Shown here piece by piece: positions 1 through 64,000 of a DNA stretch of 64,000 nucleotides. Location of the stretch: assembly GCA_026129405.1 (NCBI GenBank), contig JAHCID010000001.1, positions 589,237 through 653,236 on the forward strand, read 5' to 3'. Source of the DNA: a bacterium (GTDB taxonomy: Bacteria; Desulfobacterota; Binatia; DP-6). Position 1 is the stretch's first letter. The number at the start of each line of letters is the position of its first letter. The translations under genes and the position numbers were made by a program. Below the pieces are notes generated by a model. It searched no databases and was not told the DNA's origin. It was given only the letters and a program-made list of their open reading frames with translations.

Positions 1-645
1 GGCCTCGGCCGCGACGAGGGCGTCGAGCAGGTCGTCGCCCGGACGGCTCCGCCGGCGCGCGGCGAGGTCGCCGAGATAGGCCCGCAGCGCGACGGCGTCG
101 GCCTCCGCGGCGGCCCGCACGCCGGCGTCGGCGAGCGGCGACATGCCCGCCATGAGGCCCCCCGTCCAGGCGCCGAACACCGCCTCGTCGCCCTCCGGAA
201 CGCCGAGGATGCGGGCGATGACGTGCGCCCCGAGCGGGTCGGCGACCGCCGCCTGGAAGTCGACCGGCCGTCCGGCGGGCAGCGCGTCGATCAGTCGCCG
301 TGCCGCCGCACGCACGAAGGGTCGGGCGAGCTCGATGCGACGGGGCGTGAAGGCGCGCATCACCAGCGCGCGCAGCCGCGAATGGTCCGCCCCTTCCCTC
401 GCCGCGAGGAAGCCGCCCAGCACCCGTTCGAGCGCGCCCTCGTTGAAGCCGGTGTAGGCGGTCCGTAGACGGGGGTCGGTGAACAGCCGCTCGACGTCGG
501 CGTGACGCAGCACCGCCCATGCCGCGATCGCCTGGAGACGCGCGAGCGGATGCCGCTCGCGGGCCTCGCGCAGCGGCGTGTGGGCGTCCTGCCAGAAGGT
601 CGGATCGGTGTCGTCGAGCAGGGTGGGCGCGGGCAGGTGTGGCAT
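1..645 (-). CDS. cytochrome P450, N-terminal part (cut by window edge)
   Basis: Only the first 215 residues are in the window; the gene runs off the left edge, so the heme-binding Cys loop cannot be checked. The visible part fits the bacterial soluble P450 family: a Pro-rich start, the C-helix motif H88-S-R-L-R92 that contacts a heme propionate, and a GDDLLDAL stretch near residue 203, which in this family lies just before the oxygen-binding I helix. The start ATG has a GAGGGAG ribosome site 8 bases upstream and lies 5 bases after the stop of the LuxR-type regulator gene, so the two are very probably co-transcribed. Family known, substrate unknown. Sequence is unlike the complete P450 at 17041-18294 outside the shared motifs. 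Confidence 0.9.
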   Translation of the reverse strand, partial: MPHLPAPTLLDDTDPTFWQDAHTPLREARERHPLARLQAIAAWAVLRHADVERLFTDPRLRTAYTGFNEGALERVLGGFLAAREGADHSRLRALVMRAFTPRRIELARPFVRAAARRLIDALPAGRPVDFQAAVADPLGAHVIARILGVPEGDEAVFGAWTGGLMAGMSPLADAGVRAAAEADAVALRAYLGDLAARRRSRPGDDLLDALVAAEA

Positions 646-650
646 CGTCG

Positions 651-3600
651 TCACTCCCTCTCGCCGGCGCGTCGGATGGCGGCGCCGGCGAGCTCGGCGC
701 GTGTGCGCATGCCGAGCTTGCCGAAGACATGGAGCAGATGCGTCTTGACGGTCGCGACGCTGACGAACAGCTTCGCGGCGATCGCCTTGTTGGGCAGGCC
801 GGCGGCGATCAGCTCGACCACGCGTCGTTCGCTCGGCGTCAGGCTCTCCCAGCCCAGGGCGGGCCGGCCGCGCTCGCCTCGCCCGCGCTGCGCGTATTCG
901 ATCGCGTCGGCGAGCGGGAGCGCCGCGCCCTCGGCGAGGTGCATCGGCTCGAGACCCGGCCGCAGCGCCTCGAGCGTGCGGTGCCGATGGAGCGGCACCC
1001 AGCGGTAGCCCGCCCGTCGTCGGAACTCGTCACAGGTGCCGAGCAGGCGGCCGGCCAGCGCCGCGTCACCCGCGTCGGCGGCGAGCACGACCAGGGTCTC
1101 GAGCGCATCGATGGCGGCGAGGCGCAGGTCGTTGCCGGCGGCCCGCGCGAGGGCGGCGTGCGCGTGCGTCTCGGCGCGCATCGGCTCGCCCCGCCGGCGC
1201 GCGATCTCGGCGGCGCACAGCCCCGTCTCGACGGCGATGAGCGGGAGCTCGCCGCCCTCGATCTGCGCTGCGATGTGGGCGACGATCTCCGCGGCCTCGT
1301 CGGGGCCGTCGAGCGCGAGATGCACCTCGGCGAGGAGCATCTGTGCCCACAGGACGTGGTTGGCGAGGCTCGGCGCGTGCTTCGCCGCCTCGAGATGCGC
1401 GATGGCCGCCGCGGGCTCGCCGGCCAGCAGCGGAATCAAGCCGCGGATCTGGTGACGCAGGCCGACGAACAAGCCGTCCGTGAAGCGGTCGATCTCGCGC
1501 TCGGCCCAGGCCAGGAGCCCGGCGTCGGTGGTCCACATGGCCAGCAGCGCCCCGATCGAGGCGCCGACGTGGTCGCCGGCCATGCCCGGCGACGGCATGA
1601 CGATGCGCCGCGCGGCCGCGAACTCGCCGCCGTACAGCGCCGTCAGCGCATGTACCGCGTCGACCGTACGGTGTCGCCGCGCGTCCGCCGGCATGTGGCG
1701 ATCGAGCCATGCCACGAGCGGGCGCACCTCGACGTGGGCGCCGATGACCGCGAGGTGCACCGCCAGGTTCGTGGTCGCCTCGAGCTCCGCGGCACGGGTG
1801 CCCGTCTGGCGAGCGTCCTCGATGGCCGCGCGCATGGCGGCCAGAGCTTCGGGGCGGCCGCGATAGAGCGCGGCGTTTCCGAGCGCGCCGGCGAGCCGCG
1901 TGCGCCGCTCCGGGCGCAGCCGGGCGCCCTCGCGTTCCAGGGCCGCCTGCGCGGCCGGCATCCAGTGGACGTCGCCGCTGAAGAACAGCCCGACCGCGAT
2001 CGGCGCGAGCGCGTCCAGCCACGCCGCCGATCCCTCTGCGAACCGTGGCAGCACGCGCGCCGCGACGGCGCGCACGTTCCCGAGATTGCCGGTGTCGTCG
2101 CCGTACTCCTCGACTGCGCGCAGGAGCTCGATCGCCGGCGCGCGATCCGGCGCCAGCGACCATTCCAGCGCCTGCAGCACGTCCGGCATCTCCCGCGACA
2201 CCTCGGCCAGGATGGCGCGCGTCGCGACCTCGCGCTCGAGGTCCCAGCGGGCGGCACGGCGCCGCATCCAGGCGAGGTGACGGTCGCGCAGCTCGACCAG
2301 CTCGTCGGCGTCGGCCGCGCGCTCGAGCGCGAACTGGCGCAGCGTCTCGAGCAGCCGGAAACGGCCGTCGGCGGGCTGCACCAGGCTCTTGTCGACGAGC
2401 CGTCCGAGCAGATCGAGCGTCCCGTAGGGATCGAGGTCGTCGCCGGTCGTGACCGCCTCGGCGGCCTCGAGCTCGAACGGCGCGGCGAACACGCCGAGAC
2501 GCCGGAAGAGCACACGCTCGTCCTCGTCGAGCAGCGCATGGCTCCATTCGACCGAGGCGAGCAGCGTCCGCTGGCGGGCGAGCGCGGTGCGTGCTCCGCC
2601 GGTGAGCAGGCGGAAGCGGTCGTCGAGCGCGTCGGCCAGACGCTCGGCGGGCAGCGCGCGCAGGCGCGCCGCCGCCAGCTCGAGCGCCAGGGGGATGCCG
2701 TCGAGACGCCGGCAGATGCGCGCCACCGCCGCGGCGCTGCCGGCGTCGAGCACGAAGTCGGGCTGCGCCGCGCGGGCGCGCTCGACGAACAGCTGCGTGG
2801 CATCGAAGGCGAGCAGCTCCTGCGGCGCCCGGGCGGCGTCGGGCGGCAGGTCGAGCGAGGGGATGCGCCAGGTCACCTCGCCGGAGACGCCGAGCGGCTC
2901 GCGGCTGGTGGCGAGGAGGGTCACCCCGGGCGCCGCGCGCAGCAAGGCGTCGGCGACCTCGGCGCAGGCGGGGAGCACGTGCTCGCAGTTGTCCAGCACG
3001 ACGAGCCGCCGATGGGCGGCGAGCGCCCGGCGAAGCACCTCCAGCGGCGCCATGCCGGGGACGACTCCGAGGCTGCACTCGGCCGCGATCGCGCCCGCCA
3101 CCTGGGCGCCGTCGGCGACCCGCGCCAGCTCGACCCAGGTGACGCCGTCGGGCCACTCGCCCGCCCGCTCCGCGGCGACGGCATGGGCGAGGCGCGTCTT
3201 GCCGGATCCGCCGGCGCCGGTGACGGTGAGCAACCGCGCCTCCGCGAGCAGCGCGGTCAGCTCGGCCCGCTCGCGGGTGCGTCCGATCAGCGGCGTCGGC
3301 CAGGCCGTCAGCGCGCCGCCGGGCGGCCGCCGCAGGGGACCGAGGGCGGTCTCCAGCGCCGGGTGGCAGAGCTGGTGGACCTGCTCCTCGTCGTCGAAGC
3401 CGGCGAGGATCACGCGCTCGCACGTTGCCAGCGTGGCGCCCTCCGGCAGGTGCTCGCGCGCCAGCGCCGCCGCCGCGCCCGACACCAGCACCTGGCCGCC
3501 GCGCGCCAGGTCGCGCAGCCGTGCGGCGCGGATGATGCTCGTGCCGCCGTAGGTGCCGTCGTCGCGCGCCACCGCCTCGCCGCTGTGCAGCGCCATGCGC

Positions 3601-3911
3601 ACGCGCAGGGGCGTCGCGTCCGGCCATGCCTCGGCGGCCAGCAGGCGTTGCCCTTCGAGCGCGGCCGCCAGCGCCGCGCTCGGGCGGTCGAAGACCGCGA
3701 CCAGCGAGTCGCCCTCTCCCTGCTCGAGGGGCCGCACGCCGCCGTGACGCGCCACCGCCGCCGCCAGCAGCTCCGCCTGCCGGGCGAGCTGGGTGGCGGC
3801 GTGCGCTCCCTGCCGCCACAGCGCGGTCGATCCCTCGACGTCGGTCAGCAGGAACGTCACCACGCCGCGCGGGCCGCGAGGTCCGCTCTGGCGAGGAGCG
3901 CGGGTCGCCAT
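651..3911 (-). CDS. cyclase-ATPase-LuxR family transcriptional regulator
   Basis: A 1086-residue multidomain regulator. Residues 17-190 are a class III nucleotide cyclase-like domain with both metal-binding Asp positions apparently kept (LTD24VEGS and EGD68S). Residues 205-480 form a STAND/AfsR-like ATPase with Walker A TGAGGSGKTR (231-240), Walker B VVLDNCEH and an ATSRE sensor. The middle is helical and TPR-like. The last 65 residues are a LuxR/GerE helix-turn-helix starting at SLTPSERRVVELIAAG. Proteins of this layout are known as large ATP-dependent LuxR activators; whether the cyclase domain is active or only senses nucleotides cannot be seen. The P450 gene begins 5 bases downstream and is the likely partner or target. 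No strong ribosome site precedes the ATG. Confidence 0.92.
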   Translation of the reverse strand: MATRAPRQSGPRGPRGVVTFLLTDVEGSTALWRQGAHAATQLARQAELLAAAVARHGGVRPLEQGEGDSLVAVFDRPSAALAAALEGQRLLAAEAWPDATPLRVRMALHSGEAVARDDGTYGGTSIIRAARLRDLARGGQVLVSGAAAALAREHLPEGATLATCERVILAGFDDEEQVHQLCHPALETALGPLRRPPGGALTAWPTPLIGRTRERAELTALLAEARLLTVTGAGGSGKTRLAHAVAAERAGEWPDGVTWVELARVADGAQVAGAIAAECSLGVVPGMAPLEVLRRALAAHRRLVVLDNCEHVLPACAEVADALLRAAPGVTLLATSREPLGVSGEVTWRIPSLDLPPDAARAPQELLAFDATQLFVERARAAQPDFVLDAGSAAAVARICRRLDGIPLALELAAARLRALPAERLADALDDRFRLLTGGARTALARQRTLLASVEWSHALLDEDERVLFRRLGVFAAPFELEAAEAVTTGDDLDPYGTLDLLGRLVDKSLVQPADGRFRLLETLRQFALERAADADELVELRDRHLAWMRRRAARWDLEREVATRAILAEVSREMPDVLQALEWSLAPDRAPAIELLRAVEEYGDDTGNLGNVRAVAARVLPRFAEGSAAWLDALAPIAVGLFFSGDVHWMPAAQAALEREGARLRPERRTRLAGALGNAALYRGRPEALAAMRAAIEDARQTGTRAAELEATTNLAVHLAVIGAHVEVRPLVAWLDRHMPADARRHRTVDAVHALTALYGGEFAAARRIVMPSPGMAGDHVGASIGALLAMWTTDAGLLAWAEREIDRFTDGLFVGLRHQIRGLIPLLAGEPAAAIAHLEAAKHAPSLANHVLWAQMLLAEVHLALDGPDEAAEIVAHIAAQIEGGELPLIAVETGLCAAEIARRRGEPMRAETHAHAALARAAGNDLRLAAIDALETLVVLAADAGDAALAGRLLGTCDEFRRRAGYRWVPLHRHRTLEALRPGLEPMHLAEGAALPLADAIEYAQRGRGERGRPALGWESLTPSERRVVELIAAGLPNKAIAAKLFVSVATVKTHLLHVFGKLGMRTRAELAGAAIRRAGERE

Positions 3912-3974
3912 GCCGCGAGGATACGCACGCGCGCCGGCGGAACGTCCACCGAACGGTGGATTTTCGCCCTGGTC

Positions 3975-4928
3975 CTACGGCGGCGAGGCGTGCGGGTCGA
4001 AGAAGCCGTCGATCGCCGCCAGCACCCGCTCCGGCGCGTCACGCAGCGGCCAGTGCCCGACGCCGTCGAGCGGCAGCACGAGCGCGTCGTGGATGCGGGG
4101 GAGATAGTGATGCGCCGCCTCCCAGGGGAAGACGTCGTCGTCGGTGCCGTGGATGGCCAGCGTGGGCACGGCGATGCGTGCGTAGGCTTCGGCGATCCGC
4201 TCGGGATGGTCGTCGCCGCGCACGAACCCGAGCAGCGCGGGGCGCGTCCCGGCGATGCGGAAGATGGCGGCGGCGCGCGCCGTGTAGCCGGGCGCGAAGC
4301 CGGGGCCTTCGGGCAGGTATGCCGTTCGGCCGAGCAGGAGCTCGCCGACGCCGGGGATCGCGAGGCCGCGCTGCCACCACGACTGCTCGGACTCGGGGAT
4401 CGGCACCAGCGTCGACACCAGCACCAGCCGCTCGACGCGCTCGGGGTGGGTGGTGGCGAGCCGGGCCGCCAGCGCGCCGCCGAGCGCGTGGCCCGCGACC
4501 GCGGCGCGCGGGATGCGCAGCACGTCCAGCACGCCGACCAGCTGCTGCGTCCAGAGGTCTGGCCCGTAGGCGAGCCCTTCGTCGCGGGCGCTGAAGCCCA
4601 TGCCGAGGAGGTCGACGGCGATCACGCGCCGTGCGGCCGCGAGCGGCGCCAGGACGTGCTCCTCCCAGTCCATCGTGCTGCCGGCGAAGCCGTGGACGAG
4701 GAGGAGCGGCGCAGCGGCGCCCTGGCCGGTGTCGATCACGTGCACGGCGCGCTCGTCGACGGTGGTGAGGGTGCCGGGCACGCCGTCGGGCAGACGCAAC
4801 GGCTCGGGCTCGGCGGCGCGGATCCAGGCGGTGCCGACGACCCATGCGACGCCCATGCCCGCGAGCGCGACGAGCGCCAGGACGGTCATCGCGCGCAGGA
4901 GGAGGCGCAGCGGCCGCAGCAGCGTCAC
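3975..4928 (-). CDS. alpha/beta hydrolase-fold protein lacking the Ser nucleophile
   Basis: 317 residues from a GTG that overlaps the upstream CoA-transferase stop by 4 bases (GTGA), so it is translationally coupled. An ATG at 4889 is the alternative start. Residues 12-35 are a single hydrophobic N-terminal membrane or signal segment. The fold is clear: oxyanion motif VHGFAGS (78-84), acid region HGTDDDVF (about 260-267) and terminal His in GVGHWPL (His292). The nucleophile elbow, however, reads G-H-A148-L-G where the family has G-x-S-x-G; the codon is GCG at 4485-4487. So either it does a non-hydrolytic job or it is inactive. Its partner is a family III CoA transferase, which suggests acyl-CoA or ester metabolism; this is inference. 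Confidence 0.88.
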   Translation of the reverse strand: MTLLRPLRLLLRAMTVLALVALAGMGVAWVVGTAWIRAAEPEPLRLPDGVPGTLTTVDERAVHVIDTGQGAAAPLLLVHGFAGSTMDWEEHVLAPLAAARRVIAVDLLGMGFSARDEGLAYGPDLWTQQLVGVLDVLRIPRAAVAGHALGGALAARLATTHPERVERLVLVSTLVPIPESEQSWWQRGLAIPGVGELLLGRTAYLPEGPGFAPGYTARAAAIFRIAGTRPALLGFVRGDDHPERIAEAYARIAVPTLAIHGTDDDVFPWEAAHHYLPRIHDALVLPLDGVGHWPLRDAPERVLAAIDGFFDPHASPP

Positions 4929-6115
4929 GCGACCACGCCGGCCGCGCGCAGCGCGGCGATGGTCGCCGCGTCGAGGCCCAGCACGCGCGCCAGCACGGCG
5001 TCGGTGTGCTCGCCGAGCAGCGGGCCGGGGCCGCGCGGCGCGGCGGGCGTGGCGGAGAGCCGGAAGCCCGGGCCGTCGACCCGCACCGTGTCGCCGTCGG
5101 GCGTGGCGACGTGGGTGAAGTGTCCGCGGGCGGCGAGCTGCGGGTCTCGCGTGCAGAGGTCGGCGGCGTCGGCGACGCGGCCCGCGGCGACGCCGTGCGC
5201 CTGGAGGAGCGCCATCGCGGCGTCGGCGTCCTGCGCCCGCGTCCACGCCGTGACGTGGGCGTCGAGCGCCTCGGTGTGGCGGAGGCGACCGGCGCCGGTG
5301 GCGAAACGCGGGTCGGCGGTCCACGCCGGCGCGCCCAGCGCGGCGACGAATCCCCGCCACGCGACCTCGTCGAGCACCGTGAGGGCGATCCAGCGATCGT
5401 CGCCGGCGCACGGGTAGACGCCGTGCGGCGCACCGGGCGCCTCGGGCGAGGCGTTGCCGAGCGCGCCGATCGGTCCCTCCGCGAGCAGCAGCGGGCCCAG
5501 CAGCGCCGCCAGCGCTTCGTACTGCGCGAGGTCGATCTCCATGCCCTCGCCGGTGCGACGGCGGTGGCGCAGCGCCGCCAGCACGGCGAGCGCACCGAGG
5601 TTGCCGGCGGCGACGTCGGAGTACGAGTAGCCGGGACCGATCGGGGCGTCCGCCGCGAACGCCATCGCGTGCGGGAAGCCGCACAGGGCCTGGAGCGTGG
5701 GGCCGTAGCTCACGTGGTCGCGGTCCGGGCCGTCGAGCCCGAAGCCGGTCATGCGCAGGGTGATGACGTCGGGACGCTCGGCCATGAGGCTCGCGCGGTC
5801 GAGCCCGAGGCTCGGCATGACGCGGGCGCTGAAGTTGTCGGCGACGACGTCGGCGCGCAGGGCCAGCCGGCGCGCCAGGGTGCGGCCCTCGGGCCGTGCG
5901 AGGTCGACGACGACGCTCTGCTTGCCGCGCATCAGCGTGCCGGTGAGGCCGCCGCGGCGCCGGCCGAAGTCGGGCGAGTCGCGGCGCTCGACGCGGATCA
6001 CCTCGGCGCCGAGATCGGCGAGCGTGCGCGTCGCGACCGGTCCGGCGACGACCCACGTGAAGTCGAGCACGCGGACGCCGGCGAGCGGCGCGGCGGGGCC
6101 CCCGGACGTGGACAC
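4925..6115 (-). CDS. CaiB/BaiF family (family III) CoA transferase
   Basis: 396 residues from a GTG start. It shows the family III CoA-transferase pattern: N-terminal Rossmann part (GVRVLDFTWVVAGP, LADLGAEVIRVE), the GKQSVVVDL strand and a GMEID195LAQYE segment whose Asp matches the catalytic aspartate that forms the aspartyl-CoA anhydride in formyl-CoA transferase. Such enzymes move CoA between carboxylic acids; the specific acids cannot be read from the sequence. It overlaps the downstream hydrolase-like gene by 4 bases. A second, distant CaiB-family gene lies at 7082-8233 in another operon, so the two are not tandem duplicates. Confidence 0.93.
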   Translation of the reverse strand: MSTSGGPAAPLAGVRVLDFTWVVAGPVATRTLADLGAEVIRVERRDSPDFGRRRGGLTGTLMRGKQSVVVDLARPEGRTLARRLALRADVVADNFSARVMPSLGLDRASLMAERPDVITLRMTGFGLDGPDRDHVSYGPTLQALCGFPHAMAFAADAPIGPGYSYSDVAAGNLGALAVLAALRHRRRTGEGMEIDLAQYEALAALLGPLLLAEGPIGALGNASPEAPGAPHGVYPCAGDDRWIALTVLDEVAWRGFVAALGAPAWTADPRFATGAGRLRHTEALDAHVTAWTRAQDADAAMALLQAHGVAAGRVADAADLCTRDPQLAARGHFTHVATPDGDTVRVDGPGFRLSATPAAPRGPGPLLGEHTDAVLARVLGLDAATIAALRAAGVVA

Positions 6116-6149
6116 GGCGTCCGCCTGTAGCAGGGGACGCCGCGGTGGG

Positions 6150-6968
6150 CTACGGCAGCAGCGTCTCGACCTTCTTCATGCTGAGGCCCAGCGCGAAGGT
6201 GTTGCCGCCGCCGTCGGTGAAGCTGTCGATGCCCGCGCCGCCGTTCACGAGGACACGGCTTGCGAAGGTGGCGTTCGTGAACGTGGCCCCGTCGTCGCCA
6301 CCGGCGAAGGTGAACTGCGCGGGGGCGCCGAACAGCGCGTCGTCGATCGAGATCGTGTCGTTGCCGGCGATGGCCTGCACCCGCACCTTGGAGCGGAACT
6401 CGGAGCTGCCGCCGATGGTGACGTCGTCGTCGCCCTGCCCGTTCGCGATGCGCACGCGATCGGCCGCGGTCACGAGGTCGATGCTGATGCTGTCGTCGCC
6501 GGCGTCGGTCTGAACGATCAAGCGGCCCTGGAACACGTCGGTGCTCAGCACCACCTTGTCGTCGTCGGATCCGGTGGCGATGCGGGTGGTGTCGCCGACC
6601 TCGCAGTCGGTGAGGTCGACGACGTCGGCCCCGGGGCCCGTCAGGATCTCGAGCTTCCGGGGGATCAGCACGTCCTCGATGTAGAGCTCGTCGCTGCCGG
6701 CGGAGAGGTCGATCTTCACGTTGCGGACGACGCCCGCGACGGTGGTCACGACCAGTCCGTTGACGGTGGTGCCGTTCAGCCCCTCGAGCTCGAACTCGTC
6801 CGGGTTGGCGCCGGGGCCGATGCGGATCGCGTTGTCGATGACGTCGCCCGTCACTCGCAGGGAGCCGCCGAAGACGAGTGCGGTCACGTTGCCTGCGGCG
6901 TGCGCGCTGCACGCCCCTATGGCCGAGAGGAGCGCAAACGCGCGACAGAACGTGGTGAGACGGTGCAT
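6150..6968 (-). CDS. secreted acidic repeat protein, unknown function
   Basis: 272 residues. The ATG at 6968 was chosen over longer readings because GGAGG lies 9 bases upstream and a signal peptide follows at once (hydrophobic residues 9-24, possible cleavage after AHA, or a lipobox-like I-G-A-C20). The mature part is a run of short beta-strand units rich in Asp, Gly, Ile and Thr, with recurring G-x-D-x-[IV] patterns such as GADVVDL, GSDDDKVV, GDDSISI, GNDTISI and GDDGATF. This resembles a beta-helix or RTX-like beta-roll, but no exact nonapeptide array is seen, so calcium binding is only possible. No enzyme motif. It lies 34 bases upstream of the CoA-transferase gene on the same strand. Confidence 0.75.
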   Translation of the reverse strand: MHRLTTFCRAFALLSAIGACSAHAAGNVTALVFGGSLRVTGDVIDNAIRIGPGANPDEFELEGLNGTTVNGLVVTTVAGVVRNVKIDLSAGSDELYIEDVLIPRKLEILTGPGADVVDLTDCEVGDTTRIATGSDDDKVVLSTDVFQGRLIVQTDAGDDSISIDLVTAADRVRIANGQGDDDVTIGGSSEFRSKVRVQAIAGNDTISIDDALFGAPAQFTFAGGDDGATFTNATFASRVLVNGGAGIDSFTDGGGNTFALGLSMKKVETLLP

Positions 6969-7020
6969 CCGGAAACCTCCGGACCGGAATCCTTCCCGCA
7001 GCACGACGCTGCACGTCAAG

Positions 7021-7041
7021 AAAAAACGCGTGAACGACGCG
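7021..7041 (-). terminator. intrinsic terminator behind the MoxR-VWA-CaiB operon
   Basis: Read on the minus strand, a perfect 5-bp stem CGCGT/ACGCG with a 5-base loop is followed directly by six T. It lies about 40 bases after the stop codon of the CoA-transferase gene at 7082 and before the secreted-protein gene at 6968, where an operon end is expected. It is the only hairpin plus T-run I see in the window. Confidence 0.65.
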
Positions 7042-7081
7042 GACTCTGCCGCACCGCGCATGGACGACGCCATCGAGATGG

Positions 7082-8233
7082 CTATCTAGTACCCCACGCA
7101 CGTGCGACGCGGGCGTCGTCGGCGCCCGGAACGGGTGGCGGTGCCGTGCGCCATGGCAGGTCGCCGAGGCGGAACGGCGCCCCCGGGAACGGCAGGCGGC
7201 GGCCGAGGCCGGGGTGGTCGAGCGGCACGAAGAAGCCGCGCGCGGCGAGCTGTGGGTCGTGGAGCAGCGCCTCCGGCGCCCGCACCGCGGCGAACGGCAA
7301 GCGGCGGAGCCGCGCGCCTTCGTGCAGCTCCGCGACGGTGTATCGGGCCGCGAAGCGGTCGAGCGCGCCGAAGAGCCGCTCGGCCTGCTCCTGCCGCACC
7401 GCCGGCGCTTCGAGCGCGGGGTCGTCGAGGCCGGGGTCGTCGATGCCGTCGGCGCGCATCCACTCGCGCAACGTCGTCCAGTCGCCGAGCGTGCAGTGCA
7501 GCGCCCAGCCGTCGCGGCAGCGTCCGACGCGGAAGTGCCGCGTCCAGTGCAACGTGCCCTGCCGCTGCGCGACGCGGCCGTCCTGGTGGAAGAGGCCGGG
7601 CACGTGCTCGAGCGCGGCGGCGACGGCCGCGTGCAGGCTCACGTCCACGTGCTGGCCGGTGCCGCCGGCGTCGCGGGCGAGCAGCGCCGCGACGATCCCG
7701 ATCGCCGCCTGGATGCCCGCCTGATGGTACGCCTGGAGGCCGGCCATGCGCAGCGGTGGACCGCCGGGATCGCCGTTCACCGCGAGCATGCCGCCGAGCG
7801 CCTGCGCGACGGTGTCCGTCGCGCGCCAGTCGCGCCACGGCCCGGTCTGGCCGAACGGCGTGATCGAGGCGACGACGAGCTGCGGGTGTGCCGTCCCGAG
7901 CCGGGCGAGCGTGCCGCCCGGCGGTCCCGTCTCGACGACGACGTCGGCCGCCGCCGCGAGCCGTGCGAGGCGTGCACGGCCCGGGCGCGTCGCCGGGTCG
8001 CAGACGACGCTGCCCTTCCCCGCCGCGTAGCACCAATGGAAGACGCTGGCGTCGGCCGGCGGCAGGCCGTCCCAGAACGGCGGCAGCGCCCGCAGCGGGC
8101 TGCCCCCCGGCGGCTCGATGAGCACGACGTCGGCCCCCATGGCCGCGAGCAGGCGACCCGCGAACGCGCCGGAGAGATCGGCGCAGTCGAGCACGCGCAC
8201 GCCTGCGAGGGCCCCGGGCACGAACGCGCTCAT
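7082..8233 (-). CDS. CaiB/BaiF family (family III) CoA transferase
   Basis: 383 residues. The ATG overlaps the VWA-gene stop by 4 bases (ATGA), so a long upstream reading in the same frame was rejected. The family signature is present: GVRVLDCADLSGAFAGRLLAAMGADVVLIE at the N-terminus (cut here to its ends GVRVLD and VVLIE as key parts), an AGKGSVVCD strand and GQHVD197VSLHAAV with the catalytic-type Asp. It would transfer CoA between acyl acids; substrate unknown. It is the last gene of a MoxR ATPase - VWA - CoA transferase operon and is followed by an intrinsic terminator. Coupling of a CoA transferase to a MoxR/VWA chaperone pair is unusual and may mean the pair matures or remodels this or a related enzyme (inference). 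Confidence 0.92.
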   Translation of the reverse strand: MSAFVPGALAGVRVLDCADLSGAFAGRLLAAMGADVVLIEPPGGSPLRALPPFWDGLPPADASVFHWCYAAGKGSVVCDPATRPGRARLARLAAAADVVVETGPPGGTLARLGTAHPQLVVASITPFGQTGPWRDWRATDTVAQALGGMLAVNGDPGGPPLRMAGLQAYHQAGIQAAIGIVAALLARDAGGTGQHVDVSLHAAVAAALEHVPGLFHQDGRVAQRQGTLHWTRHFRVGRCRDGWALHCTLGDWTTLREWMRADGIDDPGLDDPALEAPAVRQEQAERLFGALDRFAARYTVAELHEGARLRRLPFAAVRAPEALLHDPQLAARGFFVPLDHPGLGRRLPFPGAPFRLGDLPWRTAPPPVPGADDARVARAWGTR

Positions 8234-9747
8234 CGCACCGCGAGGAAGAGGTCGCGGGCCGCGCCCTCGGAGAGCTGCGAGACGCGGGTGACGCGGTCGG
8301 CGAGCGCGCCGAGCGCGTCGAGCGAGCTCGAGCCGACGTCGATCAGCACCGCGTACAGCGAGAAGTCGAGGCGCAGCTTCGCGCGCAGGAAGCGCTCGCG
8401 CCACTGCGGAGCCACCTGGCACTCGCCGTCGGTGATGAGCACGACGTCGCCGCGCCGGTAGCGCGCCTGCGACAGCGTCTCGACGGCCGCGTCGAGCGGC
8501 GCCTCGAAGTCGGTGCCGCCGCCCGGGAAGTACTCGGCGACGTCGAGCGCGCGGTCCGCGCGCACGGCGTGGTGGTCGCGCGGGTTGAGATCGAGCGTCC
8601 ACAGCGGCACGTCCTTCGACGAGAAGCAGACGAAGCGGAACAGGCGACGCTGGCGGCGCGCAATCTCGAGCAGCGTCAGCGCCACGGCCTTCGCCCACAG
8701 CTCCTTCTCGCCGGCCATCGAGGCCGAGCCGTCGAGGAGCACGATCATCGGCCCGCGTCCGCGCTCGTCGACGCCGCGCAGCCGATAGGCCTGGAGGCGT
8801 CCCTCGACGAGCCGGCGTGCGAAGTCGCGGCGCAGGAGCGGATGGCGCAGCGCGAGCAGCTCCGGCGGCAGGAGGCGATCCAGCTCGCCCGACAGCCCGA
8901 CCGCGTGTACCTCCTCGCTCGGCCGCTCGAGCGAGCGGCGGCGGAGCGCCATCGCCTGCGCGCGCATGCGGCCGACGAGCGCCGCGAGCCGGCGCAGCTT
9001 CGGGCTGCGCGCGAGCCGGCGTCCCAGCTCGAGCGCGCGTCCCGGCGACGAGCGTCCGCCCGCGCCGAGGCCGGTGCTCCAGCCGTGCGCCTCCTGTCCG
9101 GCCTCGGCGATCTCGCGCCGCAGGCCCCCGGCAGCGGTGCCGAGGACCTGGCGTGCGCGCGCCGGCATCTCGCCCAAACGCTCGGTCACGAGCGACGCCT
9201 TCTGGCGCAGCTGCGCGGCGGCCTGCTGCGTCGCGCGCTCGGCGACGGCGCGCGTCGCCTCGCTCGCCTCGGTGTCGCCGAGGCTCTCGTGCTCCTGGGC
9301 GCGCCGCCGTACCTCTGCCTCCTTGCGGGCGAGATCCCACAGGTCGACCATGTCGCCGCGCGGCAGCAGGCGCTCGGCACGCAGCAGCGCCAGCAGCTCC
9401 TCGCCGAGGAGCACCGTCGCGAGCCCGGCGCGGGTCTCGTCGAGCTGCGTCTCGGCGCGCAGCGGCGCGAAGAGCGGGTGCTCGCGCAGGCCGCCCAGGA
9501 GGACGCCGTTCAGCGCCGCCGACGGCCCCACCTCGTCGGCGGCGCGCGTGCGCGGCTCGAGCTTGTAGAGCAGGCAGAAGACGTCGGCGACGAGCGCGCG
9601 GAAGTGCGGCAGCAGCGCCGCACCGGCCTCGAGCAGCGCGCGCAACGACGGCGCCTCGGCGGCGAGCGTCGCGAACGCGCTGCGGTCGAAGCTGTCGCTC
9701 TCGACCCAGGCGTGGACGTCGGGCGGGATGAGGACGGCGCGTGCCAT
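8230..9747 (-). CDS. VWA domain protein, ViaA/CoxE-like partner of MoxR
   Basis: 505 residues. The ATG overlaps the MoxR stop by one base (TGATG). The N-terminal two thirds are helical and charged. The C-terminal third is a von Willebrand factor A domain with a complete metal-ion-dependent adhesion site: D339-G-S341-A-S343, Thr412 in GGGTDFEAPL and Asp440 in LITDGE. MoxR-type AAA+ ATPases with a VWA partner (for example RavA-ViaA) act as chaperones that insert cofactors or remodel complexes in the cytoplasm or at the membrane. No signal peptide or membrane helix is seen, which fits a cytoplasmic partner. The client may be the co-encoded CoA transferase or an unlinked enzyme. Confidence 0.92.
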   Translation of the reverse strand: MARAVLIPPDVHAWVESDSFDRSAFATLAAEAPSLRALLEAGAALLPHFRALVADVFCLLYKLEPRTRAADEVGPSAALNGVLLGGLREHPLFAPLRAETQLDETRAGLATVLLGEELLALLRAERLLPRGDMVDLWDLARKEAEVRRRAQEHESLGDTEASEATRAVAERATQQAAAQLRQKASLVTERLGEMPARARQVLGTAAGGLRREIAEAGQEAHGWSTGLGAGGRSSPGRALELGRRLARSPKLRRLAALVGRMRAQAMALRRRSLERPSEEVHAVGLSGELDRLLPPELLALRHPLLRRDFARRLVEGRLQAYRLRGVDERGRGPMIVLLDGSASMAGEKELWAKAVALTLLEIARRQRRLFRFVCFSSKDVPLWTLDLNPRDHHAVRADRALDVAEYFPGGGTDFEAPLDAAVETLSQARYRRGDVVLITDGECQVAPQWRERFLRAKLRLDFSLYAVLIDVGSSSLDALGALADRVTRVSQLSEGAARDLFLAVR

Positions 9748-10904
9748 CAGAGCCGGACCAGCATCTCCTGTTGGATGTCGAGGATCTCCTGGCGCAGCGC
9801 CTCGGCCGTCGCCGTGGCGCGGCCGCCGCGGCGCGCGCCCTCGAGGAGGTCGTCGACCTGCTGCGCGATCTGGCGCAGCTTGGTGTGCGCTTCGACGGTC
9901 GCGCGGCTGCGCTGCTCGGGATGCTCCCAGTCGCGGAACGCGTAGTCGCGCAGCTCGCGCGCCTGGTAGACGAGCACCCGCACCTCGTCCTCCCAGCCGT
10001 GGATCAGCTCGCGGACGGCGTCGCGCACGACCGGCTGCTCGGCGGGATCGCGCCACAGGACGTGCTCGAGGAACGCGAGGTCGCCCTCGACGATCGCGTC
10101 GCGCCCGGCCAGCCAGGCGTGCGCGCGCAGGACGCCGATCGACTGCGCCCAGCGGCGGTCGGAGGCCACGACGCCCTTGTCGGCGAGCGCGCGGCGCAGG
10201 TCGGCGACGGCGCGCAGCACGGCGCCCGGCACCGCGAGCGCCGTGACCTCCGCGCGCGCCGCCTCGAGCGTCGCGAGCGGGATCGTCGTGCGTACGTCGC
10301 TCGGCTTGGCCTGGAGGAGCTTCAGGAAACGGAAGTCCTCGCGCAGGTAGTCGACCTGGAAGCGGAGCAGGAAGCGGTCGTGCAGCGCCAGCAGCTCGTC
10401 GTCCTCGGGCAGCTCGTTGGCGGCGCCGAACAGCGTCAGCAGCGGGACGTCCGTCACCTCGCGCCCGTTGTGGAAGCGGCGCTCGTTCATCACCGAGAGG
10501 ATCGTGTTGAGGATCGACGAGCTCGCCTTGAACACCTCGTCGAGAAAGGCGACGTGGGCCTCGGGCAGCTTCTGCGTGGTGAGCCGGCGGTAGTCGTCGG
10601 CCTCGAGGGCGCGCAGGCTGACGGCCCCGAACAGCTCCTCGGGCGTCGTGAAGCGGGTGAGGAGCCACTGGAAGTAGCGGGCGTCGTCGAGCCGGCGGCA
10701 GACCTCGTCGGCGAGCATCGACTTGGCGGTTCCGGGGGGGCCGATGACGAGGACGTGCTGGCCGGCGAGGAGGGCTACGAGCGCGCCGTCGACGAGGGCG
10801 TCGCGCTCGAGGAAGCGTTGCCGCAGCTCGTCCCGGATGGTCCGGAGCAGCGCACGTGGGGACGACACGCGCGGAGGATAGGGGCCGGCCGGGTCGCCTC
10901 GCAA
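9747..10904 (-). CDS. MoxR/RavA family AAA+ ATPase
   Basis: 385 residues from the ATG at 10904; a GTG at 10868 would remove 12 poorly conserved residues and is equally possible. Walker A is GPPGTAKS (55-62), Walker B is HVAFLDEVF (about 115-123), and the following SSSILNTILSVMNERRF and LFGAANELP segments are typical of the RavA branch (sensor 1 region). The C-terminal helical lid is present. It should power the VWA protein encoded next, with which it overlaps by one base. The start region faces a divergent LOG-family gene only about 30 bases away. Confidence 0.94.
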   Translation of the reverse strand: MRGDPAGPYPPRVSSPRALLRTIRDELRQRFLERDALVDGALVALLAGQHVLVIGPPGTAKSMLADEVCRRLDDARYFQWLLTRFTTPEELFGAVSLRALEADDYRRLTTQKLPEAHVAFLDEVFKASSSILNTILSVMNERRFHNGREVTDVPLLTLFGAANELPEDDELLALHDRFLLRFQVDYLREDFRFLKLLQAKPSDVRTTIPLATLEAARAEVTALAVPGAVLRAVADLRRALADKGVVASDRRWAQSIGVLRAHAWLAGRDAIVEGDLAFLEHVLWRDPAEQPVVRDAVRELIHGWEDEVRVLVYQARELRDYAFRDWEHPEQRSRATVEAHTKLRQIAQQVDDLLEGARRGGRATATAEALRQEILDIQQEMLVRL

Positions 10905-10936
10905 CCCGTTCCCCTTCGGGGCAGTATGACGCCCGG
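10905..10936. promoter_or_regulatory. very short divergent intergenic spacer with palindrome
   Basis: Only 32 bases separate the annotated starts of the MoxR gene (minus) and the LOG-family gene (plus). They contain the palindrome CCCC-TTC-GGGG at 10911-10921. Two full promoters would have to overlap each other or reach into the coding ends. If MoxR starts at the GTG at 10868 the spacer is 68 bases. No clear -35/-10 pair is seen. Confidence 0.35.
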
Positions 10937-11995
10937 ATGCCCCCGAAGCCCGCTCCAGCCCGCGCGCCGCGCGAGCGCCGCCGCCGCTCGGTGCTGCCGG
11001 ACCTCCTGCCCCGCATCCAGCGCGACGAGGCGCTGTCGCGCGAGGAGACGCTGGTGCGGGAGATGGTCGAGACGAGCCTCAAGCTCCTGCGCGACCGCAC
11101 CAGCCTCGGCGACCTGAAGCTCGTCAACGCCGCCCTGCGCGAGCTGCGCTATGCGCTCGGCGTCAGCGCGCCCTACCGCGGGGTGCGTAAGGTGAGCGCC
11201 TTCGGCTCGGCGCGCACGCCGCCCGGGACGCCGACCTACCGCACCGCGGCCGAGTTCTCGCGCCGCATCGCCGAGCGCGGCTACATGATCATCACCGGCG
11301 GCGGCAACGGCATCATGCGCGCCTGCCAGGAGGGAGCTGGACGCGAGCGCAGCTTCGGCTTCAACATCCGGCTGCCGTTCGAGCAGGGCGCGAACGAGTT
11401 CATCTCGAACGACCCGAAGCTGGTCACCTTCCGCTACTTCTTCACGCGCAAGCTGATGTTCATCAAGGAGGCCGACGCGCTCGTGCTCTTCCCCGGCGGC
11501 TTCGGCACCCACGACGAGGGCTACGAGGCGCTGACGCTCGCGCAGACCGGCAAGAGCCATCCCATGCCGATCGTCTTCGTCGACGCCCCGCGCGGCACCT
11601 ACTGGAAGACGTGGCAGCGCTACGTCGACGAGCACCTCTTGCGCAAGGGGCTCATCAGTCCCGACGACCTGGCCCTCTTCAAGGTGACGACCGACGTCGA
11701 CGAGGCGGTCGAGGAGATCACCGGCTTCTATCGGCTGTACCACTCGTCGCGCTACGTCGGCTCGAAGTGGGTGATCCGGCTGAACCATCCGCTCGCGCCG
11801 GAGGTCGTCCGCCGCCTGGCCGAGGAGTTCGCGCCGCTGGTCGCGTCGGGCACGATCGAGCAGTGCGAGGCGCTCGACGACGAGCGCGAGACCGAGCCCG
11901 AGCTGAACGCGTTGCCGCGGCTGGTGTTCGAGGCGCGGCGCTCGGCGTTCGGCCTGCGCCGCAAGCTGATCGACCGCATCAACGCCGAGGCCTGA
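10937..11995 (+). CDS. LOG family Rossmann-fold nucleotide-binding protein
   Basis: 352 residues. It has the two LOG-family hallmarks: GGGNGIMRACQEGA (121-134) and PGGFGTHDE (186-194), the phosphoribohydrolase motif PGGxGTxxE. LOG proteins cleave nucleotide 5'-monophosphates to base and ribose 5-phosphate (cytokinin activation in plants, purine or pyrimidine nucleosidases in bacteria). This is a long form with about 85 extra N-terminal and 110 C-terminal residues, closer to the large PpnN-type than to the 190-residue plant type. Start ATG at 10937 fits the end of the divergent spacer. A histidine phosphatase gene starts 4 bases after its stop, so both may act on phosphorylated metabolites. 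Confidence 0.9.
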   Translation: MPPKPAPARAPRERRRRSVLPDLLPRIQRDEALSREETLVREMVETSLKLLRDRTSLGDLKLVNAALRELRYALGVSAPYRGVRKVSAFGSARTPPGTPTYRTAAEFSRRIAERGYMIITGGGNGIMRACQEGAGRERSFGFNIRLPFEQGANEFISNDPKLVTFRYFFTRKLMFIKEADALVLFPGGFGTHDEGYEALTLAQTGKSHPMPIVFVDAPRGTYWKTWQRYVDEHLLRKGLISPDDLALFKVTTDVDEAVEEITGFYRLYHSSRYVGSKWVIRLNHPLAPEVVRRLAEEFAPLVASGTIEQCEALDDERETEPELNALPRLVFEARRSAFGLRRKLIDRINAEA

Positions 11996-11999
11996 GCGG

Positions 12000-12572
12000 G
12001 TGGGACGCGTGCTGCTGGTCCGCCACGCGGAGAGCGAAGGGAACCGAGCGGCGTGCTTCACGCCGCATCCGGAGATCCCGATCACGCCCGAAGGGCGGAT
12101 GCAGGCGCATGCCGCCGCCGCGCGGCTGCGCGCGTTCGCGCCGGCGCGGGTGGTGTCGAGTCCCTACCTGCGCGCGCGCCAGACCGCCCACATCCTGGCC
12201 GAGGAGCTCGCCCTGCGGACGGTGCACGTCGAGGACGACCTCCGCGAGCGCAGCTACGGCGCGCTCGCCGGCCTGCCCTATGCGACGCCGCGACCGGGGT
12301 TCGATCCGGCCTGCTACTGGGACTGGCGACCGCCCGGCGGCGAAACCCTCGTCGAGGTCGTGGCGCGCGCCGGCGCGGCGCTCGACCGCGTCGCCGCCGC
12401 CGCCGCGGCCGACGGGCACGACGTCGTGGTGGTGAGCCACGGCGCCGTGATGCTGGCGCTCGTCCGCCACGTGACCGGCAGGTGGGGACCGTCGCGCGTC
12501 GTTCCCAACGTCGGGCTGCTGGTGGCCCGGCACGACGGCGACGCGTGGTGCGGTCTGGAGGTCCCGACTTGA
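12000..12572 (+). CDS. histidine phosphatase family protein (phosphoglycerate mutase-like)
   Basis: 190 residues from a GTG placed 4 bases after the LOG-family stop, so probably in the same operon. The catalytic motif is LLVRHAESEGN with R8-H9 as phosphate-binding Arg and phospho-acceptor His; the second block SPYLRARQTA holds the usual Arg, ERSYGALAG carries the Glu region and VVVSHGAV holds the second His. It should remove phosphate from a small metabolite; mutase activity is less likely at this length. The substrate is unknown. Confidence 0.92.
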   Translation: MGRVLLVRHAESEGNRAACFTPHPEIPITPEGRMQAHAAAARLRAFAPARVVSSPYLRARQTAHILAEELALRTVHVEDDLRERSYGALAGLPYATPRPGFDPACYWDWRPPGGETLVEVVARAGAALDRVAAAAAADGHDVVVVSHGAVMLALVRHVTGRWGPSRVVPNVGLLVARHDGDAWCGLEVPT

Positions 12573-12631
12573 GCGCCCGCGACGCTGCGTGGCATGATCG
12601 TCTCCGCTGGGTTTCGCGGGAGGTGGTGGTG

Positions 12632-13828
12632 ATGCGTGGTGGTGTGCGGGCGAGCCTGCTGCTCGTCCTGGCGGTCGTCGTCATGGCGCCGACGTGGGCG
12701 CCTGCGGCGTTCGCGGCGGCGTCCCGCGTCAAGGCTCGCGCCGCTCTCGTCGTCGACGCGAACACGGGCGAGGTGCTCTTCGAGCGCAATCCGGACGAGG
12801 CCCTGCCGCCCGCGAGTACGACGAAGGTGCTCACCGCGATCGTCGCCATCGAGAGCGGCCGGCTCGGCGACTCGGTCCGGGTGAGCGAGTTCGCCGCCTC
12901 GACCGCGCCCTCGAAGATCGGCCTGCGTCCGGGGCAGCGGATGGTGATCCAGGATCTGCTCTACGCGGTCCTGCTCAAGTCGGCGAACGACGCCTCGGTC
13001 GTCGTCGCCGAGGGCGTGTCGGGGTCGCAGGCGGCTTTCTCCTCCCGGATGAACGCGCGCGCCCGCGCCCTCGGCGCGACGCGCTCGAACTTCGCGAATC
13101 CGCACGGCCTGACCGCGCCCGGGCACGTCTCGACCGTGCGCGATCTCACCCGCATCTTCCGCCACGGGCTCACGATCCCGCTCTTCCGCTCGATCCTCGC
13201 CACGCCGGCGGCCGATCTGCCCGTCGACGCCACCAAGCGCTTCACGATCGCCGTCCGCTCGCACAACCGGCTGCTCTCCGGTTGGTCGTACCAGGTGATC
13301 GGCAAGACCGGGTACACGCGGCCGGCGAAGCGCTGCTTCGTCGGTGCGGCCCGCAACGGCGAGCGCGAGATCGTCATCGCGCTGCTCGGTTCGACGGATC
13401 TCTGGGGCGACGCGCGGGCGCTGGTCGAGATCGGCCTCGGTCCCGGTGGGCCGCCGGAGCCCGAGACGCCGGTGCTGCAGGCGAAGAAGCCCGCGCGGCC
13501 GGCGCAGGTACGCGCGGCACCCGGCCCGAAGAAGCCGGTTCCGCAGCTCGCCGTCCGTCGCAAGGCGCCCGCCGAGGACGAGGGCGACATCGAGGAGCTG
13601 CCGCGCCATCTCGCCGGCCCGGCGCGTTTCACGGTCCAGCTGGGCCCGTTCGGGAGCCGCAACGGCGCCCTCGATGCGCGCACGAAGCTCGCCAAGCGCG
13701 GCTATCACGCCCGCGTCGTCGGCAAGGCGCTCCAGGTCGGCGCCTTCGCCGACAAGGGCCGCGCGACCCGGCTCGCCACCAACCTGAAGCGCAGCGGCTA
13801 CCGGCCGGTCGTCGTCGCGCTGCGCTGA
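12632..13828 (+). CDS. D-alanyl-D-alanine carboxypeptidase (PBP5-like) with SPOR domain
   Basis: 398 residues. GGGAGG lies about 10 bases before the ATG, and residues 8-29 are a signal peptide ending in AFA-A. The penicillin-binding serine peptidase motifs are all present: S62-T-T-K65, S117-A-N119 and K225-T-G227. Residues 332-397 form a SPOR domain (FTVQLGPFGSRNGALDAR start), which binds septal glycan lacking stem peptides. An Ala/Pro/Lys linker (275-330) joins them. It should trim the terminal D-Ala from peptidoglycan stems in the periplasm, probably at the division site. No C-terminal amphipathic helix as in E. coli PBP5 is seen. Its 3' end overlaps the convergent ddl gene by 31 bases. Confidence 0.93.
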   Translation: MRGGVRASLLLVLAVVVMAPTWAPAAFAAASRVKARAALVVDANTGEVLFERNPDEALPPASTTKVLTAIVAIESGRLGDSVRVSEFAASTAPSKIGLRPGQRMVIQDLLYAVLLKSANDASVVVAEGVSGSQAAFSSRMNARARALGATRSNFANPHGLTAPGHVSTVRDLTRIFRHGLTIPLFRSILATPAADLPVDATKRFTIAVRSHNRLLSGWSYQVIGKTGYTRPAKRCFVGAARNGEREIVIALLGSTDLWGDARALVEIGLGPGGPPEPETPVLQAKKPARPAQVRAAPGPKKPVPQLAVRRKAPAEDEGDIEELPRHLAGPARFTVQLGPFGSRNGALDARTKLAKRGYHARVVGKALQVGAFADKGRATRLATNLKRSGYRPVVVALR

Positions 13829-14952
13829 TCCGTCGCGGCGGCCGACGGCAGCGCGAACGAGAGCCGTCGCTGGGCGCGCTCGGCGTGGCGGGCGAGCGCC
13901 AGCGCGATCAGGCGGTCGACGAGCTGCGGCATCGGCACGCCGCTCGCGGCCCACATGCCGGGGTACATGCTCGTCGCGGTGAACCCCGGCATCGTGTTGA
14001 TCTCGTTGACGAGGATGCGGCCGGTGCCCTGCTCGAGAAAGAAGTCGACGCGGGCGAGGCCGGCGCAGTCGATGGCGCGGAAGGCGCGGATCGCCAGCAC
14101 CCGCATCGCTTCGCTCACCTCCGGCGGGACGGCGGCGGGAATGACCGGGCGGGCACCGGCGTCGACGTACTTGTCGACGTAGTCGTAGAACTCGTGCGAC
14201 GGGAGGATCTCGCCAACGACCGACGCCTCGGCGTCGGCGTTGCCGAGCACCGCGACCTCGAGCTCGCGCGCCGACACCGCCTCCTCGACCATCACCTTGG
14301 GATCGTATGCCGCCGCATCTTCGAGCGCCGCGGCGAGGCCGTCGGCGCTGCTCACCTTGTGGACGCCGACCGACGAGCCGAGATTGGCGGGCTTCACGAA
14401 GCAGGGAAAGCCGAGCTCGTCGAGCACGCGCTCGGCGATCGTCTCGGCGGGCTCGTGCCGGGGGTGCACGACCAGCGAGCGACAGACCGGCAGCCCGGCG
14501 TCGCGGAACACGGCCTTCATCAGCGCCTTGTCCATGCCCACGGCCGAAGCCGCGACGCCGGCGCCGACGTACGGCAGGCCGGCCAGCTCGAGCAGCCCCT
14601 GGATCGTGCCGTCCTCGCCGTACGTGCCGTGCAGAACCGGAAAGACGACGTCGAGCCCCGGCCCGGCAGGCCCGCCCGTCAGCGGAACGAGCGCCCCGCG
14701 CGTCGGATCGGTCGGCACGAGCACCTCGATCCCGTAGTCGGGGAGCGGGCGCAGATCGCGCTGCGCTTCCTCGAGCAGCCGCAGGCTCTCGAGGCCGGTG
14801 CGCCAGCGGCCGTCCTTGCCGATGCCGATCGGCACGACCTCGTAGCGCGCGGGATCGAGCGCGCCGATCACCGTCCATGCCGAGCGCAGCGAGACCTCGT
14901 GCTCGCCGGACCGACCCCCGTACACCACCCCGACGCGCAGCCGCCTCGTCAT
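13798..14952 (-). CDS. ddl: D-alanine--D-alanine ligase
   Basis: 384 residues from the ATG at 14952, preceded by GCGGAGC; a GTG at 14973 is less likely. N-terminal motif VGVVYGGRSGEHEVSL, an ATP-grasp core with KPANLGSSVGV and EEAVSARELEVAVLG, and the metal and substrate loop VDFFLEQGTGRILVNEINT followed by MPGFTATSMYPGM are all typical of Ddl. It makes D-Ala-D-Ala in the cytoplasm for peptidoglycan. It is convergent with, and overlaps by 31 bases, the D,D-carboxypeptidase that removes the same terminal D-Ala outside the cell. The last about 15 residues are therefore encoded antisense to the SPOR domain end. Confidence 0.96.
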   Translation of the reverse strand: MTRRLRVGVVYGGRSGEHEVSLRSAWTVIGALDPARYEVVPIGIGKDGRWRTGLESLRLLEEAQRDLRPLPDYGIEVLVPTDPTRGALVPLTGGPAGPGLDVVFPVLHGTYGEDGTIQGLLELAGLPYVGAGVAASAVGMDKALMKAVFRDAGLPVCRSLVVHPRHEPAETIAERVLDELGFPCFVKPANLGSSVGVHKVSSADGLAAALEDAAAYDPKVMVEEAVSARELEVAVLGNADAEASVVGEILPSHEFYDYVDKYVDAGARPVIPAAVPPEVSEAMRVLAIRAFRAIDCAGLARVDFFLEQGTGRILVNEINTMPGFTATSMYPGMWAASGVPMPQLVDRLIALALARHAERAQRRLSFALPSAAATDQRSATTTGR

Positions 14953-15249
14953 GCTCCGCTTCTGGCACCGCACCGGCTCGCCTGCAACACGCGATCCATC
15001 GCGCGTCGTCGCGCGTGTCGTTCGCGCGACGCGGATTTGCGCTCGTACCGTAGATTTCTTCTTGACCGGGCACGACGCATTCGCTAAAGCACTGCCGTTC
15101 CGAACGACTCGCGGCCCTCGGCGACCACCGAACCAACCGCGCGACGATCATCGCGAACCGACTGCGACCATCGTCGTGCTCCCACTGGGACGGGTGTCTC
15201 CGCGATCCGTGCGACGCGTGGAACGTGAGCCGCCGCGCGCTTCGGCGTC
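14953..15249. other. non-coding stretch upstream of ddl
   Basis: Nearly 300 bases without a convincing gene. It must hold the ddl promoter on the minus strand, but no clear -35/-10 pair stands out there. On the plus strand TTGACC-17-TAAAGC (15062-15090) resembles a promoter but points at no plus-strand gene. Several GC-only inverted repeats occur around 14997-15035. The stretch around 15040-15100 is more AT-rich than its surroundings. Confidence 0.4.
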
Positions 15250-16203
15250 TCACGATTGCGGCAGCGTGCCGGCGACGCGCTCGAGGATCAGGCCCGCGAG
15301 CAGCGCACGCAGCTCCGGCAGCTCGCATCCCGCCGCCGCCGCGTGACCGCCGCCGCCGAGGTCGCGTGCGACGTGCGACAGGTCGACGTCGCAGTCGGGC
15401 GAGCGGCGGAAGCTCACCGACAGGCTCTTCGCGTCGTAGAGCGCGAAGACGGCGCCCGGCGTGCGCTTGCCCCACGCGTCGCCGATCTCGCTCGGGTGGC
15501 CGTCGCAGACCGCGGCGACGAGCGTGACGTCGCCGATCCGCTTCTCGATGCGGCTCGCCTCGGCGACGCGGAAGCTGCGCGCGATCTCCTCGCCGACGCG
15601 GTCCCGCGCCGCCTGCATGCGCGGCGTGTAGGTGACGGCGGCGTCGAGGGCGAGGAAGTCGTCGTACGCGTCGGGGCCGAGCGCGCGCACCACCCAGGCC
15701 AGCTCGCGCGAGCCGGGCACCCGGTGCAGCCAGCGGTCGTTGTCGTCGGCCATCGCCACCACCGGGGCGAACTCGTCGAAGCGACGCTCGGCGCGACGCT
15801 CGCCGTGCAGGCGCTCGGTCAGATACTCGTAGGTGAGTCGTGAGGCGGCGAAGTCCTCGCTCAGCACCTTGCCGGTGAACGGCACGTCGACCTTGCCGGC
15901 GCCGAAGCGCTCGAGCGCGGTGCGGTGGTGGTCGATCCAGTAGAGGCGGACGCCTTGGGCGACGAGGTCGCGGAGATGGGCGTCGGTCCTCGCCTCGCGC
16001 CAGGAGATGTCGGTGATCCACAGCTCGGCGGGCGTGCCGGGGGCGATGGCGAGGCCCTGGAGGACGGCGTCGACCTCGCTGTTGGCGGCGAAGTGCGGGA
16101 ACACGTCGGCCCGGTCGCCGTAGTAGCGCGCGACCGCGACCGCGGCGGTGACGCCGTCGAGACAGTGGGGACCGTGGCTGACGACGTGCACCTGGGGACG
16201 CAT
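15250..16203 (-). CDS. DHH family phosphoesterase
   Basis: 317 residues from the ATG at 16203 (an ATG at 16218 adds five residues; neither has a clear ribosome site). Motifs in order: VVSHGPHCLDG (motif I, SH..xxxDG), WITDISW (motif II), YWIDHHRT (the DHH motif), MADDNDRW (motif IV), and a C-terminal DHHA1 substrate domain with DLGGGGHAAAAGC. DHH proteins are manganese-dependent exonucleases or phosphatases acting on nanoRNA, pAp or cyclic dinucleotides. This short, soluble form lacks the extra domains of RecJ and GdpP, so an oligonucleotide or pAp role is likeliest but not shown. Divergent from a lipoprotein gene 82 bases away. Confidence 0.9.
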   Translation of the reverse strand: MRPQVHVVSHGPHCLDGVTAAVAVARYYGDRADVFPHFAANSEVDAVLQGLAIAPGTPAELWITDISWREARTDAHLRDLVAQGVRLYWIDHHRTALERFGAGKVDVPFTGKVLSEDFAASRLTYEYLTERLHGERRAERRFDEFAPVVAMADDNDRWLHRVPGSRELAWVVRALGPDAYDDFLALDAAVTYTPRMQAARDRVGEEIARSFRVAEASRIEKRIGDVTLVAAVCDGHPSEIGDAWGKRTPGAVFALYDAKSLSVSFRRSPDCDVDLSHVARDLGGGGHAAAAGCELPELRALLAGLILERVAGTLPQS

Positions 16204-16285
16204 GCAGGCGGGGATCATGGCGGATGGCGACCGGTCGGTCCACCGTGGTGGACGCTCGCGCGGCGAGACGCTAGCACGGCGAGCC

Positions 16286-17059
16286 ATGCGCCGGGCACTG
16301 CCGCTGCTGCTCGTCCTGCTCGCCGGGTGTCCGGCGCCGACCCAGTATGCGATCCGGCGCCCCGACCTCGACTGCGCCCGCGCGACGCGGGTCGCGTACC
16401 GCACGCTCACGACCATGGGCTACACGGTGACCGGCGTCGTCGAGCCGAGCGTCAAGCGCCCCGGGTCGCTGCGCGGGGTGAAGACGAACCCGGACGGCAC
16501 CACCGCCGAGGGCAACGTGCGCATCAACTGCGACCCGGGGGGCGTGACCCTGCAGCCGGTCGAAGGCGGCGTCGCGCCCAGCTTCGAGTTCAGCCGCGGC
16601 TTCGGCTACAGCTTCAAGTCGCTCGTGCAGCGGCCGGACGTCGAAACCCCGCAGGCCGAGACCGGGCTCCAGCTGCTGCTGGAGCGCATCGGCTCCCAGA
16701 AGGCGGGGCTCGACCTCGGCGGGGCGGCGATCAGCGGCGACCAGACGTTGATCCGTGTCACCGTCCGCAACGGCACCGACCGCGAGGTCGCCGTCACCGG
16801 CGCGCGCATCACCCTCCTCACCGCCGACGGCACCGAGGGCCACCCGCTCGCCGGCGCCGCGCGCGACGGCGCGATCGCCGCCGGCGGCGGCGGCCCACAG
16901 GTGCGCGGCGCGCTGCTCGACGGCCGCGTCGTCGTGCCGGGCGGACGCACCGAGGTGCGCTACCTCGTCTACCCGCCCGGTGCGTGGCGGGACGCGCAGG
17001 TGGCGGTCGAGGACGTCGAGACCGGCGAGACCGACGGCTTCTACGTGCGCGTGGAGTGA
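16286..17059 (+). CDS. predicted lipoprotein, unknown function
   Basis: 257 residues. The ATG at 16286 was chosen because it begins a short lipoprotein signal peptide ending in the lipobox LLAGC15. The mature protein has an early segment with paired Cys (DLDC, INC), then a region similar to FxLD-type extracellular beta domains: [20 protein letters not shown] is a typical strand pair. Expected in the periplasm, anchored to the inner or outer membrane. No catalytic motif. Its last 19 bases overlap the convergent P450 gene. Confidence 0.75.
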
Positions 17060-18294
17060 GCCGCGCGCCACATCCGCATCGGCAGATGGCGGATGCCGGT
17101 GTGGCGGTTGCTGCGCGTCCATTCGACCGGGCCTGCCGCTTCCCAGCGCGCGAACGCGGCGACCAGCTCGGAGACGACGACGCGCAGCTCGAGGCGGGCG
17201 AGGTTCGCGCCGAGGCAGAAGTGGACGCCCTGGCCGAAGCCGAGGTGCGGGTTCGGGTCGCGGCGCACGTCGAAGCGCATCGGATCGCGAAAGGCGCGCT
17301 CGTCGCGGTTCGCCGAGCCTTCCCAGAAGAGCACCTTGTCGCCGGGCCGGATGGCGTGGCCGGCGAGCGTGGTGTCGCGCGTCGCCGTGCGCCGCTTGGA
17401 CGGCGACGGCGTCGTCCAGCGCAGCATCTCCTCGACCGCGGTCGCGAGCGCGCCCGGGTCGGCGCGCAGCACCGCCAGCTCGTCCGGGCTCTCGACCAGG
17501 GCATGGACGCCGCCCGCGACGGCGTTGCGGGTCGTGTCCGAGCCGGCGGCGAAGAGCAGGTTGAAGAACGCGTAGAGCTCCTGGTCGGACAGCGCCGGCG
17601 GGTCCTCGTCCGGCAGCGTCGCGTTCGCGACCACCGACAGCATGTCGTCGGCCGGGCGCGCGCGCTTCTCGGCGATCAGCCGGCTGCCGTAGTCGAACAT
17701 CCACGCGTGCGCCGCCTGCGCCTCGGGCGAGGTGTCGAACGCCTCGCGGCCGGCGCGGTGATCGAAGACGTGCTCGACGCAGCGAACGAGCGCGTGCCGG
17801 TCTTCTTCGGGCACGCCGAGCAGCATGCAGATCGCCTGCATCGGCAGCTCGGCGGCGACGTCGACGAGGAGGTCGAACGGCGCGCCGTCGTCGATGCGGG
17901 CGAGGAGGCGGCGGGTGCGGCGGCGCAGGTCGTCCTCGAGGCGCTGCACCGTGCGCGGCGTGAGCCCGGTCGAGACCAGGCGGCGGATGCGGGCGTGGCG
18001 CGGGCCGTCCATCATGTTGAGGACGAGGCCGGCGATCGGCAGATCCTGAAGGAGCGTGCCGCCCGCGAGCCGCTCGCCGCCGCGCTCCGAGGAGTAGGTG
18101 TGCGGGTCGCGCAGGACGGCGAGCGCCTCGGCGTGCGTCGCCACCGACCAGAAGCCCTCGCCGTCGGGCGTGTGCGCCGTCGGCTCGTGCCAGTAGACGG
18201 GCGCCTCGCGGCGGTGGACGGCGAAGAGGCGGTGCGGGAAGCCGTCCGCGAAGTTGTCGAGGTCGGTGAGGTCGAAGGGGAGGCGCACCGTCAT
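17041..18294 (-). CDS. cytochrome P450 (bacterial soluble class)
   Basis: 417 residues from the ATG at 18294; longer readings start with TTG. All hallmarks are present: C-helix H100-A-R-I-R, I-helix AGSDTT (250-255), E289-M-L-R292 in the K helix, and the heme loop FGQGVHFC360LGANLARLE with the axial Cys360. The C-terminal [16 protein letters not shown] resembles the CYP124/125/142 group that hydroxylates sterols and branched lipids, so a lipid or steroid substrate is plausible (inference). It follows the TPR-protein gene by 124 bases on the same strand and converges on the lipoprotein gene with a 19-base overlap. Confidence 0.95.
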
Positions 18295-18418
18295 CGGGTC
18301 GTCCGGCTGCGGGTGGTCGTGCGGGAGGTTGTCGCCCGGGTCGCGCGCGGCGCGCAACCGCCGCCGCCGTGCCGGCGTCCCGTGCCGCGGCGACGGCCCG
18401 TGCAGCTCGTGTGACGCG

Positions 18419-20581
18419 CTACTGGCAGACCTCGGGCGCCATCGCCTGGAGCCGGGCGGCGAGCTGATCGCCGCCCGCGCTGCTGGCGCGACCGCGTGAC
18501 GAGCGCAGCACCTGGCAGGCCTCGGCGAGCATGCCGCCGTCGCGCAGCAGCCCGACCTGGGCGATGCGCGCCTCGTACCAGCCGGTGCCGCCGACCGGCG
18601 CCGCGTCGAGGACGCGCCGCCAGTAGGCGAGTGCGCCGTTGCGGTCGCCCGCTTCGGCCGCCGCCTTGGCGGCGCCGCGCAGCGCCTCGGACGAGGTGGG
18701 ATCGGCGATCAGGATCTCGTCGTAGAGCTTGCGCGCCGCGGCCGGGTCGCCGCCGCGCAGCTCGAGGTCGGCGACGAGGATCTTGTCGGCCGGCGCGCCG
18801 CTCGCCTGCGCGAGCGCCTCGTAGACGCGGCGCGCGAGCGCTTGCGCCTGCGTCTTCTCGGCGCCGGTCGCCGTCTGCGCGCGCTGCGAGAGGTCTTTGC
18901 CGAGGCGGCGCAGCGTCTTCGTCTTGTCGCCGTCGGTGGTGAGCCAGGCGGCGAGGTCGGCGTCGGCACCGTCGAGCTTGCCCGTGGCGACGCGGGACTC
19001 GAGCCGTGCACCGTGCACGCGCGGGTAGAGCTCCTTCGCGTTCGGGTACTTCTCCTCGAAGCCGCCCAGCAGCTCGACGACCGCGGCGTCGTCCGGGGGC
19101 GTCGAGGCGGCGGCGACCAGCGCGCCCATCAGGGCCGCGCGCGCGACCATGTCCTCGTCGGCGCCCTTGGCCGGTGTGGTCTTCACGATCTCGCGGAAGC
19201 CGGCGACGATCGCGGCCCGCTCCTCCTGCGTCGTCTTCGGCGAGAGCGCGCCGACCTTGCACTCGAGGACGCCCATGCGCGCTTTCGACGCGTAGGCGCC
19301 GCCGGCGACCTTCGTCCACTCGGCGGCGGCGCGGGCGCAGTCGCCCTTCGCCCGGTAGAGGTCGCCGAGGAGCCAGCGCGCCTCGGCGGCACCGTCGGCG
19401 CTCGGCTTGCCGGCGAGGTAGGTCTCGAGCGCCTGCTGGAACTCGGCGTCGAGCGCGGGCTTTCCCTGGCGCGCGACGTCGAGGGCGCGGAAGCGGTAGT
19501 ACGCGGCCTCGCGGGCGCGCGGGCTGTCGGGGTACTCGCGCACGAGCACGGCGAAGGTCTCGACGGCCTCGCTCGCCCGGCCCGCGTTCAGGCTGCACCC
19601 GGCCTGCATGTAGAGGATCTCGGGACGCCACCTGGCGCGGCCCGCGTCCTGCGCGGCGGCGCTGGCGGCGACGAGCGGGGCGAGGTCGCCGCAGCGTCCC
19701 CGATCGAGCGCGAGCTGCGCGGCGAGGTAGAGGCCCCAGCTCGAGCGGATGCCGGCGGGCGCGCCGTTGCCGAGCTTCTCGGCGACGAGACCACCGATGC
19801 GGTCGGGCCACGGCCCGCCGCGGGCGGCGAGGCCACGTGCGAGATCGAACGCGTCCTTCTGCAGGGAGGCGTCGTTCGGCGCCTTCGGCAGCCAGTCGGC
19901 GAGCTTGCCCGCGAGCACCTCGGGGTCGTTCGGGTCGGGCGGCGGCGGCTCGCTCGATGCTTCCTTGCCGCCGGCGGCACGGCGGTCGACCTCGGCGAGC
20001 GCGACCTTCGCCTTCTGCGCCGTGCGCGGCATGCCTGCGGCCTCGCGCAGGTCGGCGCGCGCCTTCGCCCAGTCGCCGAGGTCGAGGTAGGCGAGGCCGC
20101 GGCCGTAGGTCGCCTCGGCCTGGATGTCGGGCGGCACCTCGCCGCTCGTGTAGGGCTCGAAGCTCTCGACCGACTTCGTCAGCAGCGACCGCTTGCGCTT
20201 CGGGTCGGCGACGAGGTTGGCGCCCTGATAGCGTACCCACGCGAGGTGGTAGCCGACGACGAGGCCCTGCACCTCGGCGTCGCGGTAGGCCTGGCTCTCG
20301 AAGAGCTGCTCGATGTCGCCGTCGCGCTCGACGACGGCGTCGCGCTGGCGGTTGAGCTCGTCCTCGAGCTTCTGCTTGGCGGCGGCGAGGTCGCGCTCGA
20401 GGTCCGGGAACGCCGCCGCGGCGGCGTCCTTCTGGCCTTTCTCGAGCTGGTCGTAGAAGCGCCGCGCACGGGCCTCGAGCCCGGGTACGTCCTGCGCCCG
20501 CGCCGGTGCGGCGACCGCCAGCAGCAGGGCCGCGGCCAGCGCCGGGGCGGCGCGCCGCCACGCCGTCCCGAGGCGCGTCAC
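18419..20581 (-). CDS. periplasmic TPR protein of an ExbBD-linked operon
   Basis: 720 residues from a GTG overlapping the ExbD-like stop by 4 bases (GTGA). Residues 1-30 are a signal peptide ending in ARAQ. A coiled-coil-prone stretch (about 35-95, [16 protein letters not shown] onward) is followed by many helix-turn-helix repeats of about 34 residues with TPR spacing, for example around [27 protein letters not shown] and [15 protein letters not shown]. It is therefore a periplasmic scaffold for protein binding. Coupled to the proton-channel pair and the TonB/VWA-type protein, it is the likely periplasmic receiver or adaptor of that motor (inference). No enzyme motif is seen. Confidence 0.85.
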
Positions 20582-20988
20582 TCCGAGGCCAGGGCGAAGC
20601 CGCTCGCGCCCGCCTCCTTGGCGAGACCGAGGACGCGCACGACCTCGCCGAGCACGACCTCGCGGTCGCCGGCGAGGATCACGACCTTCTCCGACGAGCG
20701 CGCGAGCGAGTCCTTCAATACCGCCGCGAGCGCGGCGTCGTCGCCGGGCACGGGACGGTCGTTCACGTAGATCTCGCGCGACGGCGTCATCGTCACCATG
20801 ACGCCCTTCGTCTCCTGCTCCTCCTGCGCGGTCTCCGGCAGCTCGACGTCGGCCGGCTTCATCATCGCCGAGGTGGTGATCATGAAGATGATGAGCAGGA
20901 CGAGGAAGACGTCCGTCAGCGGCGTGACGTTGATCTCCGCCATGATGCGCCGGCGGCCGCCGCCGGCGGCGGGGCTACTGAACGCCAT
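20578..20988 (-). CDS. ExbD/TolR family biopolymer transport protein
   Basis: 136 residues. GGAGGG lies 4 bases upstream of the ATG. A short cytoplasmic N-terminus is followed by one membrane helix with the family motif INVTPLTD26[10 protein letters not shown], whose Asp is the proton-carrying residue of ExbD and TolR. The periplasmic part (about 45-136) ends in the usual alpha/beta domain. With the ExbB-like protein it forms a proton-driven motor in the inner membrane. The gene overlaps the ExbB-like gene by 14 bases and the TPR gene by 4. Confidence 0.94.
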
Positions 20989-21715
20989 TGGCCCTCCGGC
21001 CGGCGACCACCGCCTCGATCACCCGGCCGCTGCCGATGCGCAGCGCCGCTTCGATGCGGTCCACGCGCGCCATGAAGTAGTTGTAGAGCACCACCGCGAT
21101 GATGCCGACGGCGAGCCCGAGCGCGGTCGCGATGAGCGCTTCGGAGATGCCGCTGGCGACGACGGCGAAGCCGCCGGTGCCCGCGAGCGCGATCGCGTGG
21201 AAGGCGCGGATGATGCCGAGCACCGTGCCGAAGAGGCCGATGAACGGCGCCGCCGAGCCGATGGTGCCGAGGATCCACAGGTTCGACGTCGCACCCTGCA
21301 CCTCCTCGTAGGTGCGCTCCTGGGCCACCTTCTCGAGCTCGTCGACCGGGATGGCGCTGCCGTCCTCGAGCACGTCGCCGTAGATGCGGCGCGCCGGGCA
21401 GGCGTTGTGCGCGCCGACCGAAGCGAGCGCCGCCTTCCAGTCGCCGCGCGCGAGCAGCGGCACCACCGACGCGGTGAGGCGCGCCGTCGAGCCGATGACG
21501 CCGCGCAGGCTCCAGAGCCGCTCGAGCGCGATGGCGAGCACGAGGATGGAGCAGAGGAGCAGCGGATAGGTCGAGAGCGCGCCCTGATGGATCAGGGCGA
21601 TGACGTCGAGGTCCTGCGTGGGGTCCGGTGCCGCGAGCATCCCGAGATCGGGGGCGGCGCCGGGCAGCGTGGTCGGCGTCGGCGACGCCAGCGTGGTGAC
21701 GGTGGTCGGATCCAT
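20975..21715 (-). CDS. MotA/TolQ/ExbB family proton channel protein
   Basis: 246 residues with GAGGAG 6 bases before the ATG. A Thr/Pro-rich N-terminal tail of about 40 residues precedes three membrane helices: about 48-66 ([17 protein letters not shown]), about 150-172 ([17 protein letters not shown]) and about 188-212 ([19 protein letters not shown]). The GLFGTVxGI and EALxATAxGLxVAI blocks are the TolQ/ExbB signature. It is the pentameric stator subunit that works with the ExbD-like protein to convert proton flow into movement of a TonB- or TolA-like partner. Here the partner is probably the VWA protein encoded 9 bases upstream. Confidence 0.95.
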
Positions 21716-21724
21716 CGATGCTCC

Positions 21725-22990
21725 TCAGGATTTCCCGCGTGCGACGCGGGTCACGTCCTTCTCCCATTGCGTGCCGAAGGCGAGGACCAGCACGTGGCGC
21801 ATGAGCGCTCCGCCCTCGCCGAGCGCGATCGAGTCGCCGCCGCCGGAGCGGGCGATCTGGCCGAAGCTCTGCTTCACCTCGGCGTAGAAGTCCGGCAGCG
21901 ACGAGATTTCGGTGGGCTCCTCGCCGTAGAGCCAGCGGTGGAGCTTCTTCTCGTGCTCCTCGTGCAGGCGCTGGCTCACGTCGACGGTGCTGATGACGCC
22001 GCCCTTCGCGACCCATTCCGAAGCGAGCGAGGCGATGGCGGCGCGGTCCTCGTCGTGCGGCGGCGAGCTGCCGATCAGGACGATCACCTTCTTCGCGTCG
22101 GGCCGCCACGAGAGCTGGCGCATCGCGGCCTGGAGGCCGTCGAGTACTGCTTCCTTCCAGTCCCCGCCGCCCTCGGCGACGATCCCGCCGAGGAAGCTCT
22201 GGACCTTCTTCGTGTTGAGCGTGAGGTCCGACCACTTGACGACGAAGTCCTCACTCTGGCGCGGCGCGGTCGCGATCTTGTCGTCGGCCTTGTCACGGTA
22301 GACGACGGCGCCGATGCGCGCCGACGGCACCAGACGCTGCATCGTGAAGGCCATGTCACCGAGACGGCGCTTCAGATCGTCGATGACGTTCTGCATCGAG
22401 CCCGAGGCGTCGACCACGATCGCGACGTCGAGGCCGCCCTTGCGCAGGGTGCCGACGTACTTGCCGAAGGCGGTGCCGAGCGAGATGCCGAAGCCGCCTC
22501 CGCCGCCGCCCATGCCGAGGCCGCCCGTACCCGAGCCCTTCGACGCGAAGCGCGAGCCGAGGTCGCTGCCCATGCCCACCGGCTTGGCCGGCCGCGCGAA
22601 CGCGACCACCGGCCCGGTCTTCTTCGCCGCCGTGGACGCCACCGCCTTCGGCCGCGCGGGCTGCGGGATCACCACCGCGTCCGGCTTGCGCGTCTCGGCG
22701 ATGAGATCCTTCACGTCGTCGTCCTGCTTCGCTTCGCTCGGGCGCACCAGCTCCGGCAGGTCCTCGAGCGAGAAGATCTGTCGCCGCGCCTTGTCCCCCA
22801 GACCCACGCCGCCGCCGGAGCCGATGCCGACGCCCGGGCCGATGCCGATGCCGAAGCCGCCGCCCACCCCGACCACGTCGAAGATCAGCAGCAGGATGAG
22901 GACGACGTGCACCACTGCCGAGACGCCGAAGGCGCCGAGCATGCGGGGAAACCGGCTTCTGGTGGTGGCCTCGAGGACGAGGGAGGGCAT
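21725..22990 (-). CDS. TonB-like anchored VWA domain protein
   Basis: 421 residues. The N-terminal 40 residues look like TonB: a basic start and one membrane helix, with S24-A-V-V-H28 matching the Ser-x3-His pair of the TonB helix that contacts ExbB/ExbD. Then come a Gly-rich stretch (43-66), a Pro/Lys/Ala linker (101-140) and a second Gly-rich hinge (150-170). In place of the TonB C-terminal domain there is a von Willebrand A domain (about 186-360) with D194-A-S196-G-S198. The later metal positions look changed (GGGDWKEA and LIGSSPPH), so metal binding is uncertain. First gene of the ExbB-ExbD-TPR operon. I read it as a motor-driven periplasmic VWA effector; this is inference. Confidence 0.85.
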   Translation of the reverse strand: MPSLVLEATTRSRFPRMLGAFGVSAVVHVVLILLLIFDVVGVGGGFGIGIGPGVGIGSGGGVGLGDKARRQIFSLEDLPELVRPSEAKQDDDVKDLIAETRKPDAVVIPQPARPKAVASTAAKKTGPVVAFARPAKPVGMGSDLGSRFASKGSGTGGLGMGGGGGGFGISLGTAFGKYVGTLRKGGLDVAIVVDASGSMQNVIDDLKRRLGDMAFTMQRLVPSARIGAVVYRDKADDKIATAPRQSEDFVVKWSDLTLNTKKVQSFLGGIVAEGGGDWKEAVLDGLQAAMRQLSWRPDAKKVIVLIGSSPPHDEDRAAIASLASEWVAKGGVISTVDVSQRLHEEHEKKLHRWLYGEEPTEISSLPDFYAEVKQSFGQIARSGGGDSIALGEGGALMRHVLVLAFGTQWEKDVTRVARGKS

Positions 22991-23079
22991 GGATGTGGGG
23001 CCGAAGGGCGAGGGTCGATTAGAAACGGCGGCGCGAGGCTGTCAAAGCGGGTGCGGATCGCTGCCGGGCAGCGATGGCT

Positions 23080-23850
23080 TCACCAGTGGAGGCGGGAGCG
23101 CAGGGTGCGGGCCGCGCTGCGGCTGACGGCGACCTCGCTGTTCGCCTGGTCGCGCATGACGAGCTTGTAGCGACCACCGAACCAGGGAACGATCTCCTTC
23201 ACGTGCTGCAGGTTCACGAGGCTCGCCTTGTGCGCCCGGAAGAACACGGCCGCGTCGAGACGCTCCTCGAGCTCGCGCAGCGTGTAGTTCGTCATGAACC
23301 CGCGCTCCGCGTTGTGGGCGTAGACCAGCCGGTGCTCCACCCCGAACCACCGCACCTCCTCCACCGGCAGGAGCAGGATGCGCCGTCCGCTGTAGACGGG
23401 CACCTGCGTCACGTACTGGGGGGCCTTGCCGTCGGCGAGCCGGCGCAGCATCGACTCGAGCTCCTGGCCCTGTGCGCCGGTCGCGCGCCGCTGGCGGACG
23501 CGGTCGACGGCGGCCTCGACGCGCTGGCGGCCGTACGGCTTCAGCAGGTAGTCGATCGCCTCGACCTCGAAGGCGCGGATCGCGTACTCGTCGTAGGCCG
23601 TGGAGAACACCACCTGCGGCATCGGGCCGCGCAGGTTCTTCAGGACCTCGAAGCCGTCCATGCCCGGCATCTGCACGTCGAGGAAGACGAGGTCGGGCTG
23701 CGACTCCTCGATCATGCGCACCGCCTCGAGGCCGTCGCGCGCCTCGCCGACCACCTGGACGTCGCCCAGCTCGGCGAGGAAGCCGGTGAGACGATCGCGA
23801 GCGAGCTTCTCGTCGTCGACGACGAGCGTACGCAGCGATGCGCTCGTCAT
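23080..23850 (-). CDS. LytR/AlgR-type response regulator (REC-LytTR)
   Basis: 256 residues. The ATG overlaps the kinase stop by one base (TGATG). REC domain 6-125 with the acidic pocket V-D12-D13, phospho-acceptor D58 in VFLDVQMPGMDG and the Lys of YLLKPYG. LytTR DNA-binding domain about 150-256 with FFRAHKASLVNLQHV and a basic end. It should be phosphorylated by the LytS-like kinase and bind direct repeats upstream of targets. The TonB/VWA operon starts 89 bases downstream on the same strand and is the closest candidate target. Confidence 0.95.
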   Translation of the reverse strand: MTSASLRTLVVDDEKLARDRLTGFLAELGDVQVVGEARDGLEAVRMIEESQPDLVFLDVQMPGMDGFEVLKNLRGPMPQVVFSTAYDEYAIRAFEVEAIDYLLKPYGRQRVEAAVDRVRQRRATGAQGQELESMLRRLADGKAPQYVTQVPVYSGRRILLLPVEEVRWFGVEHRLVYAHNAERGFMTNYTLRELEERLDAAVFFRAHKASLVNLQHVKEIVPWFGGRYKLVMRDQANSEVAVSRSAARTLRSRLHW

Positions 23851-24971
23851 CAGGCCGCCTCGGCGGGTACCGCGGGCAGACGCAGTCGCACGACCGTGCC
23901 GCGCCCCGGCGCGCTCTCGATGTCCGGCAGATGCGCGGGACCGTAGAGCCGCTCGAGGCGCTGGCGCAGGTTCGAGAGGCCGACGCCGCGGTGATAGACG
24001 TCGTCGAGGATCGGGCCCGACATGCCGAGGCCGTCGTCGCCGACGGTGAGCGTGAGCGTGTCGCCGTCGACGTGGGCGTCGATCGACACGGTGCCGACCC
24101 CGACCTTGCGCGACAGCCCGTGCTTCAGCGCGTTCTCGACGAGCGGCTGGAGGATCAGGTTCGGGATCATCTGGCGCAGGCTCTTCGGGTCGATCGTGGT
24201 GCGCACGCGCAGGCGCTCGTCGAACCGGGCGCGCTCGATGTCGAGGTAGGCGCGCGTCATCTGGAGCTCTTCGCCCAGCGGGACGAACTCCTTCTCGGCG
24301 CGATTCAGGATGTAGCGGAACATCTCCGCCAGCCGCTCGACGCAGGCCTCGGCCTTGTCGGGGTCGGAGCGGATCAGCTGCGCGATCGAGTTCAAGCTGT
24401 TGAAGAGGAAGTGCGGGTTGATCTGCGCCCGCAGCGCGGCCAGCTGCGCCGTCGCGGCCAGCTCGGTGAGCTCGCGGGCGCGGCTCTGGAGCGCTTCGAC
24501 CTGGCGCCAGACGAGGTGGTACGCGATCAGCGTGATGAGGACGGTCGGCACCACCGGCAGCAGCGCGTAGAGTCGCGCCAGCTGCTGGCGGCGCTCCGGC
24601 GTGACGGTGATGTGGTGCTCGGGGCCGGCCGGGATGCCGAACAGCGACGGCGCCCCGAGGAGCCATGCGCCCACCGACGCGGCGAGGAAGCCGAGCGCGA
24701 TGAAGATCACGAACGCGACGATCACCTGCCGCGTGACCTGTGCGGGCAGCGTGCGGCCGCCTAGGCGCGGGAACACCCAGCGCCAGAGCCCGTAGGTGAC
24801 GGCGGCGAAGACCAGGCTGCCGAGGACGAACGTGATCGGCGCCGTCCACGAGCGCCACAGCACGAAGTGCAGCAGGCCGAGATGCATGCCCGTCGCGCAC
24901 CCGGTGCCGAGCACCAGAAGGAGCATCTTGTTGCGACGGCTGGTCGGCATCCCGAGTGGGAGCGGGGCCAT
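23850..24971 (-). CDS. LytS-type sensor histidine kinase
   Basis: 373 residues from the ATG at 24971; a GTG at 25010 and later ATGs are alternatives, none with a strong ribosome site. About four membrane helices occupy residues 15-170, with a short periplasmic loop (about 115-145). The cytoplasmic part has the His_kinase (LytS/YehU) motif LRAQINPHFLFNSLNSI with the phospho-acceptor His, and an HATPase domain with LVENALKHGL and GDDGLGM and GVGLSNLRQRL boxes. It forms a two-component pair with the LytTR regulator, overlapping by one base. The signal is unknown. Confidence 0.93.
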   Translation of the reverse strand: MAPLPLGMPTSRRNKMLLLVLGTGCATGMHLGLLHFVLWRSWTAPITFVLGSLVFAAVTYGLWRWVFPRLGGRTLPAQVTRQVIVAFVIFIALGFLAASVGAWLLGAPSLFGIPAGPEHHITVTPERRQQLARLYALLPVVPTVLITLIAYHLVWRQVEALQSRARELTELAATAQLAALRAQINPHFLFNSLNSIAQLIRSDPDKAEACVERLAEMFRYILNRAEKEFVPLGEELQMTRAYLDIERARFDERLRVRTTIDPKSLRQMIPNLILQPLVENALKHGLSRKVGVGTVSIDAHVDGDTLTLTVGDDGLGMSGPILDDVYHRGVGLSNLRQRLERLYGPAHLPDIESAPGRGTVVRLRLPAVPAEAA

Positions 24972-25099
24972 GCCGGGGACATACCCCGACCCCGTTCCAG
25001 GCCGCCACACTGCTATGCGTCAGCTCCCTTGGCGAGCCGGGCGGGACGAACGGTCCGGATGGCCGGACGAGCCGCCGTGCCCCGGGCGCGTCCGGGCTG

Positions 25100-25516
25100 C
25101 TAGCCGGCGCGCGGGCGGAAGCAGGGCAGGACGACGTCCTCGGCGACGGCGTCGAAGACCACTTCGACGCCCTGGCCGATCCGCACCTCGGAGGCGGGAA
25201 CGTCCCTCAGGTTCGAGATCATGCGCACGCCCTCGTCGAGCTCGACCTGGACGACCGCATAGGGGACGCGGGCCCCGAACCAGGGATGCGCCGCCTGATG
25301 CATGACGACGAAGCTCCACACCCGGCCGCGGCCGGAGACCGGCACCCAGTCGGCCTGGCGCGACAGGCACCGGCTGCACACCTCGCGGGCCGGGAAGCGC
25401 AGCGCGCCGCAGCCGCCGCAGCGCTGGACCACCAGCTCGTGCCGGCGCGCGGCCGCGAAGAACGGCGCCAGCGCGGGCGTCACCGCCGGGATCGGCGGGC
25501 CGGCCGGCGTGCTCAC
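25100..25516 (-). CDS. DUF35 zinc-ribbon/OB-fold acyl-CoA protein
   Basis: 138 residues from a GTG that overlaps the thiolase stop by 4 bases (GTGA). The N-terminal helix is followed by a rubredoxin-like zinc ribbon CGGC-(10)-CSRC and an OB fold with GRGRVWSFVVMHQAAHPWF and VPYAVVQVELDEG. Such DUF35 proteins bind acyl-CoA and form complexes with thiolase-fold partners, best known from steroid side-chain cleavage (ChsH2 and Ltp2). The coupled thiolase-like gene upstream is the evident partner. Confidence 0.93.
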   Translation of the reverse strand: MSTPAGPPIPAVTPALAPFFAAARRHELVVQRCGGCGALRFPAREVCSRCLSRQADWVPVSGRGRVWSFVVMHQAAHPWFGARVPYAVVQVELDEGVRMISNLRDVPASEVRIGQGVEVVFDAVAEDVVLPCFRPRAG

Positions 25517-26688
25517 GACGGCAGCCTCGAGAGCACGAGCGTCGAGTGCGTCGACAGCACGCCGCCGTTGCCGGAGACGAGCGCGACGTCGTGCTTCGCC
25601 GCCTGGCGCGCGCCGCCCTCGCCGCGCAGCTGGATCACCGCTTCGGAGACGGGCGTCATGCCCCACATGTAGAAGCTCGACAGCTGTCCGCCGCCGGTGT
25701 TGAGCGCCAGCTTCCCGCCGGGGCCGGTGTGGTGCTCGGCGGCGAACGGGCCGCCCTCGCCCTTCCTGCAGAAGCCGTAGTCCTCGAGCGTGACCAGCAC
25801 GGTGAAGGTGTAGCAGTCGTACAGCTCCACGACGTCGACGTCGGCGAGCGCGACGTCCGCCATGCGGAAGGCCGGCTCCTTGGCCAGGACGGCGCCAGAG
25901 GCGAGCGTCTCGGCCGGGTCGCCGCCGAGGTGCCCCTGCCCCATGCCCCACACCCACACCGGCGGCTTCCTCGCCGCCCGGGCGCGCTCGGCGCTGGTCA
26001 CGATCACGCAGAGGCCGCCGTTCGAGACCAGGCAGCAGTCGAAGAGGTGGAACGGCTCGGCGATCCAGCGCGAGGCGCGATAGTCGGAAAGCCCGAGCGG
26101 CTTGTCGCGCAGCTGCGCCAGCGGGTTGTGCGCGGCCCAGCGCCGCTGCGCGACGGCGACGCTGCCCAGCTGGTCCTGCGTCGTGCCGTAGACCTCCATG
26201 TGCCGGCGCGCGACCAGCGCGTACATCGCGTTGACGCCGAAGAAGCCGTACGCCGCCTCGAGCCCGCGCGCGAAGCCGTAGGCGGCGCCCGACGACGTCT
26301 TCTCGCCGGCGGGGGACGGCGGCTTCAGCGGCGCATCGGAGAAGACGCAGGCGACCGTGGTGCACAGCCCGGCGGCGATCGCCTGGGTCGCGTGCTGGAT
26401 CATCGCGCACGCGGTCGCGCCGCCGAGGTTCATGGTCGCCGAGAGGCGCAGGTCGCGCAGGCCGAGGGCCTGCTGGAGCTGGAACGAGCACATGCTCTGG
26501 TCGCCCCAGGTGAGGCCCGGGTTGACCAGCAACCCGTCGAGGTCGCCGCGCTCGAGCCCGGCGTCGTCCAGCGCGAGCCGCACGGCGTCGACGCCGAAGC
26601 CGACGGCGCCCGTGCCGAAGACCTTGCCCTGCGGGGTGATCCCGAGCCCGACGATCGCGGCCGCGCCGCGCAGCGGATGGCGGGTCAC
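25513..26688 (-). CDS. thiolase-fold protein (lipid-transfer/Ltp2-like), likely partner of DUF35
   Basis: 391 residues from a GTG start. The SCP-x/lipid-transfer thiolase layout is clear: GLGITPQGK near the N-terminus, ALDDAGLERGDLDGLLV, NLGGATACAMIQHAT, FDCCLVSNGG and the closing block NTGGGQLSSFYMWG. At the place of the thiolase nucleophile Cys the motif reads N-L-G-G-A-T, so ordinary Claisen chemistry is unlikely. Family members paired with a DUF35 protein (Ltp2 type) act as retro-aldolases that split propionyl-CoA or acetyl-CoA from steroid side chains. A similar aldolase role here is inference, in line with the P450s and CoA transferases in the window. Confidence 0.88.
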   Translation of the reverse strand: MTRHPLRGAAAIVGLGITPQGKVFGTGAVGFGVDAVRLALDDAGLERGDLDGLLVNPGLTWGDQSMCSFQLQQALGLRDLRLSATMNLGGATACAMIQHATQAIAAGLCTTVACVFSDAPLKPPSPAGEKTSSGAAYGFARGLEAAYGFFGVNAMYALVARRHMEVYGTTQDQLGSVAVAQRRWAAHNPLAQLRDKPLGLSDYRASRWIAEPFHLFDCCLVSNGGLCVIVTSAERARAARKPPVWVWGMGQGHLGGDPAETLASGAVLAKEPAFRMADVALADVDVVELYDCYTFTVLVTLEDYGFCRKGEGGPFAAEHHTGPGGKLALNTGGGQLSSFYMWGMTPVSEAVIQLRGEGGARQAAKHDVALVSGNGGVLSTHSTLVLSRLPS

Positions 26689-26697
26689 GCTCGCCGC

Positions 26698-26985
26698 TCA
26701 GCGCGCGAGGATGCGGAAGCGCCTGCGCAGGGCGGCGACCTGGTCCTGCACGGAGCTCGTACGCTGGCTCGCCATCAGCACCTCGAAGACGTCGCGCTCG
26801 CCGGCCTCGCGCGGTGCGCCCTCGTCGCCGAGGGCGTCGAGGATCTCGTGGATGACGCGGGGGATCTCGCGCTGCGGGATCACCAGGTCGCCGCGACCGA
26901 GGGTCCCGGTCCAGTTCGACGCATAGGGCCGCAGGACGTTCAGAATCCGCTCGGTGAGCGACCGGTCCCCGCGCATGCGATCCAC
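26698..26985 (-). CDS. small conserved-looking protein, unknown function
   Basis: 95 residues from a GTG (an ATG at 26976 would start three residues later). It ends 9 bases before the thiolase gene on the same strand and so belongs to the thiolase-DUF35 operon. It is predicted mostly helical, with an amphipathic C-terminus rich in Arg (QDQVAALRRRFRILAR) and no Cys, membrane segment or signal peptide. Codon composition matches its neighbours. No family recognised. Confidence 0.6.
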   Translation of the reverse strand: MDRMRGDRSLTERILNVLRPYASNWTGTLGRGDLVIPQREIPRVIHEILDALGDEGAPREAGERDVFEVLMASQRTSSVQDQVAALRRRFRILAR

Positions 26986-26994
26986 GGCGGCGCA

Positions 26995-27245
26995 TTAGAC
27001 CACGGTCCGCGGCGGAGGCAACAGGCGCCTGCGCCGGGAGGCTCCGCCGGCGACGGTCGCCGCGTCCATCAGCTCGGCGCGGCGTGCGACCAGCTCGAGC
27101 GTCGTGTGGGAGTCGAGCGCACCGGCGACGCCCCACGCCGCCAGCTCGCCGACGCTGAAGCCCGCGACCACGCGTCGCCGCGGCTCGCGGCGGCCGCGAG
27201 CGCCTGAAGCACGCACGGGATGATCTGACCGGACGGTGCTCGCGT
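26995..27245 (-). pseudogene. relic of an ACP/malonyl acyltransferase (FabD/MdcH-like)
   Basis: In one minus-strand frame a 50-residue block reads VVAGFSVGELAAWGVAGALD (27177 down to about 27118) and then about 15 more residues up to RAELMDAA. This is the G-x-S-x-G active-site region of malonyl/acyl transferases, where the Ser of FSVGE is the nucleophile. Just upstream, in another frame, SGQIIPCVLQALAAA resembles the helix that normally precedes it, so a frameshift near 27185 is likely. No N-terminal or C-terminal rest of the roughly 300-residue family is found. I read this as a decayed fragment. The remaining bases to 27325 hold nothing recognisable. Confidence 0.55.
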
Positions 27246-27325
27246 GCGGGCCGTCACGCGCGCCGACACGGTGTCTCGTCTGCCGACACCCCGATGTCGC
27301 GCGTGCCGGCCGGCACGCCGCCGCC

Positions 27326-27802
27326 TCAGGTCGTGAGGCGCTCGTCGACGGCCAGCTCGAGGGCCTCGAGCGCCGCGATCCAGTCCGCGGGCAGTCCGTG
27401 CTCGCGCGCGCCGTCGAGGAGAAGGCCGAGGTAGCGTGCCGACGGCTTGCGCCCGGCGACGCGGCGCTCGCCGAGATAGGCGAAGGCCGCGAGCCGCTCG
27501 CCGCCCTGCGTCACGGTCTCGACCGGGACGCGGGCGTAGTAGCCGACGTGCACGCCCTCGCTGCGGTCGAGCAGCTCGCAGGCGTTGGGCGCGAGCTGGT
27601 AGCAGACGCCCCACACGCAGGCGCCGGCCTCGGCGAGCAGGTTCGCGACGCCGCGCTCGCCCGGCCCGACGGGCAGGTCGAACGTAAGCCGGAAGCCGTC
27701 GAGGCGCGCGGGCCGTGCCGCCAGCGGCTGCATGCCGCGGCGGTCGACGAAGGTCGCGCGGCAGAGGTTGCTGCCGTAGGCGAAGTACCACAGCGGCGTC
27801 AC
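27326..27802 (-). CDS. gamma-glutamylcyclotransferase family protein
   Basis: 158 residues from a GTG preceded by GGCGAGAAG. The family's opening motif WYFAYGSNL is at residues 5-13, followed by LAARPARLDGFRLTF and VWGVCYQL, and by DRSEGVHVGYY with the Glu expected as general acid/base. AIG2-like/gamma-glutamylcyclotransferase proteins release 5-oxoproline from gamma-glutamyl amines or peptides; exact substrates vary widely. It is followed on the same strand by the acyltransferase relic and preceded, 39 bases upstream, by the DASS transporter gene. Confidence 0.9.
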   Translation of the reverse strand: MTPLWYFAYGSNLCRATFVDRRGMQPLAARPARLDGFRLTFDLPVGPGERGVANLLAEAGACVWGVCYQLAPNACELLDRSEGVHVGYYARVPVETVTQGGERLAAFAYLGERRVAGRKPSARYLGLLLDGAREHGLPADWIAALEALELAVDERLTT

Positions 27803-27841
27803 GGCTTCTCGCCGTGCCCGCCGCGCCGGGCCGATGCAACG

Positions 27842-29299
27842 TCAGCGGCCCAGCGAGAGGCCGAGCACCGGCCACCAGAGCCACGCGACGGCGTTGAAGA
27901 CCACCCACGAGGCGACGGCGAGGATCGCGCCGGGGACCATCATGTCGCGCATGCTGAGGTAGCCGGACGAGTAGGCGATGGCGTTGGCCGGCGTACCGAT
28001 CGGCATGGTGAAGCCGAGGCCGGCCGGTACGGCGACGACGATCGCCATGACGCGCGGGTCCATCGCGAAGTCGGTTGCGACGCCGAGGGTCACCGGCATC
28101 AGCATCGCGACGACCGCCGAGTTGCTCATGAGCTCGGTGAGCACGATCGAGAGCGCCGAGATGATCGCCACCGCGACCGGCCCGCTGTCGGACCACTTGG
28201 AGATCGTGTTCTGCGAGATCCAGTTGGCCGCGCCCGAGCTGTTGGTCGCCGAGCCGAGGGCGATGGCGCCGCCGTACATGAGCAGGATGCCCCAGCTCAC
28301 GTAGCTCTCGACGTCCTCCCAGCGCACCAGGTTCAGGACGAAGAGCACGACGACTGCGCCGATGGCGACGTTGCCCAGGCCGAACTCCTCGCCGCCGAAG
28401 ATCCAGCCGGCGAGCGTGCCGATCATGACGAGTCCGATCAGCGTCTCGTTGACGCTGCGCCGGCCGAGCGCGAGCGCCTTCTCGGCGATGAGCTCGTCGG
28501 CCTCGCGGATGCTCTGCACGTCGATGGGGAAGAAGCGGACGATGACGATCCAGCCGACCACGAGCATGCCGAAGGTCACCGGCAGGCTGGCGAGCGCCCA
28601 CTCGGTGAACGTGAAGGTCTGGCCGGTGGCCTCCTTCACCATGCCGAGCGCGAGCGGGGCGCGGGCGCCGCCCAGCAGCGTGGCGACGCCGCCGATCGTC
28701 GTACCCCAGGCCATCGAGAGGAAGAGCGCGCGGGCGTAGTTGCTGCGGTACTTCTGCAGCCCGAGCACGGTGACGATCTCGAGGATGATCGGGTAGTTCA
28801 TCGCCGCGACCGCGTGCTCGGACATGAAGAACGACATGAAGGCGTTCAAGAGGTAGATCGACGCCAGCAGCGTCCGCGGCGTGTGGCCGAAGCGCTTCAG
28901 GATCGCGAGCGCGAGCCGCGTCGACAGCCGCGACTTCGTGAGGCACGCGGCCAGGATGAACACGCCCAGGATGAAGAAGACCGCCTCGTTGCCGAAGAGC
29001 GCATAGGCCTTGCTCGCGGGCATGACGCCGGACAGCGGCAGCAGGATGATCGCGAGCAGGCTCGTGATCATCAGCGGCAGCATGCTCGTCACCCACAGCG
29101 ACAGGCAGACGGCGAACACCGCGAGCGAGCGCAGCCCGGCCTCGGAGAGCCCCTCGGGGGGCTGCCGGGTGATGATGAACCAGTACATCCCGGCAATCGC
29201 GAGCAGCACGACGGGACGCACCGCCAGCTCCAGCAGGATCGTGCGGAGCGGGCGGGTATCGACGACGACGCGCTCGTAGGGCGAGCGGGGCGTCGTCAT
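27842..29299 (-). CDS. SLC13/DASS family sodium:dicarboxylate or sulfate symporter
   Basis: 485 residues with about 11-12 membrane helices. The two inverted-repeat helical hairpins carry the SNT-type motifs of the family: MSEHAVAAM in the first half and LMSNSAVVAMLMP followed by GLGFTMPIGTPANAIAY in the second. These bind Na+ and the carboxylate or sulfate substrate. Length fits the VcINDY group. Expected in the inner membrane, importing C4-dicarboxylates, citrate or sulfate with Na+. No ribosome site stands out before the ATG. The gene lies 46 bases downstream of mgtE on the same strand. Confidence 0.93.
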   Translation of the reverse strand: MTTPRSPYERVVVDTRPLRTILLELAVRPVVLLAIAGMYWFIITRQPPEGLSEAGLRSLAVFAVCLSLWVTSMLPLMITSLLAIILLPLSGVMPASKAYALFGNEAVFFILGVFILAACLTKSRLSTRLALAILKRFGHTPRTLLASIYLLNAFMSFFMSEHAVAAMNYPIILEIVTVLGLQKYRSNYARALFLSMAWGTTIGGVATLLGGARAPLALGMVKEATGQTFTFTEWALASLPVTFGMLVVGWIVIVRFFPIDVQSIREADELIAEKALALGRRSVNETLIGLVMIGTLAGWIFGGEEFGLGNVAIGAVVVLFVLNLVRWEDVESYVSWGILLMYGGAIALGSATNSSGAANWISQNTISKWSDSGPVAVAIISALSIVLTELMSNSAVVAMLMPVTLGVATDFAMDPRVMAIVVAVPAGLGFTMPIGTPANAIAYSSGYLSMRDMMVPGAILAVASWVVFNAVAWLWWPVLGLSLGR

Positions 29300-29345
29300 C
29301 CGTGACGTGGCGCGATCATCGTCATGCCGCTCTCGGTTGTCCGGG

Positions 29346-30701
29346 TCACAGCAAAGTGCCTGAGAGAACCAGGCTCGCCACGGTGAAATAGATCACCAGG
29401 CCGGCGACGTCCACGAACGTGGCCACGAACGGTGCCGAGGCGCTGGCCGGGTCGAACCCCAGGCGTTCGAAGAAGAGCGGCAGCGTCGCACCGACGAGGG
29501 TCCCGAGCAGCACCACCCCGACCAGGCTCGCCCCGACCGTCGAGGCGATGAGGAGGTAGTGGTCGCCGTACATCTGGAAGGCACCCTGCCAGAGGACGAT
29601 GCGGGTGAAGCCGACGGCGGCCAGGATGCAGCCGAGCACGAGCCCCGCCGCGAGCTCGCGCCGGATCACCCGCCACCAGTCGCGCAGCGTCAGCTCGCCC
29701 AGGGCGAGGGCGCGCACGACCAGCGTCGACGCCTGGGATCCCGAGTTGCCGCCGCTCGAGATGATGAGGGGGACGAACAGGGCGAGGACGACGGCCTTGG
29801 CGATCTCGTGCTCGAAGTAGCCCATGGCGCTGGCCGTCAGCAGCTCGCCGAGGAAGAGGACCGAGAGCCAGCCCGCCCGCTTGCGCAGCATCGTCCAGAA
29901 GCCGGTGTCGAGGTAGGGACGATCGAGGGCCGTCATGCCGCCCAGCTTCTGGATGTCCTCGGTGGCTTCCTCCTGGACGACGTCGACGATGTCGTCGACC
30001 GTGACGATGCCCTTGATCCGATTCTCGGCGTCGACGACGGGCACGGCGAGGAAGTCGTGCTGCTGGAAGAGGCGGCTCAGCGCCTCCTGGTCCATGTCCT
30101 CCGGCGCGGTGACGACGTCGGTGCGCATGATGTCGCGCACGCGCTTGTCGGACGCCGAGGAGAGCAGGTCGCGGAACGAGACCACGCCGAGGAGATGCTG
30201 ATCGGCGTCGAGGACGTACAGATAGTAGACGCTCTCGATGTGCTCGCGCGTCTGCCGGCGCAGGTAGCTGATGGCCTCGTCGATGCTCATCTCGGGCCGC
30301 AGCCGCGCGTAACGGGGGCTCATGAGGCCACCCGCGTCGTCCTCCGCGTAGGCGAGGAGCGCGGCCACCTCGCGGCGGCTGGGCTCGTCGAGCAGCGCGA
30401 GCAGCCCGGCCCGGTCCTCGAGCGGCGCCTCCTGGAGCAGGTCCGCCGCGTCGTCGGGGCGGAGCATGCGCACGTAGGAGCGCCGCAGCTCGGTCGGCGC
30501 GGCCAGTACGAGCGCGGCCTGGTCGCCCGTCGGCATGCCGACGAAGAGCGCTTCGGCCTCGGCGTGGCGCAGCAGCGAGAGACCCTCGAGCCGCTCCTCG
30601 GTCGACAGGATCGGCCACGCCTCGCGCAGCTCCGCCGCGGTGAGCCCGAGCTCGAGAGGGCGTTCCTCGGCGGCGGCCGACATGGCGCGGGGGTCCTCCA
30701 T
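29346..30701 (-). CDS. mgtE: magnesium transporter MgtE
   Basis: 451 residues from the ATG at 30701, matching the family length. A second in-frame ATG at 30683, preceded by GGAGG, is also possible. Order: MgtE_N helical domain (about 15-125), two CBS domains (about 130-245, with VRDIMRTDVVTAPEDM and VVDAENRIKGIVTVDDIVD as typical strands) and five membrane helices (about 280-450) including the pore segment PLIISSGGNSGSQASTLVVRALA. MgtE is a Mg2+-gated Mg2+ channel of the inner membrane. No M-box or other Mg riboswitch could be made out in the 217-base divergent upstream region. Confidence 0.96.
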   Translation of the reverse strand: MEDPRAMSAAAEERPLELGLTAAELREAWPILSTEERLEGLSLLRHAEAEALFVGMPTGDQAALVLAAPTELRRSYVRMLRPDDAADLLQEAPLEDRAGLLALLDEPSRREVAALLAYAEDDAGGLMSPRYARLRPEMSIDEAISYLRRQTREHIESVYYLYVLDADQHLLGVVSFRDLLSSASDKRVRDIMRTDVVTAPEDMDQEALSRLFQQHDFLAVPVVDAENRIKGIVTVDDIVDVVQEEATEDIQKLGGMTALDRPYLDTGFWTMLRKRAGWLSVLFLGELLTASAMGYFEHEIAKAVVLALFVPLIISSGGNSGSQASTLVVRALALGELTLRDWWRVIRRELAAGLVLGCILAAVGFTRIVLWQGAFQMYGDHYLLIASTVGASLVGVVLLGTLVGATLPLFFERLGFDPASASAPFVATFVDVAGLVIYFTVASLVLSGTLL

Positions 30702-30839
30702 GGCACCCCGAGGCGGGACGGAGGCCCGCGACCGCGCCAGGGTGCTACGCTGTTGTGGGACGGCTTTGGCCGTCGCTGTCCATAACCGCGGAACGCGTAC
30801 CGTACATCGTCGTCCCCGTCCACCCCCGAACGGGTCAAC

Positions 30840-30868
30840 TTGAACGCGCCGGCGGGCGACGCTACCAG
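30840..30868 (+). promoter_or_regulatory. candidate sigma70-type promoter for the DnaQ-UvrC-like gene
   Basis: TTGAAC, a 17-base spacer and TACCAG lie about 50 bases before the ATG at 30919, in the 217-base divergent spacer to mgtE. The overlapping GGTCAA on the same stretch gives a TTGACC on the other strand, so the mgtE promoter may begin at the same place, although no good -10 was found there. Confidence 0.4.
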
Positions 30869-30918
30869 AGGCGCGGATGGCGGCGATCGGCGGCGGCCGG
30901 CACGGGCGGTGACGGGGC

Positions 30919-32814
30919 ATGCGCCAACGGCTGTACGACTATCTCCTCGAGCGCCCGAGCGGCGCCAGCGTCGACGAGCTGTTCGCCCTGGTGTTCAGCG
31001 GCGGCGGTCGCGATCCGGAGTTCGGCGGCCGCTTCATCGCCGCGCTCCTCGGCCAGGACCCGCGCTTCCGCTTCTCGGCGGACGACCGGCGCTGGCGCGC
31101 CCGCCTGCACGACGATCTCGCGCGTCCGCTCGCCGCGACCGCGTTCGTCGTCGTCGACCTCGAGACCACCGGCGGCGCGCCGGGCTCCGGCTGCATCACC
31201 GAGATCGGCGCGGTGCGGGTCGCGAACGGACGCCTCGGCGACTCGTTCCAGACGCTGGTCAATCCCGGGCGGCCGATCCCGCCCTTCGTGGTGGCGCTGA
31301 CCGGCATCACCGACGCGATGGTCGCCGACGCCCCGCGGCTCCACGCCGTGCTGCCGGCGTTCCTCGAGTTCGCCGGCGACGCCGTCATCGTCGCGCACAA
31401 CGCCGCCTTCGACATGGGCCATCTCGACGCGGCCCATCGCGCCCAGCTCGGCCGCCCGCTGGCGCGGCCGGCCGTCTGCACGCAACGGCTGGCCCGGCGT
31501 CTCCTGCCCGACCTGCGCCGCCGCTCGCTCGATGCGGTCGCGAGCCACCTCGGCCTCGCCTGCCACGACCGCCACCGCGGGCTCGGCGACGCCCGCATCG
31601 CCGCCGAGATCCTCTGCGTCCTCCTCGAGCGTGCCGCGGCGCTCGGCGTGGCGCACCTCGATCAGCTGCTCGACCTCGAGCGCGCGGCGAGCGACGGCCG
31701 CCCGTTCGTCGTCCACGTGCCGCGCGAGAAGCTGCACGACGTGCCGGCGCGTCCGGGCGTCTATCACCTGCTCGCCCACGACGGCCGCCTCCTCTACGTC
31801 GGCAAGGCCCGTCGCCTGCGCGACCGACTCGGCAGCTGGTTCTCGAACGCGCGCGGGCACAGGCCGCGGGCCCTCGAGCTGCTGCGCCAGGTGCACGACT
31901 TCCGTCTGACCGAGACGGGCTCGGAGCTGGCGGCGTCGCTGCTCGAGATGCGGCAGATCCGCGAGCTGAAGCCGCCGTACAACCGCGCCGGCAAGCAGGT
32001 GCCGCGCGTGGGGTTCCTGAAGCTGTCGGTGCGGCACGCCTGGCCGAGGCTGTCGGTGACCCAGCGGCTCGGCGTCGATCGCGCCGTCTACGTCGGGCCG
32101 TTCCCGAGCCGGGCCACGGCGGAGCGTGCGCAGGCGGTGCTGGCGCGCGTCTTCGGGCTGCGCACCTGCGGCGACCGCCTCGCACCGGCGGCCGACGTGA
32201 GCCCCTGCCTCCTCGGCCAGGTCGGCACGTGTCCGGCGCCGTGCGCCGACCGCATCGGCCGCGAGGCGTACCGTCGCAGCGTCGACGCCGCGCTCGCCTT
32301 CCTCGAGGGGCGCGACGACGAGGCGCGCGCGGCGCTGGCGGCGAAGCGCGACGCGGCCGCGACGGCGGAGCGCTTCGAGGCGGCGGCGCGCGCGCAGCGC
32401 GACCTCGACGCGCTCGACGACATCTGGCGCCGGCGCGAGCGGCTCGCCTGGGTGGTCGGGCGGCAGAACTTCGTCGTCCTGCTGCCGACGGCCGATCGCA
32501 GCGCGGCGCAGCTCTATGCCGTGCTCGGGGGGCGCCTGGCGCTCGAGTCGCGCGTCGCGGCGGCGGCGGACCTGCTCGCGGCGGTCCGCGTCGTACGCGA
32601 GCGCTACGACCGCTTCCAGGACATGCCGCTCGAGCGCGGCGACGTCGACGCCAGCACCATCCTCTCGGCCTGGCTGCGCGACCGCGCGCAGGAGGGCCTC
32701 GTCCTGACGCTCGACGGCCCGGACGCCCTCGCCGCCCGGCTCGACGAGCTCTCCATCACGGTGGGCGACCTCCTGCAGCGCGGGCCGCTGCCGCCCATCG
32801 ACCAGCTCGCGTGA
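30919..32814 (+). CDS. DnaQ-like exonuclease fused to UvrC-like GIY-YIG nuclease
   Basis: 631 residues. Residues 1-70 look like a winged helix. Residues 75-240 are a DnaQ/DEDDh 3'-5' exonuclease with D80-L-E82, HNAAFD165 and H219-R-G-L-G-D224. Residues 270-360 are a GIY-YIG endonuclease (PGVYHLLAHDGRLLYVGKAR, a catalytic-type Glu in GSELAASLLE and Asn in PPYNRAG). Next comes the UvrC-type Cys-rich segment CLLGQVGTCPAPC and a UvrB-contact-like helical region (AAKRDAAATAERFEAAA). The C-terminal RNase H nuclease of UvrC is missing. Such fusions are known and act like Cho, making the 3' incision in nucleotide excision repair, but the biological role is little studied. It overlaps hpnK by 4 bases. 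Confidence 0.92.
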   Translation: MRQRLYDYLLERPSGASVDELFALVFSGGGRDPEFGGRFIAALLGQDPRFRFSADDRRWRARLHDDLARPLAATAFVVVDLETTGGAPGSGCITEIGAVRVANGRLGDSFQTLVNPGRPIPPFVVALTGITDAMVADAPRLHAVLPAFLEFAGDAVIVAHNAAFDMGHLDAAHRAQLGRPLARPAVCTQRLARRLLPDLRRRSLDAVASHLGLACHDRHRGLGDARIAAEILCVLLERAAALGVAHLDQLLDLERAASDGRPFVVHVPREKLHDVPARPGVYHLLAHDGRLLYVGKARRLRDRLGSWFSNARGHRPRALELLRQVHDFRLTETGSELAASLLEMRQIRELKPPYNRAGKQVPRVGFLKLSVRHAWPRLSVTQRLGVDRAVYVGPFPSRATAERAQAVLARVFGLRTCGDRLAPAADVSPCLLGQVGTCPAPCADRIGREAYRRSVDAALAFLEGRDDEARAALAAKRDAAATAERFEAAARAQRDLDALDDIWRRRERLAWVVGRQNFVVLLPTADRSAAQLYAVLGGRLALESRVAAAADLLAAVRVVRERYDRFQDMPLERGDVDASTILSAWLRDRAQEGLVLTLDGPDALAARLDELSITVGDLLQRGPLPPIDQLA

Positions 32815-33719
32815 CGTCGCCGGCGGCCGCATCCCGGCGCCTCGTCGTCAGCGGCGACGACTTCGGCGCCGCCCGCGAGGTGAACGCGGGCATCCTGCGC
32901 GCCCACCGCGCGGGCATCCTCACCAGCACGAGCCTCATGGTGACCGGCGACGCGGTCGCGCAGGCGGTGGCCGAGGCGCGGGCGACGCCGTCGCTCGCCG
33001 TCGGCCTCCACCTCGTGCTCGCACAGGGGCGGCCCGCCGCGCCGCCGGCCGCGATCCGCCGTCTCGTGAACGCGCGCGGCACGTTCGAGGACACCCCGGT
33101 GCTGAACGGCTTCCGCTACGCCTGGGCGTGGTGCTCGCGCGCGGGCCGCGCCCAGCTGCGGCGGGAGCTGCGCGCGCAGCTCGACGCCTTCGTCGCGACC
33201 GGCCTGCCGCTCGCGCACGTCGACGGCCACCTCAACATGCACCTCCATCCGCTCGTGCTGCCGCTGCTGCTGGAGCTGGCGCCGGCCTACGGCATCCGGG
33301 CCATGCGGCTCTCGCGCGAGAGCCTCGCCGCGGCGCTGCGCTGGGACCCGCGCCATCGGCTGCGCAAGACGAGCGAGGGGCTCATCTTCCACGCCCTCGC
33401 GGCGTATGCCGCGCCGCGCCTGCGCGCCGCGGGCATCGTCTCGACCGAGCGCGTGTACGGCATGCACCAGACCGGCCACATCGACGAGGCCTACGTGCTC
33501 CATCTCCTCGCCACCCTGCCGCCGGGGACGAGCGAGCTCTACTGCCATCCGGCGATCGGGCAGGCGGCGGTGATGGCGCCGTACCAGGGCGGCTACGATC
33601 ACGCCGGTGAGGTCGCGGCGCTGACGAGCCCGCGCGTCCGCGCCGCGCTCGCGGCGGCGGACGTGACGCTCGCGACCTACCCCGCCCTGGCGGCGGCGCC
33701 GCGCGCCGCGCCGGCCTGA
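32811..33719 (+). CDS. hpnK: HpnK-like YdjC/ChbG family deacetylase (hopanoid-associated)
   Basis: 302 residues from a GTG overlapping the nuclease stop by 4 bases. The YdjC deacetylase fold shows VVSGDDFGAAREVNAGI (metal Asp16/17), VGLHLVLAQGRP and the metal His block HVDGHLNMHLHP, and ends with TSELYCHPA. The GRPAAPPAAIRRLVNARGTF stretch and spacing fit HpnK, which deacetylates N-acetylglucosaminyl-bacteriohopanetetrol during hopanoid side-chain building, better than ChbG. Genes for its pathway neighbours hpnI and hpnJ lie 5-8 kb away, which supports this reading. Its coupling to a DNA-repair gene is probably only positional. Confidence 0.85.
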   Translation: MTSPAAASRRLVVSGDDFGAAREVNAGILRAHRAGILTSTSLMVTGDAVAQAVAEARATPSLAVGLHLVLAQGRPAAPPAAIRRLVNARGTFEDTPVLNGFRYAWAWCSRAGRAQLRRELRAQLDAFVATGLPLAHVDGHLNMHLHPLVLPLLLELAPAYGIRAMRLSRESLAAALRWDPRHRLRKTSEGLIFHALAAYAAPRLRAAGIVSTERVYGMHQTGHIDEAYVLHLLATLPPGTSELYCHPAIGQAAVMAPYQGGYDHAGEVAALTSPRVRAALAAADVTLATYPALAAAPRAAPA

Positions 33720-33738
33720 CGCCGCGCCGCCGCCCGCG

Positions 33739-34638
33739 TCATTCGGCGAGCAGCGACCGCTTCGCCTCGGCGAGACGCTTCTTCTGCTCCTTGTCGGGCC
33801 GCGGCGCCGCGAGATCGAGATCCCCGATCGCCGTCGCGAGGACGTCGGCCACGACGGCGCGCGCGATCCATTTGTGGTCGGCGGGCACGACGTACCACGG
33901 CGCGTGCTTCGTGCTGGTCGCGGAGAGGGCCAGCTCGTAGGCCCGCTGGTAGTCGTCCCAGTACCCGCGCTCGGTGATGTCCCCGACGGAGAACTTCCAC
34001 TGCTTGTCGGGATCGTCGAGGCGCTCGAGGAAGCGGCGCTTCTGCTCGTCCTTCGAGATGTGCAGGAAGAACTTGACGATCGTCGTGCCGTTGCGCGCGA
34101 GGTGGCGCTCGTACTCGCGGATGCTGTCGTAGCGCTGCTCCCAGAACTTCTCGGGACTCTTGGCTCCGGCGAGCGCGCCGTGCGGCACGCGCTCGGGATG
34201 CACGCGCAGGACGAGCACGTCCTCGTACCAGGAGCGGTTGAAGATGCCGATGCGCCCGCGCTCGGGCACCCGCTTCTGGCAGCGCCAGAGGAAGTCGTGG
34301 TCGATCTCCTCGGGCGTCGGCTGCTTGAAGGCGTGGACGTCGCAGCCCTGCGGGTTCATGCCCGACATGACGTGCTTCACGATGCCGTCCTTGCCGGCGG
34401 CGTCCATGCCCTGGAGGATCATGAGGACGGCCTGCTTGTTGCTGGCCCAGAGCAGCGCCTGCGCGGCGGTGAGCGTCCGCAGGTTGTCGGCGAGGATGCG
34501 CTCGGCGCGCTCCTTCACCGCCTCCTTGCCGAGCGTGCGCAGCTCCTTCGTGAGCGCCCACCCCGGATCGCGATCGGCGAGGTGTAGACGTTTACCGGGC
34601 TCGACTCGCAGGCTCTCGACGATACGGCGCGGGATCAT
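33739..34638 (-). CDS. ppk2: polyphosphate kinase 2 family protein
   Basis: 299 residues from the ATG at 34638, with GGAGGAGG about 8 bases upstream (a GTG at 34641 adds one residue). PPK2 hallmarks: Walker A LQGMDAAGKDG (75-85), the following MSGMNPQGCDVHAFKQPT, the WRCQKRVPERGRIGIFNRSWYEDVL block with the Walker B-like motif, and the lid Arg region SKDEQKRRFLERL. It transfers phosphate between polyphosphate and nucleotides (AMP, ADP or GDP). The single PPK2 domain and the PTPEEIDHDFLWR segment suggest the polyphosphate:AMP/ADP phosphotransferase groups, but the class is not certain. It is convergent with hpnK across 19 bases. Confidence 0.95.
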   Translation of the reverse strand: MIPRRIVESLRVEPGKRLHLADRDPGWALTKELRTLGKEAVKERAERILADNLRTLTAAQALLWASNKQAVLMILQGMDAAGKDGIVKHVMSGMNPQGCDVHAFKQPTPEEIDHDFLWRCQKRVPERGRIGIFNRSWYEDVLVLRVHPERVPHGALAGAKSPEKFWEQRYDSIREYERHLARNGTTIVKFFLHISKDEQKRRFLERLDDPDKQWKFSVGDITERGYWDDYQRAYELALSATSTKHAPWYVVPADHKWIARAVVADVLATAIGDLDLAAPRPDKEQKKRLAEAKRSLLAE

Positions 34639-34744
34639 CACGGCGGCCTCCTCCGCCGGCGGGGTCTCGCGCCCGTGCGCGGTGCCGCCGGCCTCGCCCC
34701 GCGCGTGTAGATGCGGGCGAGGCGGCGGTCAACGCACGGCCGGT

Positions 34745-35017
34745 TCAGCCGCCCAGCGCGGCCTTCACCTCGTTGAGCGTCTCGAGGCTCTTCTGGAGCT
34801 CGGTGACGTTCTTCTGCATGTCCGAGATGGTGCTGCCGAGCTTCGCCGCCGTGCCGAGCGTGCCGCCCTGCTCGCCGGCCTTCTTCATCATCTCCGCGCC
34901 CATCTCGCCCATCTGGGCCTCGGCCGGCCGGGACCCGAGCGTGCCGCAGACCCATCCGGTCGCAAACGTGGTCGCGAAGAGCCCTGTGATGATGGAACGA
35001 CGCAGTCCGATCGTCAT
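34745..35017 (-). CDS. small secreted helical protein, unknown function
   Basis: 90 residues. GAGGAGG lies 9 bases upstream of the ATG at 35017. A signal or membrane segment (about 8-34, ending in RPAEAQ) is followed by a Gly/Met-rich bit and a helical, coiled-coil-like tail (GSTISDMQKNVTELQKSLE). Probably periplasmic or anchored. No family recognised. A 135-base spacer separates it from the divergent lipoprotein gene. Confidence 0.65.
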   Translation of the reverse strand: MTIGLRRSIITGLFATTFATGWVCGTLGSRPAEAQMGEMGAEMMKKAGEQGGTLGTAAKLGSTISDMQKNVTELQKSLETLNEVKAALGG

Positions 35018-35152
35018 GGCCGTATCCTCCTCGGCGGGTTCGTGGCCCGCGAGACGCGGGCCCGAGCCACGGACGTAGCACGCGCACGGGCCGGGAGAAG
35101 CGGGGGCGTTTCGCTTTGCAGGCGACGGGCGCCGCGTGCGAAGACCCGCGCG

Positions 35153-36622
35153 ATGGGGGTCGGAACGAGCCGCGGCGGGCGGGCGGCGCTGCTGCTGGCG
35201 CTCCTGCTCGTCGGCGGGTGTGGGGGCTGCGGCGACCGCCTCGACCTCGACGCCAGCAAGGAGACGCTCGTGAAGCTCCCCGGCGGGTGGCGGCGCGGCA
35301 CGGTGGCGGTGGCCGACGACGGGCGCACGGTCGCCTTCGTCGAGGACGTCGACGGCGGAGCCCGGGTGGTCGCGGGCGGGGCTCCGGGCCGCCGGTTCGC
35401 GCAGGTGACGAACCCGCAGTTCGCCCCGAAGACGCACCGCCTCGGCTACTGGGCGACGGACTCGACGCAACCGCCCGCCGAGGTGGGCCTGGTGATCGAC
35501 GGCCAGGTGATTCCCACCGAAGCGAACCAGCCCGGCACCCTCGTGTGGAGCCCCGACGGCACGCGCTGGGGCGCCGCGGTCGGGCTCGCCGAGGAGGTCG
35601 TCGACGGCGTCCCGCACCGCCGGCCCACCGTCATCCTGGTCGACGGCAGGGACATGGGCCGCTGGATCGACACCACGCCGCCCGCGTTCAGCCCCGACGG
35701 CCGGCACGTGGCCTGGCTGGCACAGATCGACGACGGGCGTATCGCCGTCGTCGTCGACGGCGTCGCGCGCGAGCCGTTCGCGAAGCCCGAAGGCAGGGTC
35801 TCGCCCGGCATGACGTTCAAGAACGTCGGTCCCACGCTGGCGCCGCAGCACGTCCTGCGCTGGCTCGCCGACGGCACGCTGCTCCTGCTCGCGCCCGATC
35901 GCGACGGCTGGACGCTGTCCCGCGACGGCACCGTGCTCGGGGTGTGGCGGCACGTCGAATGGCAGACGGCGGGGCCGATCCATCTGGCCTTCGGCGACGA
36001 GTTCGCGAACGCGGCGCGGATCGCGTCGATCGCGGTCGCGGTCGCGGCCAAGGCGCCGGTGGTCGCGTACTGGGAGCGCCTCGAGGGCGAGAAGCCGCAG
36101 TGGCGGGTGATGCGAGACGGCAAGCCCGTCGACGACGTGATCTGCTCCCGGTACTGGGAGACGCAGCCGCCGCCGACGCTCTCCTCCGACGGCCGGCACA
36201 TCGCCTACGCCTGCGCCGGGCCGGACGCGATGCAGCGGCCGGACGTCGTCGTCGTCGTCGATGGCGTGCGGCACGGTCCGTACCGCAACGTCTACGGCAT
36301 CGCCGTCGCCGAGGACGCCTCGCACGGCGCCTGGGCGGCGACGCTCGACCCCGAGCCGTCGCCGACCTGGCACTTCTTCATCGACGGCAAGGCGCTGCGC
36401 GGCGACTGGGCCGAGGCCTGGCGCCCCCGCCTCGACGACCCGGGCGAGCACCTCGCCTGGGAGGCGGCGCCGGCGCGTGGGCGACCGGCCCTCGGCATCG
36501 ACGGCGTCAGCGTGTCGCGCTTCGACGGCATCTTCTGGGGCCCGGTCTTCACGGAGCCCCGTCGGGTCGGGTGGGTGGTGCGACGCGGCCGGCGTCTCGT
36601 GCGCCTCGACCTGACGTACTGA
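35153..36622 (+). CDS. lipoprotein with WD40/PD40-like beta-propeller repeats
   Basis: 489 residues. The ATG at 35153 begins a lipoprotein signal peptide ending in LLVGGC23. The mature part shows about seven repeats of the PD40/TolB type, each with a DGR or DGT turn: VAVADDGRTVAFVED, LVWSPDGTRWGAAV, PAFSPDGRHVAWLAQ, LRWLADGTLLLLAP, PTLSSDGRHIAYAC and others, alternating with VDG strands such as VVVDGVAREPF. Some repeats carry extra Cys. It likely folds as a periplasmic beta-propeller for binding, like TolB, but no TolB N-terminal domain is present. Function unknown. Confidence 0.8.
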   Translation: MGVGTSRGGRAALLLALLLVGGCGGCGDRLDLDASKETLVKLPGGWRRGTVAVADDGRTVAFVEDVDGGARVVAGGAPGRRFAQVTNPQFAPKTHRLGYWATDSTQPPAEVGLVIDGQVIPTEANQPGTLVWSPDGTRWGAAVGLAEEVVDGVPHRRPTVILVDGRDMGRWIDTTPPAFSPDGRHVAWLAQIDDGRIAVVVDGVAREPFAKPEGRVSPGMTFKNVGPTLAPQHVLRWLADGTLLLLAPDRDGWTLSRDGTVLGVWRHVEWQTAGPIHLAFGDEFANAARIASIAVAVAAKAPVVAYWERLEGEKPQWRVMRDGKPVDDVICSRYWETQPPPTLSSDGRHIAYACAGPDAMQRPDVVVVVDGVRHGPYRNVYGIAVAEDASHGAWAATLDPEPSPTWHFFIDGKALRGDWAEAWRPRLDDPGEHLAWEAAPARGRPALGIDGVSVSRFDGIFWGPVFTEPRRVGWVVRRGRRLVRLDLTY

Positions 36623-36728
36623 GCCCCGCCGGCGCCGGCAGGATCTTCCTACCCGCCTCAAGCCTGCGGCCCTGCCTGCCGATCCTTCCGGGGTCCCCCG
36701 ACCCGCTCGGGGCCGGGGGGCGGTGCGC

Positions 36729-38966
36729 ATGGCAGACGCGAATCGCGAGACCGCTCCGGAGCCCAACGACCTCGACGGCGATCTGGGCGCCGGCTACCGC
36801 GGCGAGATCGACCGCGCCCTGCGTCGCGGCATCGACATCACCGCGGCGCTCTTTCTCCTGCTCGTCGGCATCTCGGTGGTGCTCGAGCGGCACTACCATC
36901 CGGATCGCCTCGAGATCGCACTGCGCGCCTATGCGATCGAGCTGGCGGCCTGCGCGCTGGCGATCGCGGCGGCCCGGGTGAAGGCGCTGCCGCCGGCCGT
37001 GCCGGCGGCCGCGCTGGGCGTCACCCTCGGGCTCCTCATGCAGTGGTACGGCGGCGCCATCGCGCTCGCGCCCGAACGCATCGCGCTCGGGCAGGTCTGC
37101 CTGACGATGGGCCTCTTCGTGCTGCTGCCCTGGCCGTGGCGCACGCAGCTCGTGGTGTCGACGACCCTGCTCGCCGGTCTCGTGCTCCACCTGCTCCGCG
37201 GCGGGTTGGTCGAGACCGCGAGCTTCTCGTTGCTCGCGATGCTGGCTGCGACGATCGTCTCCGTATGGGGTGCCTGGTACCTCGACCGCTACCGGCGCAA
37301 CCTCCACGTCCGCACCGCGCTGCTCGCGCGCACCTCCGCGACCAACACGGCGATCCTCGAGGCCGCCCTCGACGCCATCGTCGGCATGGACCATCGCGGG
37401 CGGCTGACGGAGTTCAATCCGGCCGCGGAGCGGCTGTTCGGGCGCCGGCGCGCCGACGTGCTCGGACGCGACCTCGCCGACCTGCTGCTGCCGCCGGTGG
37501 CCCGCGCCGCGCACCGCGAAGGCCTGGCGCGCCATCTCGCCGGCGGCACGAGCACGATCCTGGGCCGCCGGCTCGAGACGACGGCGCTCGGTGCCGACGG
37601 GCAGGAGGTCCCGATCGAGCTCACCGTCTCGCGCGTCCATCGCGACGGCCCCCCGACGTTCACCGCGACGCTGCGCGACATCACCGAGCAGAAGCGCGCC
37701 GACGCCGCACGGCGCGCGTCGAAGCGTCAGGCCGAGGAGGAGGCGGAGACCGCCGCGGCGCTGCTGCACGTCGGCGAGACGCTCAACGCCCATCTCAACC
37801 AGCCCGATCTGCTCGAGCGCGTGACGTGGATGGCGGTCGATGCCCTCGGCTGCGATTGGGGCAGCGCGTTCGAGTGGGACGAGCGCACCAACGCCTTCCG
37901 CCTGCGCGGCTGCGTCGGCCTGCGGCTCGAGGTCGCGCGGGACCTGGGCGGCACCGAGTTCACGCCGGACACGATGCACGGCCTGATCGACGCGGTTCGG
38001 CGCGGCATCCTCGTCGAGATCGCAGACCGCGACGCGCAGCCCTATCTCGCGCCCGAGTCGCTCGCGCGCTGGGAGGTGTCGTCGAAGCTGGTCGCGCCCA
38101 TCCGCCGGGGCGAGGTCACGATCGGCCTCCTGTGCGTCGGCTACCGCGAGCGGCGCGGGCCGTTCTCGCCGCGGCAGCGGCGCCTGGCGCTCGGCATCGC
38201 GCACGCCACCGGCATCGCGCTCGCGAACGCGCGGCTCATCGCCGACCTCCAATCGGCGAGCCGCCTCAAGTCGGAGTTCGTGTCGACGATGTCGCACGAG
38301 CTGCGCACGCCGCTGAACGTCATCCTCGGCTTCTGCGAGATGGCGCGCGACGCCGAGCTGCCGCGTGAGGAGCGCGACGCCTGCGTCGCCCGCATCGACG
38401 GCGCCGGGCGCGAGCTGCTCGACCTCGTCGAGAGCACGCTCGAGATCGGCCGCATCGAAGCCGGACGCGACGAGGCGCGGCTCGAGACCGTGCGCCTGCC
38501 GGCGCTCTGGAGCGAGCTCGGGCAGAGCTGCGCCGGCCTGCCGCACGGGCCTACCGTCGCGCTCGAGTGGAGCCCCGAGGTGCCGCCGGTGTCGCTCACG
38601 ACCGACCCGCGCAAGCTCTCCATCGTGCTGCGCAACCTCGTCGGCAACGCGCTCAAGTTCACCCCCCGGGGGCGGGTTGCGGTGGCGGCGCGTCTCGACG
38701 GGCCGGCGCTGGTGATCGAGGTGGCCGACACCGGCATCGGCATCGCGCCCGAGCAGCGCGAGACGATCTTCGAGATGTTCCGCCAGGCCGACCAGTCCGA
38801 CTCGCGCCGCTTCGGCGGCACCGGTCTCGGGCTCTACATCGTGCGGCGCTTCGTCGAGCAGATGGGCGGCCGCGTCGAGGTCGACAGCACGCCGGGCGCG
38901 GGCTCGACGTTCCGCGTGACCCTGCCGCAGTCGGCGTCGGCGCCGCCGCTGCACCACGCGGCCTAG
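36729..38966 (+). CDS. membrane sensor histidine kinase (PAS-GAF-HisKA-HATPase)
   Basis: 745 residues from the ATG at 36729 (a GTG two codons earlier is possible). Six or so membrane helices lie in about 38-190, followed by a PAS domain (about 207-325, DAIVGMDHRGRLTEFNPAAE), a coiled linker, a GAF domain (about 345-505), HisKA with FVSTMSHELRTPLNVILGF (phospho-acceptor His) and HATPase with NLVGNALKFT, DTGIGIAP and GGTGLGLYIV. It is a hybrid-free kinase with no response regulator beside it, so an orphan in this window. The histidine-kinase relic at 53259-53560 is related in its HATPase part. Confidence 0.95.
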   Translation: MADANRETAPEPNDLDGDLGAGYRGEIDRALRRGIDITAALFLLLVGISVVLERHYHPDRLEIALRAYAIELAACALAIAAARVKALPPAVPAAALGVTLGLLMQWYGGAIALAPERIALGQVCLTMGLFVLLPWPWRTQLVVSTTLLAGLVLHLLRGGLVETASFSLLAMLAATIVSVWGAWYLDRYRRNLHVRTALLARTSATNTAILEAALDAIVGMDHRGRLTEFNPAAERLFGRRRADVLGRDLADLLLPPVARAAHREGLARHLAGGTSTILGRRLETTALGADGQEVPIELTVSRVHRDGPPTFTATLRDITEQKRADAARRASKRQAEEEAETAAALLHVGETLNAHLNQPDLLERVTWMAVDALGCDWGSAFEWDERTNAFRLRGCVGLRLEVARDLGGTEFTPDTMHGLIDAVRRGILVEIADRDAQPYLAPESLARWEVSSKLVAPIRRGEVTIGLLCVGYRERRGPFSPRQRRLALGIAHATGIALANARLIADLQSASRLKSEFVSTMSHELRTPLNVILGFCEMARDAELPREERDACVARIDGAGRELLDLVESTLEIGRIEAGRDEARLETVRLPALWSELGQSCAGLPHGPTVALEWSPEVPPVSLTTDPRKLSIVLRNLVGNALKFTPRGRVAVAARLDGPALVIEVADTGIGIAPEQRETIFEMFRQADQSDSRRFGGTGLGLYIVRRFVEQMGGRVEVDSTPGAGSTFRVTLPQSASAPPLHHAA

Positions 38967-38972
38967 GCGACA

Positions 38973-38987
38973 CCGGCCGGGGGCCGG
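38973..38987. terminator. GC hairpin between convergent genes, possible two-way terminator
   Basis: A perfect 6-bp stem CCGGCC/GGCCGG with a 3-base loop sits in the 31 bases between the kinase stop and the hpnI stop. There is no T-run, so it is only a candidate. Confidence 0.4.
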
Positions 38988-38997
38988 CGGCCGCGGC

Positions 38998-40209
38998 TCA
39001 GTTCGCGGCGGCGCGCTGCGCCGGCTCGGTCTCGATCTGCGGGGCCAGCGGCGACGGCATGTCCGGCGTCACGGCGATCATGCTGCCGTCGGGCCGCACG
39101 CGCAGCGTCTGGCCGCTCCATACGACGTCGCGGCCGAGCCACGACACGAGCCAGATCGCCGTGTAGCCGAGGTCCTTCAGCGGCACCATCCAGAGCTGGC
39201 GCGGCGTCTCGCGCTCGCGCAGCAGGCGCATGATGCCGTGCAGGCCGATCAGCCGGCACGCGATCGCACCGCCGAGCGCGGTCCAGCCGGCGCGCGACCC
39301 GCCGGTCACGACGACCGCGAGCACGCCCCAGCTGACGGCGTGGGTGATCACCGAGCAGAACCAGCCGAGCGCCTGCTGCGCGCGGTAGGTGCGCGCCCAG
39401 CGCACCTGGTGGCGCCAGACGTCGCCGATGGTGGTCGAGTCGAGCACGGTCTCGACGACGTAGGGGAGCAGCACGAGCTTCCACCCGGCGCGCGCGATCC
39501 AGGCGCCGAGGAGGTAGTCGTCGGCGAGGTAGTCGGCGAGGGCGGGGAAGCCGCCGACGGCGTCGAGCGCCTCGCGGCGGAACGCGATCGACGCGCCGTA
39601 CGCGTTCTTGAGGCCCTGCACCCACTCGGCGGTGACGAACATCGGGATCGAGTCGGTGTTGATGAGGAGCGACTCGATGACCGACGGCAGGCCGTGGTAG
39701 CCGCGGCCGCGGTAGAGGCAGGTGGTGAGGCCGACCTGCGGATCGACGAGCGGTGCGACCATCGAGCGCAGGTAGTCGGGGCGCACCCGGATGTCGGCGT
39801 CGGAGAGGACCAGCACGTCGTGCTTCGCGTGCCGCGTCATGTGGACGAGGTTGGCGATCTTGCGGTTGGTGCCGGCCTCGTGGCCGATCGACAGCACGAG
39901 GTCGACGTCGGGGAATTCGCGCTGGAGGCGCTCGACGACGGCGACGGCGGGATCGTCCGGGCCGTCGATGCCGCAGACGATCTGGAAGTCGGGATAGTCC
40001 TGCCGGCAGAAGCTGGCGAGGTTGGCGTAGAGGTCGAGGCCGGGGCCCTTCAGCGGCTTCAGGACCGTGACCGGCGGCCGGAACGCGGGCCGCCGGCGAT
40101 CGGCCCGCCGCGCGCGCCGGAAGAAGCGGTGCGCGGCCACCAGCTGGAACAGCTGGTAGGCGCTCGCGATCGCGCAGCAGCCGAGGACGACGGCGACGAG
40201 GACGGTCAT
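38998..40209 (-). CDS. hpnI: HpnI-like glycosyltransferase (hopanoid glucosamine addition)
   Basis: 403 residues. The ATG overlaps the hpnJ stop by one base (TGATG). One N-terminal membrane helix (about 2-22), then a ceramide-glucosyltransferase-like GT2 domain: VTVLKPLKGPG, CGIDGPDDP, VLVLSDADIRV (DxD-like), NAYGASIAFRREAL, ADYLADDYLLG and the Q-V-R-W-A-R motif (QxxRW type). About three membrane helices follow (280-370). HpnI adds N-acetylglucosamine to bacteriohopanetetrol. Its pairing with HpnJ supports the name. Confidence 0.9.
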   Translation of the reverse strand: MTVLVAVVLGCCAIASAYQLFQLVAAHRFFRRARRADRRRPAFRPPVTVLKPLKGPGLDLYANLASFCRQDYPDFQIVCGIDGPDDPAVAVVERLQREFPDVDLVLSIGHEAGTNRKIANLVHMTRHAKHDVLVLSDADIRVRPDYLRSMVAPLVDPQVGLTTCLYRGRGYHGLPSVIESLLINTDSIPMFVTAEWVQGLKNAYGASIAFRREALDAVGGFPALADYLADDYLLGAWIARAGWKLVLLPYVVETVLDSTTIGDVWRHQVRWARTYRAQQALGWFCSVITHAVSWGVLAVVVTGGSRAGWTALGGAIACRLIGLHGIMRLLRERETPRQLWMVPLKDLGYTAIWLVSWLGRDVVWSGQTLRVRPDGSMIAVTPDMPSPLAPQIETEPAQRAAAN

Positions 40210-41651
40210 CAGGCCGTCGCCTGTGCGCCTCCCGCGATCTGCCGGCGCTTCCACATCGAGCCGAGGAACTGCTTGCCCTCGGAGAGGAGGCGCTTCGCCT
40301 CTTCGGGATCGCTCGCCATCTTCTTGATCGACTTCCAGATGTAGCGGCGGCTGAAGTAGTAGCGGCGGTAGAAGGTCTCGACGGCCTTGAAGATCTCGTC
40401 GGCGGAGACCTCGGGGTAGCTCACCGTGCACTTCTGGTAGCCGGTCTCGTCGACCAGGCTGTCGACGGTGAGGTACTTGTGCTCGCGCACCCAGTCGTAC
40501 ATCGCGGTGCCCGGGTACGGCGACGCGAGCGACACCTGCAGCGTCTCGGGCTGCATCTCCTGCGCGAAGCGGATCGTCTGCTCGATGGTCTGCCTGGTTT
40601 CGCCCGGCAGCCCCATGATGAAGGTGCCGTGGATGAGGATGCCGATGTCGTGGCAGTCCTGCGTGAAGCGGCGCGCGCGCTCGACGCTGACGCCCTTCCT
40701 GATGTTCTTCAGGATCTGCTCGTTGCCCGACTCGTAGCCGACGACGAACAGGCGCAGCCCGCCGTCCTTCAACGCCTTCAGCGTCTCGCGGTCGACGTTG
40801 GCGCGCGAGTTGGTCGACCAGGTGAGGCCGAGCTTGCCGAGACCCGCGGCGATCGCGACGGCGCGCTTCGGGTCGGCGGTGAAGGTGTCGTCGTCGAAGA
40901 ACAGCTCCTTCATCTCGGGGAAGAGCCGCCGGAGGTGCGAGCATTCCTCGAGCACGTTCTCGACGCTGCGGGTGCGGTAGCTGTGGCCGGTGGTGACCTG
41001 CGGCCACAGGCAGAACGAGCAGCGCGCCGGGCAGCCGCGGCCGGTATACAGCGACACGTACGGGTACTGGCAGTACGGGCTGTTGTACTTCTTGTAGTCG
41101 AGGTCGCGCGCGTAGACGTCGGTCGAGAACGGCAGCGCGTCGAGCTCGGTCGTCGTCAGCGGCGGCGGCTCCTCGTTGTGCTGGTAGACGCCGTTCTCGA
41201 GGTAGCTGATGCCCTTGACGTCGGCGAACCTGCGGCCTTCGGCCACCGCCACCACCGCGAGGTCGAACTCCTTGCGCGCGATGTAGTCGATGACGCTCGC
41301 GTACTTGAGCGACTCCTCGGGGCGCGCCGTCACGTGGCCGCCGACGAAGCCGATCGTCGTGTCCGGCTTGGCGGCCTTGATCGCCTGGGCGGTGCGCACG
41401 TCGGCGCGGAACGACGGGGTGCTCGTGTGCAGGACGACGTGGTCGAAGTCCTTCGCGATGCGCACGACCTCGTCGGCGGGCATGTGCAGCGGCGGCGCGT
41501 CGAGCAGCCGCGAGCCGGGCAGCATGCCGGCCGGGTAGGACAACCAGGTTGGGTACCAGAACGACCAGACCTCCCGCTTCGCCTGGTAGCGGGCCCCCGC
41601 GCCGCCGTCGAAATCGTCGTACGAGGGGGGGTTGAGGAAGAGGGTTCGCAT
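40209..41651 (-). CDS. hpnJ: HpnJ-like radical SAM protein (hopanoid side-chain cyclitol ether)
   Basis: 480 residues with GGAGG 7 bases before the ATG. N-terminal B12-binding-type Rossmann domain (1-140, LFLNPPSYDDFDGGAGARY start) and a radical SAM domain with the cluster motif C207-P-A-R-C211-S-F-C214, then GTFIMGLPGETRQTIEQT. The NPPSYDDFDGGAG opening is typical of HpnJ, which converts the sugar of bacteriohopanetetrol glucosamine into the cyclitol ether. Together with hpnI, and with hpnK at 32.8 kb, the side-chain route is nearly complete here. The hopene-forming genes (shc, hpnH, hpnG) are not in the window. Confidence 0.92.
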   Translation of the reverse strand: MRTLFLNPPSYDDFDGGAGARYQAKREVWSFWYPTWLSYPAGMLPGSRLLDAPPLHMPADEVVRIAKDFDHVVLHTSTPSFRADVRTAQAIKAAKPDTTIGFVGGHVTARPEESLKYASVIDYIARKEFDLAVVAVAEGRRFADVKGISYLENGVYQHNEEPPPLTTTELDALPFSTDVYARDLDYKKYNSPYCQYPYVSLYTGRGCPARCSFCLWPQVTTGHSYRTRSVENVLEECSHLRRLFPEMKELFFDDDTFTADPKRAVAIAAGLGKLGLTWSTNSRANVDRETLKALKDGGLRLFVVGYESGNEQILKNIRKGVSVERARRFTQDCHDIGILIHGTFIMGLPGETRQTIEQTIRFAQEMQPETLQVSLASPYPGTAMYDWVREHKYLTVDSLVDETGYQKCTVSYPEVSADEIFKAVETFYRRYYFSRRYIWKSIKKMASDPEEAKRLLSEGKQFLGSMWKRRQIAGGAQATA

Positions 41652-41846
41652 CCGGTTCCTCCGTGGAGTCGGTGTGAGCGCGCGCAGTCCCGTGCTCTCT
41701 CCGACGTTGCGGAGCGCAAGGCGTCCTGACCGAGCGGTAAGTGTTGCTTGTAGATGACGCATTGCCCAGGCGCAAGGCTCGCCACTTTTGGGAATCGCCC
41801 GGCGCGACGGCGTTTTCCGCGTCGCCGCGGCCTTTCGCGCGCGGAT

Positions 41847-41874
41847 TTGAAACCGGTGCGGGCGTGCGATAGCG
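41847..41874 (+). promoter_or_regulatory. candidate promoter before the SDR gene
   Basis: TTGAAA (41847-41852), a 16-base spacer and ATAGCG (41869-41874) lie directly before the ATG at 41886. They sit in the 234-base divergent spacer to hpnJ, which is clearly richer in A and T than the coding parts. The -10 match is weak and the distance to the start is short. Confidence 0.3.
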
Positions 41875-41885
41875 CGCTCGATCCG

Positions 41886-42698
41886 ATGGCTGTCGCCACC
41901 TCGCCCTGCATCTTCATCACCGGGGCCGCCGCCGGCATCGGACGCGCGACCGCCGCGCTGTTCGCGCAGCGCGGCTGGCGTCTCGGGCTGTTCGACCGCG
42001 ACGCCTCGGGGCTCGACCGCGTCGCGACGTCGCTCGGCGACGCGGTCTGCTGCATGCGCCCGCTCGACATCACCGATCGCGACGACGTGATCGCCGCCGT
42101 CGCCTACTTCGGCGGCTTCACCGGCGGGCGCATGGACGTCCTCTTCAACTGTGCCGGCGTGCTCCGCTGCGGGCCGTTCGCCGAGCAGACGGCGGCCGAC
42201 GACCGCCTGACGATCGAGGTGAACCTGATGGGCGTGCTGCACGGCATCCGCGCCGCCCTGCCCCTGCTCGAGAAGACCCCGGGGGCGCGCATCGTGACCA
42301 TGTCGTCGTCGGCGGCCATCCACGGCGTCCCCGAGGAGGCGGTGTACTCGGCGTCGAAGTTCGCGGTGCGCGCGCTGACCGAGGCGCTGTCGCTGGAGCT
42401 GGCGAAGAAGGGCATCGCCGTCTGCGACGTGATGCCGCCGATCGTGCGCACGGGCATGGTCACCGAGCAGGCGTTCACGCCCGCCGTGAACAAGAACCTC
42501 AGCAAGTGGATCACGGCGGAGGACGTCGCCGCGGTGGTGTGGGACGCCGTCCACGGCAAGCAGGTGCACTGGCCGATCGGCCGCGACGTGCGCTCCTTCT
42601 GGCTCGCGACGCGCCTCCTCCCGGGCCTCGGACGCATGCTGATGCGGCGCTTCTCGACCCACCCGAAGCACGATCGCCCGGGCGGTCCCACGCGCTAG
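41886..42698 (+). CDS. short-chain dehydrogenase/reductase
   Basis: 270 residues. Classical SDR motifs: TGAAAGIG (12-19) for NAD(P) binding, NCAGV, catalytic Ser in VTMSSSAAIHG and Y-S-A-S-K. The C-terminal part carries SFWLATRLLPGLGRMLMRRF, an amphipathic membrane-near helix. Arg and Asp at the end of strand 2 (LFDRD) suggest NAD rather than NADP. It is divergent from hpnJ and ends 59 bases before the PEP-mutase gene, so it could belong to hopanoid, phosphonate or lipid metabolism; the sequence does not decide. Confidence 0.93.
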   Translation: MAVATSPCIFITGAAAGIGRATAALFAQRGWRLGLFDRDASGLDRVATSLGDAVCCMRPLDITDRDDVIAAVAYFGGFTGGRMDVLFNCAGVLRCGPFAEQTAADDRLTIEVNLMGVLHGIRAALPLLEKTPGARIVTMSSSAAIHGVPEEAVYSASKFAVRALTEALSLELAKKGIAVCDVMPPIVRTGMVTEQAFTPAVNKNLSKWITAEDVAAVVWDAVHGKQVHWPIGRDVRSFWLATRLLPGLGRMLMRRFSTHPKHDRPGGPTR

Positions 42699-42757
42699 CC
42701 GTCGGGTCCGCCCGACTTGCCCGGCCCTCCGCCCTCCGATACAGCCCTGCCTTCCCC

Positions 42758-44398
42758 ATGCGAGGAGCTCTACTGTCGCTGCTCGGGCAACCCGGCGTGT
42801 TGCTCGCGGCCGGCGCGCACGACGCCCTCTCGGCGAAGCTCGCCGAGGAGGCCGGGTTCGACGCCATCTGGGCCAGCGGCTTCGGCATCTCGGCCGTGCA
42901 GGCCGTGCCCGACGCCAACATCCTCACGCTCACCGAGACGCTCGACGCGGTCCGCCGCATCTGCGACGCGGTGACGATCCCCGTCGTCGCCGACTGCGAC
43001 AACGGCTACGGCAACGCCATCAACGTGATGCGCACCGCGGCCGAGTTCGAGCGGGCGGGCGCCGCGGGCATGTGCATCGAGGACAACGAGTTCCCGAAGC
43101 GCTGCTCCTTCTATGCCGGCGTCTCGCGCGACCTCGTCGCCGCCGGCGAGCATGCGAGGAAGATCGAAGCCGCCTGCGCCGCACGCCGGCGTCGCGACTT
43201 CGTCGTCATCGCGCGCACCGAGGCGCTCATCGTCGGCCTCGGCATCGACGAGGCCCTCGCGCGCGCGCGCGCCTACGCCCGCGCCGGCGCCGACGCGGTC
43301 CTCGTCCACTCGAAGGAGAAGGACTTCGCCGAGCTGCGCCGCTTCGCCGACCGCTGGGACCTCTCGGTGCCGCTGGTCGCCGTGCCGACGACGTATCCCG
43401 AGGTGACGCCGCCGGAGCTCGAGGCGGCAGGCTTCAAGCTCGCGATCTTCGCCAACCAGGCCCTGCGCGCCGCCATCCCGGCGATGCGCGACGTCCTCGT
43501 CGCCATGCGCGAGGCGGGGCGACCCGCGGGCGCGGGCAGCCGCATCGTGCCGCTCGACGAGGTCTATCGCCTGGTGGGCGTGCCGGAGCTGAAGGCGAAC
43601 GAGCGCCGCTTCCTGTGGGCCGGCGAGGAGCCGCCGCGCGCCGTCATCCTCGCCGCCGGCTTCGAGCCGCAGATGCTGCCGCTGATCGAGGATCGCCCGA
43701 AGACGATGCTCGACGTGAAGGGCAAGACGATCCTCGAGCGCCAGGTCGAGACCCTCGCCGAGCTCGGGCTGCGCGACGTCACCGTGGTGCGCGGCTACAA
43801 GAAGGAGCAGGTGCAGGCGCCGGGTGTGCGCTTCGTCGACAACGACCGCTACGCCGAGACCGGCGAGCTGGCGTCGCTCTTCTGCGCCGAGGCGCAGCTC
43901 GACCGCGCCTTCGTGCTGCTCTACGGCGACATCCTCTTCGAGGAGCACATTCTCGAGACGCTGGTGCGCTCCGACGCCGACGTGGCCGTGGTCGTCGACC
44001 GCGCCTTCGTCGACGCGCAGCGCGCGGGGCTGCCGCTGCCGCCGGGGCCGCTCGACCTCGTGGTCACCGAGACGGCGCCGAACGGCCGCCGCTTCGTCGC
44101 GCCCGAGGGCGGCAGCCGCGTGCTGCGCATCGGCCCGGAGGTCACGCCGGCCGACGCGCACGGCGAGTTCATCGGCATGGCGCTGTTCTCCGTCGCCGGC
44201 GCGGCCACGCTGCGCGAGGTGTACGCGGAGCTGCGGGCGCAGCGTGCCGAGGGGCTCGAGCGCGCCAGCGTCACGCACGTCCTCCAGGCGATGATCGACC
44301 GCGGCCAGCGCGTCGTCGCCGTCGAGATCCACAAGGGCTGGATGGAGGTCGACAGCTTCGAGGACTACCGGCGCGCCTGGGCCGAGGTCGCGCCGTAA
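42758..44398 (+). CDS. pepM: phosphoenolpyruvate mutase fused to nucleotidyltransferase-like domain
   Basis: 546 residues. Residues 1-280 are an isocitrate-lyase-superfamily barrel closest to PEP mutase: AGAHDALSAKLAEEAGFDAI, WASGFGISA (39-46), DCDNGYGN (79-86) and EDNEFPKRCSF (108-118). The last corresponds to the PEP-mutase signature EDK-x5-NS, but with Asn for Lys and Cys for Asn. Residues 293-546 are a nucleotidyltransferase fold (AVILAAG, DRPKTMLDVKGKTILERQVE, LLYGDILFEEHI) whose G-x-G-x-R loop is replaced by GFEPQML. The mutase would turn PEP into phosphonopyruvate; the fused domain probably relates to cytidylylation of a phosphonate. Decarboxylase subunits follow, which supports the pathway. 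No strong ribosome site. Confidence 0.87.
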   Translation: MRGALLSLLGQPGVLLAAGAHDALSAKLAEEAGFDAIWASGFGISAVQAVPDANILTLTETLDAVRRICDAVTIPVVADCDNGYGNAINVMRTAAEFERAGAAGMCIEDNEFPKRCSFYAGVSRDLVAAGEHARKIEAACAARRRRDFVVIARTEALIVGLGIDEALARARAYARAGADAVLVHSKEKDFAELRRFADRWDLSVPLVAVPTTYPEVTPPELEAAGFKLAIFANQALRAAIPAMRDVLVAMREAGRPAGAGSRIVPLDEVYRLVGVPELKANERRFLWAGEEPPRAVILAAGFEPQMLPLIEDRPKTMLDVKGKTILERQVETLAELGLRDVTVVRGYKKEQVQAPGVRFVDNDRYAETGELASLFCAEAQLDRAFVLLYGDILFEEHILETLVRSDADVAVVVDRAFVDAQRAGLPLPPGPLDLVVTETAPNGRRFVAPEGGSRVLRIGPEVTPADAHGEFIGMALFSVAGAATLREVYAELRAQRAEGLERASVTHVLQAMIDRGQRVVAVEIHKGWMEVDSFEDYRRAWAEVAP

Positions 44399-44407
44399 GC
44401 GCCGCTC

Positions 44408-44911
44408 GTGGCCGTCGCCCCGCCAGGTCCCTTCGTCGACCGGCTGCAGCAGGTCGGCTTCGACTTCTTCACCGGCGTGCCGTGCTCGCTCGTCGGGCCG
44501 GTGATCGCGGAGCTGGAGCGTCGCGGCGTCTACCACGGCGAGACGCGCGAGGACGCCGCGCTCGGGGTGGCCGCCGGCGCCTACCTGGCCGGGAGGCTAC
44601 CGGTCGTCGTCATGCAGAACTCGGGGCTGGGCGTGTCGCTGAACGCGCTCGGCTCGTTGCAGCTCTCCTACGAGACGCCGGTGCTGCTGCTCGTCACCTG
44701 GCGCGGCTACGAGGGCAAGGACGCGCCCGAGCACCTCGTCATGGGCGAGGTGATGGACCGGCTGCTGGCGCTCTTCGCCATCCCGTTCCGCACCCCCGAG
44801 CCGGCGACGCTCGACGCCGACGTCGCGTGGGCGGCCGAGACGGCGCGCGCGACGTGCAAGCCGGTGGCGCTGCTCGTGAAGCCGGGCCTCTTCGTCGGGG
44901 GGCACGCGTGA
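44408..44911 (+). CDS. phosphonopyruvate decarboxylase, alpha (N-terminal) subunit
   Basis: 167 residues from a GTG 10 bases after the PEP-mutase stop. It is the pyrimidine-binding half of a ThDP enzyme: FFTGVPCSLVGPVIAELE, the ETREDAALGVAAGAYLAG block with the ThDP-activating Glu, MQNSGLGVSLNALGSL and LLVTWRGYEGKDAPEH. These are hallmarks of phosphonopyruvate and sulfopyruvate decarboxylases. In most phosphonate clusters both halves are one protein; here they are split. The product would be phosphonoacetaldehyde, which pulls the unfavourable mutase reaction forward. The beta subunit lies 232 bases downstream. Confidence 0.93.
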   Translation: MAVAPPGPFVDRLQQVGFDFFTGVPCSLVGPVIAELERRGVYHGETREDAALGVAAGAYLAGRLPVVVMQNSGLGVSLNALGSLQLSYETPVLLLVTWRGYEGKDAPEHLVMGEVMDRLLALFAIPFRTPEPATLDADVAWAAETARATCKPVALLVKPGLFVGGHA

Positions 44912-45090
44912 CGCAGCGATGTCAGCGGCAGCCCGCGGAACGGACGGATCGTGCGCTCGAGCGGCTTCGGCACGAGGCCCATGTTCTCGAGCGTCACCGC
45001 ACCGAGGATCGCGTCGTCGTGGCGGGCGACCGCAGTGGAGTCGTCGCTTCCCGGCACCGCGCCGCCGACCGACGCGTAGACCATGCCCAT
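44912..45090 (-). pseudogene. relic of a retropepsin-like (clan AA) aspartic protease
   Basis: Antisense, in the spacer between the two decarboxylase subunits. From the ATG at 45090 the minus strand reads MGMVYASVGGAVPGSDD and then ILGAVTLENMGLVPKPLERT, ending near RPFRGLPL. The opening resembles the N-terminus of small clan AA aspartic proteases and the rest their C-terminal third (LLG..TLE.LGL motif). The middle, with the catalytic D-[ST]-G, is missing, and the reading frame runs on into the alpha-subunit gene. I read it as a protease gene that lost its core by an internal deletion. Confidence 0.5.
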
Positions 45091-45143
45091 GCCCGCCCTG
45101 CCGCCACGCACATGGGCGCCGGACAATCCCCGGGAGCGGAAGC

Positions 45144-45710
45144 ATGACGGTGCAGGAGGCGCTCGCGATCCTCGTGCCGCACACGAGCGACGCGATCCGC
45201 GTCTGCTCGAACGGCTACATGTCGCGCGCCGCGTTCGGCGCCGGCGACACCGACGGCTCGTTCTACATGATCGGCTCGATGGGGCTGGCGTCGTCGATCG
45301 GCCTCGGCATCGCGCTGGCGCAGCCGGACCGGCGCGTGGTGATCCTCGACGGCGACGGCAACGTGCTCATGAACATGGGCACGCTCGCGACCATCGCCGC
45401 GCGGGCGCCGAAGCGCCTGCTGCACGTGTGCGTCGACAACGGGCGGCACGCCTCGACGGGCGGCCAGCCGACGATCAGCGACGTCGTCGACCTCGCCGCC
45501 GTCGCACGCGCTGCGGGCTACCGCCGCGTCGAGCAGCCGGCGACGCCCGACGCGCTGCGTGCGCTGGCGCCGGAGCTGGCGTCGGCCGAAGGGCCGGTGT
45601 TCCTGCACGTGCGCGTCGAGCCCGGCGAGGGCGGCCCGCCCGGGCCGCGCATCCCGCACACGCCGACCGAGATGACGGCGCGCATGCGCCGCGCCCTCGG
45701 CGTCGGCTGA
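45144..45710 (+). CDS. phosphonopyruvate decarboxylase, beta (C-terminal) subunit
   Basis: 188 residues, with GGGAGCGGAAGC before the ATG. It is the pyrophosphate-binding half of the ThDP enzyme: GSMGLASSIGLGIAL, the ThDP motif GDG-N...VDN (LDGDGNVLMNMGTLATIA through HVCVDNGRH) and STGGQPT, all as in phosphonopyruvate and sulfopyruvate decarboxylases. It should assemble with the alpha subunit encoded upstream. The 232-base spacer between them, holding an antisense protease relic, is unusual for subunits of one enzyme. Confidence 0.94.
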   Translation: MTVQEALAILVPHTSDAIRVCSNGYMSRAAFGAGDTDGSFYMIGSMGLASSIGLGIALAQPDRRVVILDGDGNVLMNMGTLATIAARAPKRLLHVCVDNGRHASTGGQPTISDVVDLAAVARAAGYRRVEQPATPDALRALAPELASAEGPVFLHVRVEPGEGGPPGPRIPHTPTEMTARMRRALGVG

Positions 45711-45806
45711 CGCGGGCAGCGGGAAATATCTACAACCCGCCCCGATGAACCCCGCGGACCGTCGGGCCTTCGCTCTGGCACGCGTCTCGCTTCGGAGTGA
45801 GAGCGT

Positions 45807-46094
45807 ATGAGACCCACGACGATAATCGCACTCCTGGCCGTCCTGGCCGCCGCTCCCGTGGCGGCGGTCCACGCCGGCGACACCGGCCGCAAGGTCGGCG
45901 GCGTGGTGGAGGAGTCCGCCAAGACCGGCGGCCGCGCCGTCCGCGACGGGGCCCTCACCTTCGGCCGCACGACGCGCGACTTCTTCACCCAGGGCCCCTC
46001 CGCAGCGCAGCGGACATGGCGTGCGAACGAGGCGCAGACGAAGGCCAACGCCCGCGAGGGCGCCGATCGGGTCCGGGACGAAGCCCACCAGTAG
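45807..46094 (+). CDS. small secreted protein, unknown function
   Basis: 95 residues, GGAGTGAGAG before the ATG. Residues 1-23 are a signal peptide ending in VHA-G. The mature 70 residues are polar and helical with Ala, Arg and Thr (GGVVEESAKTGGRAVRDGAL, AQTKANAREGADRVRDEAHQ), a composition like LEA or stress-protective helices. No Cys. No family recognised. Confidence 0.65.
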   Translation: MRPTTIIALLAVLAAAPVAAVHAGDTGRKVGGVVEESAKTGGRAVRDGALTFGRTTRDFFTQGPSAAQRTWRANEAQTKANAREGADRVRDEAHQ

Positions 46095-46163
46095 CTCCGC
46101 GACGGCCCCCATTTGACGCCAGGGGGTGATCGGTTACAGAACCCGCCTCTGGAGGGACCCGTC

Positions 46164-46718
46164 GTGACGCCGGCAGACTGCATCCTCTTCAGCGGGGCCG
46201 CCCAGGGGGCCGAGGCGGCGTTCGGCGAAGCGGCCGAGCGCCATGGCGTGCAGGAGGTGAACTTCACCTTCGAGGGCCACAGCGACGCGCGCACGCGCGG
46301 GCTGCGCGTGCTCTCCGAGGCCGACCTGAAGAAGGGCGACGTGAGCCTGTCCTACGTGAGCAAGCTCATGCATCGCCGCTTTCCGGACACGCCCCTCTTC
46401 CGCAAGGTGCTGCAGAGCATCTGGCATCAGGTGAACAACGGCCACGAGATCTTCCTCGTCGGCATCATCCAGCCCGACGATACGGTCGTTGGCGGCACGG
46501 GCGTCAGCGCCGAGTACGCCAAGTTCTTCAACAAGGTCTGCCACGTCTTCGACCAGGAGCGGCGCGGCTGGTTCCGCTGGTCGGGCGACGGGTGGGAGCC
46601 GGAGATCGACCCGGTGATCCGCGAGAAGCACTTCACCGGCACCGGCACGCGCTTCCTGCGCGACGAGGGCCGGCGCGCGATCGACGCGCTCTTCGCGCGC
46701 ACCTTCGGCAAGGGTTGA
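46164..46718 (+). CDS. SLOG-like Rossmann protein, uncharacterised
   Basis: 184 residues from a GTG preceded by GGAGGG at 8 bases; an upstream TTG reading was rejected. The start CILFSGAAQGAEAAFGEAA followed by VQEVNFTFEGHSDAR looks like the Rossmann-type SG-x-x-x-G-A-D..W/F opening of a DprA/YpsA (SLOG) group. The middle QVNNGHEIFLVGII, the GGTGVSAEYA loop and the ending FTGTGTRFLRDEGRRAI also fit an uncharacterised SLOG-type family seen in bacteria and phages. SLOG domains bind nucleotide-derived ligands, sometimes as sensors in defence or stress systems. No effector domain is fused. Function is unknown; the family link is by pattern memory, not a search. Confidence 0.6.
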   Translation: MTPADCILFSGAAQGAEAAFGEAAERHGVQEVNFTFEGHSDARTRGLRVLSEADLKKGDVSLSYVSKLMHRRFPDTPLFRKVLQSIWHQVNNGHEIFLVGIIQPDDTVVGGTGVSAEYAKFFNKVCHVFDQERRGWFRWSGDGWEPEIDPVIREKHFTGTGTRFLRDEGRRAIDALFARTFGKG

Positions 46719-46736
46719 GCGCGCGGCGGCGCGTGC

Positions 46737-47048
46737 TCAATCGTCGATGTCGCCGTCGCTGTCCGGCGTGATCGACGGCTCGGCGTCGGCGGGCGGCGGG
46801 TTCTCGATGTCGGGGTCGGACGGCTCGGCATCGGCCGGCACGTCGGGCTCGATCTCCGGCGCCGACGGCTCGGCGTCGGCGGGCACGTCGGGCTCGACCT
46901 CGGGCGCGGACGGCTCGGCGTCGGCCGGGACGTCCGGCTCGATCTCCGGGCTCGACGCCTCCATGTCCGCGGGCGGCGGATTCTCGATCTCCGTCGCCAG
47001 CGCGGCCGTGGCGGCGAGGAGCAGGCAGGCGACGAGCGTCCGGCGCAT
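46737..47048 (-). CDS. secreted acidic tandem-repeat protein
   Basis: 103 residues. Signal peptide 1-18 (MRRTLVACLLLAATAALA). Residues 20-94 are five 15-residue repeats: two outer copies beginning [ED]IENPPPAD and three inner copies EIEPDVPADAEPSAP or near variants. The tail is acidic (PDSDGDIDD). The mature protein is about one third Pro plus Asp/Glu, so extended and disordered, probably a spacer or surface polymer. No partner is evident; it lies convergent to the SLOG-like gene and 9 bases downstream of the PNPOx-like gene. Confidence 0.65.
   Translation of the reverse strand: MRRTLVACLLLAATAALATEIENPPPADMEASSPEIEPDVPADAEPSAPEVEPDVPADAEPSAPEIEPDVPADAEPSDPDIENPPPADAEPSITPDSDGDIDD
46767..46991 (-). 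repeat. five tandem 45-bp repeats inside a coding sequence
   Basis: The 225 bases encode five 15-residue units without frame change. The three inner units are nearly identical at DNA level; the outer two share a different core (ENPPPAD). This A-B-B-B-A order suggests the inner units expanded by duplication. Confidence 0.85.
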
Positions 47049-47057
47049 GCGCTGGTT

Positions 47058-47726
47058 CTAGCCCCGACCCCCCCGAGTCACCAGCCGGGGGAGGACCGCC
47101 TCCGGCGGCACCGTGCCCGCGGCGCAGTCGGGTGCGGGGATGGGTGTCTCCGGCCGGGTGGTGAGGGGAATCACCCCCGCCCACACCGGCAGCGCCAGGT
47201 CCTCCTCGTCGTCGATCGGGCCGCCGCTGCGGATCTTCGCCACCGCCTCCGCGAGCGGCAGCTCGAGGACCAGCGTCGCCTTCATCTCCTGCGCGTTCGG
47301 CTCGCGCACCGCGTCCCATCGGCCCGGCGCGACCCGCTCGGTGAAGGCGCGCAGCGCCGCCAGCTTGCGGGCCTCGTCGGTGACCGCCCGCGCCCGCCCG
47401 AAGACGACCGCGGAGCGGTAGTTCACCGAGTGGTGGAAGGCCGAGCGCGCCAGCACGACGCCGTCCAGGTGGGTGACGACGAGGCAGAGGTCGACGCCGT
47501 CCGCCCCCGCCTCGAGCGTGCGGCTGGCCGCCGAGCCGTGCACGACGACGGTGTCGCCGACGCGGGCGTAGGTCGTCGGGATCACCATCGGGCGGCCGCC
47601 GGCGACGAAGCCCAGGTGGCAGACGAAGCCGGCGTCGAGGACGGCGCGGACGTCGTCGCAGACGTGGGTGGCCCGCTTGGGCAGCCGCCGGACCCGGGTG
47701 CGCTCGGTGACGGGGAAGGTCTCCAT
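47058..47726 (-). CDS. pyridoxamine 5'-phosphate oxidase-like FMN-binding protein
   Basis: 222 residues from the ATG at 47726, just at the divergent MocR-type gene. A split-barrel flavin domain: HVCDDVRAVLDAGFVCHLGF, RPMVIPTTYARVGDTVVVHG, ASRTLEAGADGVDLCLVVTH, SVNYRSAVVFGRAR. This is the subgroup often annotated as pyridoxamine 5'-phosphate oxidase family or FMN-binding flavin reductase-like; true PNPOx catalytic residues are not evident, so the vitamin B6 role is uncertain. The divergent PLP-binding regulator suggests a link to B6 or amine metabolism. Confidence 0.87.
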   Translation of the reverse strand: METFPVTERTRVRRLPKRATHVCDDVRAVLDAGFVCHLGFVAGGRPMVIPTTYARVGDTVVVHGSAASRTLEAGADGVDLCLVVTHLDGVVLARSAFHHSVNYRSAVVFGRARAVTDEARKLAALRAFTERVAPGRWDAVREPNAQEMKATLVLELPLAEAVAKIRSGGPIDDEEDLALPVWAGVIPLTTRPETPIPAPDCAAGTVPPEAVLPRLVTRGGRG

Positions 47727-47743
47727 GCCGGCGATCCTGCCCA

Positions 47744-47776
47744 GCCGATTGGTCCCATTACCAGCTCCAATCCGGC
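47744..47776. promoter_or_regulatory. inverted repeat, candidate MocR operator
   Basis: In the 88-base spacer between the divergent PNPOx-like and MocR-type genes, GCCGATTGG and CCAATC(C)GGC form an inverted repeat with a 14-base centre containing CCCATTACC. The spacing of about two helical turns and the position between the starts fit an operator for the MocR-type dimer, controlling both genes. Confidence 0.5.
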
Positions 47777-47814
47777 TCTTCCCATGGGGCCATTGGCGTG
47801 CGACCGTGGCGCCC

Positions 47815-49284
47815 ATGGCGACCGCCGCGAACATCCTCGGCGTGCCGGCGCTCGAGCGGACCGAGGCCGCGTCGCTGCAGACGCAGCTCTACGCGGCCCT
47901 GCGCGAGGCGATCCTGGCGCGCCGGCTGCGGCCGGGCACGCGCCTGCCGTCGTCGCGCACGCTGGCGGCGGACGTCGGCGTCGGGCGCAACACCGTCGTC
48001 GGCGCCTTCGCGCAGCTGCTCGCCGAGGGCTACGTCACGGCGCGCGTCGGCGACGGCACGCGCGTCGCGCCGCTCACGCCCGAGAGCCTGCTCGAGGCGC
48101 CGCGTCCACGGGTCGCGCGAGCGCCCGCCGGTCGCGCCGCGGCGCTGTCGCGGCGCGGCGCGGTGCTGGCGACGACGCCGCGGGGCGGTCCGTTCCCCGA
48201 CGGCACGCCGTTCATGCCGGGCTGCCCGGCGGCCGAAGCCTTCCCGCTCGACGCCTGGGCGCGCGTGGTCGCCCGCCACGCGCGCCGGCGGCCGCGCAGC
48301 GGCATGGGCTACGGGGCGTCGGCGGGCTACCCGCCGCTGCGCGAGGCGATCGCGACCTACGTCGGCGCGGCGCGCGGCGTCGTCGCCGAGCCGTCGCAGG
48401 TGATCGTCGTCGCGGGCGCGCAGGCGGGCATCGACCTGGCCGCACGGCTCCTCGTCGACCCCGGCGATCCGGTCTGGATGGAGGACCCGGGCTATCCCGG
48501 GGCCCGCGCCGCGCTGCTCGCCGCCGGTGCGCGGCCGGTCCCCGTCCCGGTCGACGCGGAGGGCCTCGATCCCGAGGCCGGCACGCGCCGCAGCCCCGAC
48601 GCGCGCGTCGTCTATCTGACGCCGTCGCACCAGTACCCGCTCGGCATGGTGATGTCGCTGCCCCGTCGCCTGGCGCTGCTGGAGCGCGCGGCGCGCACCG
48701 GCACGTGGATCCTGGAGGACGACTACGACGGCGAGTATCGCTTCTCGGGGCGTCCACTCGCCGCCCTGCAGGGGCTCGACCCGACGCGCGTGGTCTTCGT
48801 CGGCACCTTCAGCAAGACGATGTTTCCGGCGCTGCGCGCCGGCTGGCTGGTGGTGCCGCCGGAGCTGGTGCCGGCGTTCGAGAACGCGATCCGGCACACC
48901 GGCCACTCGGTGCCGGTGCCGCTCCAGGCGGCGCTGGCCGAGTTCGTCGCCGGCGGCCAGCTCGCCGCCCACATCCGCCGCATGCGGACGCTGTACGCCG
49001 CGCGCCAGGATCGACTCGTGCGGGCGGCGCGGCGACGGCTCGGCGACCGTCTCGTCGTCGAGCCGACCGAAGCCGGGATGCAGCTCGCGGCGCTGCTGCC
49101 GGCCGGCGCCGACGACCGTGCGCTGTCGCAGGCGGCGTACGAGGCGGGGGTCGTCGCGGCGCCGCTGTCGGCCTTCTACGACGGGCGCCCGCGGCGGCGC
49201 GGCTTCCTGCTCGGCTTCTCGGGCATCCGCGAGCGCGACATCGACCGCGGCGTCGAGCGCCTGGGGCGCGTGCTGGGCTGCTAG
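47815..49284 (+). CDS. MocR family regulator (GntR HTH - PLP aminotransferase fold)
   Basis: 489 residues from the ATG at 47815. Residues about 18-85 are a GntR winged helix ([35 protein letters not shown]). Residues 120-489 are a class I aminotransferase fold with [29 protein letters not shown] and the PLP Lys in [13 protein letters not shown]. MocR proteins such as PdxR, GabR and TauR use PLP or an amine-PLP adduct as signal and usually activate a divergent gene. It starts divergently from the PNPOx-like gene, and the 2-AEP transaminase gene starts 44 bases after its stop, so it may control aminoethylphosphonate metabolism (inference). Confidence 0.94.
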
Positions 49285-49328
49285 CCGGTGGCGCGCCCAG
49301 GCCCCCGATGCTAGGCAGCCGAGGCTCG

Positions 49329-50402
49329 ATGATCCTCCTCAACCCCGGCCCGGTGAACGTGTCGCCGCGCGTGACCGCGGCGCTCGGGCGCGGCGACCTC
49401 TGTCATCGCGAGCCCGAGTGCGCCGCGCTGCTGGGCGCCGTGCGCGAGAAGCTCCTGCGTGCCTTCGCGCCCGCCGGCGGCTTCGCGGCGACGCTGGTGA
49501 CCGGCTCGGGCACGGCCGCGGTCGAGACCGCGGTGTCGAGCGTCTGCTCGCCGAAGGGCCGCCTCGTCGTCGTCGCCAACGGCGTCTACGGCGAGCGCAT
49601 GGCGCGCATGGCCGAGGCGCAGCGCATCGCCCATACCGTCGTCGAAGGGCCGTGGACGTCGCCGCCCGACCTCGGCGCGGTCGAGACGGCCCTGCGCGCC
49701 CCCGACGTCGAGGCCGTCGCCGTCGTGCACCACGAGACCACGACCGGCCTGCGCACGCCGGTCGGCGAGGTGGGACGGCTCGCGCGCCGCTACGGCAAGC
49801 TCTGCCTCGTCGACGCCGTGAGCGGGCTCGGCGGCGATCCGCTCGATCTCGAGGCCGACGGCGTCGATGTCGTCGTCGGCACCTCGGGCAAATGCGTCCA
49901 GGCCTTCCCCGGCATCGGCGTCGTGCTCGTGCGCGACGCCGTGCTGGAGCGCCTCGTCGCCTACCCGCCGCGCAGCCTCTATCTCTCGCTCGCGACCTAC
50001 GCCCGCACGCCGATGCCGTTCACGCCGGCGGTGCAGGTCGCGTACGCGCTCGACGAGGCGCTGGACGAGCTGCTGGACGAGACCGTCGCCGGCCGCCAGG
50101 CGCGCTACGCCGCGGCGGCGGGCATCGTGCGCAACGGCTGCGAGGGGCTCGGACTCGAGATCGTCCTGCCGCCCGCCCTGCGCTCGAACACCATCACCTC
50201 GCTGCGGCTGCCGCCGGGCGTGACCTACGCGGCGCTGCACGACGGCCTCAAGGCGCGCGGCTTCGTCATCTACGAAGGCCAGGGCTGGTTCGCCCGCGAG
50301 GCGTTCCGGGTGGCCAACATGGGAGCGCTCGCGGCGGCCGACTTCGAGCGCTTCGTCGGCGCGCTCGGCGAGGTGCTGGCGGGCGCACGGAGGAGCGGAT
50401 GA
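49329..50402 (+). CDS. phnW: 2-aminoethylphosphonate--pyruvate transaminase
   Basis: 357 residues from the ATG at 49329 (GAGG upstream); an ATG at 49308 would add seven residues. Class V aminotransferase with the PhnW pattern: ILLNPGPVNVSPRV, LCHREPECAALL, VTGSGTAAVETAVSS, VHHETTTGLRTP, LVDAVSGLGGDPLD and the PLP Lys in GTSGKCVQAFPGIG. PhnW converts 2-aminoethylphosphonate plus pyruvate to phosphonoacetaldehyde plus alanine. Beside PEP mutase and phosphonopyruvate decarboxylase it should work in the direction of 2-AEP formation. It overlaps the nucleotidyltransferase gene by 4 bases. Confidence 0.92.
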   Translation: MILLNPGPVNVSPRVTAALGRGDLCHREPECAALLGAVREKLLRAFAPAGGFAATLVTGSGTAAVETAVSSVCSPKGRLVVVANGVYGERMARMAEAQRIAHTVVEGPWTSPPDLGAVETALRAPDVEAVAVVHHETTTGLRTPVGEVGRLARRYGKLCLVDAVSGLGGDPLDLEADGVDVVVGTSGKCVQAFPGIGVVLVRDAVLERLVAYPPRSLYLSLATYARTPMPFTPAVQVAYALDEALDELLDETVAGRQARYAAAAGIVRNGCEGLGLEIVLPPALRSNTITSLRLPPGVTYAALHDGLKARGFVIYEGQGWFAREAFRVANMGALAAADFERFVGALGEVLAGARRSG

Positions 50403-51127
50403 CGGCGATCATCCTCGCGGCCGGCGTCGGCAAGCGGCTGCTCGAGGCCTCCGGCGGACGGCCCAAGTGTCTGTTGCAGGTCGGGGGGAAGAGCCTCCTC
50501 CGTCGCCTGCTCGAAGGGCTGGCGGCCGCGGGTGTGCGCGACGCGGTGGTGGTGGCGGGGTTCGGCGCCGAACACGTCGCCGCCGCGCTCGCCGATCCAG
50601 TGCCCGGCCTGTCCGTCGAGGTGGTCGTCAACGACCGCTTCCGCGAGGGCGCGATCCTCTCGCTGTGGACGGCGCGCGAGTGGCTGGACCGGCCCGTGCT
50701 CGTGATGGACGCCGACGTCCTCTGCTCGGTGACCATGCTGCGCCGTCTCGTCGGCTCCGCCCACCCGAACTGCTTCCTCATGGACGCGAGCCAGGAGAAC
50801 ACCGGCGAGGAGCAGATGCTCTGCGTGCGCGCCGGCCGCGTGCACAACATCGTACGCGGCGGCGAGCCCGGCTGGGAGCTGATGGGCGAGTCGATCGGCT
50901 TCCTGCGCCTCGACGCCGACGCCGCCCGTCTGCTCGGCGACCTCCTCGGCGCCCGCGTCGCCGCCGGCGACACCGGCATCGAGCACGAGGAGGTCTACCC
51001 GGCGCTGATGGCGCGCGTGCCGATCGGCGTCGAGCGCGTCGACGGCATGCCGTGGATCGAGATCGACTTCCCGGACGACGTCGCCCGCGCCGAGCGCGAG
51101 ATCCTGCCGCGCGTCGGGGAGTCGTGA
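50399..51127 (+). CDS. nucleotidyltransferase, likely CTP:aminoethylphosphonate type
   Basis: 242 residues; ATGA overlap with phnW and AGGAGCGG upstream. Complete sugar/choline-type nucleotidyltransferase signature LAAGVGKRLLEASGGRPKCL, followed by GKSLLRRLLEGL, VVVNDRFREGAILSL, VLVMDADVLC and EIDFPDDVARAE. The LicC/PntC-like branch adds CMP to phosphocholine, phosphoethanolamine or aminoethylphosphonate. Between phnW and a CDP-alcohol phosphotransferase, CMP-AEP formation is the best fit. This is the only one of three nucleotidyltransferase-like domains in the cluster with an intact motif. Confidence 0.88.
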   Translation: MTAIILAAGVGKRLLEASGGRPKCLLQVGGKSLLRRLLEGLAAAGVRDAVVVAGFGAEHVAAALADPVPGLSVEVVVNDRFREGAILSLWTAREWLDRPVLVMDADVLCSVTMLRRLVGSAHPNCFLMDASQENTGEEQMLCVRAGRVHNIVRGGEPGWELMGESIGFLRLDADAARLLGDLLGARVAAGDTGIEHEEVYPALMARVPIGVERVDGMPWIEIDFPDDVARAEREILPRVGES

Positions 51128-52245
51128 TCCGGGAGGCGTTCATCCTCACCGCGCCGGGCGACGCGGCCTGCCGCATCGCCGGCATCCCCCTGCTGCTGCG
51201 CACGATCCTCGTCCTCCAGCGTGCCGGCATCGAGCGTTGCACCGTCGTCGGCGAGACGCCTCCCCCGCACGACCCGCGCATCCGCTGCACGGTCACCCGG
51301 GCGCCGGTACTGGCTGCGCCCGCCGACGCGGAGCCGCGGCTCCTCGTCGGCGCGGGCAGCGTGCTCGACGAGACGCTCGTGCGCGACCTCCAGGCGCGCG
51401 CGGCGGCGGGCGACGTCGTCGAGGTGCAGGCCGGCGGCGCGCGCGTGCGGGTCGCACCCGGTACGGCGTTGGCCGCGAACGGCGTCGCGCCGCGCCCGCC
51501 CTGGACCGGCATCCTGCGGCCGGCGTCGGGCCATCGGGCCGCCACCGAGCGCGCGCTGCTGCGCGGCCTCGAGAACCCGCGCGACGGCTACCTCGATCGC
51601 GTCCTGCACCGGCGCTTCTCGCGCCCGGTGACGGCGCTGCTGCTGCACACGCCGCTCACCCCGAACGCGGTCACGGTGCTCGGCGTCCTGCTCGGCGTCG
51701 CCGGGGGGCTGGCGCTCGCCCTCCCCGGCCCGCTCGCGGTGATCGCCTGCGTGCTCGGGATCGTCGCGTCCGGGGTTCTCGACTGCTCCGACGGCGAGCT
51801 GGCCCGGCTGCGCTTCAGCGAGAGCCGGCTGGGGCATGCCCTCGACGTCGCCGGCGACACCCTCGTCCACCTGGCCCTCCTCGGCGGCATCGCCATGCGG
51901 CTCGGCGCCCAGGGGGCCCTGCCGGATCAGCGCTGGCTGGTGGCGCTGGGGCTCGGCGTCCTGGGCGCGTTCGTCGTCATCACCGCCTGCGAGGTGACGG
52001 AGGACCGCCGGCATCGCGGCGGTGGTTGGCAGAACCGCATCATCGACGGGGTCCTGTCGCCCCTGACGACGCGCGACTGGTACGTCTTTCCCCTCGCCTT
52101 CGCCCTGCTCGGACGCCTCGACCTGCTCGTCCCGGCGGCGGCGGTGGGAGCCCACGTCTTCTGGTTGGTGACCCTGGTGCTCCTGGCCGGGGCGCTCCGG
52201 CCCGCTGCGACGAAAGGTCGCGCCCCCCACTCGTCCGCGGAGTGA
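51124..52245 (+). CDS. CDP-alcohol phosphotransferase with degenerate N-terminal domain
   Basis: 373 residues from a GTG overlapping the upstream stop by 4 bases. The C-terminal half (about 160-365) has several membrane helices and the full CDP-alcohol phosphotransferase signature D-x2-D-G-x2-A-R-x8-G-x3-D-x3-D (from DCSDGELARL to LDVAGD). Residues 1-145 look like a decayed nucleotidyltransferase (FILTAPGDAACRIAGIPLLL, RAGIERCTVVGE) without active motifs, reminiscent of fused cytidylyltransferase-CDP-alcohol enzymes such as IPCT-DIPPS. It would move aminoethylphosphonate from CMP-AEP to a lipid alcohol in the inner membrane, giving a phosphonolipid; this is inference from context. Confidence 0.88.
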   Translation: MIREAFILTAPGDAACRIAGIPLLLRTILVLQRAGIERCTVVGETPPPHDPRIRCTVTRAPVLAAPADAEPRLLVGAGSVLDETLVRDLQARAAAGDVVEVQAGGARVRVAPGTALAANGVAPRPPWTGILRPASGHRAATERALLRGLENPRDGYLDRVLHRRFSRPVTALLLHTPLTPNAVTVLGVLLGVAGGLALALPGPLAVIACVLGIVASGVLDCSDGELARLRFSESRLGHALDVAGDTLVHLALLGGIAMRLGAQGALPDQRWLVALGLGVLGAFVVITACEVTEDRRHRGGGWQNRIIDGVLSPLTTRDWYVFPLAFALLGRLDLLVPAAAVGAHVFWLVTLVLLAGALRPAATKGRAPHSSAE

Positions 52246-52290
52246 ATCGTAGCTATCCTGGGACGTCTCAACCGACCGAAGGAGATCTCG

Positions 52291-53184
52291 ATGGCGAAGC
52301 GCATCGTCCTCTTCCTGGCCGTGAACCTGCTCGTCATGATCACCATCTCGGTGATCCTGAACGTGCTCGGGATCCGGCCCTACCTCACGGCCCAGGGCAT
52401 AGACTACAACTCGCTCCTGGCGTTCTGCCTCGTCTGGGGCATGGGCGGAGCGTTCATCTCGCTCGGCCTCTCGCGCATCCTGGCCAAGCACGCCATGGGC
52501 GTGCAGGTCATCGACCCGAGCACCGCCGATCCCGGCGCACAGCAGCTGCTCCAGACGGTGCATCGTCTGGCGCAGGGCGCGGGCATCCCGATGCCCGAGG
52601 TCGGCGTCTACGAGGCCGACGAGCCGAACGCGTTCGCGACCGGCCCGACCAAGAGCCGCTCCCTGGTGGCCGTCTCGACCGGTCTCCTCCGCCGCATGGA
52701 CCGCGCCGAGGTCGAGGGCGTCCTCGGCCACGAGGTCTCCCACATCGCCAACGGCGACATGGTGACGATGACGCTCCTCCAGGGCGTCGTGAACGCCTTC
52801 GTGATGTTCCTCGCCCGCGTCATCGCCTGGGGCGTCGCCAACGCCACCCGTCGCGACGACAACGAGAACATCTCCTACGGTCTCTTCTTCGTCGTGCAGA
52901 TCGTGCTCGAGATCGCCTTCATGATTCTCGGCTCGATCGTCGTCGCCTGGTTCTCGCGCATGCGCGAGTTCCGCGCCGACGCCGGCGGCGCCCGCCTGGC
53001 GGGCCGTCAGAGCATGATCGACGCCCTCGAGGCCCTGCGCCGCAACGTCGACATCACCGAGCCGGCCGACGCCCAGCCGGCGCTCGCGGCGCTGAAGATC
53101 AGCAGCCCCGGCAAGCTCATGAAGCTCTTCGCGACGCATCCGCCCCTCGAGGAGCGGATCGCCCGCCTCCGCTCCGCGGCGTAA
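52291..53184 (+). CDS. htpX: zinc metalloprotease HtpX
   Basis: 297 residues, with an excellent AAGGAG site 7 bases before the ATG. Two N-terminal membrane helices (about 4-24 and 38-60), the zinc motif H-E-V-S-H (near residue 148, LGHEVSHIANGD), two further helices (about 165-215) and the third zinc ligand region FRADAGGARL. Length and order match E. coli HtpX, an inner-membrane protease for misfolded membrane proteins. A GC hairpin follows the stop. Nothing links it to the phosphonate genes before it. Confidence 0.97.
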   Translation: MAKRIVLFLAVNLLVMITISVILNVLGIRPYLTAQGIDYNSLLAFCLVWGMGGAFISLGLSRILAKHAMGVQVIDPSTADPGAQQLLQTVHRLAQGAGIPMPEVGVYEADEPNAFATGPTKSRSLVAVSTGLLRRMDRAEVEGVLGHEVSHIANGDMVTMTLLQGVVNAFVMFLARVIAWGVANATRRDDNENISYGLFFVVQIVLEIAFMILGSIVVAWFSRMREFRADAGGARLAGRQSMIDALEALRRNVDITEPADAQPALAALKISSPGKLMKLFATHPPLEERIARLRSAA

Positions 53185-53199
53185 CCGGCGTTGCGTCTT

Positions 53200-53231
53200 G
53201 CGCGCCGGCTCTCGCGGGGGCCGGTGCGCGC
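53200..53231 (+). terminator. GC hairpin after htpX, possible terminator
   Basis: GCGCGCCGGC and GCCGGTGCGCGC pair with one bulged base around a 10-base loop, starting 16 bases after the htpX stop. No T-run follows, so intrinsic termination is uncertain. Confidence 0.35.
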
Positions 53232-53258
53232 GGGGTGGGGGCTCCTCACGCCGCCGCG

Positions 53259-53560
53259 CGCGCCGAGGCAGGCGGATGGTGAACGTCGTCCCCTCTCCGC
53301 GCGCGCTCCGGAGCCGCACCGTGCCGCCGAGCTGCCGCACGAAACGCGCACGATGTAGAGCCCGAGCCCCGTGCCGCCGGTTCGCCGCCCGACCCCGTCG
53401 GCGCTCTGCCGGAACGCCTCGAAGATCGCCTCCTGATCCTCCGGGGCGATGCCGACGCCGGTGTCGGTGATCTCGAGCACGACGGCATCCTCCTCGACGC
53501 CGACCTGTGCGCGGACGAAGCCGCGCTCGGTGAACTTGAGGGCGTTGTGGCGAAGGGGGA
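53259..53560 (-). pseudogene. frameshifted relic of a histidine kinase HATPase domain
   Basis: On the minus strand one frame reads NALKFTERGFVRAQVGVEED, then EITDTGVGIAPEDQEAIFEA and FRQSADGVGRRTGGTGLGLY (boxes N, G1 and G2 of a histidine kinase), ending at IVR. From about 53340 the next frame continues RQLGGTVRLRSARGEGTTFT and IRLP, the normal kinase end. One missing base near 53340-53346 explains the shift. Upstream of NALKFT nothing of the HisKA or sensor part is left. The piece is related to the complete kinase at 36729-38966. Bases 53561-53657 hold nothing recognisable. Confidence 0.8.
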
Positions 53561-53657
53561 CGCCACGGGGGCGGCGGCCTCGGCGGTGTCCCGGCCGGTC
53601 GTCATTCAGATCTGGGCCGAAATCGCGGCGGCAAGCCCGTTGTCGATTGCAAGCGCG

Positions 53658-54659
53658 TCAGGACCAGGGAAGGCTGGCGCGCGTCTTCCAGTAGCGCTCC
53701 GGCGGCTCCGCGGCCGCGCGCAGGTCGTCGGCGGTGGCGGCGTCGAGCGGCCGCTCCACGGCGTCCCGGTGCGACGCCAGCTGCTCGGGCGTCGCGGCGC
53801 CGGAGAGCACGACGTCGACGAACGGATGGCGCAACGCCCAGGCGATCGCGAGCTGATCCACGCCCATGGTCGCGGCGGCGGCGACCGTGGCGAGCCGGGC
53901 GACGAGGGCGGCGTCGGCGGGGCGCGCGTTGGTCGCGGTGAGACGGCCGTTGGCGTGCACCTCCTTCACGATGACGCCGAGCCCGGCTGCGTGCGCGGCG
54001 GCGAGCTGCGGGGCGAGCGAGGGCTCGAGGAGGTTGAACGTGGCCTGCACGACGTCGAACACGCGGCGCCCGCCGGCGCCCGCGGCCAGCGCCCGCGCCA
54101 GGGTCGCGGCCGACGTGGGGCCGCTCAGCGTGAGGCCGACCGCGCGGTACACGCCCGCGGCGCGCGCGTCGCACAGCGCCTCCCGCAGCGCCTGGTCGTC
54201 GAGCACGCCCGACTCCAGCGTCGCGCTGTGGATCTCGTAGAGGTCGAGCCAGGCGCCGAGGTGCGTGCGGCTCTCGGCGAGCTGCGCGCGGAAGCGGGCG
54301 AGCGACAGCTCCTTCTCCTCGTGGACCACGGCGTCGATCGTCCAGCCGGCGGTGTAGCGATATCCCCACTTGCTGCCGACCGTGAGCGCGCCGGGCGCCA
54401 CGCCGCGCGCGCGCAGCCAGGCGCCGAGGAACTCCTCGGCGCGCCCATAGCTGCGTGCGGCGTCGACGTAGCGCACGCCGGCGGCGCGGGCGGCGTCGAG
54501 CATGGCGAAGCAGCGCGCGCGCAGGTCGTCGGGGGTGCGTGCGGCACCGAGGTCGCGGTCGCGGCCGAGCGTGATGTAGCCGGGGCGGCCGATGGCGGCG
54601 AGCCCGATCCCGAGCGGGGTGACCACGAGGCCGGTGTCGCCGAGCGTGCGCGTCTCCAC
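53658..54659 (-). CDS. aldo/keto reductase
   Basis: 333 residues from a GTG. AKR-fold signs: RTLGDTGLVVTPLGIGLA start, catalytic tetrad with Asp and Tyr in DAARSYGRAEEFLG, Lys in VGSKWGY and His in YEIHSATLES, and an NADPH-binding end with VLSGAATPEQLASH. The layout resembles AKR subfamilies that reduce sugar or aldehyde substrates. It is the last gene of a same-strand run starting at 58757, 23 bases after the flippase-like gene, and may act on a sugar intermediate of that cluster. Confidence 0.93.
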   Translation of the reverse strand: METRTLGDTGLVVTPLGIGLAAIGRPGYITLGRDRDLGAARTPDDLRARCFAMLDAARAAGVRYVDAARSYGRAEEFLGAWLRARGVAPGALTVGSKWGYRYTAGWTIDAVVHEEKELSLARFRAQLAESRTHLGAWLDLYEIHSATLESGVLDDQALREALCDARAAGVYRAVGLTLSGPTSAATLARALAAGAGGRRVFDVVQATFNLLEPSLAPQLAAAHAAGLGVIVKEVHANGRLTATNARPADAALVARLATVAAAATMGVDQLAIAWALRHPFVDVVLSGAATPEQLASHRDAVERPLDAATADDLRAAAEPPERYWKTRASLPWS

Positions 54660-54682
54660 GACGCGAGAGGATAGGCGGGCGC

Positions 54683-55666
54683 TCAGGCCGGGTTCAACGC
54701 CCGTCCGCGGCCCGCGATGCGGCCGAGATAGACGAGGCCGAGCCCGTCGAAGACGAGCTCGCGGGCGCGCTTCAGGACCCACAGCGCGGCGGCTTCGGGC
54801 TCGGGCATGCCGAGCAGGCTGCCCAGCCAGACGCCGCCCAGCTCCTGCGTGCCGATCGCGCCCGGAACGATGATCGCCGCCGCGCGGATCGGCTGCGCGA
54901 GGGTCTCGATGATGAGCGCGTCGAGCCACGAGATGGGATGGCCGAGCAGCGCGCACATGAGGTGCACCTCGAAGACGCCGGTCAGCCAGCCGGCGAGGAA
55001 CCACAGGCTCGCGGCGACGAACGCGGTGCTCCCGCCCTGGTAGAACTCGGCGAGCCGCGCGTCGAGCGCGGTCGCCCCGTGCTCCAGCCGTGCGACGAAG
55101 CCCGCACGCGGGACGAGCCGCCGCAGCCAGCGCCAGGTCGCGGCCGCGGGCCCGCGGCGTTGCATCCACACGAGTCCGAGCGTGAAGACGATCGACAGTA
55201 CGCCCAGCACCGTCAGCCAGCCGGCGGCGAGGGCGCCGTAGCCGAGGCGGTAGAGGATCGCGCCCACGCCGATCGCGGTGAACAGGCTCTGCGACGCGAT
55301 CAGCGCCGTCTTCGCGATCACCACGGACGCCATGCCCGCGGACGACGGCACGCCCCACGTGCGCAGCATCCACGCCTTCACCGGCTCGCCGCCGAGGGCG
55401 GCGGTCGGCGTGACGCTGTTCACCGCCTCGCCCGACAGCCGCGTCAGGTAGAGCGCATGGAACGGCACGCGCCGGCGCGCGGCCGGGTCGAGCGTCTGCC
55501 GCCAGCCCAGCGCGTCGAAGATGCTGATGATCGCGTAGGGCAGGAGGATCAGCGGGCTCCACCAGCCGAGGCCGCGCAGGCGGTCCCAGACCGCCGCGAA
55601 ACCCGCGTGGTAGAGGACGAAGGCGAGGAGCGCCGTCCCGACGGCGACGCCGATGACCGTGCGCAT
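54683..55666 (-). CDS. UPF0104/lysylphosphatidylglycerol synthase-type flippase-like membrane protein
   Basis: 327 residues from the ATG at 55666; a GTG at 55735 would overlap the upstream gene by 29 bases. About eight membrane helices. Typical blocks: RRVPFHALYLTRLSGEAVNSVTP, ALGGEPVKAWMLRTWGV, ETLAQPIRAAAIIVPGAIGTQELG and LGLVYLGRI. Such proteins (also HpnL, AglD C-terminal half) are thought to flip lipids or lipid-linked sugars. HpnL is possible given the hopanoid genes in the window, but the sugar-gene context equally suggests a glycolipid. No catalytic motif. Confidence 0.87.
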   Translation of the reverse strand: MRTVIGVAVGTALLAFVLYHAGFAAVWDRLRGLGWWSPLILLPYAIISIFDALGWRQTLDPAARRRVPFHALYLTRLSGEAVNSVTPTAALGGEPVKAWMLRTWGVPSSAGMASVVIAKTALIASQSLFTAIGVGAILYRLGYGALAAGWLTVLGVLSIVFTLGLVWMQRRGPAAATWRWLRRLVPRAGFVARLEHGATALDARLAEFYQGGSTAFVAASLWFLAGWLTGVFEVHLMCALLGHPISWLDALIIETLAQPIRAAAIIVPGAIGTQELGGVWLGSLLGMPEPEAAALWVLKRARELVFDGLGLVYLGRIAGRGRALNPA

Positions 55667-55706
55667 CCGGACGCGGGGCGGCGTCCGGTGCGGCGGCGCG
55701 GGGTGG

Positions 55707-56723
55707 CTAGACGCGGCCGCCGCGGATGGCTGCACGATCCGCCGTCTCCAGCGCCTCGACGACGCGGAGCGAGCGGGCGCCGCTGGTCAGCGGCTCGGTG
55801 CCCGTGCGCACGCACTCGACGAAGTGCTCGGCCGCCAGCCCCAGGGGCTCGGCGCCGGTTGGAATCTCGAGGGCGCGTCCCGCGAAGTTGGTGATCGGCA
55901 CGATCGGTGCGGAGCCGGCGCTCGTCGCCGGGGCCGTGCGATCGATGGTGTAGTCGAACAGCGTGACGGCGCGCTTCTCGAAGCGCCCCTCGTACGCGAG
56001 CATGCGCTCGCTGCCGATGACGAAGACCTTCGCCGTCTTCTCCGGGTGGAGCCACGAGAGGTAGACGTGCGCCGAGACGCCGCCCTCGAGCTCGAGGTCG
56101 CACACCGCCATGTCGGCGACGCCGGGCTGGAGATACGTGTGCAGGTGCATCTGCAGGCGCGCCACCGGCCGCGGCACCAGATGGAAGAGGATCGACAGGT
56201 CGTGCGGCGCGGAGTTCCACCACACGTTCGAGTCGCGGCGGATGCGGCCCATGCCGAGGCGCTCGAAGGAGAGGTGCCAGACGTCGCCGAGCACGCCCTC
56301 GTCGACGAGCTTCTTCATCTCGCGGACCATCGGGTCGTAGAGGAACGTCTCGTCGACGAAGAGGATGGTGCCGGCGGCCTTTGCCGCGTCGACCAGCTCG
56401 CGGCCATCGGCCGCGGTCAGCGCGAGCGGCTTCTCGACCCAGACGTGCTTGCCGGCGCGCAGCGCGGCGAGCGCCATGGCGTGGTGCTTCGAGGGCGGCG
56501 TCGCGACCACGACGGTGTCGACGTCGGAACGCGCGAGGAGCGCGGCGTAGTCGGACGTCGTTTCGACGTCGGGATGATCCTTGCGCGCCGCTTCGAGCAG
56601 CGCGGGATCGAGATCACAGACCGCGGCGACCCGTGCCGAAGGCAGCTTGCGGAAGGTGCGGAGCAGGTTCTTGCCCCAGTACCCCACGCCCGCGATCGCG
56701 ATGCTCGGCTGCCGAACTGCCAT
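55707..56723 (-). CDS. Gfo/Idh/MocA family sugar dehydrogenase
   Basis: 338 residues. NAD-binding GVGYWGKNLLRTF (12-24), VVVATPPSKHHAMA, the catalytic E-K-P (WVEKPLALT) and the C-terminal sheet with HDLSILFHL. It resembles WlbA-type enzymes, which oxidise UDP-sugar acids at C3 before transamination. The DegT aminotransferase two genes upstream would then add an amino group, giving a 3-amino sugar (inference). Its start overlaps the GT2 gene by 110 bases in another frame, which is unusual; the N-terminal Rossmann motif leaves no doubt about this start. Confidence 0.94.
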   Translation of the reverse strand: MAVRQPSIAIAGVGYWGKNLLRTFRKLPSARVAAVCDLDPALLEAARKDHPDVETTSDYAALLARSDVDTVVVATPPSKHHAMALAALRAGKHVWVEKPLALTAADGRELVDAAKAAGTILFVDETFLYDPMVREMKKLVDEGVLGDVWHLSFERLGMGRIRRDSNVWWNSAPHDLSILFHLVPRPVARLQMHLHTYLQPGVADMAVCDLELEGGVSAHVYLSWLHPEKTAKVFVIGSERMLAYEGRFEKRAVTLFDYTIDRTAPATSAGSAPIVPITNFAGRALEIPTGAEPLGLAAEHFVECVRTGTEPLTSGARSLRVVEALETADRAAIRGGRV

Positions 56724-57630
56724 CCAGAACCCTCCTGATACGGAACACCCCGGCCTCCCGGGCCTGCACGAAGCGAAGCACGTTGTGGCGCACCGCCGTC
56801 GCCACCGCCGCGCCGAACGCCGCGAGCACGGCCGGCGCGAGGCGCAGCCGGAAGGCTGCGAATGCCGCGCCGACGGAGAGCAGCGCCGCGCCGACGCCGG
56901 CGAAGCTCGCCGTCGTACGCCCCGCCGGCCGCCGCCGGCACAGGAACGGCAGCGACGGGAGGTCGCGCAGCACGACCAGCACCCGCGAGAAGCCGTAGTG
57001 CGACTGCCCGGAGCCGCGCGGGCGGTCGCGCGTCTCGATCTCGGCGACGCGTGTGCCGTCGACGCCGAGGATTGCCGGCAGGAAGCGGTTGAACCCGCGC
57101 GGCAGCTGCACGCCTTCGAGCCAGCGGCGCCGGTACGCCTTCAGCCCGCAGCCGCAGTCGTAGGCGGGCACGCGCGTCGCCAGCACGATCAGCCGGTTCG
57201 CGACCCACGACGGCAGGACGCGCAGGAAGAAGCCCTCCTCGCGGTGCAGCCGCCGGCCGCTCGCGACGTCGTAGCCCTCGTCGAGCTTCGCGAGCAGCTT
57301 CGGGATGTCGTGCGGGTCGTTCTGGCCGTCGCCGTCGAGGGTGACGACGACCTCGCCGCGCGCCACCGAGAAGCCCGCGCACAGCGCCGATGCTTCGCCG
57401 AAGTTGCCGTCGAGGTCGACGACGCGCAGGTGCGGGTTCTGCGCCGTGAGCGCCCGGAGGCGCGGCAGCGTCTCGTCGCGGCTCCCGTCGTTGACGAAGA
57501 GCAGCTCCCAGGGCCGGCCGAGCCGTGTCGCCACGGCGGTGAGCTCGTCGTGCAGCGGCACGACGTTGCCCTCCTCGTTGTAGACGGGAACGACGATCGA
57601 GAGCGCGGGCCGCGGTGCGGCGTCGGGCAT
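56614..57630 (-). CDS. glycosyltransferase family 2, polyprenol-phosphate type
   Basis: 338 residues; the ATG overlaps the DegT stop by one base (TGATG). GT2 catalytic domain with LSIVVPVYNEEGNVVPL, FVNDGSRDETLPRL, LDGDGQNDPHDIP (DxD type), DCGCGLKAYRRRWL and DRPRGSGQSHYGF, then two short membrane helices (about 245-290). It fits the DPM1/undecaprenyl-phosphate glycosyltransferase group that makes lipid-linked sugars for GT39-type transferases, two of which lie nearby. The last about 37 residues are read from the start of the next gene in another frame, so the true stop may have been lost. Confidence 0.92.
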   Translation of the reverse strand: MPDAAPRPALSIVVPVYNEEGNVVPLHDELTAVATRLGRPWELLFVNDGSRDETLPRLRALTAQNPHLRVVDLDGNFGEASALCAGFSVARGEVVVTLDGDGQNDPHDIPKLLAKLDEGYDVASGRRLHREEGFFLRVLPSWVANRLIVLATRVPAYDCGCGLKAYRRRWLEGVQLPRGFNRFLPAILGVDGTRVAEIETRDRPRGSGQSHYGFSRVLVVLRDLPSLPFLCRRRPAGRTTASFAGVGAALLSVGAAFAAFRLRLAPAVLAAFGAAVATAVRHNVLRFVQAREAGVFRIRRVLDGSSAAEHRDRGRGVLGQEPAPHLPQAAFGTGRRGL

Positions 57631-58757
57631 CAGTCGAAGAACCGTGCCGTCGCGTCCGCCACGTGCTCGACCTCGGCGTCGGTGAGGTCCGGGTGCACGG
57701 GAAGCGAGAGGATCTCGCGGGCGACCTGCTCGCTGCGCGGCAGGGCGGAGCCGACGCCGAAGGCGTTCTCCCAGGCGGGCTGGCGGTGGATCGGAACCGG
57801 ATAGTGGATGCCGGTCTCGACGCCCGCGTTCTCGAGATGCCGGCGGAGGGCTTCGCGCCGCTGCGTGCGCACGACGTACTGGTGGAAGACGTGCGTGCGC
57901 CGGGCGTCGGCGGGCGGGACGACGATCCGCCCGCGCAGGCGCTCGGAGTAGTGGGCGGCGATGGCCTGGCGGCGCGCGTTGCGCACGTCGAGCAGACGGA
58001 GCTTCGCGCGCAGCATGCCGGCGTGCAGCTCGTCGAGCCGGCTGTTGCCGCCGTAGAACGCGTGCTCGTTCTTCTTCACCTGGCCATGCGTGCCGAGCAG
58101 CTTGATGCGGGCGGCGAGCTCACCGTCGTCGGTGCTGACGAAACCCGCGTCGCCGTAGGCGGCGAGGTTCTTCACGACACCGAGGCTGAAGGCGCCGGCG
58201 ACGCCGAAGCCGCCGACGCGCTTGCCGTCGAGCGTCGCGCCGTGCGCGTGCGAACAGTCCTCGACGAGCTTCAGGTTGCGCTGGCGGGCGATCTCGAGGA
58301 GCGGCGCCATGTCGACCGGGAAGCCGTACATGTGGACGACGAGGATGCCCCGCGTGCGCGGCCCGATGCGCGTCGCCAGGTCGTCGACGTCGGGGCCGAG
58401 ATCCTCGAGGCGGACGTCGGTCGCGACCGGGCGTACCCCGGCGTCGTGCAGCGCCTCCACGGCGGCCATGAACGCGTTGGCCTGGATCAGCACTTCGTCG
58501 CCGGCGCCGAAGCCGGCGGCACGCACGGCGAAGCGCAGCGCGTCCGTGCCGGAGGCGACGCCGCGCACGTAGCGCACGCCGAGATAGTCGGCCATCTCGG
58601 CTTCGAAGGACTTCTGCTCCTCGCCGTTCAGGAGCTGCATCCGTTCGAGCACGCGTTCACAGGCCGCCAGCAGCTCTTCCCGCTGGGCCTCGAACTCACG
58701 CGTGAGCTCGATCATCCGGACGCGTGAGGGCCGTTCGGCCCGCGCTAGCGCCTCCAT
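57630..58757 (-). CDS. DegT/DnrJ/EryC1/StrS family sugar aminotransferase
   Basis: 375 residues from the ATG at 58757, with GGAGGAG 11 bases upstream; an ATG at 58715 is the alternative and gives the more usual family start. PLP-binding blocks: VASGTDALRFAVRAAGFGAG, LIQANAFMAAVEA, LVEDCSHAHGA, the catalytic Lys in FSLGVVKNLAAYGDAG and NSRLDELHAGML. It makes amino sugars from keto sugars on a nucleotide carrier. With the Gfo/Idh dehydrogenase it suggests a 3-amino or 4-amino sugar. Confidence 0.94.
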   Translation of the reverse strand: MEALARAERPSRVRMIELTREFEAQREELLAACERVLERMQLLNGEEQKSFEAEMADYLGVRYVRGVASGTDALRFAVRAAGFGAGDEVLIQANAFMAAVEALHDAGVRPVATDVRLEDLGPDVDDLATRIGPRTRGILVVHMYGFPVDMAPLLEIARQRNLKLVEDCSHAHGATLDGKRVGGFGVAGAFSLGVVKNLAAYGDAGFVSTDDGELAARIKLLGTHGQVKKNEHAFYGGNSRLDELHAGMLRAKLRLLDVRNARRQAIAAHYSERLRGRIVVPPADARRTHVFHQYVVRTQRREALRRHLENAGVETGIHYPVPIHRQPAWENAFGVGSALPRSEQVAREILSLPVHPDLTDAEVEHVADATARFFD

Positions 58758-58837
58758 GCGATCGTTCGCTCCTCCAAAGGAATTCGCGTATCCCTACCGG
58801 TCGTCCCTGGGTTGCGCAAGGCGGTTCCGGACTTGCG

Positions 58838-58865
58838 TTGACTTTCGTTCGCGGCTCCCTAAAGA
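58838..58865 (+). promoter_or_regulatory. candidate promoter for the GT39 gene
   Basis: TTGACT, 16 bases and TAAAGA lie just before the GTG at 58873, in the 115-base divergent spacer to the DegT gene. If used, the transcript would be nearly leaderless from this GTG. Confidence 0.35.
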
Positions 58866-58872
58866 GCGCTGC

Positions 58873-60588
58873 GTGGGGGCGCGGGAGGACGTGGAGCAGC
58901 CGGGGCGAATCGCCGCGGCGCTCATCGCGCTCACCACGGCCGCGGTGCTCGCGCTGCACCTCGATCGGCCGGCGTTCTTCGACAACGAGGGACGGTATGC
59001 CGAGGTCGCTCGCGAGATGCTGCTGCGTGGCGACTTCGTCACGCCGACGATGGACTGGACGCTGTTCCTCAACAAGCCGCCGCTCGCCTACTGGACGACG
59101 GCGCTCGCGTTCTCGTTCGTCGGCTTCACCGAGTGGGCGCGCCTCTCGACGATCGCCGTCGCCATGGTCACCGTCTATTGGACCTGTCGCCTCGGCGCGC
59201 GCATCTGGAGCGTGACCACCGGCCTGTGGGCCGGGGCGATCCTCGCGACGACGATCGGCTTCGCGCTCGAAGCCCGCACGCTGCGTCCCGACTCGTTCAT
59301 CATCGTGTCGACCGTCGGTGCGATCCTCTTCTGGCATCGCGCGGAGTACGGACCGGCCGCGGCGCGCACGCGCAACCTGGTCGCGCTCTACGGGCTGCTC
59401 GGCGTCGGGGTTCTCGCGAAGGGGCTGGTGCCGATCGTCGTCGCGGGGATTCCCATCGGCGTCGTGATGCTGCGCGAGCACGGGCTCGCGGCCATCCGGC
59501 GGATGCGTCCCGGGCTCGGGCTCGCGGTGCTCGCGCTCGTCGTGCTGCCCTGGCACGTGCTGGTCGCGCTCGAGCATCCGGGGTTCGCCTGGGACTACGT
59601 CGTCAACCAGCACCTCCTGTTCTTCCTCGACAAGAAGTTCCCGCGCGATTCCGAGGGCGACCCGCTGCCGTTCTTCTGGGCGGCGTTCCTCTTTCGCGCA
59701 GCGCCCTGGATCCTGGTCGTGCCGTTCACGCTGCCGGAGGCGTGGCGCGGGCTGCGCCGCGGCGATCCGGCGGCGCGCGGTGCCGTCCTCGCCTGGGTCT
59801 GGCTCGCGGGCGTCGTCGGGTTCTTCTCGCTGCCGCCGTCGCGGCTCGAGCACTACAGCCTTCCCGCGCTGCCGGCCGTCGCGCTGCTCGCGGCGCACGC
59901 GCTGGAACGGCTGCGGACGGGTGCGGTCGGCTCGGCGCCGTGGTGGTGGCTCGGTCTCGTCGCGGCGCTGCTCACCGGGGCAGGGCTGACCGGCCTGGTC
60001 GCGGGCACGTCGTTGCTCTCCAGGGTGTACTGGATCACGCAGGTGCCGGACTTCCTGCCGCTGGTGGTCCCGGCGGCGCTCGCGGCCAGCGCCGGCGGAC
60101 TGGTCCTCGCGACGGCGGTCCGCCGCCGCCGCCCGCGGCTGGTCGCGGCCGGGTTCGCGCTCGTCGGCGTGCCGCTGGCGGCCATCGTGCTCCGGGCGCA
60201 GGCGGTGGCGGAGCCGCTTTTCTCGTGGAAGCCGGTCGGGCAGGTGGTGCGGGAGCATGTTCCCGAGGCGGTTCCGGTCGTGTTCGAGTCGCCGGAGGAG
60301 TATCAGATCGTCGGTGGGCTGGTATTCTACAGCGGCCGTCGCATCGAGATGCTCGAGCCGCCGGGATTCGTCCCGCCGACGTACCTGGAGGGCAAGACCG
60401 AAGAGATGTTCCTGCGCCGCGCCGATTTCGACCGTCGCTGGCAGAGCGGCGAGCGGCTCGTGTTCGTGAGCGACTCGCAGAAGCGTCGCGATCGACCCGA
60501 CGGGTTGGTTCCCGCACCGTTCCACGTCCTCGCCCGTTTTGGTGACCGATGGATCCTCGCCAACTACCCGGTACCCGCGGCCTCCTGA
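58873..60588 (+). CDS. GT39/ArnT-like membrane glycosyltransferase
   Basis: 571 residues from a GTG at 58873 (a GTG at 58891 is possible; the long upstream reading has no membrane or family features). Twelve or so membrane helices. The first periplasmic loop carries the GT-C motif DNEGRYAEVAREML with the catalytic-type acid pair, followed by FLNKPPLAYW, as in ArnT. A soluble C-terminal periplasmic domain (about 470-571) follows. Such enzymes transfer a sugar from polyprenyl phosphate to lipid A or proteins in the periplasm. The GT2 enzyme encoded nearby could make the donor. Its end overlaps the outer-membrane gene by 40 bases. Confidence 0.92.
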   Translation: MGAREDVEQPGRIAAALIALTTAAVLALHLDRPAFFDNEGRYAEVAREMLLRGDFVTPTMDWTLFLNKPPLAYWTTALAFSFVGFTEWARLSTIAVAMVTVYWTCRLGARIWSVTTGLWAGAILATTIGFALEARTLRPDSFIIVSTVGAILFWHRAEYGPAAARTRNLVALYGLLGVGVLAKGLVPIVVAGIPIGVVMLREHGLAAIRRMRPGLGLAVLALVVLPWHVLVALEHPGFAWDYVVNQHLLFFLDKKFPRDSEGDPLPFFWAAFLFRAAPWILVVPFTLPEAWRGLRRGDPAARGAVLAWVWLAGVVGFFSLPPSRLEHYSLPALPAVALLAAHALERLRTGAVGSAPWWWLGLVAALLTGAGLTGLVAGTSLLSRVYWITQVPDFLPLVVPAALAASAGGLVLATAVRRRRPRLVAAGFALVGVPLAAIVLRAQAVAEPLFSWKPVGQVVREHVPEAVPVVFESPEEYQIVGGLVFYSGRRIEMLEPPGFVPPTYLEGKTEEMFLRRADFDRRWQSGERLVFVSDSQKRRDRPDGLVPAPFHVLARFGDRWILANYPVPAAS

Positions 60589-61820
60589 CAGCCTGCGCGC
60601 TCGCGCTGCTCGCCGCGCTCGCGACCTCGGCGACCGCGTTCGAGCTGCCGTGGACGCCGCCCGGGGTCGAGAAGACCAGCTTCGTCCCCGTGCCCGAGAT
60701 CATCCTCGATCCGAACGAGGGCAACACCTACGGCCTGATGGGCGTGTGGCTCCTTCTCGACGAGAAGGACGAGATCAAATACATGCTCGCGCCCGACGTC
60801 CGCTACAACGAGACGAAGGGCGTCTTCCCGACCCTCCGTCTCTTCGGGTACCCGAGCGACACGCGGCGCTACTCCCTCGCCGTCGGCAAGTCGACGACGA
60901 TCGACGAGAACTACGAGTTCGAGTACGCGGATCGCGGCCTGTGGGAGAAGCGCGCCTTCTTCCTCGCGAAGGCGGGCTACGAGCGCGACTCGACCGAGCG
61001 TTTCTACGGCTTCGGCAACACGTCGCGTGAAGACGACGAGTCGAACTACACCGGCGAGGAGTTCCTCGCCGACGCCACGCCCGGCTTCTGGATCGTCCCC
61101 ACCGTCAACGTCTCCTACCGCATGCGCATCCGACGCTACGCGGTGGCGCACGGCCAGGTCGACGGCGTGCCGTTCATCGACGCGCCCCGCTTCCGGCGCA
61201 ACCCGCGCACCGACGTTCGCGCGCGCGGCCTCGACGCCGGCGTGTATTGGGCGCACAAGCTCGCCGTCGCCTACGACACGCGCGACTCGATCGACCTGCC
61301 GACGCAGGGCGCGCTGTCGCAGATCTACGTCGACGCCGCCGACCGTACGCTCGGCAGCAAGACGTCGTACATGAAGTTCGGCTTCGAGACGCGCGGCTTC
61401 ATCCCGCTGCGCGGCGAGAAGCGCAACCCGATCATCGCGCTGCGCGCGCTCGCCGACTACGTGTCGGGCCCGAAGGACACGCCGTTCTGGGAGCGCAGCA
61501 GCCTGGGCGGCCGGCGCACGCTGCGCGGCTACGGCGGCGACCGCTTCATCGGCTTCAACCGCTCGCTCGGCACCGCCGAGCTGCGGACGCGGGTCTATCA
61601 GCGGCGGCTCTTCGGCGTGAAGGCCGAGCTCGAGCTCGCGCCGTTCGTCGAGGCCGGGCAGGTGTGGAAGGGGGTCACGAACAGCCCGGTCGACGACCTG
61701 CACTGGGTGTACGGGCTAGGGTTCCGCGGCATCGTCGCGCCGCAGATCGTCGCCTTCGTCGACGTCGGGCAGGGGACGGAGGGTATGTCCATCTTCACCG
61801 GGATCGACTACCCGTTCTGA
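60549..61820 (+). CDS. BamA/D15-type surface antigen outer-membrane protein
   Basis: 423 residues. Signal peptide 1-30 (ending TSATAF), then a beta-barrel ending in a terminal Phe (IDYPF), as outer-membrane proteins need for BAM recognition. The bacterial surface antigen barrel motif GGRRTLRGYGGDRFIG is near residues 318-333. No POTRA repeats precede it, so it is a short D15-only form, not BamA itself. Function unknown; it could be a porin or export barrel for a surface glycan. The convergent GT39 gene overlaps its last 105 bases. Confidence 0.9.
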   Translation: MDPRQLPGTRGLLTACALALLAALATSATAFELPWTPPGVEKTSFVPVPEIILDPNEGNTYGLMGVWLLLDEKDEIKYMLAPDVRYNETKGVFPTLRLFGYPSDTRRYSLAVGKSTTIDENYEFEYADRGLWEKRAFFLAKAGYERDSTERFYGFGNTSREDDESNYTGEEFLADATPGFWIVPTVNVSYRMRIRRYAVAHGQVDGVPFIDAPRFRRNPRTDVRARGLDAGVYWAHKLAVAYDTRDSIDLPTQGALSQIYVDAADRTLGSKTSYMKFGFETRGFIPLRGEKRNPIIALRALADYVSGPKDTPFWERSSLGGRRTLRGYGGDRFIGFNRSLGTAELRTRVYQRRLFGVKAELELAPFVEAGQVWKGVTNSPVDDLHWVYGLGFRGIVAPQIVAFVDVGQGTEGMSIFTGIDYPF

Positions 61821-63488
61821 CGGCTCGGGTGCCGGCACGAGACCCTTCGGCCGGACGACGAAGAGCGCGAGGCTGCCGCGGCTGGCGTCGCGCGCGTCGC
61901 TGACCAGCAGCGGGCGCAACGGCCGCCCTGCGCGATCGCGCCAGCGCTGCCATTCGTCCTCCCACAGGAGGAGATAGCTGGGGTCGTCGGTCGCCTCGCC
62001 CCAGCGCTGCACCGGCCGCGGCGCGTAGAAGCGCATCCCCGGGTCGGGCTTGTAGAAGGCGTGCAGCGTGGCGGCGGGCGGCACGCGGCGGTCGATCTGG
62101 CGCATGAACGCGGCGAGGCTGCGCGTCCGGGCGACCGGCGGGTGCACGAAGGCGTCGAACGCCATCGTCCAGCCGAGCGCCAGCACGGCGAGGATGGTGA
62201 CGACGCGACGCCAGTCCGCCGCCCGCGCGGCGCGCGCGAGAAAGACGCTCGCGATGCCGGCCGCGATCGCGAGCGGCCCCAACAGGGAGCCGACGGCGGA
62301 GATCGCATCCTCGACCACGTCGGCGCCGATCGCGTCGCGCGGATCGAGCCACGGACGGAACGGCGCGACGACGTCGACACCCGCCGCGAGCGCGACCACC
62401 GCCGCGGCGAGCACGAGCAGCACGGGCGCGTAGAGCGCCGTCGTGAAGCGCAGTGCCGTCGCCACGCGCCCCGTCGGCGGCGGCCCCGCGAGCGCCGCAC
62501 CGACGAGCAGCGCGAACGCGGGGAACGCGGGCAGCAGGTAGACGCTGCGCTTCGCGTCGGCGAGCGAGAAGAAGACGAGCGTCACGACCGCCCACGCGAG
62601 CGCGAACGCCGCGGCCCGGGCCGCCGGCGTGTCGCCCCGGCGCGGCGGCACCGCGGCGAGCGGCAGCAGCGGGGTCCATGGCAGGAGGCCGACGAGGCCG
62701 AGCAGCGGGAGGTAGAGGATGCCGTGCGCGTGGCCGGTCTTGGCGTCGTCGGTGTCGATGAAGCGGAGCCAGTTCTCCTTCGCGACCACCTCGAAGAAGG
62801 CGGCCCCGTACTTCATCAGCGCGGCGCCGTACCAGAGCGCCGCGACCGCGCCGGCGACGCCGAGCACGTGGATCGGGCGCAGCCACGCGAGCAGCGAACG
62901 GTCCCGGCGCACGGCCATGAGCGCGCCGATCGCGAGCGCCGGAAGCGCGAGCCCCACGGGACCCTTCGCGAGCGCGGCCAACGCGGCGCCGGCGGTGGCG
63001 AGCACGAGCGGCCCGCGCCCGCGGCGGACGAGCGCGAGCGTGAAGCCGGCGAACGTGATCGCGAGGGCGCCGCCGAGGACCATGTCGACGCGGGCCGAGG
63101 TCGCCGCACGCACCCACTCGAACGACGTCGCCAGGACGGCGGCCGCCGGCAGCGCGGCAGCGGGACCGAAGGCCGCCCGCGCGGCGGTCCACGTCGCCGC
63201 GACGCCGGCCGTCGCGGCGATCGCGGACGGCAGGCGCAGCGCTAACTCGGCGCGCTCCGGCAGCACGGCCAGCGCGACGGCCCCGAGCCAGTAGTAGAGC
63301 GGCGGCTTGCGGGCGAGGTCGCCGTCGGGTCGGGCGGGCACGAGCCATTCGCCCGTCCGCTGCATCTCCTGGACCACCATCCCCTCGCGGGGCTCGCCGC
63401 GGGTATAGAAGGGGACCTCGCCGACGCCCGTCAGGTAGAGCATCAGGCAGACGCCGACCAGCAGCATTCCCTCGCGGCGGGCGCTCAT
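61716..63488 (-). CDS. GT39/ArnT-like membrane glycosyltransferase (second copy)
   Basis: 590 residues from the ATG at 63488 (a GTG at 63503 is possible). About twelve membrane helices. First loop with TRGEPREGMVVQEMQRTGEW, then LARKPPLYYWLGA, and the later VKA/DAKRSVYLLPAFPAFALL helix block typical of the ArnT group. A soluble periplasmic C-terminus follows. The last about 35 residues come from the strand opposite the end of the outer-membrane protein gene. It is only distantly similar to the GT39 enzyme at 58873-60588, so not a recent duplicate. Confidence 0.9.
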   Translation of the reverse strand: MSARREGMLLVGVCLMLYLTGVGEVPFYTRGEPREGMVVQEMQRTGEWLVPARPDGDLARKPPLYYWLGAVALAVLPERAELALRLPSAIAATAGVAATWTAARAAFGPAAALPAAAVLATSFEWVRAATSARVDMVLGGALAITFAGFTLALVRRGRGPLVLATAGAALAALAKGPVGLALPALAIGALMAVRRDRSLLAWLRPIHVLGVAGAVAALWYGAALMKYGAAFFEVVAKENWLRFIDTDDAKTGHAHGILYLPLLGLVGLLPWTPLLPLAAVPPRRGDTPAARAAAFALAWAVVTLVFFSLADAKRSVYLLPAFPAFALLVGAALAGPPPTGRVATALRFTTALYAPVLLVLAAAVVALAAGVDVVAPFRPWLDPRDAIGADVVEDAISAVGSLLGPLAIAAGIASVFLARAARAADWRRVVTILAVLALGWTMAFDAFVHPPVARTRSLAAFMRQIDRRVPPAATLHAFYKPDPGMRFYAPRPVQRWGEATDDPSYLLLWEDEWQRWRDRAGRPLRPLLVSDARDASRGSLALFVVRPKGLVPAPEPSERVVDPGEDGHTLRPLPDVDEGDDLRRDDAAEP

Positions 63489-63547
63489 GCCGCAGGGCCC
63501 CACGCTGGACGCGGTGCCCCGCGGAGCGGTAGGGTCCGCGATCCCGC

Positions 63548-64000
63548 ATGGCCCGCCCGGATGCGCCGACCTATGACGCCCATTGGGGTTACCGGACGCT
63601 CGACGCCGAACGCTACGAGCGCCGCCGGTACGGCAGCCCCCTGCGGCGCTGGAACCTGCGCATGCTCGAGCGCACGCTGGCCCGCGCGCTCGAGGGCGTG
63701 ACCCCCGGCGGGCTGGTGCTCGACGCGCCCTGCGGCACGGGCATCCTGGCGCCGTTCCTGCGCAGCCGCGGCTTCCGCGTCGTCGGCGCCGACATCTCGC
63801 CGAACATGCTCGCGGTGGCGCGCGGACGCGCGCAGCCGGTCGACGTCCTGCTCGGCGACGTCGAGCTGCTGCCGGTGCGTGCGAAGAGCGTCGACGCCGT
63901 GGTCGTGAGCCGCTTCCTGATGCACCTGCCGCCGGACCGCCGCGTCGCGGTGCTGCGCACGTTCGCGGCGGCCACGCGCGGCCCCGTGATCGGAATGGTC
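63548..64000 (+). CDS. class I SAM-dependent methyltransferase, N-terminal part (cut by window edge)
   Basis: The first 151 residues are in the window; the gene runs off the right edge. SAM-binding motif I is LVLDAPCGTGILAPFL (about 57-72), motif II VVGADISPNMLAVARGRA, and motif post-II GDVELLPVRAKSVDAVVVSR, with MHLPPDRR after it. These show a UbiE/COQ5-like class I methyltransferase. The substrate cannot be told. It starts 59 bases from the divergent GT39 gene. Confidence 0.9.
   Translation, partial: MARPDAPTYDAHWGYRTLDAERYERRRYGSPLRRWNLRMLERTLARALEGVTPGGLVLDAPCGTGILAPFLRSRGFRVVGADISPNMLAVARGRAQPVDVLLGDVELLPVRAKSVDAVVVSRFLMHLPPDRRVAVLRTFAAATRGPVIGMV

Follow-up and report, generated by a model that had tools for sequence, protein, structure and literature searches.

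A Binatia operon predicted to encode a proton-motive-force-driven envelope transducer that ends in a VWA domain

Introduction

Known proton-driven motors of the bacterial envelope power the uptake of nutrients, secretion, gliding and flagella and help to keep the envelope stable. Closest to the locus described here are the inner-membrane vWA 'force transducers' of Williams-Jones et al. (2025, Mol Biol Evol; PMC12204202), which carry an SHLS helix, are encoded beside tolQR-like and TPR genes and are of unknown function; AF3 docking of homologous vWA transducers on the motor was published in the same paper. Literature searches found no experimental work on vWA force transducers. For the Ton motor, a cryo-EM study (PMC12215075) proposed that Ser16 and His20 of TonB signal via ExbB Ser34 and Trp38 to Pro190 in TM3, and noted equivalents of Pro190 in TolQ, MotA and PomA.

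We analysed a window of 64,000 nucleotides from a genome of the class Binatia, which holds an ExbB/ExbD operon with a VWA protein. The original prediction had cast this protein as the transducer of its ExbBD motor, in the place of TonB or TolA, and had suggested that the system may be new, knowing of no ExbBD motor described as coupled to a VWA effector. The assignment as transducer is upheld here as the probable reading; the suggestion of novelty falls, since PMC12204202 described the class and modelled it with AF3 in June 2025. Judged from sequence by its described features, the module belongs to the vWA force transducer kind, first family, of that paper.

Results

The four genes are arranged in the order VWA-ExbB-ExbD-TPR, with a gap of 9 nt followed by overlaps of 14 and 4 nt, and form a single minus-strand operon. 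The spacing, strand and lengths (421, 246, 136 and 720 aa) that had been read for the row agree with the ORF coordinates, and the domain identities proposed for all four proteins were recovered by Pfam (VWA, MotA_ExbB, ExbD and several TPR families). The features of the operon are as follows.

21725..22990 (-): predicted VWA force transducer, 421 aa (Pfam VWA, E 4.7e-6; AlphaFold2 model; relatives)
22907..22921 (-): S24-x3-H28, putative TonB/TolA-type motor-docking residues of the TM helix (alignment, n = 24)
22757..22780 (-): possible motor-box strand QIFSLEDL after the TM helix (by eye; most relatives)
21776..22435 (-): VWA domain, residues about 186-405 (Pfam; AlphaFold2 model; Foldseek matches to integrin beta VWA)
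22397..22411 (-): metal-site motif D194-A-S-G-S198 (alignment, n = 24)
22055..22072 (-): VWA loop 3, G-S-S-P-P-H (307-312), usual Asp absent (alignment, n = 24)
20975..21715 (-): ExbB/TolQ-like channel subunit, 246 aa (Pfam MotA_ExbB, 3.6e-30; column counts)
20578..20988 (-): ExbD/TolR-like subunit, 136 aa, with proton Asp26 and T25 (Pfam ExbD, 1.9e-24; D26 invariant)
18419..20581 (-): secreted TPR superhelix protein, 720 aa, candidate partner (Pfam TPR; model pLDDT 90; adjacency in relatives)

A histidine kinase and response regulator pair (window 23080-25010, minus strand) lies immediately upstream of the operon. Most members of the window's own family have homologues of this pair upstream of VWA, which may place the operon under the control of the pair in that family.

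In the AlphaFold2 model of the VWA protein, one N-terminal helix (residues 14-40) is followed by a long linker and a confident VWA core. The linker is of the Gly/Pro type, as had been read from the sequence, and is largely disordered, with residues 44-77 and 111-169 falling below pLDDT 50. Across 24 aligned VWA-protein sequences, H28 is invariant (24/24) and S24 is Ser in 23/24, while most other helix positions are variable; the S-x3-H pair singled out in the original prediction is both present and conserved, as is Asp26 of ExbD. Position 35 (L35 in the window protein) is Leu in 13/24 sequences, and the position of the final Ser of SHLS, occupied by V39 in the window protein, is S/T in 10/24. 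Most relatives have a short beta-prone segment at about the same position after the helix (QIFSLED in the window protein; INVKLR, VDVKII and VHLSLK in others), which by eye possibly resembles the TonB/TolA motor box.

No TonB_C match was found in the VWA protein with Pfam; the VWA domain (Pfam match to residues 188-339) stands in place of a TonB/TolA C-terminal domain. Foldseek and PDB sequence searches put the domain near those of integrin beta and collagen VI, a likeness at the level of fold only, and a plasmid search with the VWA protein returned partial, generic VWA matches only. The metal site had been thought partly changed, and the alignment agrees. Neither D194 nor S198 varies, Thr stands at position 196 in 23/24 sequences (Ser in the window), and G275-G276-D277 is kept, so that DxS/TxS and GGD persist; the loop-3 Asp position (S308 in the window) is S/G in 22/24 and D in 2/24, followed by a conserved SPPH. 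On this alignment, the metal site is modified across the family and has not decayed in the window.

The N-terminus of the TPR protein reads, by eye, as a plausible cleavable signal peptide (ARA|Q) lacking a lipobox Cys, which fits the secreted 720-residue TPR protein originally proposed. Its model is an all-helical superhelix with a mean pLDDT of 90, and Foldseek and PDB searches place it, at fold level only, near CTR9, OGT and other generic superhelices, and also near LbcA.

A search of genome contigs with a five-row alignment as query gave matches; a single-protein scan of the contigs gave none. Named matches of the alignment search include Candidatus Binatota/Binatia records. The VWA protein is present in 30/38 relatives and in 79/127 genomes of the same class. 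ExbB adjoins the VWA gene at all 24 relative loci retrieved, and the TPR gene is adjacent at 21 of the 23 that could be scored (L067, at a contig edge, was left out). This adjacency makes the TPR protein the best candidate for the receiver that had been proposed, a partnership that we infer. The TPR gene is lacking at L058 and L060 (family f9), so the TPR protein may not be universal; both loci carry two ExbD/TolR-like genes, and in f9 a small protein without a Pfam match is encoded beside VWA. Gene order differs between families: VWA-ExbB-ExbD-TPR in the window's family, ExbB-ExbD-VWA-TPR in most others and VWA-TPR-ExbB-ExbD in G008 and G015. A gene order not conserved elsewhere had been named by the original prediction as evidence against itself; the prediction is not refuted on this count, the gene set being conserved although its order varies. 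The recurrence of the same four genes together across the class is far above chance, and that they stayed together while their order changed argues strongly for a joint function.

A second, different ExbB/ExbD pair was observed shortly downstream of the VWA module at four loci (L052 5188-6328, L055 16696-18085, L068 16677-18027 and L079 3599-4679). The module is also carried by a record titled as a Klebsiella pneumoniae MAG (L075), whose ExbB falls with those of Binatia in the tree; the record is probably a mislabelled or contaminated bin.

Phylogenetic analysis placed the VWA-adjacent ExbBs in one clade, apart from Tol, Ton and other ExbBs (99/98 in the first tree). In a second tree with more rows, the VWA-linked clade was kept (100/99) and two further groups, f2 and f6, were nested inside it; some branches are long and the inner order is tentative. 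The f2 genomes (G007, G020 and G034) gave no match to the VWA transducer. Their ExbB is 43-50% identical to the window ExbB, and directly beside it is encoded an S-x3-H protein of about 330-340 aa with a TonB_2/TonB_C end; no TPR of the module's family was detected at f2 loci. With a TonB-C-terminal transducer at the same place and VWA absent, f2 assigns VWA to the TonB slot, and from these sequences the arm on this one motor clade can be either VWA or TonB-type. In the f6 genomes (G017, G023 and G036) the motor is present and no S-x3-H gene was found nearby. At L048, L049, L070 and L083-L085, VWA and TPR are kept beside an ExbB/ExbD pair of another type; the ExbB of L048, L049 and L070 is 21-24% identical to that of the window.

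Other genes were seen at the f2 and f6 loci. In all three f2 genomes, a convergent and apparently secreted protein lies next to the motor genes:

L131 8401-9762, L138 7700-9088 and L142 5504-6919, convergent to the motor genes: f2 VWA + Glucodextran_B protein

Secreted or lipoprotein-like proteins with NGDGKMDxW-type repeats precede the f2 TonB-type transducer (L131 3741-6229, L138 2907-5348). At f6 loci with the motor and without VWA, a protein of about 130-140 aa follows ExbD (L140 8398-8793, L141 8220-8648); the one scanned had no Pfam match.

The channel residues of the motor were compared with those of the proposed Ton relay. The window ExbB keeps S56, T164 and T197 and has I206 at the TM3 proline site. 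Members of the VWA-linked clade retain the TM1 Ser and the two pore Thr, the latter being invariant, and Asp26 of ExbD is likewise invariant; the residue before it is T in 30 sequences and C in 2, and V in the Tol/Ton ExbDs of the same genome. The TM3 Pro site is I/V/L in 30/30 ExbBs of the VWA-linked clade and in six f2/f6 ExbBs; it is Pro in 22/22 ExbBs outside the clade (class sample). The Trp38 position in TM1 is never Trp in the clade, nor is it Trp in the ExbBs of the genome's own Ton loci. No mention of I/V/L at the TM3 Pro site in this motor clade was found in the cited literature. Loss of the relay Pro and Trp means that coupling in this clade may differ from that in Ton and Tol. It is quite possible, although we hold this tentatively, that a distinct 5:2 motor clade lost the Pro/Trp relay, employs a different mode of coupling and acts as a common base for effectors that can be exchanged, namely VWA plus TPR in most families and a TonB-C-terminal arm in another.

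We also considered whether loss of the TM3 Pro is required for VWA coupling. This was rejected: the VWA-adjacent motors of L048, L049, L070, L083 and L085 keep the Pro, and f2 lacks it yet has a TonB-type arm.

The genome encodes six MotA_ExbB genes; at motor loci other than the VWA operon, names beyond the scanned ExbB, ExbD and TonB domains come from reading the sequences. L061 can be read as a Tol-Pal locus, with TolQ, TolR, TolA, TolB, Pal and a CpoB-like gene; L062 and L063 can be read as Ton loci, each containing TonB and receptor genes, and L065 looks like MotA. S-x3-H also occurs in the L061 TolA helix (GVSAAGH) and in one TonB helix (STFGH). The L061 TolA gene appears split between two frames in a Pro/Lys-rich repeat region (6698-7977), possibly a sequencing or assembly error. 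A fourth TonB_C match (L066) is an orphan gene beside which no motor gene was seen. No separate TonB was found encoded with the ExbBD of the VWA operon, a pairing that the original prediction had named as evidence against itself, and each of the three remaining ExbB/TolQ systems comes with a TolA or TonB of its own.

These loci bear on an alternative, in which the VWA protein is not driven and instead, as a scaffold or sensor anchored in the inner membrane, controls a conventional ExbBD motor serving another TonB. VWA domains are commonly protein-binding scaffolds, the genome does hold the orphan TonB_C gene, and the three f6 genomes keep the motor without a detectable S-x3-H gene nearby. The orphan is, however, lipoprotein-like and lacks an S-x3-H helix, the VWA helix shows conserved docking residues, and in f2 a TonB-type transducer replaces VWA beside the same motor clade. 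We regard this alternative as unlikely.

Less probable still is a surface-motility or adhesin machine like Agl-Glt of Myxococcus, which combines a TolQR-like motor, TPR proteins and the VWA adhesin CglB. The types of part agree, and gliding is also raised as a possibility in PMC12204202. Clustering of neighbouring ORFs, however, found no fifth gene common to the families, the remaining large clusters looking like antisense frames of the four genes, and no other gliding (Glt) component was seen at the loci. CglB, moreover, is a surface adhesin, whereas the VWA domain here is fused to an inner-membrane helix and is not a surface lipoprotein.

That the VWA protein is itself a pore-inserted dimeric rotor, as in the second vWA family of PMC12204202 with its transpore helix, fits a single-TM VWA protein encoded beside a TolQ-like gene but is very improbable, given a bona fide ExbD with Asp26 in the operon and a VWA helix that carries S/H and whose Asp, D38, is conserved only in part of the family. 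A defence system was rejected, there being no PADLOC matches.

Discussion

We consider it likely that the operon encodes a proton-motive-force-driven trans-envelope force transducer like those of Ton and Tol, with the VWA protein as the arm and the TPR protein as its likely partner. In the arrangement that we infer, ExbB (probably five copies) and ExbD (probably two) would form a rotary proton channel. The VWA protein would dock laterally to TM1 of ExbB via S24 and H28 of its single TM helix and would span the periplasm on its disordered linker. Force would then reach the VWA head, which may pull or remodel a partner where TonB and TolA use their C-terminal domain. The most likely partner would be the co-encoded periplasmic TPR protein, acting as an adaptor to an outer-membrane or peptidoglycan target in a role perhaps analogous to that of CpoB in Tol-Pal.

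That a transducer with a protein-binding VWA head has been kept so widely implies a further energised process in the envelope. The exchange of VWA for a TonB C-terminal domain, together with the missing relay Pro, opens a direct experimental way to ask how motors of the ExbB type sense their arms and drive them.

The module shares with Tol-Pal (TolQ-TolR-TolA, TolB, Pal and CpoB) the topology of motor and transducer and a periplasmic TPR protein like CpoB. In contrast to Tol-Pal, a VWA domain replaces the TolA C-terminus, no TolB or Pal appeared as a conserved neighbour at VWA loci when neighbouring ORFs were clustered, and the genome has a separate Tol-Pal locus. With Ton (ExbB-ExbD-TonB) it shares the channel subunits, the S-x3-H docking residues and the linker and, in f2, a TonB-type C-terminus; unlike Ton, the operon has no TonB C-terminal domain or receptor gene, and the TM3 Pro of ExbB is replaced by I/V/L.

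The closest likeness is to the Tichowtungia vWA family of PMC12204202, which has the same S-x3-H TM helix, disordered linker and C-terminal vWA domain, tolQ/tolR-like neighbours and a TPR gene nearby. The loci differ in gene order and in the single ExbD found here, PVC loci often having two heterologous tolR-like genes, and Binatia are not named in the text of that paper. The kind had thus been described already; what appears new here, at the level of sequence, is its conservation across the class, the exchange of arms in f2 on one motor clade and the replacement of the TM3 Pro.
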